Part shown: positions 1-24,071 of the stretch, in pieces
Layout of the letters: the number at the start of each line of letters is the position of its first letter
Position numbering within the stretch: position 1 is the first letter of the stretch
Virus record (IMG/VR): IMGVR_UViG_3300040751_001802
Span: 1-24,071 of that record
Length of the DNA: 24,071 bases
Strand: one strand, 5' to 3'
From: a virus
Notes under the pieces: model-generated
What the model was told of the DNA's origin: nothing
The model's database searches: none
What the model saw: only the letters and a program-made list of their open reading frames with translations
Program-made: the position numbers and the translations under genes

Positions 1-764
1 ATGTATACCCAATATTTTGCAAACATTCGAGTAACATCAACGTCTTTACGTTTTTCTAGTTTCTTTGTCATAATAGTATCAGCCAATAGTGTAAATGCAC
101 CAGGCTCTCTATCATCACCAAACTTTTCATGTGTAGCAAATAGACCTGCTTCTTTTAAGTAGTCATTAATTTTAGCAGTGTCTTGCCAAACAGGATCGTC
201 GCTATTATCAACTTTAACACCATATACCATTTGTCGATATGTATCAATAAAGTCTAGTTTCTCTTTAGCATCACCATTAAGCAAAATAAAATTTCTACGA
301 ATTTCTAGTTTTTGCTTAACTGGATAAATGTTAACAGGAATCATTGTACCTGCTTGACGTTCACCAAATACTTTTGTAAGAATAATATAAAGTGCAATAC
401 TAGTGTGTTGCCCGTCCCAAGCAATATAGTTGTCGCCTTCTTTGTATACTTGAATAGGCATAACCATCGATTGACTAAAGTAATCTAAAATTTTTAGGAC
501 ATGACGCATATTGACTGGACGTTGCATTGTCGAATCAATTAGTATTTTACTAAAATCTACAGGAATTGCTTCAACTAGTTCCATATCATTAAATGAAGAC
601 CAGTTATCTTTGTTACGTCTTTTGAATTCTTCTACAGTTGCTTCTATATGAGATTCAAACTTGGGTGCAAGTTTAATTGCTTCTGTTATACGGGTTTGTA
701 GAGAGACAAAATTACTCTCTTTATGGGTATATTGTTCATTTACAATATCTGCGTGTTTACTCAT
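1..764 (-). CDS. ParB-fold-like protein, 3' end cut by window edge
   Basis: 254 codons are visible, read from ATG at 764 and running off position 1, so the C-terminus is missing. A purine-rich AGAGGA lies about 8 nt upstream of the start. Around residues 82-121 the layout resembles ParB N-terminal domain proteins: a QRPV segment, then a helix, a MPIQV strand and a WDGQHT box (residues 116-121) like the DG-x-HR box of ParB-type nucleotide-binding folds. No helix-turn-helix or signal peptide was recognised in the visible part. It has its own sigma70-like promoter at 821-848, suggesting early expression. Partition is unlikely in a lytic phage; phage ParB-fold proteins are often of unknown role. 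The fold assignment is by motif only and moderately uncertain. Confidence 0.6.
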   Translation of the reverse strand, partial: MSKHADIVNEQYTHKESNFVSLQTRITEAIKLAPKFESHIEATVEEFKRRNKDNWSSFNDMELVEAIPVDFSKILIDSTMQRPVNMRHVLKILDYFSQSMVMPIQVYKEGDNYIAWDGQHTSIALYIILTKVFGERQAGTMIPVNIYPVKQKLEIRRNFILLNGDAKEKLDFIDTYRQMVYGVKVDNSDDPVWQDTAKINDYLKEAGLFATHEKFGDDREPGAFTLLADTIMTKKLEKRKDVDVTRMFAKYWVY

Positions 765-820
765 CTTATATTCCTCTGTTAGCGGCATATCCAGCCTAAG
801 GTTTATTATCTTATAATACT

Positions 821-848
821 ATAATAGCATCTTTACTCAATGTGTCAA
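821..848 (-). promoter_or_regulatory. sigma70-type promoter for the ParB-like gene
   Basis: On the minus strand a perfect -35 TTGACA (843-848) is separated by 16 bp from a -10 TATTAT (821-826). TGC stands directly before the -10, an extended -10. It lies about 57 nt upstream of the start at 764. Confidence 0.8.
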
Positions 849-1021
849 TCAAAAAAGTTACCTAATATCCATACATATTTTGTATCGGATACTTGATCCC
901 ATCTTCCATCTTTCCAATTGGGCCACAAAATAGCACGATTGGCATCTTCCATTACATCTAATCCGTTTTCTGCTTCAGCAGTAAATGTTTTACCCATTGC
1001 TTCAAATGTAAATGTTTTCAT
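845..1021 (-). CDS. 58-aa conserved-looking small protein
   Basis: Small gene translated by hand: ATG at 1021, stop TGA at 845-847, 58 residues. GGAG lies about 5 nt before the start and a sigma70-type promoter is at 1052-1079. The protein is acidic and aromatic-rich, with a C-terminal half containing WPNWKDGRWDQVS and YVWILGNFFD. There is no signal peptide, membrane segment or recognised domain. Its stop lies on the -35 box of the next promoter (843-848), so it is probably a monocistronic early gene. Function unknown. Confidence 0.7.
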   Translation of the reverse strand: MKTFTFEAMGKTFTAEAENGLDVMEDANRAILWPNWKDGRWDQVSDTKYVWILGNFFD

Positions 1022-1051
1022 ATCTACTCCATTTGTTTAACTTACTCTTAT

Positions 1052-1079
1052 ATAATAGCATATCTGTCCTATTTGTCAA
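1052..1079 (-). promoter_or_regulatory. sigma70-type promoter for the 58-aa gene
   Basis: Minus-strand TTGACA (1074-1079), 16 bp, TATTAT (1052-1057), with TGC immediately before the -10. The architecture is the same as at 821-848. Confidence 0.82.
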
Positions 1080-1111
1080 CCTAAAAAGACGGGTTTTTTT
1101 TGCCTTTTTTT

Positions 1112-1120
1112 GGTAAATAC
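1112..1120 (+). promoter_or_regulatory. putative T4-type late promoter
   Basis: GGTAAATAC on the plus strand resembles the T4 late box TATAAATA. It sits about 30 nt upstream of the gene at 1151, which has its own GAGGA ribosome binding site. It is back-to-back with the minus-strand promoter at 1052-1079. Confidence 0.5.
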
Positions 1121-1150
1121 ACTGAAGGGCAGTTTTAACGAGGAAAACCG

Positions 1151-1570
1151 ATGGAATTGAAAAAAGTATTTACTTGGCTCCCTATTGCCCTTGCACTAAT
1201 AGGTTCTCTTTACACAGGTATAAATGTTGTATCCACATTAAACAACACTATTGCCTCCCATACTATACTTCTAAGTGAGCATACTCAAAGGATTGCATCA
1301 GTTGACGAAAAATATAGTATAGAGATAAAAAATCTAACACAAAAATACAACGAAGCACGTGAAGAACTTGTTATACAAATGACAGATACACAATCACGAA
1401 TTGCTGAAATTAGAGTTAAAGCAGAAGCCCTTAGAGATGGATCCTTCAAAATGGCAAGTCAGGCAGAGCTAAGAGCATTAGAAGAAAGTTATTACAAATT
1501 AAGTGATTCACTTAATCAACTCACGTATGATATTAAAGATTTAAAACGTGAACTGACAGGTGGTTACTAA
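1151..1570 (+). CDS. membrane-anchored coiled-coil protein (spanin-like topology)
   Basis: 139 aa with ATG at 1151 and GAGGA 8 nt upstream. Residues about 8-29 form one hydrophobic N-terminal segment (FTWLPIALALIGSLYTGINVV). The rest is a long charged helix with heptad-like spacing up to about residue 135, so the likely topology is N-in, with a periplasmic coiled coil. This is the general layout of inner-membrane spanins, but also of other phage membrane proteins, and sequence identity to a spanin cannot be shown here. It is followed almost without gap by a secreted protein, and both lie between a late-type promoter and a bidirectional terminator, so they form a two-gene late unit. Confidence 0.7.
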   Translation: MELKKVFTWLPIALALIGSLYTGINVVSTLNNTIASHTILLSEHTQRIASVDEKYSIEIKNLTQKYNEAREELVIQMTDTQSRIAEIRVKAEALRDGSFKMASQAELRALEESYYKLSDSLNQLTYDIKDLKRELTGGY

Positions 1571-1584
1571 TGGAGGTACTTAGG

Positions 1585-2097
1585 ATGGCACCAAATAAAT
1601 TTACTTTGTTGGTATTAGTATTACTTTTTCTATTTGCTATTTTAGTTAAACCTGCTAACGCAAGAAACGATTACTTAAACTCTGATCAACATTGCAGTGG
1701 CGCCGCATTAGAACCATATATCGAATATAGTCAAAACACTAATAGAGGTTCAGGATCAAACGTTAATAACGGATATGATGATGATAGAGCTACTATTGGT
1801 ATTAGATTTAGAATCCCATTACAAAGTACTTGTACAAAACGTTATAGAGGTATTGTAACAGAAAATGCCGCAATAAGACAGCAATTAGAATTGTTGAAAA
1901 TGTGTGGTAGATACAAAGGACTTGAACTAGGACCTGACTTTAAAGAACTTAAACAAAAATGTACTCAAGTATGGAAATCGGATGCATTAAAGAAAAAACA
2001 AGATGCTGAAGATGAAGAAATGAAAGATAAAAAAATTAAAGAACTAGAACGTAAGTTAAAAGCAAACGAAGATAAGAAAAACAACACACAAGATTAA
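1585..2097 (+). CDS. secreted periplasmic protein with charged C-terminal coil
   Basis: 170 aa from ATG 1585. I prefer this start because GGAGG (1572-1576) lies 8 nt upstream. An in-frame ATG at 1570, overlapping the previous stop as TAATG, would add five residues. Residues 1-26 are a clear signal peptide ending PANA, with cleavage expected before RNDYL. The mature part has a glycine/serine/asparagine-rich stretch, several cysteines and a strongly charged Lys/Glu helix at the C-terminus (about residues 130-165). There is no lipobox. Coupled to the coiled-coil membrane protein upstream, it could be its periplasmic or outer-membrane partner in lysis. That is inference; no family was recognised. 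Confidence 0.68.
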   Translation: MAPNKFTLLVLVLLFLFAILVKPANARNDYLNSDQHCSGAALEPYIEYSQNTNRGSGSNVNNGYDDDRATIGIRFRIPLQSTCTKRYRGIVTENAAIRQQLELLKMCGRYKGLELGPDFKELKQKCTQVWKSDALKKKQDAEDEEMKDKKIKELERKLKANEDKKNNTQD

Positions 2098-2109
2098 TAA
2101 CTCACAAAA

Positions 2110-2141
2110 AAACCCAGTACACTTAATTGTATACTGGGTTT
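2110..2141. terminator. bidirectional rho-independent terminator
   Basis: A 10-bp stem, AAACCCAGTA (2110-2119) with TACTGGGTTT (2132-2141), has a 12-nt loop. A T-rich run follows on the plus strand, and the A run at 2106-2112 becomes a T run on the minus strand. It sits exactly between two convergent genes ending at 2097 (+) and 2161 (-). Confidence 0.88.
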
Positions 2142-2160
2142 CTTTTTGGCTGTATTATAG

Positions 2161-2766
2161 TTAGAAACTAACAACTATTCCTAAAGCAAGTTCTCTATCT
2201 TCTAAGTCAAAGCTCTTTGAACGATCTTCAACAATAGATGCTTTTAAAAGCATAGATTGACTTACTGTAAATGTTGTTCCATACTCTAAATAAGAATTAT
2301 TCCTATTAAAGTCTAAAACATCATTACTTGTTGATTGCCAGTCGAAACCTGCTTCAACAAATGGTGTTAATGCACTGATAGATTTTTGTACTCCAATATA
2401 AGGAGAAGCAGTAACAGTTTCATCAGTTAAACTATCTCCCCATTTATACGCCAAACCTGCACCTGCATATGTTTCTGCAATAGGCTCAATATCAACACCA
2501 CCACCAATTGGCATGATTAATTCTTTTGATGCTTTCAATTGGTAATCATGTACACTACCGTTTTGAAAGAATTTGAGCTCACCGTTTACAACACCTAAAT
2601 CTTTTGCAATACCATATTCGTTTGCTCCAGTTTCTGGTGTTTTAATTGATATGGCATAACTGTCAGTAACTGCTACCAGTTCAATTGTACCATTATCATA
2701 ATTTTCTGCAAACGCCGATGTTGCCATCATTGTTAAAACAGAAACTAACATTAATATTTTTTTCAT
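2161..2766 (-). CDS. secreted outer-membrane beta-barrel-like protein
   Basis: 201 aa. Residues 1-20 are a typical signal peptide (Lys-Lys, hydrophobic core, ATSAFA cleavage site). The mature part has alternating strand-like segments with aromatic ends (YAGAGLAYKWG, ASPYIGVQKS, TPFVEAGFDWQ, LEYGTTFTVSQ). It ends in GIVVSF, a C-terminal phenylalanine as in barrel proteins handled by the BAM machinery. About 8 strands would fit. SD-like AAGGATAA lies upstream of ATG 2766. Phage-encoded outer-membrane proteins can block superinfection or alter receptors; that role here is inference. It could also be a periplasmic beta-rich protein. It sits between a terminator (downstream) and a hairpin (upstream), so it appears to be its own transcript. 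Confidence 0.68.
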   Translation of the reverse strand: MKKILMLVSVLTMMATSAFAENYDNGTIELVAVTDSYAISIKTPETGANEYGIAKDLGVVNGELKFFQNGSVHDYQLKASKELIMPIGGGVDIEPIAETYAGAGLAYKWGDSLTDETVTASPYIGVQKSISALTPFVEAGFDWQSTSNDVLDFNRNNSYLEYGTTFTVSQSMLLKASIVEDRSKSFDLEDRELALGIVVSF

Positions 2767-2836
2767 TATTATTATCCTTATTAAATAAAAAAATATAACG
2801 CAATTACACTTATTGTAATCACTATATCACAACTAA

Positions 2837-2854
2837 AGACACCTATCGGTGTCT
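2837..2854 (-). terminator. hairpin after the clamp loader gene, possible weak terminator
   Basis: AGACACC (2837-2843) pairs perfectly with GGTGTCT (2848-2854) around a 4-nt loop. On the minus strand it is followed only by TTTAG, so the U-tract is poor. It lies between the clamp loader stop and the barrel-like gene. Confidence 0.45.
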
Positions 2855-2886
2855 CGAGTTATATTTCTTACAGGTTGTGTCTTAGA

Positions 2887-3804
2887 TTAAATCTGAGATA
2901 GTTCAACCAATGTTGCTGAAAGATTGATCTCAGGGTCACTTACTAAACTGTGATTTACTAAACCAGTTCGTATTGTTAGGATCGCCTTGTCTTGTCCTTC
3001 TTCGGTGTCACTCCATAGTTCCAAATTATCATACATCCAACGGAATAAATCTTCCATTTCGTCTGCTCTTACTTGACTAGTTAATAGTTTTCTTGCTTCT
3101 CGAATTTTACCTTCTTTAAACAAGTCTACCATTGCCAGTTTGTAATCAGCAGTAGTATTTTCACTCTCCTTTGGACTCTGTAGCTCACCATCCACAGTAT
3201 TCATTTGACATAAGTTTAAACTCTTACGCAAATCTGGATATGTGGCTTTAACGTAACTATCTAAAACATCTAATTCAAACTTTACATTTTCATCAATAAG
3301 AACTTTGGCAATTCTTGCCGTAAATTCTGTTGTGTCAATTTTTTCAATATGAAATCCTTGACAACGACTATGTAATGCTGGAATTACCCGATTTGGATAA
3401 TTACACGTTAAAACAAATCTAGCAGTACTGGCATATGTTTCCATAACACCACGTAATGCCGCTTGTCCATTTGGACTAATATAGTCCGCTTCATCTAGTA
3501 GTACAATCTTAAACTCTCCAAAAGGCATTGTTTGTACAAAGCCAGTTATTTTATCTCTAATTGTGTCTACTGAATTTTCTCTACTAGCATTTATTTCTAG
3601 TACATCATATTCATCGATGCCTAGTTCATTAATAAGAATCTTTGCTAGTGTGGTTTTGCCAACGCCAGGTGCTCCGCTGAAAAGCAGGTGCGGTATGGCG
3701 CCAGACAAAACCCAAGATTCTACTTGTTTCTTTTGTGCTTCATCACGAAACACATAATCCCCTACAGAAGAGGGTCTATACTTTTCAGTCCATAGTTCTT
3801 TCAT
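2887..3804 (-). CDS. 44: sliding-clamp loader subunit (T4 gp44 / RFC small-subunit type)
   Basis: 305 aa AAA+ ATPase that loads the sliding clamp on primer-template DNA in the phage replisome. Visible motifs: the WTEKYRPSSVGD start typical of RFC/gp44 proteins (5-16), Walker A GAPGVGKTT (44-52), Walker B with DEAD box IVLLDEAD (100-107), sensor 1 LTCNYP (132-137) and the SRC motif (146-148, HSRCQG). Length fits T4 gp44 (about 320 aa). The C-terminal helical collar is intact. It has its own sigma70-type promoter at 3834-3862 and a weak AAGGT ribosome site. The T4 partners gp45 and gp62 are not in the window. Confidence 0.95.
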   Translation of the reverse strand: MKELWTEKYRPSSVGDYVFRDEAQKKQVESWVLSGAIPHLLFSGAPGVGKTTLAKILINELGIDEYDVLEINASRENSVDTIRDKITGFVQTMPFGEFKIVLLDEADYISPNGQAALRGVMETYASTARFVLTCNYPNRVIPALHSRCQGFHIEKIDTTEFTARIAKVLIDENVKFELDVLDSYVKATYPDLRKSLNLCQMNTVDGELQSPKESENTTADYKLAMVDLFKEGKIREARKLLTSQVRADEMEDLFRWMYDNLELWSDTEEGQDKAILTIRTGLVNHSLVSDPEINLSATLVELSQI

Positions 3805-3833
3805 TGAGCACCTTTTTTAAGTAGTTTAATTAT

Positions 3834-3862
3834 ATTATATACAATCAAAGTATCAAAGTCAA
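3834..3862 (-). promoter_or_regulatory. sigma70-type promoter for the clamp loader
   Basis: Minus-strand TTGACT (3857-3862), 17 bp, TATAAT (3834-3839). It lies in the short gap between the paralogous pair and the clamp loader gene. Confidence 0.85.
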
Positions 3863-3868
3863 GAACTA

Positions 3869-4138
3869 TTATATGATTTCTTCGCTAATTTTAGTTGCAG
3901 TCCAAGTCTTTGCAGAATCGGAGTTACTAATCATTGGAAAATAAGCATCATAACGAGCCTGGTCTGCGAAAATTACTGTTCTTCTAAATCCATTTTTAGC
4001 AGGTAATAATTCAAAATCGACCGAAACTGTGTTTGGTCCTCCTGATCCTACTAGTCCATGTTCTAAAATAAACTCTTCTAGATTTTCGTATGTATTTCCG
4101 TTTTTTGTAACAATGTCTGCAACGTGTCTAATAGCCAT
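3869..4138 (-). CDS. small protein, copy A of a tandem paralogous pair
   Basis: 89 aa, starting MAIRHVADI, with no signal peptide or membrane segment. It is a clear paralogue of the next gene upstream (4153-4413). Both share MAIRH at the N-terminus, a TY..(8)..EHG..GS block, FEL, the core G-RRT-IF-D and a YFP/FFP motif followed by T-TKI near the C-terminus. No catalytic motif stands out, and no known family was recognised. The two genes are 14 nt apart and probably cotranscribed from the late-type promoter at 4488-4497, suggesting a late, possibly virion-associated or assembly role (inference). Confidence 0.75.
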   Translation of the reverse strand: MAIRHVADIVTKNGNTYENLEEFILEHGLVGSGGPNTVSVDFELLPAKNGFRRTVIFADQARYDAYFPMISNSDSAKTWTATKISEEII

Positions 4139-4152
4139 TTAATCAAACCCTA

Positions 4153-4413
4153 TTATATAGTTACTTTTTCGATTTTAGTTACTGTAAAAGCCTTGTCCGT
4201 ACTATTTGGGAAGAAAGCCTGAAATTGGGTTTCATCTTCAAATATAATTGTTCTACGACAGCCTTTGCCATCTGCGTGTAATTCAAAGTTAATTGAAGTA
4301 CAACCAGTGTTGTTTGAACCACATGGGCCGTGCTCAGCGTACCAAGCCGCCATGTCTGCGTATGTTGATGTTGAATCGTTTGCATCTAAATCAGATATAT
4401 GTCTAATTGCCAT
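4153..4413 (-). CDS. small protein, copy B of a tandem paralogous pair
   Basis: 86 aa, ATG 4413 with AGGAG about 9 nt upstream. It is a paralogue of 3869-4138: same MAIRH start, same EHG..GS, FEL, RRTIIFED and FFP positions. It contains three cysteines (in PCGS, TGC and GCRR) that copy A lacks, so the copies have diverged and may not be interchangeable. Function unknown. The leader upstream carries an inverted repeat (4470-4486) next to a late-type promoter. Confidence 0.75.
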   Translation of the reverse strand: MAIRHISDLDANDSTSTYADMAAWYAEHGPCGSNNTGCTSINFELHADGKGCRRTIIFEDETQFQAFFPNSTDKAFTVTKIEKVTI

Positions 4414-4469
4414 TTTATTTTCTCCTAAGATCCTTCCAGTATTACTACCTCGAGGCGTATAGTTTAATT

Positions 4470-4486
4470 ATGTACATTTTGTACAT
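4470..4486. promoter_or_regulatory. perfect 7-bp inverted repeat in the leader of the paralogous pair
   Basis: ATGTACA and TGTACAT flank TTT. It lies directly downstream of the minus-strand late-type box at 4488-4497, roughly where transcription would start. It could be an operator or a 5' leader hairpin. Confidence 0.35.
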
Positions 4487-4487
4487 T

Positions 4488-4497
4488 ACTATTTATC
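4488..4497 (-). promoter_or_regulatory. putative late promoter for the paralogous pair
   Basis: GATAAATAGT on the minus strand matches the TATAAATA-like late box. It overlaps the last codons of the co-chaperonin gene. Confidence 0.5.
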
Positions 4498-4854
4498 GGA
4501 AAAGTCACTTTGATCCTCATCAGATACTAGTAATATGGAGTCTTTATCTACTTTACGAATTTTAAAGGTATTTCCTTCATTGTCTTCAATTTGTACACCA
4601 CGTGTCCATCTACCATGTTCAACATAAATCCATTGTCCTGGTTTTACGTCTGTTTGTTTTGAACCAACTGCATAAACTTCAGCCCATCGTGGTCGAACGC
4701 CGTCGCTTGTTCCATCATCACTTCGTAAGATAATTCCGCCGGCTGTTACTCTTTCTTCGAAGTTCATGTCTTTAACTAGAACGTTATCATGCAATGCTTT
4801 TACACTATTTGCTTTATAAGTTCCTTCGTATGAGGGTTTATGATTTACTTGCAT
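4489..4854 (-). CDS. GroES-type co-chaperonin (T4 gp31-like)
   Basis: 121 aa. The GroES fold layout is visible: LHDNVLVKDMNFEERVTAGGII (about residues 21-42; the loop RVTAGGII is the GroES/gp31-type GroEL-binding mobile loop with its hydrophobic tripeptide), then a WAEVYAVG strand, VKPGQWIYVEHGRW and a closing IRKVDKDSILL. GroES proteins cap GroEL and control the folding chamber; T4 gp31 replaces host GroES to fold the major capsid protein. No chaperonin gene is present, so it should work with host GroEL. The protein has an extra N-terminal tail of about 17 residues and an acidic C-terminus compared with bacterial GroES. It starts 1 nt inside the stop of the upstream 180-aa gene. Confidence 0.85.
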   Translation of the reverse strand: MQVNHKPSYEGTYKANSVKALHDNVLVKDMNFEERVTAGGIILRSDDGTSDGVRPRWAEVYAVGSKQTDVKPGQWIYVEHGRWTRGVQIEDNEGNTFKIRKVDKDSILLVSDEDQSDFSDK

Positions 4855-5396
4855 TATATTCTCTTAATACCTTTTTTTGCTCTTGCTTGTTGCTTAGGTG
4901 TTTGTTCTAAAGGAACACTCACTGACTTAGGTGATGCTAGTGCATCTGCAATACCTTTAGTTGATGATTTTACATCTTCTGGTCTTACAAAATTACCATC
5001 TTCATCTTCTACCCATTCTTCTTTTGTTGATTCTGCTACTGGTTCATCTAGTGGACCTGCAGGATCATCTTCAACGATTTTATTTGCTTCTGGTGTAGGT
5101 GCTGGAGGAGTTTCATGAACTGGTGCAGGTTGTTGTGCCTGTACTGGTTGTTCAACATTCTCCATATTAGGATCTCTAGGCATACTTTCTTCTTTTGGTA
5201 TGATAGAATTAGTTACTGCATAATGCTCTTTCATAACTTCTTCTCTAGTCCTAACAATTTTACCACCTTGTCCAAGTTGGTCTCCACGAGCATTTACACT
5301 CATGTTGCCTACTGCAATAACTGTTTCGTTTTGCAAAGACAATGTCTCGATATCAACTTGCTTACCGTTAGCAGTTCTATATGTCTTATTTGCCAT
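4854..5396 (-). CDS. 180-aa protein with disordered Pro/Glu-rich middle
   Basis: The N-terminal 50 residues look folded: ANKTYRTANGKQVDIETLSL, then VIAVGNMSVNARGDQLG. Residues about 70-130 are rich in Pro, Gln, Glu and Ala and probably disordered. The C-terminus is basic (KKQARAKKGIKRI-like). No signal peptide or membrane segment. It follows the late-type box GATAAATAATAG (5421-5432) and overlaps the co-chaperonin gene by 1 nt, so the two are likely co-expressed late. A head/assembly role is suggested only by this pairing. Function unknown. Confidence 0.7.
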   Translation of the reverse strand: MANKTYRTANGKQVDIETLSLQNETVIAVGNMSVNARGDQLGQGGKIVRTREEVMKEHYAVTNSIIPKEESMPRDPNMENVEQPVQAQQPAPVHETPPAPTPEANKIVEDDPAGPLDEPVAESTKEEWVEDEDGNFVRPEDVKSSTKGIADALASPKSVSVPLEQTPKQQARAKKGIKRI

Positions 5397-5420
5397 TATA
5401 TTTCTCCGAGTTATATACTA

Positions 5421-5432
5421 CTATTATTTATC
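5421..5432 (-). promoter_or_regulatory. putative late promoter upstream of the 180-aa/co-chaperonin unit
   Basis: GATAAATAATAG on the minus strand, about 25 nt upstream of the start at 5396. The identical 12-mer occurs at 15701-15712 before a structural gene. Confidence 0.6.
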
Positions 5433-5940
5433 TAAGGAATTCACCCACATCTAAATCATAGTACATACTATTAACTTTGTGTACCCCTAATTTGTATAAA
5501 ACAAAACTTGAAACACTAGAACCACGTCCTAGTCCCATTACAATATTGTTTTTCTTCATAGTTTCCACAAAATATTTTAAAAACTTTAATAGATTTAGTA
5601 AATTTCTTTCTTGATACAAAAGAAGTTCTGCACCGACTCTTTGTAACTCTGCGTCATTATCACATTGTTCTAATAGCCATTTACATATGTCTAATTCTTC
5701 ATATTCTTTTGGCATATTCCATTGACTTTGATTTTCTTTATCAAAATCTTCTACAGAAATGCTTGGCTTTTCTATCGAGTGTAATCTTGGCCCATCACTA
5801 TAAAGTCTATCTGCACTTTTATTATAAGTCTCTGGATCAGTTACATTAAATTTACTAATGTCTAATTTAGGATTCTTATAAAGTTCTTCAAATAACTCTA
5901 ATTCATTATGATATACGATGCCGTATTCGTCAGTGTGCAT
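5428..5940 (-). CDS. DnaE (DNA polymerase III alpha)-like fragment lacking the catalytic aspartates
   Basis: 170 aa from ATG 5940. An in-frame ATG at 5952 would leave only a few nucleotides behind the promoter at 5963-5992, while 5940 has GGAAAG 5 nt upstream. The last ~65 residues match the part of bacterial PolIII alpha that leads into the palm: YQERNLLNLLKFLKYFV, then NNIVMGLGRGSSVSSFVLY with GRGSS at 138-142, then YYDLDVGEFLR (E. coli: GPGRGS..SLVAY..LFERFLN). The protein stops exactly before the PDFDVDF motif that carries catalytic Asp residues, so it cannot be a polymerase by itself. There is no PHP domain. It may be a reused nucleotide-binding domain or a relic. The homology is by eye but the motif order is convincing. 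Confidence 0.65.
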   Translation of the reverse strand: MHTDEYGIVYHNELELFEELYKNPKLDISKFNVTDPETYNKSADRLYSDGPRLHSIEKPSISVEDFDKENQSQWNMPKEYEELDICKWLLEQCDNDAELQRVGAELLLYQERNLLNLLKFLKYFVETMKKNNIVMGLGRGSSVSSFVLYKLGVHKVNSMYYDLDVGEFLR

Positions 5941-5962
5941 ATTTCTTTCCATATTATTGTAT

Positions 5963-5992
5963 ATTATACAACATATGAAGGCTAGTTGTCAA
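5963..5992 (-). promoter_or_regulatory. sigma70-type promoter for the DnaE-like gene
   Basis: Minus-strand TTGACA (5987-5992), 18 bp, TATAAT (5963-5968). The -35 lies inside the 3' end of the 77-aa gene. Confidence 0.75.
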
Positions 5993-6215
5993 GTATATTG
6001 TTCTTTTCTTTTTTATCTAACTGTGCTTGGCCCTGTTTAGCCCATCTACGTTCTTGTTCTGCATTTGCTTCAGACAACATAACGTTTAACTGCAATATTG
6101 CTTGATTATTGCCCGTAGTATAAAAGAATTTCATTCTTTTGTGTAAATTACTAATACGTTCAACTAAATCATCATCTTTTAGTTTAGATAAATCATCGCT
6201 TCTTGGATCATACAT
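5982..6215 (-). CDS. 77-aa charged helical protein
   Basis: Starts MYDPRSDDLSKLKDDDLVER; mostly helical and highly charged, without membrane segment or signal. It overlaps the RpiB-like gene by 8 nt, so translation is probably coupled. AGGGA lies about 11 nt upstream. The central part, with a helix breaker at TTGNNQ between two amphipathic helices, suggests a small helical hairpin. Function unknown. Confidence 0.65.
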   Translation of the reverse strand: MYDPRSDDLSKLKDDDLVERISNLHKRMKFFYTTGNNQAILQLNVMLSEANAEQERRWAKQGQAQLDKKEKNNILDN

Positions 6216-6669
6216 TTCGCAATTTCCCTAATCTTTTTTCGTGTCTGCCGCCTTCAAACTTTGTATTAAAAAATGCTTTAACAATGTCTTTAGCATCTGT
6301 AATTTTAACAAAGTCTGCTCCTAAACATAATACATTTATATTGTTATGTTTTCGAGCCATTACTGCGTCTTTCACTGTTCTACAATTTGCCGCTCTGATA
6401 TGAGGATATCTGTTTGCCGCAATAGTTACACCAAACCCAGAACCGCATACTAGAATACCATGTGTTTGATGCTCCATATTATTTGCTACTTCACTTACAA
6501 TATCTGGGTAATCAACAGATTTATCATCATATGCTCCTACGTCGATTAACACACTAATGTTAAATTTTGTAGGCTCTTCATCTGTATTGGGTGCTACATA
6601 ATCATATATATAGTTTTTAAGTTTTATACCTCTGTGGTCACTTCCGATTGCTAAACTAACGTCTTCCAT
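6208..6669 (-). CDS. rpiB: RpiB/LacAB-type sugar-phosphate isomerase (ribose-5-phosphate isomerase B)
   Basis: 153 aa, the usual RpiB size. Motifs in order: IGSDHRG (8-14, phosphate/substrate site Asp-His), DYPD (53-56), GILVCGSGFG (71-80) with the catalytic Cys75, ARKHNNINVLCLGA with His108 (equivalent to the ring-opening His), and FEGGRHEKRL near the C-terminus. The position after CG is Ser77 where E. coli RpiB has Thr. RpiB interconverts ribulose-5-phosphate and ribose-5-phosphate. In this transcript the PRPP synthetase upstream would use the product. ATG 6669 has AAGGAG upstream, with a spacing of 11 nt that contains a TAAATACTATT late-like string. LacAB-type substrate preference cannot be excluded. 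Confidence 0.88.
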   Translation of the reverse strand: MEDVSLAIGSDHRGIKLKNYIYDYVAPNTDEEPTKFNISVLIDVGAYDDKSVDYPDIVSEVANNMEHQTHGILVCGSGFGVTIAANRYPHIRAANCRTVKDAVMARKHNNINVLCLGADFVKITDAKDIVKAFFNTKFEGGRHEKRLGKLRNV

Positions 6670-6682
6670 AATAGTATTTACT
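6670..6682 (-). promoter_or_regulatory. late-promoter-like string abutting the rpiB start
   Basis: AGTAAATACTATT on the minus strand directly precedes ATG 6669. By T4 late spacing the A of ATG would be +1. It may equally be just an AT-rich spacer behind the AAGGAG ribosome site. Confidence 0.3.
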
Positions 6683-6686
6683 CCTT

Positions 6687-7925
6687 TTAAAAGTAACTTT
6701 GCATTCCACCTTCGCGAACTGTATCTAGTGTTAAGCAGTGTAAACCACCATCCCAGAAGTTTCTGTGTCTAAAACGACAGTAAATAGGCTCAATTTTATG
6801 TTCTTTTAATTTATCATGTACTTGCTTTTGGTAATTCATAGATAAAATTGTATTTTCATTTACACTTAACATATTAACTTCAAATTGTGTTTCTTCCGAA
6901 TACCCTGTCCAAGTGTTTAACCATTCTTCAATAAACTTTGTATATACTGGATTATCTTTAGCATCAGGAGTCCACCATTTACCATCAGTAAGATGCTTTT
7001 GTTGTTGCCAACTACCATATTCTGATTCCATAGTTTTTTCTGTACCTGTACGAATTTTTAAAACGTCCCAGCCCGGGCAAGTTTCTTTAAAAGTATCTTT
7101 ATCTAGATAAGAAGCACAAATAACAAGTCCAGGTTTAGGTAAATTAAATGTTGCATCACTGTGACCACCGTTAGCAGTATTTGTACGTTTAAATTGTGGA
7201 TACAATTCTATCATTGCATCATCTAAATTTTCAACATCTTTAGTATCTAATATTAAAGTGTCGCCAACTCTAGTTACAGTTGGTGCCCAAAATCCCCAAG
7301 TATAACCCATTGCTCTTATGTAATCGGGATCGTCAGCGAATGTTCCTTCTGGAATATTTACATCAAACCATTCTGCTTTATATGTAGTATCATATTCAAC
7401 ATATTCTTTTCTAGGTCTTAATGGTCCTCTAAATTTTCTTTTTTTTGGATCAACTGTTAATCTCATATCCAAACAATCCGGATTAATAAAGTTTTGTCCG
7501 CTTGATGTCATAAATTTGTGAAACTCTGGATATTGTTGTGTTAACAATATTTTATTACCCATTGTTATTAAGTAATCTCTAGGCATTAATGCAGGTTTAG
7601 GTATTCCGTTAAATGCTGATTTTTGTTCTTCGTAGTATTCCATAATATTAGAATACCCAACACCGTGTGTTGTTGTTTCTGCCAATGTGGCGGCTTGAGT
7701 CAAATTAGGGTGTAAACGTACCACATCAACACCTAAACTTTCAAGTGTTTTTTGTATGTTGTCTAAATCTTCATGTGTTTCGTATAAAAGTTTTTGTAAT
7801 AAATCTCTTAATTTATGGTCTTTAAGGTCTTCGAAAAACTCTGGTTCAAATACATTACCAAGTACAACTTGTTTTAACGGATCCCAACCGTTCCATGCAT
7901 TTGCTTCATTGATTCTATACGTCAT
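6687..7925 (-). CDS. amidinotransferase family protein (glycine amidinotransferase-like)
   Basis: 412 aa, close to AGAT/GATM length. The arginine-amidinotransferase fold is indicated by the N-terminal EANAWNGWDPLKQVVLGN, the catalytic histidine box GGHSDATFNLPKPG (His255; AGAT has HIDATFN), and the C-terminal WDGGLHCLTLDTVREGG with nucleophile Cys397 (AGAT: GGGFHC-T-D). These enzymes move an amidino group from arginine to an amine such as glycine or an inosamine. Odd point: where AGAT has FDAADFIRAG with the catalytic Asp, this protein reads FWAPTVTRVG (212-221), so that acid may be missing or moved. It lies 1 nt after the GNAT-like gene, behind a late-type promoter at 8371-8381. Substrate unknown. 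Confidence 0.82.
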   Translation of the reverse strand: MTYRINEANAWNGWDPLKQVVLGNVFEPEFFEDLKDHKLRDLLQKLLYETHEDLDNIQKTLESLGVDVVRLHPNLTQAATLAETTTHGVGYSNIMEYYEEQKSAFNGIPKPALMPRDYLITMGNKILLTQQYPEFHKFMTSSGQNFINPDCLDMRLTVDPKKRKFRGPLRPRKEYVEYDTTYKAEWFDVNIPEGTFADDPDYIRAMGYTWGFWAPTVTRVGDTLILDTKDVENLDDAMIELYPQFKRTNTANGGHSDATFNLPKPGLVICASYLDKDTFKETCPGWDVLKIRTGTEKTMESEYGSWQQQKHLTDGKWWTPDAKDNPVYTKFIEEWLNTWTGYSEETQFEVNMLSVNENTILSMNYQKQVHDKLKEHKIEPIYCRFRHRNFWDGGLHCLTLDTVREGGMQSYF

Positions 7926-7926
7926 A

Positions 7927-8349
7927 TTATAGAGGTCCTAATACCTCAAATCCATCTATCTGTTTTTTATAAGAATGTGCTTCGCCAAGATACATAAACT
8001 TGTAGCCTTTTTCTTTATACATAGCACATTCACTTCTTAAACTTTTTATGCCTAAATGCAGTTTAGGATTTTTATAGTCCCATGCAAATTGGAGTGCTTC
8101 GACATTCTCTTTATCTTGTATTATGATAATACTAAATGCAACAAGTTTGTCATTGTCGTAGTAACCTATTACATCATTATTCTTGTAATCACTATCAAAT
8201 ATAGGCATTACACTTTTAAACTTTTTATACCTACAGTACTTTGTGTAAATTTTATTTAATTCTGTTATATCGGGAGACTTGATTATCTTGTAATTTGGTA
8301 ACGTTGTGTAATTACATTTAGATAAGTCTACTCGAGCGTAAATGGCCAT
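7927..8349 (-). CDS. GNAT / arginyltransferase-C-like acyltransferase
   Basis: 140 aa. The sequence has the strand-helix rhythm of a GNAT acyltransferase: DNDKLVAFSIIII strand pair, ALQFAWDYKNPKLHLGIKSL, a helix RSECAMYKEKG, and YKFMYLGEAHSYKKQ, which resembles the C-terminal Y-LGY segment of Ate1/FemX-like enzymes. No canonical acetyl-CoA P-loop (R/Q-x-x-G-x-G/A) is evident, so the assignment is tentative. It is translated immediately before the amidinotransferase (1-nt gap), suggesting that the two act on the same small molecule or peptide. ATG 8349 has TAGGAG about 9 nt upstream. Confidence 0.55.
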   Translation of the reverse strand: MAIYARVDLSKCNYTTLPNYKIIKSPDITELNKIYTKYCRYKKFKSVMPIFDSDYKNNDVIGYYDNDKLVAFSIIIIQDKENVEALQFAWDYKNPKLHLGIKSLRSECAMYKEKGYKFMYLGEAHSYKKQIDGFEVLGPL

Positions 8350-8370
8350 TAATAATACTCCTACTTGTAG

Positions 8371-8381
8371 TAGTATTTATT
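8371..8381 (-). promoter_or_regulatory. putative late promoter for the GNAT/amidinotransferase unit
   Basis: AATAAATACTA on the minus strand, about 22 nt upstream of ATG 8349, in the 27-nt gap after the upstream gene. It is followed by ACTACAAGTAGGAG. Confidence 0.55.
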
Positions 8382-8862
8382 GGCTTTTGAATCTCCAAGA
8401 GACTACATCATCATAGTTTTCTTGTTTCCAATTTTCGTAGTACCCTTGTTTTTGTAACATTTTACTTGCATTATTAAGTTTACTTAATCTTTGAACTAAT
8501 ATTAGTATTGCACTACCAAAATTCATCTTAACACCATTTAACATCTCAAAATCATTAGGATGATCTTCTAGTGCTACAATATCTTTTTTCATAGCCTCTT
8601 CATTAAAGTCTTCAACAAGTTTGGCTAATTCCATTGGTGTCATTTCTGAGGTTCTTGCATAAACAACCACAACTTCATATTTTTCATTCCAATTATCTAC
8701 AAGGTCTTCTAGTGTAGAAACTGTATTGTCTCTATTTACTTCCTTGTATCTAATTTTATCTGTTAACATTGCCTGTTTGGCAAATGGGCATGGAACGTGT
8801 CCAATAGTTTCGTTATGTGTTGAAACGAATTCTTCTATCCATGTTTTAATTTTTTCAATCAA
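8377..8862 (-). CDS. 161-aa unknown protein with TTG start
   Basis: The start codon is TTG (8862), overlapping the MazG stop as TTGA. GAAGG lies about 7 nt upstream and no in-frame ATG exists near it. Visible features are GHVPCPFAKQA (residues 21-31), a strand YEVVVVYAR (62-70), then DHPNDFEMLNGVKMNFGSAI and a C-terminal helix ending GYYENW. The CPFA box and following layout recall DUF1415-like proteins, but weakly. Translational coupling to mazG suggests a role near nucleotide metabolism (inference). No known catalytic motif. Confidence 0.7.
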   Translation of the reverse strand: MIEKIKTWIEEFVSTHNETIGHVPCPFAKQAMLTDKIRYKEVNRDNTVSTLEDLVDNWNEKYEVVVVYARTSEMTPMELAKLVEDFNEEAMKKDIVALEDHPNDFEMLNGVKMNFGSAILILVQRLSKLNNASKMLQKQGYYENWKQENYDDVVSWRFKSQ

Positions 8863-9266
8863 AGGTCGCCTTCTTTACGATTCTCTGAATAGTGAACATC
8901 AAATTCTCCGCCCGGATAACGTGCTTTAAGTTTATTCACGTTTTCTGCTACTACTTCGTTAGGGTCAAGGCCCAGTGCCCTGCAACTATTAATCCAATAC
9001 CACATAATATCGCCAAGTTCTCGTTTAGCATGAAAGATAGTTTCATTATCAAGTGGTTTACCTTGAAATATACATTTTTTAACAATTTCAGCAAATTCAC
9101 CTCCTTCTGACGCAATACCAATTGAGCCGGTTAGTAGTAGTGCCATATTAACACCACTGTCTTTTTCTAGTTTCTCTAACTGTGCAGTTAGACCACCAGT
9201 TTCGTTACTTTGCAAAGAGGTAACCCTCTCTACGAATTCTTGATACTTATTCAAATCGACTTGCAT
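8859..9266 (-). CDS. mazG: MazG-like nucleotide pyrophosphohydrolase
   Basis: 135 aa single-domain MazG. The all-alpha NTP-PPase signature is present: GIASEGGEFAEIVKK (residues 50-64, E-x-x-E-type Mg ligands) and KRELGDIMWYW (about 81-91, E-x-x-D). MazG-type enzymes split (d)NTPs to NMP and pyrophosphate; phage versions are proposed to handle host (p)ppGpp or to recycle nucleotides. It is 3 nt downstream of prs and overlaps the next gene by 4 nt, so it is part of the prs operon. GGAG lies 7 nt before ATG 9266. Confidence 0.9.
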   Translation of the reverse strand: MQVDLNKYQEFVERVTSLQSNETGGLTAQLEKLEKDSGVNMALLLTGSIGIASEGGEFAEIVKKCIFQGKPLDNETIFHAKRELGDIMWYWINSCRALGLDPNEVVAENVNKLKARYPGGEFDVHYSENRKEGDL

Positions 9267-9269
9267 TTA

Positions 9270-10235
9270 TTACTCCGTTTTCATTAATGAGGTATTGAAT
9301 AATGAAGAAACACTTTCCTCATTTGTTATTCTTCTGATTGCTTCTCCAAAAAGAGCACCAGTTGATATTTGAATTGTTTTCTTACAGTTATCTGGACAAC
9401 GATTTTGAATAGAATCTGTAATAATTAAATGTTCAAGACAACTGTCTTCAACTTTTTGACAAGCACTATTTGTTAAAACACCGTGTGTAATATATGCCCT
9501 TACAGATAATGCTCCTTGTTCCATAATAACTTTTGCGGCATTACATAATGTACCTCCGCTGTCAATAATATCGTCTACTAATATTGCGTGTTTTCCTTCT
9601 ACGTCTCCAATAATTCCCATTACTTCGCTTTCGCCTGCTCTGGGTCTACGTTTGTCGACAATGGCAATATCACCATTAAACATTTCTGCAAATTTTCTTG
9701 CTCTTACAGTTCCACCTGCGTCCGGACTTACAAACACTGTATCTATATGATTGTTACCATACATATTAAGTCTACGTTTAATATCTTTAGCAAATACAAT
9801 TCTGCTTGTTAAGTCATCAACAGGAATATCAAAGAAGCCCTGTATCTGTCCTGCGTGTAAATCCATTGTAAGGATTCTATCTGCACCTGCTTTGGTAATT
9901 AAGTTTGCTACTAGTTTGGCAGTGATTGGTGTACGACTTGCACTTTTTCTATCTTGTCGTGCATATCCAAAATAAGGAATAACTGCGGTAATACGTTTGG
10001 CACTGCTACGTTTAGCGGCATCAATCATTACCATTAATTCCATTAAGTTATCATTAACTGGTGTACTTGTTGATTGTATAATAAAGACGTCTTCGCCCCG
10101 AACATTTTCTAAAAATTCTACACTACTTTCACCATCTGCAAAAGTTGAGATATTAGAAGGTACAATATTTGTAAAACAATGTTCGGAAACTGCATTAGCA
10201 AGTTCTAGGTTGCTATTTCCTGCGATGATTTTCAT
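9270..10235 (-). CDS. prs: ribose-phosphate pyrophosphokinase (PRPP synthetase)
   Basis: 321 aa, full length for bacterial Prs (about 315). It transfers pyrophosphate from ATP to ribose-5-phosphate to give PRPP, the precursor of nucleotides and NAD. Motifs: FADGESSVE (32-40), the ATP-binding flexible loop YARQDRKSASRTPI (91-104), MDLHAGQIQGFFDIPVD (124-140) and the PRPP-binding loop VDDIIDSGGTL (220-230). It is the first gene behind the promoter at 10264-10292, with GGAG 7 nt before ATG. Together with rpiB in the same transcript direction it can draw pentose phosphate carbon into nucleotides. Confidence 0.97.
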   Translation of the reverse strand: MKIIAGNSNLELANAVSEHCFTNIVPSNISTFADGESSVEFLENVRGEDVFIIQSTSTPVNDNLMELMVMIDAAKRSSAKRITAVIPYFGYARQDRKSASRTPITAKLVANLITKAGADRILTMDLHAGQIQGFFDIPVDDLTSRIVFAKDIKRRLNMYGNNHIDTVFVSPDAGGTVRARKFAEMFNGDIAIVDKRRPRAGESEVMGIIGDVEGKHAILVDDIIDSGGTLCNAAKVIMEQGALSVRAYITHGVLTNSACQKVEDSCLEHLIITDSIQNRCPDNCKKTIQISTGALFGEAIRRITNEESVSSLFNTSLMKTE

Positions 10236-10263
10236 TGAAACTCCGTAAGTATATTATAGTCTA

Positions 10264-10292
10264 ATTATAATACAAACGTAGAGTGAAGTCAA
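10264..10292 (-). promoter_or_regulatory. sigma70-type promoter of the prs operon
   Basis: Minus-strand TTGACT (10287-10292), 17 bp, TATAAT (10264-10269), about 28 nt upstream of the prs start. Confidence 0.85.
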
Positions 10293-10310
10293 GTAAATTC
10301 TAAAAAAGAA

Positions 10311-11042
10311 TTACCAAGTAAGGGCAGTTCTTGTCCAAATTGCAGTTGAGCCATCGTAGTCAGCAATAGCAACATACAAGTAACTGGCATCATATGCCAC
10401 CATTCCAGCAGTATCACCCGCTTGACCTGTGTTTGTGCTAATTGTTCTGTATACTAAACCTTTTGCAACCTGTGGTCCACTTAACATTTGAACTGTTATT
10501 GTAGAACCATTGTCGTCTGAAGAGAAACGCAACAAGTAGTTTCCTGTTGCACTAAAAGTAATAACATTTGAGCTATATCCTTGGATACTATCTGTGCCAT
10601 GTGATACAGCCGCTGGTAGTGTTAAAGTATGTGTAACATCTGCAACGTTAATCATAACGTCTACTTCAGCATATTTGCCTGTTGCGGGCCAATTACTAAA
10701 GCCTAATGTTACTGCACCGCTAGTTGTAAGTGTTTGGTAACCACCTGATTGATAGTTAACAGTAAAAGTTCCTGTTACAGTACCAATTGAGTTTTTAGTA
10801 GTTACTGCTCTGTTCAACTCAACATTATATATAGTGTTTCCGCCCATGTCATTATCAAGTGTAGTACCTGTTAATGCACTTTTTAAAACTACTTTTGTTT
10901 GTAGGTCTTCAATCTCAGTTTTAGCATATCCAAGGTTTGTCTTTACGTTAGTAAAGTTATCTCTAAAACCCTGTGAACTATTATCCTGTCCTGCGACTGG
11001 GAAAGTACCATCTATATTAGTTGTATTAATTGAACTAGCCAT
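10311..11042 (-). CDS. virion structural protein, tail-fibre-like, with shared C-terminal module
   Basis: 243 aa, Ser/Thr/Gly/Asn-rich and beta-predicted. The N-terminus (NTTNIDGTFPVAGQDNSSQG, then FRDNF) is the kind of adaptor start shared by marine T4-like tail or fibre proteins. After a short coiled segment (YAKTEIEDLQTK) comes a beta domain. The C-terminal about 40 residues (GDTAGMVAYDASYLY.., DGSTAIWTRTAL) closely match the end of the 230-aa protein at 14975-15667. Ribosome site GGAG; late-type box at 11081-11091. A receptor-binding or baseplate-decoration role is inferred from composition and position. Confidence 0.7.
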   Translation of the reverse strand: MASSINTTNIDGTFPVAGQDNSSQGFRDNFTNVKTNLGYAKTEIEDLQTKVVLKSALTGTTLDNDMGGNTIYNVELNRAVTTKNSIGTVTGTFTVNYQSGGYQTLTTSGAVTLGFSNWPATGKYAEVDVMINVADVTHTLTLPAAVSHGTDSIQGYSSNVITFSATGNYLLRFSSDDNGSTITVQMLSGPQVAKGLVYRTISTNTGQAGDTAGMVAYDASYLYVAIADYDGSTAIWTRTALTW

Positions 11043-11080
11043 ATTTCTTTAACTCCAAGTATTACTTTATATTGTAATAT

Positions 11081-11091
11081 ATTTATTTATC
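11081..11091 (-). promoter_or_regulatory. putative late promoter
   Basis: GATAAATAAAT on the minus strand, about 40 nt upstream of ATG 11042, between two structural genes. Confidence 0.45.
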
Positions 11092-11097
11092 ATTTAT

Positions 11098-13473
11098 TTA
11101 CGGTAAGTCAATTATCTCATTCCTTGGGAATTTGATATAATAATTACCATCGGTAATATCTGTACGTTTAGTATCGATATTAGGGAAAAATCTTGTATTT
11201 TTATTATCTATACTGGTTGTAGTCGAATCAAACGTTGTTTCTCCACCTACTAACCATGCTGTTGGACTACTAGTTTTATCGTAGTTTTTACTGAAGTATG
11301 CATCTAATACATATCTGTCGACAGTAAAGTTAATTTTGTTCAAGTTAATATTTTTATTAATGTTTAAGTAATAAAGAACACGTTCGCCTGCACCTGGTTT
11401 TAAGTATGCAACTACACAAGCACTTGTAAATCCTAATACAGTACCGTCATCTTGTACACTAGTCATCCAACGTGGAAGTGTTCTACTATCCTGGATACCT
11501 AATTTATCTTCAACACGTTTTTTCATACGACTTAAACTTGCTGGATATAAAACTTTATTATTATTTGCACTTGCTCTCAAATTAGTATTTTCGATATGTG
11601 CAGACTCATCAGCAGTAATAGGATTATTAATACTCGAATATTTAATTTCTAAATTAGCAGTATTAAGTATTGTTCCTGCTGGAGGATCAAACTTATCTAA
11701 TATATCAACATACACAACATCATATATATGATTGTTATTGTTGTCATTTGCTTTTGCATATTTAAAATCACCAAATCTTAAATTTATGTTATGGTGATTT
11801 TTGTAAACTGATTCAAAATATTTAGACAATGTATTTGCAGGTAACCCTGGTAAGAATAACATTCTAGGTTGTTCTTGTCTACCAAAGTAAATATCTGTTG
11901 CTCTGTATAAATCTTCATCTGGAATATCTTGTCTATTGTATATTACGTCTTTCCAAATATTTCTATCTACTTGACTTGGTAATAAATCAATGTATAAATC
12001 TTCATAAGGTGCACTGTACTCGTTTTTAACAACAACACTAAAAGTTCTTGTATTAAATAATGTTCCAGTATTGTCTCTTGCTTTAATTGAGAACGTGTAA
12101 GTTCCATCAACTGTAGTTGTTGCTGAATTTGATACTACATCTAATTTTGTTGTTCCAGAATCTAATTGGAATGTTTTAAAACTTGCTCTACCTTCTATTT
12201 CGCCTGTTGAATTTAATCTTAATCCTTGTGGCAATTTACTGTTAGGTTGTAATTCATACACAAGAGCAGTATTATTTTTACTTGTTGCATTAACAAATAA
12301 AGTACTTGCCGCACCTGTTTGTAATATTCCTAAATCTTTAGGAGTGTTCCAAGTAATATCTAAATCTTTATTAGTTATTAACTTCATTGTAAACTGGTGT
12401 GTATCGTAAAAGTTGTCAGGATCACTTGTTCTTGCCGCTTTTACAATAAATGAATATTCTTTAATAACTTGGTTTAAGAAAGGAAGTTTACCATGTATCC
12501 AACCTGTACTAGGATCAATAGTTAAACCTTCAGGCATTTCTCCTTCGATAGCATCAAACAATTCTGTATCATAACCTGCTTGATCCCATGCGGCATCTCC
12601 GGCGTATATACTGTAAGTAATACCAGCACCACTATAATCAATAGCATCTACTTTAAAACTAAACATATTGTCATGTAAGAATGTTCCAATATTACTATCT
12701 GCGTGTCTAATAATTGGACCGTATTGACTACTTGTGTCTGCTTGAATTAATAAATCATCTTTATCAGCAGTAATTGTGTCATTATCTGCTTTTAAATCAA
12801 AAGCACCAAATACATATATACTAAATTCTTTAACAATGAATGCTTTTCCATCACTTGCTCTAACAACAAAGTGGTGCATTTTACTATAACTACCTACACC
12901 TGCACCAAAGTCAAATAATTCAGTATCAAATGATGAAGTATCAAAACTTCCTACATTGCTACTACCTTGAACTAGTTGTGGCTGTATAAATCCTCTTACA
13001 TATCCATCGTTAGTTAATATTGTTCCTGTAGGTAATGATCCACTTAACAATTCATATGTTAATGTATCTTCAGTATCTGAATCATTTACTAAAATTTTCT
13101 TATTAATGTATTGGAAATCGATATAGTTTCCTAAAAACTGTGTGCTTTCCCAAACAGGAATATCTTGCCCTGTTACTGTTAATTGAAATGTTTTATCATT
13201 AACAATACCAGTGGAATCTTTTGCTCTAATAGAAAACTTGCTAGTAACATCTCTGTTTACTTCAACAGGTACACCTTGCACTACTTTTCTTGGGTTACCA
13301 AATAGTAGTCCATTATTTGCTAGTTCGATACCGTCAGGCAATTCACCAGATATTGTTGAATACTCAATTGACCCACTTGCTGGGTCTCGGGCATCCAAGG
13401 CAAATTGGTAAAATTGGCCTTCTTGTATTACGCCTAGATTACTTGCAGTAGTGTACCAAACAGGTGCCGCCAT
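11098..13473 (-). CDS. large structural protein with at least four Ig-like (He_PIG) repeats
   Basis: 791 aa. Four copies of the putative-Ig signature G-x-LP-x-G-x-x-L-x-x-x-G-x-x-x-G are visible: GELPDGIELANNGLLFG, GSLPTGTILTNDGYVRG, GEMPEGLTIDPSTGWIHG and SKLPQGLRLNSTGEIEG. Each is followed by a segment closing with FSIRAKD/FVVRASD/FIVKAAR/FSIKARD-like strands. The last ~270 residues are a different domain (IYFGRQEQPRMLFLPG, then a CVVAYLKPG strand), ending with an acidic, Asn-rich tail. No signal peptide. Such repeats occur in phage tail and capsid-decoration proteins binding surfaces or sugars. It is the largest gene here, behind the late-type box TATAAATACTAGT (13493-13505) with AAAGGA as ribosome site. 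Confidence 0.82.
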   Translation of the reverse strand: MAAPVWYTTASNLGVIQEGQFYQFALDARDPASGSIEYSTISGELPDGIELANNGLLFGNPRKVVQGVPVEVNRDVTSKFSIRAKDSTGIVNDKTFQLTVTGQDIPVWESTQFLGNYIDFQYINKKILVNDSDTEDTLTYELLSGSLPTGTILTNDGYVRGFIQPQLVQGSSNVGSFDTSSFDTELFDFGAGVGSYSKMHHFVVRASDGKAFIVKEFSIYVFGAFDLKADNDTITADKDDLLIQADTSSQYGPIIRHADSNIGTFLHDNMFSFKVDAIDYSGAGITYSIYAGDAAWDQAGYDTELFDAIEGEMPEGLTIDPSTGWIHGKLPFLNQVIKEYSFIVKAARTSDPDNFYDTHQFTMKLITNKDLDITWNTPKDLGILQTGAASTLFVNATSKNNTALVYELQPNSKLPQGLRLNSTGEIEGRASFKTFQLDSGTTKLDVVSNSATTTVDGTYTFSIKARDNTGTLFNTRTFSVVVKNEYSAPYEDLYIDLLPSQVDRNIWKDVIYNRQDIPDEDLYRATDIYFGRQEQPRMLFLPGLPANTLSKYFESVYKNHHNINLRFGDFKYAKANDNNNNHIYDVVYVDILDKFDPPAGTILNTANLEIKYSSINNPITADESAHIENTNLRASANNNKVLYPASLSRMKKRVEDKLGIQDSRTLPRWMTSVQDDGTVLGFTSACVVAYLKPGAGERVLYYLNINKNINLNKINFTVDRYVLDAYFSKNYDKTSSPTAWLVGGETTFDSTTTSIDNKNTRFFPNIDTKRTDITDGNYYIKFPRNEIIDLP

Positions 13474-13492
13474 TATATTATCCTTTAATTAC

Positions 13493-13505
13493 ACTAGTAT
13501 TTATA
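13493..13505 (-). promoter_or_regulatory. late promoter, full TATAAATA match
   Basis: TATAAATACTAGT on the minus strand, about 20 nt upstream of ATG 13473. This is the only exact TATAAATA late box among the candidates. Confidence 0.72.
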
Positions 13506-13507
13506 TA

Positions 13508-14959
13508 CTATAGTGCCGCTATTCTCGCCTGAAAATCAGCAAAGTCTGTACTTGCCGCGACAGTTGATTTTAACGTTGCTAAAGTAATTGTTTCGTTTGC
13601 CACCCAAGCATAATCACTTCCGTTCCAAGAAAGAACATAACCACTTGTTGGATTTGATTGATTTAGGTGTGCGTCTACATCCGAATTTGCGTATGCTGAT
13701 GGAATAGTTGGCGTTCCTGTCAACGATCCGTATGCACCATCAAATGCATCTGTAATTCCATAACCTGCTATTGTAGTTGGCTTGCCTGTTAAACTTGCAA
13801 AAGTTTGTGCCGGTACACTTGTCAAATAAGTACCTAAATCACTAATTTGACTTTCAGTTATACTCAATGCCGCTTGGTGTTGTGTTACTGCACTTGCTGG
13901 AACATTTGCATCTGGAATATTTGCCCATGTTACTGCCGCAGTTAAATCATTTATTTCTGAAGCACCACCAACTGTGCCTGGTTCCCATTCTAAATTACTA
14001 TTGTTCCAAACTAATGCTTGTCCATTAGTTGGAGGCGTTGTTGAAGTATCAACATCACTTAAATCGTTTATACCACTTGGAACATCAGTTAAAAATGCTA
14101 CTGTACCAGTTGCGTTTTTAAAAGTAATTGTGTTATCTTGTGTAGGTTCTGTAACTGTTAAAATTGTTTCGTGTGCATCAGCAGTTGTACCTTCAAATGT
14201 AATTTGATTATTAACTAAAACGTCGTTTGTTTCAAGAGTAGTAGTTGTACCCTGTACAACTAAATCACCCGTTACAGTTAAGTTTTGAACGTTACTAGGG
14301 CCTGTTACGTTTAAGTTAACACTTGTTACGTTAGTGTTATTAACATCACCTGTTAGTGTGCTTGTCATATTACCAGTAAATGTACCACTAATACTTCCAC
14401 TTACATCAAGGTTAGTTGAATAAACATTTCCCCAACGATTACTAGCACCACCTAAATTTTGTGTAGTACTAACTGGTAAGAAGTCTGAACTAGATTTTGC
14501 AACATAATTAACTGTATCTGTATTACTGTCACCTAGTGTTGTATTTCCAGTTACACTTAAAGTCGTTAATGTTGCAGTACCTGAAACTTTAGCATCACCT
14601 GTTACATCAAGTGGTACTGTTGGAGCATTATTCTTAATACCAACAAAACCCGAACTACCTTTAACATATAAAACGTCATTGGCTAAATCTGTATTAACAG
14701 TAAAGTTATAATTACCATTGTTTGGATTAATGATGGTATCACCGGCTACTTTAAAAGCACCTGAATCTGCAGGATCCACGATAACATCAGTTGTACCAGC
14801 AATGGTATCAGCAGTAATATTTAAATTACTATTAACTGCACCATATGTCCATACATCATCAAAGTTTTGATTTACTTTTTCAAACGCCGCACGAAGTAAG
14901 TCACCTGTACCGTCGTCTGCATTTGTTCCTATATTAATTACTCTTTTAGTTCCAGCCAT
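13508..14959 (-). CDS. tail-fibre-like structural protein
   Basis: 483 aa, dominated by Thr, Asn, Asp, Val and Gly. The N-terminal adaptor INIGTNADDGTGDLLRAAF plus EKVNQNF (about residues 9-36) is nearly the same as in the next protein (14975-15667). The middle consists of repetitive strands (LTVTGDLVVQGTTT, ATLTTLSVTGNTTLG) typical of fibre shafts. The C-terminal third has phage-fibre phrases: NDLSDVDTSTTPPTNGQALVW, SLTGKPTTIAGYGITDAF, SGYVLSWNGSDYAWV. It ends in a short helix (FADFQARIAAL). AGGAG lies before ATG 14959, and the 15-nt gap from the upstream gene indicates cotranscription. Likely a distal tail fibre or baseplate-attached adhesin. Confidence 0.8.
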   Translation of the reverse strand: MAGTKRVINIGTNADDGTGDLLRAAFEKVNQNFDDVWTYGAVNSNLNITADTIAGTTDVIVDPADSGAFKVAGDTIINPNNGNYNFTVNTDLANDVLYVKGSSGFVGIKNNAPTVPLDVTGDAKVSGTATLTTLSVTGNTTLGDSNTDTVNYVAKSSSDFLPVSTTQNLGGASNRWGNVYSTNLDVSGSISGTFTGNMTSTLTGDVNNTNVTSVNLNVTGPSNVQNLTVTGDLVVQGTTTTLETNDVLVNNQITFEGTTADAHETILTVTEPTQDNTITFKNATGTVAFLTDVPSGINDLSDVDTSTTPPTNGQALVWNNSNLEWEPGTVGGASEINDLTAAVTWANIPDANVPASAVTQHQAALSITESQISDLGTYLTSVPAQTFASLTGKPTTIAGYGITDAFDGAYGSLTGTPTIPSAYANSDVDAHLNQSNPTSGYVLSWNGSDYAWVANETITLATLKSTVAASTDFADFQARIAAL

Positions 14960-14974
14960 TGTGTTCTCCTATCC

Positions 14975-15667
14975 TTAGAATGCCGCTAGTGCGACTTTTT
15001 TCCAGATAGCAGTACTGCCATCATGTGCCGCAGTACAATAATAGATATAACTTGCGTCTATGGCTACATCACCTGCTAAATCACCTGCGGCTCCTTGAGC
15101 ACTTGCTGGTGTATGTGTTGTAGCAATATTAATTCTATCGCCTGTTGCGGTTAATTTTGTTCCAAAGATCCCGCGCCATACATTTGCCGCTGAACCTAAA
15201 TCTTTTGTGTTTGTTGTATCACTTAAAATGTGACCACTAACATTAACTTCGCCACCACCTGGTACTAGGTTAATATCATTTGTAGTAGTTGTTAGTGTAG
15301 ATGTTGTTCCATTTATTGCAATGTCACCCATTGTAACTGTTGTTCCATCATCAACTACTGAACTTATTACTACATTACCACTTGCATCAAATTTTAAGAC
15401 TGCATTATCAGTATGTGTAGTAAATTGTAAATTTTTAGAAGTATCTACAACAATAGCACCTGTACCATTCGGACTTAATGTAATATTTCCGTTGGTATCA
15501 TCTGTTCCAATAGTATTGCCTGTAATACTAATATTACTTAAACTTGATCCGCCTAATTCTGTATAGACTTCAGTAAAGTTTTCGTTAATTTTAGTAAAGG
15601 CGGTTCTTAAAGGATCACCTGCGCCATCATTTGCACTACTTCCAATGTTAATTGCTTGTTTTGCCAT
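14975..15667 (-). CDS. short fibre-like structural protein
   Basis: 230 aa. The N-terminal AINIGSSANDGAGDPLRTAF plus TKINENFTEVY mirrors the 483-aa protein; the C-terminal GDVAIDASYIYYC and DGSTAIWKKVAL mirror the 243-aa protein (10311-11042). It therefore combines the attachment module of one neighbour with the tip module of the other. The middle is a beta-repeat (NGNITLSPNGTGAIVVD). It is the first gene of the structural operon, behind GATAAATAATAG (15701-15712), with AGGAG about 9 nt before the start. Confidence 0.78.
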   Translation of the reverse strand: MAKQAINIGSSANDGAGDPLRTAFTKINENFTEVYTELGGSSLSNISITGNTIGTDDTNGNITLSPNGTGAIVVDTSKNLQFTTHTDNAVLKFDASGNVVISSVVDDGTTVTMGDIAINGTTSTLTTTTNDINLVPGGGEVNVSGHILSDTTNTKDLGSAANVWRGIFGTKLTATGDRINIATTHTPASAQGAAGDLAGDVAIDASYIYYCTAAHDGSTAIWKKVALAAF

Positions 15668-15700
15668 TGTTATAACTCCTGCAGATTAAATAATTTTGTA

Positions 15701-15712
15701 CTATTATTTATC
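15701..15712 (-). promoter_or_regulatory. putative late promoter of the structural operon
   Basis: GATAAATAATAG on the minus strand, about 34 nt upstream of ATG 15667. It is identical to 5421-5432 and lies back-to-back with a plus-strand late-type box at 15743-15755. Confidence 0.65.
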
Positions 15713-15742
15713 AACTAATTGTGATAGCCGAACGCTAAAAAA

Positions 15743-15755
15743 GGTAAATACTAGT
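15743..15755 (+). promoter_or_regulatory. putative late promoter abutting a start codon
   Basis: GGTAAATACTAGT on the plus strand, immediately followed by ATG 15756. With T4 late spacing the transcript would begin at the ATG itself. AAAAAGG overlaps it and could instead serve as a distant ribosome site (11-nt spacing). Confidence 0.5.
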
Positions 15756-16034
15756 ATGTATTTAGGATATACATTTATTAAGCAATGGCATCGACGTAAG
15801 GGCTTTGCAACTAAAAGAAGTTTGCAAGTTTACGCATTATTGTGTAATAACTGTCAAAGTTTATTCCTCAGAAGTTCGAAGGATATCAGTACATCTCGAT
15901 TGAACAAGTGGGTTAATCACTACTGCGGTTGTTGTGGTGATGTTTATAAACTTGCACAAAAAGACAGTGCATTACGAAAAAGGACATTAAAATATGATGC
16001 GAGTTCAACAGTACCTATTAGTCGTTTGCGTTAG
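15756..16034 (+). CDS. small zinc-ribbon protein
   Basis: 92 aa from ATG 15756. A longer reading from TTG 15696 would cross the late-type promoter and is rejected. Two CxxC knuckles are visible: LLCNNCQSLF (residues 29-38) and HYCGCCGDVY (about 55-64), separated by a basic SSKDISTSRLNKW linker, so it should bind one zinc ion. The C-terminus is basic. This layout is common in phage HNH-like or nucleic-acid-binding small proteins, but no HNH histidines are evident. Its 3' end overlaps the HtrA-like gene by 41 nt in another frame. Confidence 0.65.
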   Translation: MYLGYTFIKQWHRRKGFATKRSLQVYALLCNNCQSLFLRSSKDISTSRLNKWVNHYCGCCGDVYKLAQKDSALRKRTLKYDASSTVPISRLR

Positions 16035-17082
16035 CATAATCACTTATTTCGGTTTAACCGAAACTGCTTTCAGTGGATTAAAAAATATTGACAATAATTT
16101 AAAGTCAACTGTTTTTGTTTCTATTAAAAACGTAAAACCAGAAATAGATGAAACATCAGGTAATATGATTCCAGTACCTCCACCGGATCAAGGATCTGGT
16201 ATTGGTTCAGGTATTATTATGTCAAAAGAGGGACATATTATTACCAACTATCACGTTATCGAAAAAGGTAATACAATTTCAGTATGGATGTATGAAGACG
16301 AATCCATGACTGAATATAATGCAACTGTTGTTGGATTTGATATACTTTCTGACATTGCAATAATAAAAATTGACCTACCGGAGAATTATAATTATATTCC
16401 TATTAAGTGGGGCAAAGATCCTGACTTTGGAGAAGACATTTATGTCATCGGTCATCCGCAAGGTATGATTTGGAGTGTTAGTAAAGGTGTTATTAGCAAT
16501 CCAAAACGATTTGTGTCTTCGCCTTGGCAAAGACTAATACAATCAGATGCACTTATTATGCCAGGTAATAGTGGCGGACCATTGTTCGATGAACATGGCG
16601 ATTTAATAGGCATCAATACACTTATGATTCTATCTCGTGACCCGACTGCAAAGACACAAGCCTGGGCAATGAGCATTCATTTAGATGATGTGAGATGGGT
16701 TTACGACAGAATACTTTCGTACGGCAGAGTACGAAGACCTGCTTTAAACATTGAAGTTGATTTCGATGTTGATATGAAGAGGGTAAAAATAAAGGCCTCG
16801 CCTGAGAGTAATCTCTATGTTGCTGGAATGACAAGCGAATCTTACATTCTAGAAATTGATGGGATCCAGGTGCAAGAGTATGGTGATATTTTCGAATACT
16901 TAAAAACAAAGTTAGACGGAGAAATAGCCATAGTTAAGGTTGAAAATGTAGAATCCGGAGAAGTGTCAACTCATACGTTTGAGTTAGGTGATTGGGAGTC
17001 TTTAAGTAAGAAGAAGGAAGAAAAACTAGAAGTGGAACCAGTAGAACCGATAGAGCCGAAAGGAAATCATCCACACGATTAA
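15994..17082 (+). CDS. secreted trypsin-like serine protease of the HtrA/Deg family
   Basis: 362 aa. Residues 1-27 form a signal peptide or membrane anchor (MMRVQQYLLVVCVSIITYFG, then a TAFS cleavage region). The S1C catalytic triad is complete: His87 in TNYHVIE, Asp120 in DILSDIAII, Ser193 in PGNSGGPL. Residues about 230-330 look like a degenerate PDZ domain (YILEIDGIQVQEYGDI, then IVKVENVESGE). The tail is Pro/Glu-rich and ends in a His-rich NHPHD. HtrA proteases degrade or refold misfolded envelope proteins in the periplasm; a phage copy might protect the envelope or process virion or surface proteins (inference). AAGGA lies about 10 nt before ATG 15994. It converges directly on the Fe-S gene at 17083. 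Confidence 0.9.
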   Translation: MMRVQQYLLVVCVSIITYFGLTETAFSGLKNIDNNLKSTVFVSIKNVKPEIDETSGNMIPVPPPDQGSGIGSGIIMSKEGHIITNYHVIEKGNTISVWMYEDESMTEYNATVVGFDILSDIAIIKIDLPENYNYIPIKWGKDPDFGEDIYVIGHPQGMIWSVSKGVISNPKRFVSSPWQRLIQSDALIMPGNSGGPLFDEHGDLIGINTLMILSRDPTAKTQAWAMSIHLDDVRWVYDRILSYGRVRRPALNIEVDFDVDMKRVKIKASPESNLYVAGMTSESYILEIDGIQVQEYGDIFEYLKTKLDGEIAIVKVENVESGEVSTHTFELGDWESLSKKKEEKLEVEPVEPIEPKGNHPHD

Positions 17083-17421
17083 TTAAAATGCTACTGATTC
17101 TCCGCAACCACAAGAACTAGTTGCTTGGGGGTTTTCAATTACAATTTGGGAACCTCCAAAACTTTCTTTATAATCTATAGTTGTTCCCATAATATAGAAT
17201 AAACTAAACTTATCAATAATTAGATTTTTTTCTTCATCTAATTTAATAACTTCATCTTCGGGATTAATTTTATCCGTTTCAATGGAATCCCATTTATATT
17301 TAAAACCTGCACAACCTCCACCTTGTACACCAAAGTATACATTAGTTGCATTTTGTTTGTCTGCCGTTTTAATTAAGTAATTTCTAGCGGAATCTGTGAT
17401 AGTTGGTAACATACTCGTCAT
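17083..17421 (-). CDS. A-type Fe-S cluster carrier (IscA/ErpA/HesB family)
   Basis: 112 aa from ATG 17421. The ATG at 17433 directly abuts AGGAG and is too close to it, and ATG 17412 is a further alternative. The HesB signature is complete: the first ligand Cys37 in GGGCAGFKY and the C-terminal pair Cys104/Cys106 in SSCGCGESVAF. ITDSARNYL at the N-terminus and IDYKESFGGSQIVIENPQA before the Cys pair match the family. These proteins receive [2Fe-2S]/[4Fe-4S] clusters and hand them to apo-enzymes. It overlaps the SufT-like gene and is the last gene of the Fe-S trio; its stop abuts that of the converging protease gene. Confidence 0.92.
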   Translation of the reverse strand: MTSMLPTITDSARNYLIKTADKQNATNVYFGVQGGGCAGFKYKWDSIETDKINPEDEVIKLDEEKNLIIDKFSLFYIMGTTIDYKESFGGSQIVIENPQATSSCGCGESVAF

Positions 17422-17806
17422 CGTGATTATCATCTCCTAAATTTAATGTGAACTGTGCAATCTCACTCATTTGTGATGGATTAAATGTAGGTTCAAATGT
17501 CATTTGTACTTCTACTTTATTAATACCAGGCACTTTTAATAATGCTTGTTCTGTCCATATTGGCATTTCGCCTGCTACTGGACAAAAAGGACTTGTAAGT
17601 GTCATAACTGTTGTACAATTACCTTCTACAACATCACAATGATAAATTAATCCTAGTTCAAATATATTTATACTGATTTCTGGATCATATACTTCGCGAA
17701 GTTCTTTTTTAATATCTTCTTGCTTAACATTTGGGTCAGTTATTTTTAAATCAAAACTGCCTTCAGCATCTGGACTTCGATTGAAGTCTTTTATTTCTAC
17801 TTTCAT
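17384..17806 (-). CDS. SufT/MIP18-type (DUF59) Fe-S assembly factor
   Basis: 140 aa. The DUF59 core is clear: LREVYDPEISINIFELGLIY (37-55) with the DPE(I/L) and N-x-x-ELGL-Y signature, then MTLTSPFCPVAGEMP (68-82) with the conserved Cys75, and VPGINKVEVQMTFEPTFNP. The family includes SufT, PaaD and eukaryotic CIA2/MIP18, which help to deliver Fe-S clusters. An N-terminal extension of about 20 residues and an acidic C-terminal tail (DDNHDDEY) are additional. It starts inside the ferredoxin stop (ATGA overlap), so translation is coupled. Confidence 0.9.
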   Translation of the reverse strand: MKVEIKDFNRSPDAEGSFDLKITDPNVKQEDIKKELREVYDPEISINIFELGLIYHCDVVEGNCTTVMTLTSPFCPVAGEMPIWTEQALLKVPGINKVEVQMTFEPTFNPSQMSEIAQFTLNLGDDNHDDEYVTNYHRFR

Positions 17807-18090
17807 ATTCTAATTTTTACTTTCCCATCGGGTGCGTTATCTAAATCTAGTTGACATCCTAAACGACTGTTAGGTCTTCCTTCTGCGTGAAGCATATCTA
17901 ATTCTTCTTCACTTGGGTCTTTAAAAAATTCTTCTCCTTCAAGTACTGTACATATACATGAACCACAGGCACAAGATCCTCCGCAAGTTCCCCAATCGAT
18001 ATCATCGTATAGGGCAATCATTACATTATCTGTGCCTGTGTATTCTACTTGAATTGACTTGCCTTTATGTAAGGCTGTAAGTTTGGGCAT
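17803..18090 (-). CDS. [2Fe-2S] ferredoxin, adrenodoxin/Isc type
   Basis: 95 aa. The ligand pattern is C36-x5-C42-x2-C45 ... C79 (TCGGSCACGSC and RLGCQL), as in E. coli Fdx of the isc operon rather than the plant/cyanobacterial photosynthetic type. The acidic partner-binding helix (DPSEEELDML) follows the cluster loop. It carries electrons, for example for Fe-S cluster assembly. AAGG lies 7 nt upstream of ATG 18090. It is the first of three coupled Fe-S genes and is itself 3 nt downstream of a small membrane protein gene. Confidence 0.93.
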   Translation of the reverse strand: MPKLTALHKGKSIQVEYTGTDNVMIALYDDIDWGTCGGSCACGSCICTVLEGEEFFKDPSEEELDMLHAEGRPNSRLGCQLDLDNAPDGKVKIRI

Positions 18091-18093
18091 TCA

Positions 18094-18255
18094 TTAACCT
18101 TTTTTATAGATTTGCCATGCTCCATAACCGATTGCGGCATATGCCGCCAATTTAGCAAAAGGTCCAGCAATTAGAACAATTACACCGATGGCAATTAAAG
18201 CCGCTCCTGAATGCGATGTTCTTTCTTTTACTCTACTTTTTATCCAATTTGTCAT
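18094..18255 (-). CDS. 53-aa single-span membrane protein
   Basis: Hand-translated gene: ATG 18255, stop TAA 18094-18096. The N-terminus is basic (TNWIKSRVKERTSHS), then a hydrophobic stretch about residues 17-47 (GAALIAIGVIVLIAGPFAK, then LAAYAAIGYGAW) forms one long or two short membrane segments. AGGAG lies about 8 nt upstream. Function unknown; the next upstream gene also encodes a small membrane protein, so they may act as a pair (holin-like roles are possible but unproven). Confidence 0.7.
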   Translation of the reverse strand: MTNWIKSRVKERTSHSGAALIAIGVIVLIAGPFAKLAAYAAIGYGAWQIYKKG

Positions 18256-18294
18256 GTTTTGGTCTCCTTATATGTGTACCAAATTATTACGTTA

Positions 18295-18528
18295 TTATTT
18301 TCTTGTAAAAATGTGGTATAACACCCAAATCGCTACTAAACCTACAAGACCTTGTGCTGAAAATCCAGCAATAATGTTTTGTACATTTGCGATTACACTG
18401 ATGTTTGGCCAGAATGGAATATTCTGTCCATTAAATAGTACTTCAAGTACAACTGCTAAAGATATTAAACTAATACCTGCTTCTGTTAGAGCTGAACTCC
18501 AGCCTTTTATTTTATTAAGTATGTCCAT
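18295..18528 (-). CDS. 77-aa two-span membrane protein
   Basis: An N-terminal amphipathic helix (MDILNKIKGWSSALTEAG), then hydrophobic spans about residues 18-33 (ISLISLAVVLEVLF) and 58-74 (LVGLVAIWVLYHIF), with an N/P/W-rich loop (NGQNIPFWPN) between them and a basic C-terminus (TRK). AAGGAG lies 7 nt before ATG. The size, two spans and charged tail fit a class II holin, but holins cannot be identified by sequence alone. It lies downstream of the IF-1 gene. Confidence 0.7.
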   Translation of the reverse strand: MDILNKIKGWSSALTEAGISLISLAVVLEVLFNGQNIPFWPNISVIANVQNIIAGFSAQGLVGLVAIWVLYHIFTRK

Positions 18529-18556
18529 ATTTGACTCCTTTTTTTTATTTTAGAAT

Positions 18557-18575
18557 AGTGAAGATTATCTTCACT
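18557..18575. promoter_or_regulatory. perfect inverted repeat across the IF-1 stop codon
   Basis: AGTGAAGAT, one central T, ATCTTCACT. As RNA it folds into a 7-bp stem with a 5-nt loop that includes the IF-1 stop (18571-18573). No U-tract follows in either direction, so an RNA-processing or stability element is more likely than a terminator. Confidence 0.4.
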
Positions 18576-18795
18576 GTTTATGTCTATAAATTATACGTCC
18601 TTTATTCATATCGTAGACGCTAACTTCTAGATCCACTTTATCACCCAGCAAAACTTTAATGTTATTTTTTCTCATCTTGCCATTTAAGTGTGCTACTAAG
18701 GTTCTATCGTGTCCTGCGACTTTTACTTTGAATTGTGCATTTGGTAATAGTTGTTCTACTACGCCCTGTACTTCTATGGTGCCGTCTTTTGCCAT
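18571..18795 (-). CDS. infA: translation initiation factor IF-1
   Basis: 74 aa, close to the 71-72 residues of bacterial IF-1. The alignment is end to end: MAKDGTIEVQGVVEQLLPNA (MAK..IE-QG-V-E-LPN in E. coli), FKVKVAGHDRTLVAHLNGKM, RKNNIKVLLGDKVDLEVSVYD, then KGRIIYRHK. The OB-fold, GKMRKN and GD-V segments are all intact. IF-1 occupies the ribosomal A site during initiation and modulates IF-2 and IF-3. Phages normally rely on the host copy. The gene has a late-type box only 2-3 nt of expected leader away from ATG 18795 and AAGG at 13-nt spacing. Alternative: a cellular infA picked up recently; but its neighbours look phage-like. Confidence 0.93.
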   Translation of the reverse strand: MAKDGTIEVQGVVEQLLPNAQFKVKVAGHDRTLVAHLNGKMRKNNIKVLLGDKVDLEVSVYDMNKGRIIYRHKQ

Positions 18796-18797
18796 TG

Positions 18798-18810
18798 TGT
18801 ATTATTTACC
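18798..18810 (-). promoter_or_regulatory. late-promoter-like box next to the IF-1 start
   Basis: GGTAAATAATACA on the minus strand, 2 nt from ATG 18795. It would give a nearly leaderless transcript if used with T4 late spacing. Confidence 0.4.
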
Positions 18811-18813
18811 TTG

Positions 18814-19251
18814 TTAACGTCTCATTTTCGCCAGCTCTTTGGCGTCGTCATCGCTGAATACGGGCACTAGATTGCTCTTGTGCATTGTAGCAATACCTAA
18901 TAGTCGTCTTTCACCGGTATATTCCATCGGTTTTCGTTTTGTTGCCGTTGTAAAACTATCTTTAGAATTTAGGCTTGGAACGTGTTCTGTTTGTCTAACA
19001 CTTGGTCCTGAATAATGCCAAGGTTCTTTAATTGCAGTTGGCGGATTTTTAGGTTTGTATCTACCTTTAACATAATCAATATACTCGTCCCATGTCATTT
19101 GCATATTGTGAGCATGGCATTGACGCATCTTTTTATTGTAATCACGCAATTCTTTTTGCCAACGTTGAATATCTGCTTTAGTATCTTTCTTTTTAGTTTT
19201 ACGTTTTCGAGTATTAAGGGTTGTTAGTCCTCTTTCTAAATGCATTGTCAT
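18814..19251 (-). CDS. 145-aa basic phage protein with GIATMHKSN motif
   Basis: The N-terminal half is very basic (TRKRKTKKKDTKAD, then a WQKEL..YNKKMRQ helix and MTWDEYIDYVKGRYKP). The C-terminal half carries PSLNSKDS (about 93-100) and then a segment of the form GIATMHKSNLVPVFSDDDA followed by ELAKMRR at the very end. I recall this C-terminal signature from many uncharacterised small proteins of tailed phages, but no function is known to me. AGAGG precedes ATG 19251. Nucleic-acid binding is suggested only by charge. Confidence 0.72.
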   Translation of the reverse strand: MTMHLERGLTTLNTRKRKTKKKDTKADIQRWQKELRDYNKKMRQCHAHNMQMTWDEYIDYVKGRYKPKNPPTAIKEPWHYSGPSVRQTEHVPSLNSKDSFTTATKRKPMEYTGERRLLGIATMHKSNLVPVFSDDDAKELAKMRR

Positions 19252-19269
19252 ATTATGCCTCTTAATTGA

Positions 19270-19488
19270 TTACTTAACTTCGTTCCACTCTTCTTCGTCT
19301 GCTTCTTTTTCTGATTCAGTTGGTTTGTTTTTTATACAACTTGGATCTTGGGGAGCAAACATACAGCCTAATACATTGGCAATACTACCCATATTTTGTA
19401 TACCTGAACTTTCGTCATCATTAAGCATTGATGGTTGTACACAACCAGCAAGTACTAAAAATGTTACTAGTAAAACAAGTTTTTTCAT
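19270..19488 (-). CDS. small lipoprotein
   Basis: 72 aa. KKLVLLVTFLVLAGC forms a lipoprotein signal with lipobox LAGC (Cys16). The mature part is short and acidic, with one more Cys pair (CMFAPQDPSC) and a Glu-rich tail. It would be anchored in the inner or outer membrane facing the periplasm. Spanin o-subunits and superinfection-exclusion lipoproteins have this size, but neither role can be shown. It lies 3 nt downstream of the 62-aa gene; no good ribosome site is visible, so coupled translation is likely. Confidence 0.75.
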   Translation of the reverse strand: MKKLVLLVTFLVLAGCVQPSMLNDDESSGIQNMGSIANVLGCMFAPQDPSCIKNKPTESEKEADEEEWNEVK

Positions 19489-19491
19489 ATA

Positions 19492-19680
19492 TTATTTGAT
19501 AGGTGTTTTAAGTTCCTGGTTGCCATCTCTAACGGCTTTTGCCAATTCAGGATCTTTTTCAAGTTCCTTACGCATTTTCTTTGCCAACTTATAAGCCTTA
19601 CGAGCATTTTCTCTGCGTTGTGCTCTGGGTTCGTTATTCTCATTTCGCGACTGTAAAAAGTCGCCTACTTTGTTAAACAT
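19492..19680 (-). CDS. 62-aa charged helical protein
   Basis: MFNKVGDFLQSRNENNEPRA followed by a Lys/Arg/Glu-rich helix (ENARKAYKLAKKMRKELEK) and a short polar tail. No membrane segment or known motif. AAGG lies 8 nt before ATG 19680. It is in the operon read from 19953-19981. Function unknown. Confidence 0.65.
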   Translation of the reverse strand: MFNKVGDFLQSRNENNEPRAQRRENARKAYKLAKKMRKELEKDPELAKAVRDGNQELKTPIK

Positions 19681-19685
19681 ATTTA

Positions 19686-19922
19686 TTACCTTACGTTAAC
19701 TTTTACTTCTTCATTTTCGGACTTTGGAAGTTCTTGTTGATGGGATTTAATAACTAACTCTAATAGTTCTTCTTTATTTACTTTTCCTTCATCTAGCATA
19801 TGTATTGCATCAGCAACATTTTTCGCTAAACCAGTTCTAACCATTTTTGTAATAACTAGAATAAGTTCACTTTTATTATAGCCTGTTGTATCAAGTGTGT
19901 CTTGTGTAAATACTCTTCCCAT
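19686..19922 (-). CDS. 78-aa helical protein, first gene of the small-gene operon
   Basis: Mostly helical, with a compact predicted domain (NKSELILVITKMVRTGLAKN, then VADAIHMLDEGKVNKEEL) and a charged C-terminal tail. No recognised family. AAAGGA precedes ATG 19922 and a consensus sigma70-type promoter lies about 31 nt upstream, so it is probably made early and strongly. Confidence 0.7.
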   Translation of the reverse strand: MGRVFTQDTLDTTGYNKSELILVITKMVRTGLAKNVADAIHMLDEGKVNKEELLELVIKSHQQELPKSENEEVKVNVR

Positions 19923-19952
19923 TTTGTAGTCCTTTCAATTAATTATACTGTT

Positions 19953-19981
19953 ATAATACATGAAATCTACTGAAATGTCAA
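19953..19981 (-). promoter_or_regulatory. consensus sigma70-type promoter
   Basis: Minus-strand TTGACA (19976-19981), exactly 17 bp, TATTAT (19953-19958). It drives the small-gene/IF-1/Fe-S region. The 177-nt stretch 19923-20098 holds this promoter and otherwise an AT-rich sequence in which I see no gene. Confidence 0.87.
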
Positions 19982-20098
19982 GTATTTAAAAAATGAAGTA
20001 AAATAAGGTCTTTCTAACGAAGGCGACTTAACTCCTACCAATGTCTTAATTTTAATGTCGTTTATTGGCTTAACCGTGTTTATACTCACTCGACAATC

Positions 20099-20173
20099 TG
20101 GTAGTCCCTAGGAGAATTGAACTCCTGTTTACGGTATGAAAAACCGTTGTCCTAACCACTAGACGAAGGGACC
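20099..20173 (-). tRNA. tRNA-Glu (anticodon UUC)
   Basis: 75 nt including an encoded CCA (20099-20101). Acceptor GGTCCCT pairs with AGGGACT (first pair is G-U), discriminator A. D-arm region CGTCTAGTGGTTAGGA, anticodon stem ACGGT/ACCGT around loop TTTTCAT (136-142 of 20100s) with TTC, and T-arm AGGAG-TTCAATT-CTCCT. It closely follows the bacterial tRNA-Glu layout. Confidence 0.93.
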
Positions 20174-20189
20174 ATATTAAATTTCTGGG

Positions 20190-20276
20190 TGGTGCCTGCG
20201 GAGGGACTCGAACCCACACACCGTAATCGATAACGGATTTTAAGTCCGTTGCGTCTACCTATTCCGCCACGCAGGC
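20190..20276 (-). tRNA. tRNA-Leu (anticodon UAA)
   Basis: 87 nt with encoded CCA. Acceptor GCCTGCG pairs perfectly with CGCAGGC, discriminator A. Anticodon stem ACGGA/TCCGT around CTTAAAA gives TAA. A long class II variable arm and the T-loop GGTTCGAGTCC are present, all as expected for tRNA-Leu. It reads UUA, a frequent codon in AT-rich genomes. Confidence 0.95.
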
Positions 20277-20282
20277 TATCTT

Positions 20283-20480
20283 CTATTCACCCAAATTTGG
20301 TTTCTTTTTTAAGGCTCTAACTCTTTCTTTCATCCAACTAATAGCAGTATGTATATGTCCTGTATCATGTGGCTCTAACTGTGATTTCGCATATGCAATT
20401 TCTTCTTTTAATATACGAATCTTTGTTGTTGTGTCGAATATATTGTCCTTAAATAATTCTAATTGTTTTGCTTTGTGCAT
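20283..20480 (-). CDS. 65-aa coiled protein between tRNAs
   Basis: A short basic/acidic helix (KTKIRILKEEIAYAKSQL-like), then EPHDTGHIHTAISWMKERVR, a signature I recall from small uncharacterised phage proteins. No membrane segment. AAGGA lies before ATG 20480. It is embedded between the tRNA-Leu and tRNA-Trp-like genes, 6 nt from the former, so it is cotranscribed with tRNAs and released by processing. Function unknown. Confidence 0.68.
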   Translation of the reverse strand: MHKAKQLELFKDNIFDTTTKIRILKEEIAYAKSQLEPHDTGHIHTAISWMKERVRALKKKPNLGE

Positions 20481-20495
20481 ATTGTTTCCTTACGT

Positions 20496-20580
20496 TGGCA
20501 GAGGTGAAAGGATTCGAACCTATTTGACTTATGTCCTGGTTTTGGAGACCAGTGTGCCACTCCAACTGCACCGCACCCCC
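20496..20580 (-). tRNA. tRNA-Trp-like (anticodon CCA) with enlarged variable arm
   Basis: 85 nt with encoded CCA (20496-20498) and discriminator G. Acceptor GGGGGTG/CACCTCT has two G-U pairs; D-arm GTGC/GCAC; anticodon stem CTGGT/ACCAG around CTCCAAA; T-arm ATAGG-TTCGAAT-CCTTT with one T-T mismatch. The variable region is 12 nt (GACATAAGTCAA, with a possible 3-bp GAC/GTC stem) instead of the usual 4-5 nt. CCA and G73 are the main Trp identity elements in bacteria, so Trp is the best call. Confidence 0.78.
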
Positions 20581-20602
20581 TCATTTACAACGTTTATGAT
20601 TT

Positions 20603-20631
20603 AATGTAGCAAAGAAAGTGCCGTTTGTCAA
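20603..20631 (-). promoter_or_regulatory. sigma70-type promoter of the tRNA cluster
   Basis: Minus-strand TTGACA (20626-20631), 17 bp, TACATT (20603-20608) preceded by TGC. It lies 22 nt upstream of the tRNA-Trp-like gene. Confidence 0.7.
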
Positions 20632-20639
20632 CTGTTTTT

Positions 20640-21266
20640 TTACTCTAATGGTAAAATAAATTCGCCCTTGTTGTGTTTATCTATTACATCATTATATGTT
20701 TCTCCGTTTGTTCGAAAACGTAAAACAACTCTGTAATCTTTCATTTCTTCAACACTGTGAATAACTTTACCTGTCACAAGTGTTGGGTGTTCTGTACTGT
20801 AATAAACTTTATAAATCTCTTTACCAGGATTACGGAAGTCATCTCCTTCTAAAAATGTTAAAGGTTCGCCTCCATCATCAGGTATAATAGGTAACATAAT
20901 GCTTAATTCTACTTCTTGGTCAATATGTGGTACAAATGCAAACCCTGGTTCGTATGCTAGTATCTGTACATCTGTTACACTTAACGGAACTTTAAAATTA
21001 AACTGTTTAATAAATTTTTGTATAACAGGATATTCAATTAGTTCTTTACCTTCAAAGTTAGGAGCATATACTTGTCTAAATTTATCAGTAAGTGTTTTAC
21101 GATAAGGATTATCTTTGTTATACTTCTTTTTAAATTCGTTCCAAGGTAAATGACAACTTTCGTCAAATTGATTATAGAAATCTAATAATTCTTGTTTATC
21201 CCAAACAACACCTTCTAATACACAATGATGTTCGGCTTGTCCTCCGTGATAAATTACACTATCCAT
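20640..21266 (-). CDS. Fe(II)/2-oxoglutarate-dependent oxygenase-like protein 1
   Basis: 208 aa from ATG 21266; a TTG two codons upstream (21272, with AAAGG 5 nt before it) is an alternative. The double-stranded beta-helix metal site is visible: His114-x-Asp116 in FVPHIDQEV, distal His170 in GKVIHSVEE and the 2-oxoglutarate Arg183 in YRVVLRFRT. ELSIMLPIIPDDGGEPLTFL between them fits the core strands. It should hydroxylate or oxidise a substrate using O2 and 2-oxoglutarate. It is the last gene of an overlapping cluster with a methyltransferase and a second oxygenase. Substrate unknown. Confidence 0.8.
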   Translation of the reverse strand: MDSVIYHGGQAEHHCVLEGVVWDKQELLDFYNQFDESCHLPWNEFKKKYNKDNPYRKTLTDKFRQVYAPNFEGKELIEYPVIQKFIKQFNFKVPLSVTDVQILAYEPGFAFVPHIDQEVELSIMLPIIPDDGGEPLTFLEGDDFRNPGKEIYKVYYSTEHPTLVTGKVIHSVEEMKDYRVVLRFRTNGETYNDVIDKHNKGEFILPLE

Positions 21267-21790
21267 TCCCAATAAAGCCTTTCTTGTCCTCTATTACCAA
21301 CATTTTCTCTATTCTCCCAAATGTTTTTGTAAATGGTTCTAGGTCCATCTACAAATGTAAATCCATATTCTTTTGCAAAGGTTTTTGCTTTCTTTTCATT
21401 CCAGGGATAATAAAGTTCATGCTTATGTTCACACAACACTCTAAAAAATATATGCCCGCCGGGCTTTGTTATTCTTTTTACTTCATTGAGTTGTGTTTTA
21501 ATTAATTCTTCACTGCCAAAGTTTATACTACCTAAAGCAAGTACAACATCTGCACTATTATCATTGAATGGCAAGTCTTCGATTAAACCATTTATGTCTG
21601 CTTCTGTAGTTGCTATATCTAATCCAACTAAATTGTTAATCCATTTTTTATATAAGTTTGCTCCACAGCCTAAGTCTATTACTGCATCCGGTTTTAATGC
21701 ATTTATCTTATCTATCATAGGTGTAGCACAATCGGGCCATCGATGAATGTCTGTACTACCTTGTTGAAAGATATCTTTAAGTTGTTGCAT
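21254..21790 (-). CDS. class I SAM-dependent methyltransferase
   Basis: 178 aa, type 11 methyltransferase. SAM-binding motif I AVIDLGCGAN (36-45), acidic residue of motif II in VGLDIA (Asp58), then IEDLPFNDNSADVVLALGSI (70-89, motif IV region) and RITKPGGHIFFRVL (106-119). There is no DNA-methyltransferase DPPY/NPPY or PC motif, so a small molecule, sugar or protein is the more likely substrate. It overlaps both neighbours (about 13-14 nt), and no ribosome site is visible, so translation is coupled. Confidence 0.87.
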   Translation of the reverse strand: MQQLKDIFQQGSTDIHRWPDCATPMIDKINALKPDAVIDLGCGANLYKKWINNLVGLDIATTEADINGLIEDLPFNDNSADVVLALGSINFGSEELIKTQLNEVKRITKPGGHIFFRVLCEHKHELYYPWNEKKAKTFAKEYGFTFVDGPRTIYKNIWENRENVGNRGQERLYWEWIV

Positions 21791-22565
21791 TAGATAAAAA
21801 TTCTTTAGTTTTTTCTGTTACTACGCCAGTTATGTTTAACACGGGTCTTGGTTTATGCCCATAATTACAAGTTCCATGTGGAACATCTCTCCAGGGCCAT
21901 GTAATACAATCACCACGTTTCCATTTTATTAATAGATTGCCTAATTGAAATATTTGTCCTTGATGTTGGTCATCTAAAAATATCATTGTTCTCATTACTT
22001 TACGTTGATCCAAATCTCCTTTATCAGCATTATCATATTCTTGTCTAGATTTTTTAAGTACTCCACCAAAATTATCTAAATGCCAATAAAAACATTGCCC
22101 AGGTTTTTGTACATCAAATTTTACTACACCTGGTTTTTCAAACCCAAATGCATCAACAATATATTGTAAACTATCTTTTAGTTTAGGGTGCAAAGTTCTA
22201 TTCGCAATAGTGTATCCACCATCGATATCATATCCCCATTTTTTAAAGTCGTTTTCTTCCCAATCGTTTGTTGTGTCTTTTCTAGTTTCTTTACGAAACT
22301 TAAAATCTGCTGGTTTAGTTTCCTTACTTAATTCTGCTACTGCTTCGTCCCAGTCGCCGCCAAAGTTTCCAACAGGTATTACTGGTGGACAATCCCCATC
22401 TAGTTCTGCAATATCATCTCTTGATTCGTCGAAGTGATATCTACTTGTTGCTTTACAAAAATCATAAAGACTATTATAGCCTTCTTTATCAACAGGAGGT
22501 TTTGTTTTTAATTTTTCCCACATCAGCAATGGGTCTCTACTAAATTCTAAATTATAAAATTGCAT
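21777..22565 (-). CDS. Fe(II)/2-oxoglutarate-dependent oxygenase-like protein 2
   Basis: 262 aa from ATG 22565, with GGAG 8 nt upstream and a 1-nt TAATG overlap with the PP-loop gene; the longer reading to 22610 is rejected. Metal ligands: His162-x-Asp164 in CFYWHLDNFGG, His230 in WRDVPHGTCNYG, and Arg240 in HKPRPVLNITG, the aspartyl/asparaginyl-hydroxylase-like arrangement. The N-terminal 120 residues are a separate, tryptophan-rich region (FSRDPLLMWEKL, CPPVIPVGNFGGDWDEAV). It differs in sequence from oxygenase 1, so this is not a recent duplication. The substrate is unknown. Confidence 0.8.
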   Translation of the reverse strand: MQFYNLEFSRDPLLMWEKLKTKPPVDKEGYNSLYDFCKATSRYHFDESRDDIAELDGDCPPVIPVGNFGGDWDEAVAELSKETKPADFKFRKETRKDTTNDWEENDFKKWGYDIDGGYTIANRTLHPKLKDSLQYIVDAFGFEKPGVVKFDVQKPGQCFYWHLDNFGGVLKKSRQEYDNADKGDLDQRKVMRTMIFLDDQHQGQIFQLGNLLIKWKRGDCITWPWRDVPHGTCNYGHKPRPVLNITGVVTEKTKEFLSNATT

Positions 22566-23152
22566 TAATATTCTCCAAAGGCCCAGTGCCTTTCTTTGCA
22601 CCACCAACATTCTTTACAAGGTCTCGGTGGTTGTTTTGCTTCACAACTTATTGTTAATGGAAATAAAGAATCTAATATACCATATTCTTTATAAAGTTTA
22701 GCAACACCTTTTTTATCTAAATCTGCTAAAGGTCTATACATAGTTAACCCATTTGGTGTGGTAACTACTTTTTCCATTTGTTTGTTGCGTGATTGGTCTT
22801 CACCTTCTCCAATGTATTCGGAAGGGTTTCGAGTAAAGCCATTTATAAAGCAATCTAAATTGTGATAATCAAAAAATTGTTTTCTTAACTTGTCTCTATT
22901 TGCTTTGCCTTCTGCTCTATCTTTAAAAGTATATATTGCATATGCTTTAATATTATTTAGTTTTAATTCATTTAGTATATTATTACAATTATCTAAATGA
23001 TATTGACCGTCATCTAATCTAGATCCCACATACAAATAAAACTCACTGTCTGGGTGTGTTTTGGAAAGTTGATATAACATAAGTGTACTATCAGCACCTC
23101 CACTAAACAGAATACCTATACGTTTATGTTGTGGTATTACACTCGTTTCCAT
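22565..23152 (-). CDS. QueC-like PP-loop ATPase
   Basis: 195 aa. The N-terminal PP-loop ILFSGGADSTLML (SGGADS at 17-22) binds ATP for adenylation. The C-terminus has four cysteines spaced C170-x8-C179-x2-C182-x2-C185 (in SCEAKQPPRPCKECWWC), the same spacing as the zinc site of bacterial QueC, followed by R-x-WAFG. QueC makes preQ0 (7-cyano-7-deazaguanine) from CDG; phage relatives take part in 7-deazaguanine DNA modification. The middle (HNLDCFINGFTRNPSEYIGEG) lacks clear QueC identity, so a different amidating or thiolating PP-loop enzyme is possible. No queD, queE, folE or dpdA is visible in the window. Confidence 0.72.
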   Translation of the reverse strand: METSVIPQHKRIGILFSGGADSTLMLYQLSKTHPDSEFYLYVGSRLDDGQYHLDNCNNILNELKLNNIKAYAIYTFKDRAEGKANRDKLRKQFFDYHNLDCFINGFTRNPSEYIGEGEDQSRNKQMEKVVTTPNGLTMYRPLADLDKKGVAKLYKEYGILDSLFPLTISCEAKQPPRPCKECWWCKERHWAFGEY

Positions 23153-24071
23153 AAATCTGCTCTTGAATCATTTTTCATTTGTTCTAATGCTTGTTTAGTT
23201 GTTATTCCATTAAACGTATTACAACAATGATCCGATCCATATACTAACAATTCTGGATTATATTTTACTAAAGTTTCAATAAATCTTTTTGCATTTTGAT
23301 GACTTTGTTCACTTGTTTTATTAACATTTGCTGGTTGTCTTTTTAATGCACCATTATACCAAAATACACTAGAATCGTATGCTTGATGTTCTGACAATAT
23401 TCTGTTGAATGCATTAGCATCTCCTAGGTTACAAACATAATAATTGTGTTTACATTTTTGATATTTTTTCCAATGTTCTTGCCATTGACTTTTTGTCCAT
23501 TTTGTATCCATATGATCCAAAACATGATGCGTAGGTCTATGCCCACGTCTAAATTGTTTTCCATTAAAGACTGTTAATAACGGAAATTTATCATATAAAT
23601 GGTCTAACCAAGATAGATAATCTTCCCCGTCCCAGTGTTCTATTGTGTATTTTCTTACTGCTAGACTGCTTTTGCTTATATCAATATGGTTTACAATAGT
23701 GTTGTTATCGAATCCAGCATCTTGTAGAATATAGTTAATATAGAAGCCAGAACTCACTGTCATTGCCCATTTAACGGGTTTATTAAGCCCATACACGGGC
23801 TTTGGTATCTCATTGTGTACAACGTAAGCCAGGTTTGAATTCTTTAAAACCATGTCTATTGCACTATCATGGGTTTCACTAAATGTGTCTGCATTTGTTG
23901 GGTTTACGTGGCTGAAGTTATATGGTAGTTTAATTTCTGTAGTTCCTACACCTGTTGGGCAATAAATCATAGAAGGTCCAACGGTATTCCATTTGAATTT
24001 ACCAATTTGGTGTTCTATAACTCTTTGGAAATATGAATAAGGAAATATAGTTCCAGGCTTAACTGCAACAG
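23137..24071 (-). CDS. unidentified protein, 5' end beyond the window
   Basis: 310 residues are visible. The reading frame stays open from position 23970 (ATG, without a good ribosome site) to the window edge at 24069, so the start is probably outside. Visible features: WAMTVSSGFYINYILQDAG, then TIVNHIDISKSSLAVRKY, which could be a Rossmann-like glycine/acidic pattern; HWDGEDYLSWLDHLY; a His-rich RRGHRPTHHVLDHMD stretch; CNLGDANAFNRILSE; and LLVYGSDHCCN near the C-terminus. It is first in the overlapping cluster (16-nt overlap with the PP-loop gene). No family recognised. Confidence 0.72.
   Translation of the reverse strand, partial: VAVKPGTIFPYSYFQRVIEHQIGKFKWNTVGPSMIYCPTGVGTTEIKLPYNFSHVNPTNADTFSETHDSAIDMVLKNSNLAYVVHNEIPKPVYGLNKPVKWAMTVSSGFYINYILQDAGFDNNTIVNHIDISKSSLAVRKYTIEHWDGEDYLSWLDHLYDKFPLLTVFNGKQFRRGHRPTHHVLDHMDTKWTKSQWQEHWKKYQKCKHNYYVCNLGDANAFNRILSEHQAYDSSVFWYNGALKRQPANVNKTSEQSHQNAKRFIETLVKYNPELLVYGSDHCCNTFNGITTKQALEQMKNDSRADLWKRV

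Follow-up and report, generated by a model that had tools for sequence, protein, structure and literature searches.

The infA gene and its genomic context

The window, by which we mean the whole stretch of DNA analysed, is a linear virus record of 24,071 bases. At 18571..18795 on the minus strand it carries infA, the gene for translation initiation factor IF-1, with a product of 74 aa (MAKDGTIEVQGVVEQLLPNAQFKVKVAGHDRTLVAHLNGKMRKNNIKVLLGDKVDLEVSVYDMNKGRIIYRHKQ) that has N at position 44 (residues are numbered as in E. coli IF-1 with Met1). A sequence-only reading had placed a full-length IF-1 gene here without naming the strand; the plus strand of 18571-18795 contains several stops, and the open frame is that of the minus strand. 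The profile comparison that it had proposed bore this assignment out, with 83.5 bits to the TIGR00008 infA equivalog against a cut-off of 61.15 (E 7.7e-24, model positions 1-69 of 69) and 72.7 bits to Pfam eIF-1a (IF-1/eIF-1A) against a cut-off of 30.2. The top PDB sequence match was E. coli IF-1 (E 4e-19), while in PHROGs the family is present only as phrog_30201, ‘unknown function’.

An AlphaFold model built from the window IF-1 and 15 viral relatives (mean pLDDT 84.8) predicts strands at residues 6-17, 21-26, 32-37, 53-59 and 65-72 and a helix at 39-43, that is, a five-stranded OB barrel with a short helix between strands 3 and 4. The closest folds to this model were IF-1s, the first being E. 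coli 30S-bound IF1 (9fco_I, TM 0.90, 0.9 Å rmsd), and T. thermophilus IF-1 (1HR0 chain W) gave a TM of 0.88, so that the intact OB fold read from the letters alone is upheld by the model. Between close relatives, dN of infA was far below dS (0.018 vs 0.19 for the window and contig L002; 0.083 vs 0.66 for the window and contig L003), so that infA is a selected coding gene and not a chance frame, under purifying selection. A genuine phage-encoded IF-1 in the window is thereby confirmed.

The gene directly upstream of infA (18814..19251, minus strand) matches phrog_27048 (E 8e-15), a family with no function assigned that precedes infA in many other phages. Directly downstream, on the same strand, lies a gene for a small protein, hydrophobic by eye, at 18295..18528, with a good Shine-Dalgarno sequence (AAAGGAG) and in a region conserved in L002; an ORF at 18094..18255 (minus) encodes another small protein, again hydrophobic by eye. 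Three consecutive Fe-S genes then occupy 17083-18090 of the minus strand, encoding a 2Fe-2S ferredoxin-like protein (17803..18090; Pfam Fer2, E 3.7e-8; conserved in L002 and L003), a MIP18/DUF59-type FeS_assembly_P Fe-S assembly protein (17384..17806; PF01883, E 1e-13; conserved in L002, L003 and L005) and an IscA/ErpA-like A-type Fe-S carrier (17083..17433; PF01521, E 3e-14), the last from a family that recurs downstream of viral infA. The named phage records that matched FeS_assembly_P or the A-type carrier were mostly unannotated or bacterial-looking contigs, and the three-gene cassette therefore seems to be absent from cultured phages. Further along the minus strand are two tail-fibre connector-like genes, at 14975..15667 (phrog_677, E 5e-15; this family also recurs downstream of viral infA) and at 13508..14959 (phrog_677, E 7.5e-9). 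The three tRNAs reported near infA were found about 1.3 kb away on the same strand, namely tRNA-Glu (TTC) at 20099..20173, tRNA-Leu (TAA) at 20190..20276 and tRNA-Trp (CCA) at 20496..20580, all minus.

Several other genes of the window deserve mention in their own right. A trypsin-like protease with a signal-like N-terminus lies on the opposite strand (15994-17082, plus) within the late region and is conserved in L002, L003 and L005. On the minus strand, a GroES-like co-chaperonin (Cpn10) is encoded at 4489-4854, a QueC-like queuosine/7-deazaguanine gene lies near the tRNAs at 22565-23152, and a separate ORF at 5428-5952 encodes a 174-aa piece of polymerase III alpha (PF07733), possibly from a split or truncated polymerase gene. 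Two adjacent small proteins (3869-4138 and 4153-4413, minus) both start with MAIRH and look like a tandem duplication.

Phage origin of the window

Besides the tail-fibre connectors, co-chaperonin, protease and Fe-S genes, the window encodes a clamp-loader ATPase, RpiB and PRPP synthetase. Relatives with infA were found in four contigs of other records, L002 (80 kb, 96% identical), L003 (136 kb, 85%), L004 (307 kb, 85%; its infA is the same as that of L003) and L005 (83 kb, 78%). A gene-by-gene comparison with L002, L003 and L005 found nearly all window genes within reach present and in the same order.

An infA gene in a virus record could stem from a chimeric contig that includes host sequence, or the phage could have captured it recently from its host, and some public ‘phage’ records with infA do resemble bacterial contamination. 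CAKLQH020000005.1 (annotated with leuB, leuD and truA), OR844994.1, OR846589.1 and OR847832.1 are ‘phage’ records in which infA is probably of this kind, and records so judged were set aside. For the window, a chimera, which the sequence-only reading had named as the finding that would undo it, is ruled out together with host contamination by the gene order shared with the four contigs of up to 307 kb (L002, L003/L004 and L005). Recent capture is ruled out by the dN/dS comparison, by the divergence of the window IF-1, at most about 58% identical to the cellular IF-1s retrieved, and by Asn44, for which a DNA pattern gave no match in one bacterial phylum (399 genomes). The chance that the gene is host DNA in either form is practically negligible, and a vertically kept viral gene is most likely.

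The window clamp loader shares 58.6% identity with its counterpart in the PA5oct group of ∼286-kb Pseudomonas phages, none of which was matched in the IF-1 search. The window most likely derives from a large marine phage of the T4 type, for which the clamp loader gives this group as the nearest named kin. Among 20 contigs picked solely by a similar clamp loader, infA scored above the cut-off in 13, and the gene is thus common in this phage group.

Ribosome contacts and residue 44

IF-1 is essential in E. coli, where it is located in the decoding centre. The published contacts of IF1 on the 30S subunit comprise K39 and M42 with the 530 loop, R41 and R46 with A1492/A1493, and H35, Y60, R64 and R66 at uS12 (PMC10913371), and the C-terminal Arg of E. 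coli IF-1 is needed for 30S binding (PMC4611024). In the alignment, the window IF-1 has K39, K42, R41, K46, H35, Y60, K64, R66 and R70 at these positions, with none lost; K46 in place of R46 is common among cellular IF-1s, as is K64, which is also the E. coli residue. A loss of residues required for 30S binding, the other finding that would have undone the sequence-only reading, was thus not seen at the published contacts, and we infer that the window IF-1 would bind the host 30S subunit and support initiation.

The one ribosome-facing position that sets the protein apart is residue 44. Among cellular IF-1s (65 distinct sequences spanning many phyla) this residue was Tyr in 43, Phe in 10, Arg in eight, His in three and Asn in one, whereas 78 distinct viral IF-1s had Asn in 50 and Lys in 14, with few others. 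As both sets had been picked by similarity to the window IF-1, three less biased checks were added. A DNA pattern requiring Asn44 and otherwise loose was found in at least 119 viral stretches, against 41 in all for its Tyr/Phe44 version. In the bacterial phylum mentioned above, where the Asn44 pattern gave no match in 399 genomes, a version left open at residue 44 matched in 158 of 200. The 13 infA genes found via the clamp loader had Asn (nine), Lys (two) or Thr (two) at this position, and never Tyr or Phe. In a 30S complex with tigecycline, residue 44 is listed as one of the IF1 residues close to the drug (PMC8273347), and it therefore faces the decoding centre.

The window IF-1, with Asn44, is non-aromatic here as in the main viral line. 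With column 44 left out, a tree test did not reject the grouping of every viral IF-1 other than the Tyr/Phe type in a single clade (p-AU 0.86; holding them together raised the log-likelihood by 32), and with column 44 included the viral clade had an SH-aLRT of 83, although with just 71 columns support in both is weak. By its residue 44, the window protein belongs to what appears to be a virus-only line with its own ribosome-facing residue. In metagenomes, Asn44 is also of practical use as a simple mark that helps to distinguish infA of viral origin from contaminating host genes.

A conserved gene block around viral infA

The company kept by infA in the window is also found elsewhere. Within 5 kb of the 78 distinct viral infA genes, the A-type Fe-S family occurred at 32 loci, the tail-fibre connector family at 34 and the phrog_27048-like family at 29. 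The family right after infA in 27 of these 78 loci is an Fe/Mn superoxide dismutase (SOD), mostly about 220 nt downstream (at least 27 loci, among them L118-L120, L122, L127-L129, L131, L132, L135 and L138). The block order is phrog_27048-like, infA, SOD, Fe-S and tail genes on one strand; the window block has the same order, but with the place of the SOD taken by the ferredoxin and FeS_assembly_P genes.

A second set, consisting of pattern-found loci with an IF-1 less than 85% identical to the first set, gave the same picture. At least one block family was present in 49 of 76 Asn44 loci vs none of 38 Tyr/Phe44 loci (Fisher p 1e-12, which is a guide only, the loci being related and some of the Tyr/Phe44 contigs probably cellular). 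The phrog_27048 family had 63 plus-strand matches and no minus-strand match in this set. The full block order was present in 33 loci, and a count over 105 Asn44 loci found the A-type Fe-S family in 54. Asn44-type viral infA thus appears, by gene order, to sit in a conserved block of its own. Neither the Asn44 signature nor the infA-SOD-Fe-S-tail block was described in any of the literature searched, outside of which lay subscription journals and supplements.

Such neighbours could be taken to mean that the protein has left initiation for another OB-fold job, for example as an RNA chaperone or in antitermination, perhaps tied to the redox and Fe-S genes. RNA chaperone activity of IF1 has been cited (reference 28 of PMC10913371), and SOD and A-type Fe-S genes often adjoin infA in other phages. 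However, this gene company may merely mean a shared late operon, and a function away from the ribosome would not require the ribosome-contact residues to be kept so strictly. We consider such a role improbable.

Timing of expression and start signals

At 8-13 nt upstream of its start codon, infA has the sequence TAAATA (18803..18808, minus strand), which is kept in L002, L003 and L005, with AAGG just 5′ of it (18809-18812, minus). The T4 late promoter is TATAAATA, which TAAATA resembles. In this phage, TAAATAC was seen before 14 genes vs 1.9 expected, and TAAATA was present before viral infA at 20 of 77 loci vs 5.5 expected. This short motif and the company of tail genes together suggest that infA is expressed late, with the tail genes. 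A motif like (G)ATAAATACTA, likely a late promoter, stands before many genes of the window and of L384-L386, in some of them between AAGG and the start codon, and in L006, L008, L009, L015 and L171 a short hairpin with TAAATA in its loop (e.g., CTCAGAGTAAATAGTCTGAG) stands right before infA. At the stop codon of infA, a 3′ hairpin (z −2.6) was considered as a signal and dropped, since L003 and L005 do not keep it.

Shine-Dalgarno starts were found in 55 of 115 genes of this phage vs 10.9 in shuffles, so ordinary initiation matters to it. A lack of Shine-Dalgarno sequences as the motive for a phage IF-1 was dropped on the same count.

These start signals also bear on selective takeover, the strong form of what the sequence-only reading proposed, in which the phage IF-1 would displace host IF-1 and make the 30S subunit prefer phage mRNAs. 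The virus-typical Asn44 at a position facing the decoding centre would fit such a function, as would the model published for huge phages in the main text of PMC7162821. The starts of this phage, however, resemble ordinary Shine-Dalgarno starts, which leaves little for IF-1 to discriminate. Moreover, IF-1 binds the A site and is not known to contact the ribosome-binding site of the mRNA. Selective takeover is therefore unlikely in our view, and the promoter motif and the place of infA among tail genes point to a putative late boosting of virion protein synthesis over an early takeover.

Proposed role in late translation

Our main reading, to which we give a probability of roughly 0.7, is that the window encodes a genuine viral IF-1 that is made late, occupies the host 30S A site and sustains initiation while virion proteins form. 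According to this proposal, infA would be transcribed late together with the tail genes, and its product would take the place of host IF-1 in the A site, between h44, the 530 loop and uS12. There it would aid IF2 (and IF3) in forming 30S initiation complexes, supplementing or replacing host IF-1 so that initiation capacity is raised or sustained during bulk virion protein synthesis. A weaker step is that Asn44 may alter the behaviour of the factor at the decoding-centre face, changing its leaving rate or its selection and thus giving the phage initiation kinetics of its own. The recurring neighbours, superoxide dismutase and Fe-S proteins, have no obvious role in translation, which counts against the main reading.

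It also counts against this reading that the phage does not seem to bring a full factor set, since a search of the four close relatives, the 307-kb contig included, gave no IF-3, and that bS21 is not tied to IF-1 among its clamp-loader kin. A parallel for viral action on these factors is the T7 kinase, which phosphorylates IF1, IF2 and IF3 (PMC6375957).

The same residue could also serve host shut-off, if an altered IF-1 bound the A site and left slowly, thereby blocking host initiation or 50S joining. Position 44 is indeed unlike that of host IF-1 and is close to the tetracycline site, at which drugs can retain IF1 on the 30S subunit (PMC8273347), and excess IF1 is thought to be able to inhibit protein synthesis (PMC10913371). 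On the other hand, the remaining contact residues are normal, the context is of the late type and the phage needs the same ribosomes itself, all of which makes shut-off very improbable.

Returning to a factor that sustains late initiation, a broader form of this proposal can be put forward, tentatively and at less than even odds. Most phage IF-1s, that of the window included, may represent a single old viral line that lacks the aromatic residue 44 at the decoding-centre face, is carried in a constant block of late genes that also contains superoxide dismutase and Fe-S genes, and behaves differently in the A site (in release, fidelity or start selection) in the service of late phage translation. 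Whatever its origin, a large family of viral IF-1s that keeps every known ribosome contact and swaps one residue facing the decoding centre means that phage control of initiation can be tested directly, in standard E. coli assays, on a protein of 74 residues.

Comparison with known systems

Viral IF-1 genes are already known; what is added here is the signature of the Asn44 line and the conserved gene block. The main text of Al-Shayeb et al. (2020, PMC7162821) reports that huge phages encode IF1 and IF3 and presents an ‘interception of host translation’ model. The expectation that phages would use host IF-1, and that a viral copy would hence be a surprise, did not hold in view of that report and of the 13 in 20 clamp-loader kin with infA. 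The huge-phage IF1 and the window IF-1 share their occurrence in large genomes and the same proposed redirecting of host translation, but that main text names IF1 without sequence analysis, and the virus-only signature and the gene block are described only here.

Sinorhizobium phage Phosso (PV764938.1) has an annotated IF-1 of the Asn44 type that is about 53% identical to that of the window, but it also has IF-3 and bS21 and other neighbours. The Lak phages and Bacteroides phage SJC03, both gut phages, have IF-1-like genes as well; unlike that of the window, these keep the cellular Tyr44 and do not group with the main cluster of viral sequences. The presence of Tyr44 in Lak and SJC03 and of Asn44 in Phosso suggests that phages may have acquired IF-1 more than once, with the window belonging to the Asn44 line. 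‘Factor 1A’, a core gene of Jug gut phages, can be likened to the window IF-1 by description. Cellular IF-1s (E. coli infA; T. thermophilus 1HR0) share full-length homology, fold and 30S-contact residues with the window protein, which differs in having Asn44 for Tyr, Asn37 for Ser, Val for Pro at 59 and one extra residue around 26-30.

Phage bS21 (Chen et al. 2022, PMC9723584) offers another likeness, being a phage copy of an initiation component encoded beside structural genes and expressed late in infection with them. It is, however, a ribosomal protein and not a factor, and the hosts in that study were Bacteroidetes, whereas the window phage uses Shine-Dalgarno starts. The 307-kb relative encodes bS21, as do 14 of 18 large IF-1-bearing contigs. 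A pairing of IF-1 with bS21 was considered and dropped, as bS21 was present in five of the 13 clamp-loader kin with IF-1 and in two of the seven without it.

Follow-up and report, generated by a model that had tools for sequence, protein, structure and literature searches.

The window analysed here is the whole of a stretch of 24,071 nucleotides (IMGVR_UViG_3300040751_001802), whose source is a marine T4-like virus of bacteria. Positions 20640-24071 hold five genes on the minus strand, each overlapping the next head to tail by 1-16 nt (Table 1). In the order of transcription they are G1, G2 (PP-loop), G3 (oxygenase A), G4 (methyltransferase) and G5 (oxygenase B), with overlaps of 16 nt for G1/G2, 1 nt (TAATG) for G2/G3, 14 nt for G3/G4 and 13 nt for G4/G5. 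The genes are intact, and comparison of the window with three relatives indicated purifying selection on all five (dN/dS 0.01-0.26). An overlapping, one-directional cluster in which two oxygenases flank a methyltransferase, with a PP-loop gene ahead of them, had been proposed in a sequence-only reading, and the order G2-G3-G4-G5, kept in relatives, agrees with that proposal.

Table 1. Genes of the cluster and their positions in the window
Gene	Product	Position	Strand	Basis or remark
G1	371-aa protein in relatives, methyltransferase-like C-terminal fold	23137..24071	-	310 aa visible; 5' end cut at window end, stop at 23137
G2	PP-loop ATP pyrophosphatase, QueC superfamily, zinc site; predicted ATP-dependent amide-type ligase	22565..23152	-	Pfam QueC
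G3	Predicted Fe(II)/2OG oxygenase A, remote relative of Asp_Arg_Hydrox (PF05118)	21777..22565	-	Conserved HxD...H...R
G4	SAM methyltransferase, small-molecule type (Methyltransf_11)	21254..21790	-	Pfam
G5	Fe(II)/2OG oxygenase B	20640..21266	-	AF2 fold; ATG start 21266, alternative TTG at 21272

The assembly of the window terminates within G1. The extension past position 24071 that had been recommended was obtained through relatives, where the full-length gene encodes 371 aa (L002:6901-8016) and the set still comprises five genes. In that locus 165 nt separate G1 from the end of the closest ORF upstream, the following ORF downstream begins about 160 nt past G5, and no gene overlaps either end of the five-gene set in relatives. 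Three tRNA genes lie just downstream of the cluster.

The PP-loop protein G2 and its partner G1

G2 (195 aa) matched Pfam QueC (PF06508) with 38.2 bits (cut-off 22), which places it in the QueC superfamily, and it carries a SGGADS PP-loop and the QueC-type zinc site C-x8-C-x2-C-x2-C (CEAKQPPRPCKECWWC) that the sequence-only reading had pointed out. Matches to PF06508 were also present in the contigs of relatives. Among 48 distinct phage members of the family (G2 and 47 relatives), SGGxDS was found in 45 and the four-cysteine zinc motif, with a variable first spacing, in all. A scan of the genome collection for the PP-loop protein returned two matches only, both on short metagenome-bin contigs.

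The motifs defining preQ0 synthesis (PMC13329287) were essentially absent from this family, with YxQxHxxE and YPDC in 0/48 distinct members each and VPxRN in 1/48, a partial exception. Against NCBIfam QueC (TIGR00364) G2 reached 28.6 bits, the cut-off being 150.3. Judged by its substrate motifs and by this score, G2 lacks the hallmarks of a canonical QueC (preQ0 synthase). The motifs tested for Cap9, YxDC and the pattern [YF]xQx[HR]xxE, were each found in 0/48 family members, and the loci that were read showed no recognisable CD-NTase gene; the Cap9 structure 9nto was a weak match in the G2 profile search (E 0.13). G2 resembles QueC and the Cap9/QatC ligases in its PP-loop, zinc spacing and Pfam score, but differs from them in its substrate motifs, and its context consists of oxygenase, methyltransferase and glycosyltransferase genes, whereas that of Cap9/QatC is CBASS or Qat. 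Singleton QueC-like proteins outside a complete deazaguanine DNA pathway have been described in Bacillus phage SP-15 and Salmonella phage SFP10 and are suspected to be a functionally unrelated subgroup of N-type ATP pyrophosphatases (PMC6884629). G2, likened to them by description and not by sequence, is also a phage-encoded QueC-like protein, but its clade is distinguished by a C-x2-C-x-W-C signature (43/48) and by the partner G1. Radical SAM genes were found near 19/48 G2 relatives and a glycosyltransferase near 10/48, and in one of the relatives (L091) the PP-loop protein and a phage glycosyltransferase form a fusion; no glycosyltransferase was recognised near the window's own cluster.

The overlap between G1 and G2 measures 16-19 nt in four distinct lineages. 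In one locus (L064) both are apparently fused in a single 559-aa ORF, with no ATG start left at the junction for a separate PP-loop protein, although the junction coincides with a run of five A (six in L063), where a one-base assembly error is possible.

G1 had been listed as an unknown, and no profile of Pfam, PHROG or NCBIfam matched it. Its AF2 model (pLDDT 80), however, gave the C-terminal domain (model residues 132-354) a class I SAM-methyltransferase-like fold, with VIA Z values of 8-10 over 156-207 residues against NNMT/PNMT and 6ulo, the glycine-rich motif I not being recognisable. We consider this domain methyltransferase-like with moderate confidence. For the N-terminal domain, a glycosyltransferase with a lost DxD was suggested by eye and received no support from hhalign against the phage glycosyltransferase family. 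Comparison of G1 with the G4 methyltransferase profile yielded no convincing alignment.

Two oxygenases and a small-molecule type methyltransferase

G3 presents the ligand set H-x-D...PH...R, whose H, D, H and R are invariant in 53/53 distinct homologues. It resembled Asp_Arg_Hydrox (PF05118) with an E value of 0.0065 and 16.8 bits, below the cut-off of 22.6, and just 1/15 G3-family members matched this profile at all. A homologue in a sequenced phage, S-SCSM2R, is annotated as a 2OG-Fe(II) oxygenase, and profile comparison of G3 with G5 gave a weak match around HxD. From its conserved residues, the predicted identity of G3 as an Fe(II)/2OG oxygenase checks out. PDB sequence profiles provided no meaningful match for G3 or G5. 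The AF2 model of G5 (pLDDT 91, pTM 0.88) showed a double-stranded beta-helix fold, and among the matches listed in the structure comparison (VIA) nearly all were Fe(II)/2OG oxygenases, with Z of 10.8-12.1. Its H114, D116, H170 and R179 (HxD...H...R) are invariant, and both oxygenases retain the intact ligand sets ascribed to them in the sequence-only reading.

Fe(II)/2OG oxygenases of T4-like marine phages (phrog_61) are described as being of unknown function (PMC3037559, PMC11561400). G3 had no PHROG match and G5 matched phrog_61 weakly (E 0.022). The gene partners of G3 and G5 are conserved, and such partners are not reported for marine phage 2OG oxygenases in excerpts of those two papers (PMC3037559, PMC11561400).

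G4 matched Methyltransf_11 with 39.1 bits (cut-off 21.2) and no DNA-methyltransferase profile in Pfam, PHROG or NCBIfam, in line with its earlier description as a methyltransferase devoid of DNA-methyltransferase motifs. A G4-type gene adjoins the G3 homologue in 20 distinct loci, oxygenase first and methyltransferase second. Within 4 kb of the G3 homologue, a methyltransferase was present in 39/53 loci compared with 0/46 control loci (p 7e-16), the controls being phage PP-loop neighbourhoods and not random loci, and the distinct homologues still being related by descent. Sulfotransferase-like genes were found near 38/53 oxygenase A homologues; this label comes from one sub-threshold Pfam match plus motifs, and a PDB profile search with the family gave weak matches, the best being polynucleotide kinase (E 0.13). 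In one locus (L035), tandem oxygenase-methyltransferase pairs are followed by a sulfotransferase-like gene, which fits hydroxylate-then-cap chemistry.

Recurrence of the genes in related viruses

The same five genes in identical order were found in three other distinct viruses (3300028844_004047, 3300025137_000023 and 3300027704_000009, the last nearly identical to 3300027668_000008), and relatives retain this order even where G1 identity falls to 71%. Outside this close clade the genes occur in pairs only, never all five together. G1+G2, G3+G4, G1+G3 and G1+G5 recur, side by side or overlapping, in viruses that are more distant, and lineages carry the modules in shuffled arrangements. Frequent neighbours are tail-fibre, sulfotransferase-like, acyl-adenylate and radical-SAM genes, and in several loci (L060-L062, L031/L032) cluster genes lie directly upstream of a tail-fibre-like gene. 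Among 50,697 phage records, neither a DNA match to the cluster nor a tblastn relative of G1, G2 or G5 was detected.

The sequence-only reading had deduced a shared pathway from overlap and had named failure to co-occur in related phages as evidence against it; the five genes do co-occur in close relatives. Recurring pairs, the conserved five-gene order and the apparent G1-G2 fusion support a shared pathway better than overlap alone. Beyond the close clade only pairs were found, so the five do not make up one fixed pathway, nor is a single pathway proven.

Candidate products of the gene set

The occurrence of these genes together, whole or in part, in related viruses suggests an undescribed phage-made chemical modification. 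We regard as evenly balanced the proposition that they form an operon-like tailoring set, with a decorated sugar or small molecule, rather than a DNA base, as its most likely product. G2 would adenylate a carboxylate (or amide) with ATP for joining to an amine or ammonia, and would be partnered physically or metabolically with the methyltransferase-like G1. G3 and G5 would hydroxylate C-H bonds with Fe(II), O2 and 2-oxoglutarate, and G4 would methylate, plausibly at the hydroxyl made by G3. The product could be made for the virion or host-surface glycan, or be released. We infer a shared substrate, this reaction order and a glycan or small-molecule target. More tentatively, and with somewhat less than even confidence, the genes may represent an undescribed modular biosynthetic system of marine T4-like phages, in which a phage-specific QueC-superfamily ligase would function as one unit with G1, a new methyltransferase-like partner, alongside hydroxylate-then-methylate/sulfate modules, yielding a chemically new virion/host glycan decoration or a secreted small molecule.

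A post-translational modification, in which G2 would conjugate a carboxylate to the N-terminus or a side chain of a phage or host protein and the oxygenases would hydroxylate residues of the nearby tail fibre or of a host protein, seems rather unlikely to us. Cap9 conjugates CDG onto its CD-NTase, and both Cap9 and QatC are QueC-family enzymes able to modify proteins (PMC11996544, PMC13279940), which provides a precedent; G2 is Cap9-sized and weakly matched 9nto (E 0.13), tail-fibre-like genes abut the cluster in some lineages, and G3 is distant kin of the Asp/Asn hydroxylase family. However, the CDG motifs kept by Cap9 are absent from G2, and an unsystematic look identified no partner that is conserved and exposes an N-terminal glycine. 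Prolyl hydroxylases are among the many 2OG folds that G5 is similar to, but such likeness does not give the substrate.

The sequence-only reading had named a hypermodified nucleobase, a surface glycan or a small molecule as targets. The latter two fit the context better, and the hypermodified nucleobase is the least supported of the three: a TGT/DpdA-type transglycosylase (PF01702) was found in 0/7 records, which may be fragments, while the control matched 14/14 genomes. Still, relatives carry FolE/QueE and sometimes QueD, by which a 7-deazaguanine link is possible; G2 would then be a strongly diverged QueC using CDG from phage FolE/QueD/QueE, and the other proteins would decorate the deazaguanine base in phage DNA or tRNA. 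FolE was present in 10/12 records of the group, QueD adjoins a QueE-like gene in one contig (L004), G2 was the sole PF06508 protein found in five contigs (L002-L005 and L063), its zinc spacing equals that of canonical QueC, and tRNA genes lie nearby. We nevertheless hold this explanation to be improbable, given the near-absence of preQ0 motifs in the G2 family (0/48, 0/48 and 1/48; PMC13329287), the occurrence of QueE in lineages that have G1 and lack G2 (contigs of L058, L060 and L061) and its non-detection in many lineages with G2, several records being fragments.

Equally doubtful is a gathering of independent auxiliary metabolic genes in a variable slot, adjacency reflecting cassette turnover: shuffled modules and the commonness of 2OG oxygenases in marine phages (PMC3037559, PMC11561400) agree with it, but the specific pairing of oxygenase A with a methyltransferase (39/53 against 0/46), the G1-G2 overlap kept in four distinct lineages, with one apparently fused ORF, and the retained five-gene order speak against it.

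Marine phage 2OG oxygenases are many, of unknown purpose and mostly listed singly as auxiliary metabolic genes. Here they come with conserved partners, namely a methyltransferase, sulfotransferase-like and acyl-adenylate enzymes and a QueC-like ligase, so that what was an open list of orphans becomes a pathway that can be tested. A phage branch is also added to the QueC superfamily, whose members make preQ0 or modify immune proteins and are of current interest in anti-phage defence.

The tailoring set proposed above can be compared with an aminocyclitol/glycan-type cluster in Synechococcus phage S-SCSM2R (PQ898602), the one sequenced phage with a G3 relative, to which 39% of G3 aligns. This cluster contains no relative of G1, G2 or G5; the neighbours of its oxygenase are glycosyltransferases, an aminohydroxybenzoate-synthase-like gene, an inosamine amidinotransferase and a radical SAM gene. 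Both share a G3-type oxygenase, and the window also carries, elsewhere, an amidinotransferase-like gene (6687-7925).

Organization and recurrence of the five genes

ORF reading of the window revealed five overlapping ORFs, with neighbour overlaps of 16 (G1/G2), 1 (G2/G3), 14 (G3/G4) and 13 nt (G4/G5), which confirmed the run of same-direction, mutually overlapping genes described in the sequence-only reading. Three tRNA genes lie immediately downstream of the cluster. The source record is a virus contig of 24,071 bases, assigned to a T4-like phage because a clamp-loader protein and tail/baseplate-type proteins are encoded elsewhere in the window.

Positions of the cluster and of other genes discussed
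Feature	Position	Strand	Description
Cluster	20640-24071	minus	five ORFs
G1		minus	first transcribed; truncated at window end
G2		minus	PP-loop protein, 195 aa; second transcribed
G3		minus	oxygenase A, 262 aa; third transcribed
G4		minus	methyltransferase, 178 aa; fourth transcribed
G5		minus	oxygenase B, 208 aa; fifth transcribed
RpiB-like (by eye)	6208-6669	minus	
Amidinotransferase-like	6687-7925	minus	
tRNA-dependent transferase-like	7927-8349		ATE_C, E 3.8e-6
MazG-like (by eye)	8859-9266		
PRPP synthetase	9270-10235	minus	phrog_619
Trypsin-like protease	15994-17082	plus	phrog_9683
Fe-S-type genes (by eye)	17083-18090	minus	three overlapping small genes
QueD and QueE-like	L278:3779-5139		related viral locus

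The full length of G1, 371 aa, was obtained from the close relative L002 (3300028844_004047). There, 165 nt separate G1 from the end of the nearest upstream ORF and about 160 nt lie between G5 and the start of the next one, which makes these five genes the whole set. Two further viruses carry all five genes in unchanged order: 3300025137_000023, and 3300027704_000009 / 3300027668_000008, a pair of contigs that behave as one virus. Values of dN/dS between the window and its five-gene relatives were 0.01-0.26 for all five genes, and therefore each protein is kept by selection.

A lack of co-occurrence in related phages had been set beforehand as refuting; the genes do co-occur, in a modular pattern, all five being found together in the close clade and never beyond it, where pairs recur. 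The G1 and G2 reading frames share 16-19 nt in each of four distinct lineages, and in L064 they read as a single 559-aa ORF, a candidate fusion that may be an assembly error since the junction falls at an A5 run that is A6 in L063. A G4-type methyltransferase directly follows the G3 homologue in 20 distinct loci, and a methyltransferase was located within 4 kb of 39 of the 53 distinct G3 homologues, compared to 0/46 control loci that came out of the PP-loop search (p 7e-16). The gene after G1 is G3 in L031/L032 but G5 in L061/L062, and each of these pairs stands directly upstream of a tail-fibre-like gene.

G2 and the 7-deazaguanine question

G2 matched Pfam QueC with 38.2 bits (cut-off 22) and carries SGGADS and C-x8-C-x2-C-x2-C, as expected from its earlier description as a PP-loop ATPase with a QueC-type zinc site. 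Its profile matched QueC, ThiI and, weakly, Cap9 (the QueC-like enzyme of type IV CBASS) in the PDB. The catalytic signature of preQ0-forming QueC further includes YxQxHxxE, VPxRN and YPDC (PMC13329287), present in 0, 1 and 0 of 48 distinct G2-family members, respectively, whereas the PP-loop was conserved in 45/48 and the four cysteines in 48/48. Judged by these motifs, G2 belongs to the QueC superfamily and is not a canonical QueC; probably, it is not a CDG-binding enzyme of Cap9 type either. Its fold suggests ATP-dependent carboxyl activation followed by ligation to an amine. Tandem G2-family gene pairs, mostly overlapping by 4-25 nt, were observed in L085, L089, L099, L100, L126 and L138, which suggests heterodimers or two successive ligations.

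A link of the cluster to CDG/7-deazaguanine chemistry is a rival explanation. FolE was detected in 10/12 related records and QueE-like genes in 15/41, the L004 contig has QueD beside a QueE-like gene, and the contigs of L002-L005 and L063 hold no PF06508 protein other than G2. However, a search of 7 records detected no TGT/DpdA-type protein, and we do not consider this link the best explanation because G2 lacks the CDG motifs and FolE/QueE are also present in lineages with G1 but without G2. In L278 and L144, QueD lies beside a QueE-like protein whose CxxxCxxC is apparently interrupted (CNLQCNGFGQ), with another Cys some tens of residues further on; in other lineages FolE is directly upstream of QueE.

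Oxygenases, methyltransferase, G1 and the proposed pathway

The two Fe(II)/2OG oxygenases with intact HxD...H...R sets, also noted earlier, were borne out. G3 gave a sub-threshold match to Asp_Arg_Hydrox, with no better family match, and its iron ligands H, D and H and the 2OG-binding R were invariant in 53/53 distinct homologues. G5 matched no Pfam family; its predicted model (pLDDT 91) matched almost exclusively Fe(II)/2OG oxygenases (Z 10.8-12.1), and its catalytic residues are invariant. These folds give no substrate identity. G4 is a Methyltransf_11 protein. For G1, previously labelled unknown, structure comparison provides moderate evidence that the C-terminal domain (132-354) is methyltransferase-like, resembling class I enzymes of NNMT/PNMT type (Z 8-9) and a Leptospira protein (Z 10.1), with no sequence-profile support and no recognisable motif I; the label still applies to the N-terminal domain.

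Around the modules in other viruses, proteins labelled sulfotransferase-like from a below-cut-off match (Sulfotransfer_3, E 2.6e-4) were found near 38/53 G3 homologues, and class-I glutamine amidotransferase and tricarboxylate-transporter genes recur. Locus L035 carries two tandem oxygenase-methyltransferase pairs and then a sulfotransferase-like gene, an arrangement that hydroxylation followed by capping of the new hydroxyl would predict. L006 and L063 share an operon of GNAT-like (by eye), AMP-binding (Pfam 61 bits) and sulfotransferase-like proteins with G1 and G2. Across the broader G2 family, 19/48 members have a radical SAM enzyme nearby and 10/48 a phage glycosyltransferase, and there is a single PP-loop-glycosyltransferase fusion (L091). 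The sole G3 relative among sequenced phages, in Synechococcus phage S-SCSM2R, is inside a glycosyltransferase/aminocyclitol-type cluster. The phage-borne tricarboxylate-transporter genes, TctA (Pfam 296 bits) and TctC-like solute-binding proteins (by eye), repeatedly adjoin the oxygenase-methyltransferase-sulfotransferase module, as in L035, L051, L216 and other G3 loci; TctC-like genes were counted at 31/53.

From fold and residues we propose that G2 would activate and amidate a carboxylate-bearing precursor, that G3 and G5 would hydroxylate it, and that G4 would methylate, capping a hydroxyl; G1 would be the partner of G2 and may itself be a methyltransferase. We infer the order, the shared substrate and the target, for which a sugar or a small molecule is the likeliest candidate. 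Each enzyme kind is already known in phages, 2OG oxygenases (PMC3037559, PMC11561400) and QueC-like proteins as singletons (PMC6884629), and bacterial defence has QueC-like protein ligases (PMC11996544, PMC13279940). A literature search of incomplete coverage returned no description of the five-gene cluster or of G2's QueC-like clade.

Other genes in the window

The C-terminal part of the amidinotransferase-like protein matched SxtG, HsvA, AGAT and StrB1 (PDB, best E 6e-6), and the tRNA-dependent transferase-like ORF is transcribed before it. The RpiB-like and PRPP synthetase genes, near the MazG-like gene, constitute a possible phage route to PRPP. By eye, the three Fe-S-type genes are IscA/HesB-like, SufT/DUF59-like and 2Fe-2S ferredoxin-like, and the relative L277 encodes SufE and NifU_N together with several radical SAM enzymes; therefore, these phages may supply Fe-S clusters to their own radical SAM enzymes. 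The protease gene is a long plus-strand gene with opposite GC skew, placed mid-way in a mostly minus-strand window.
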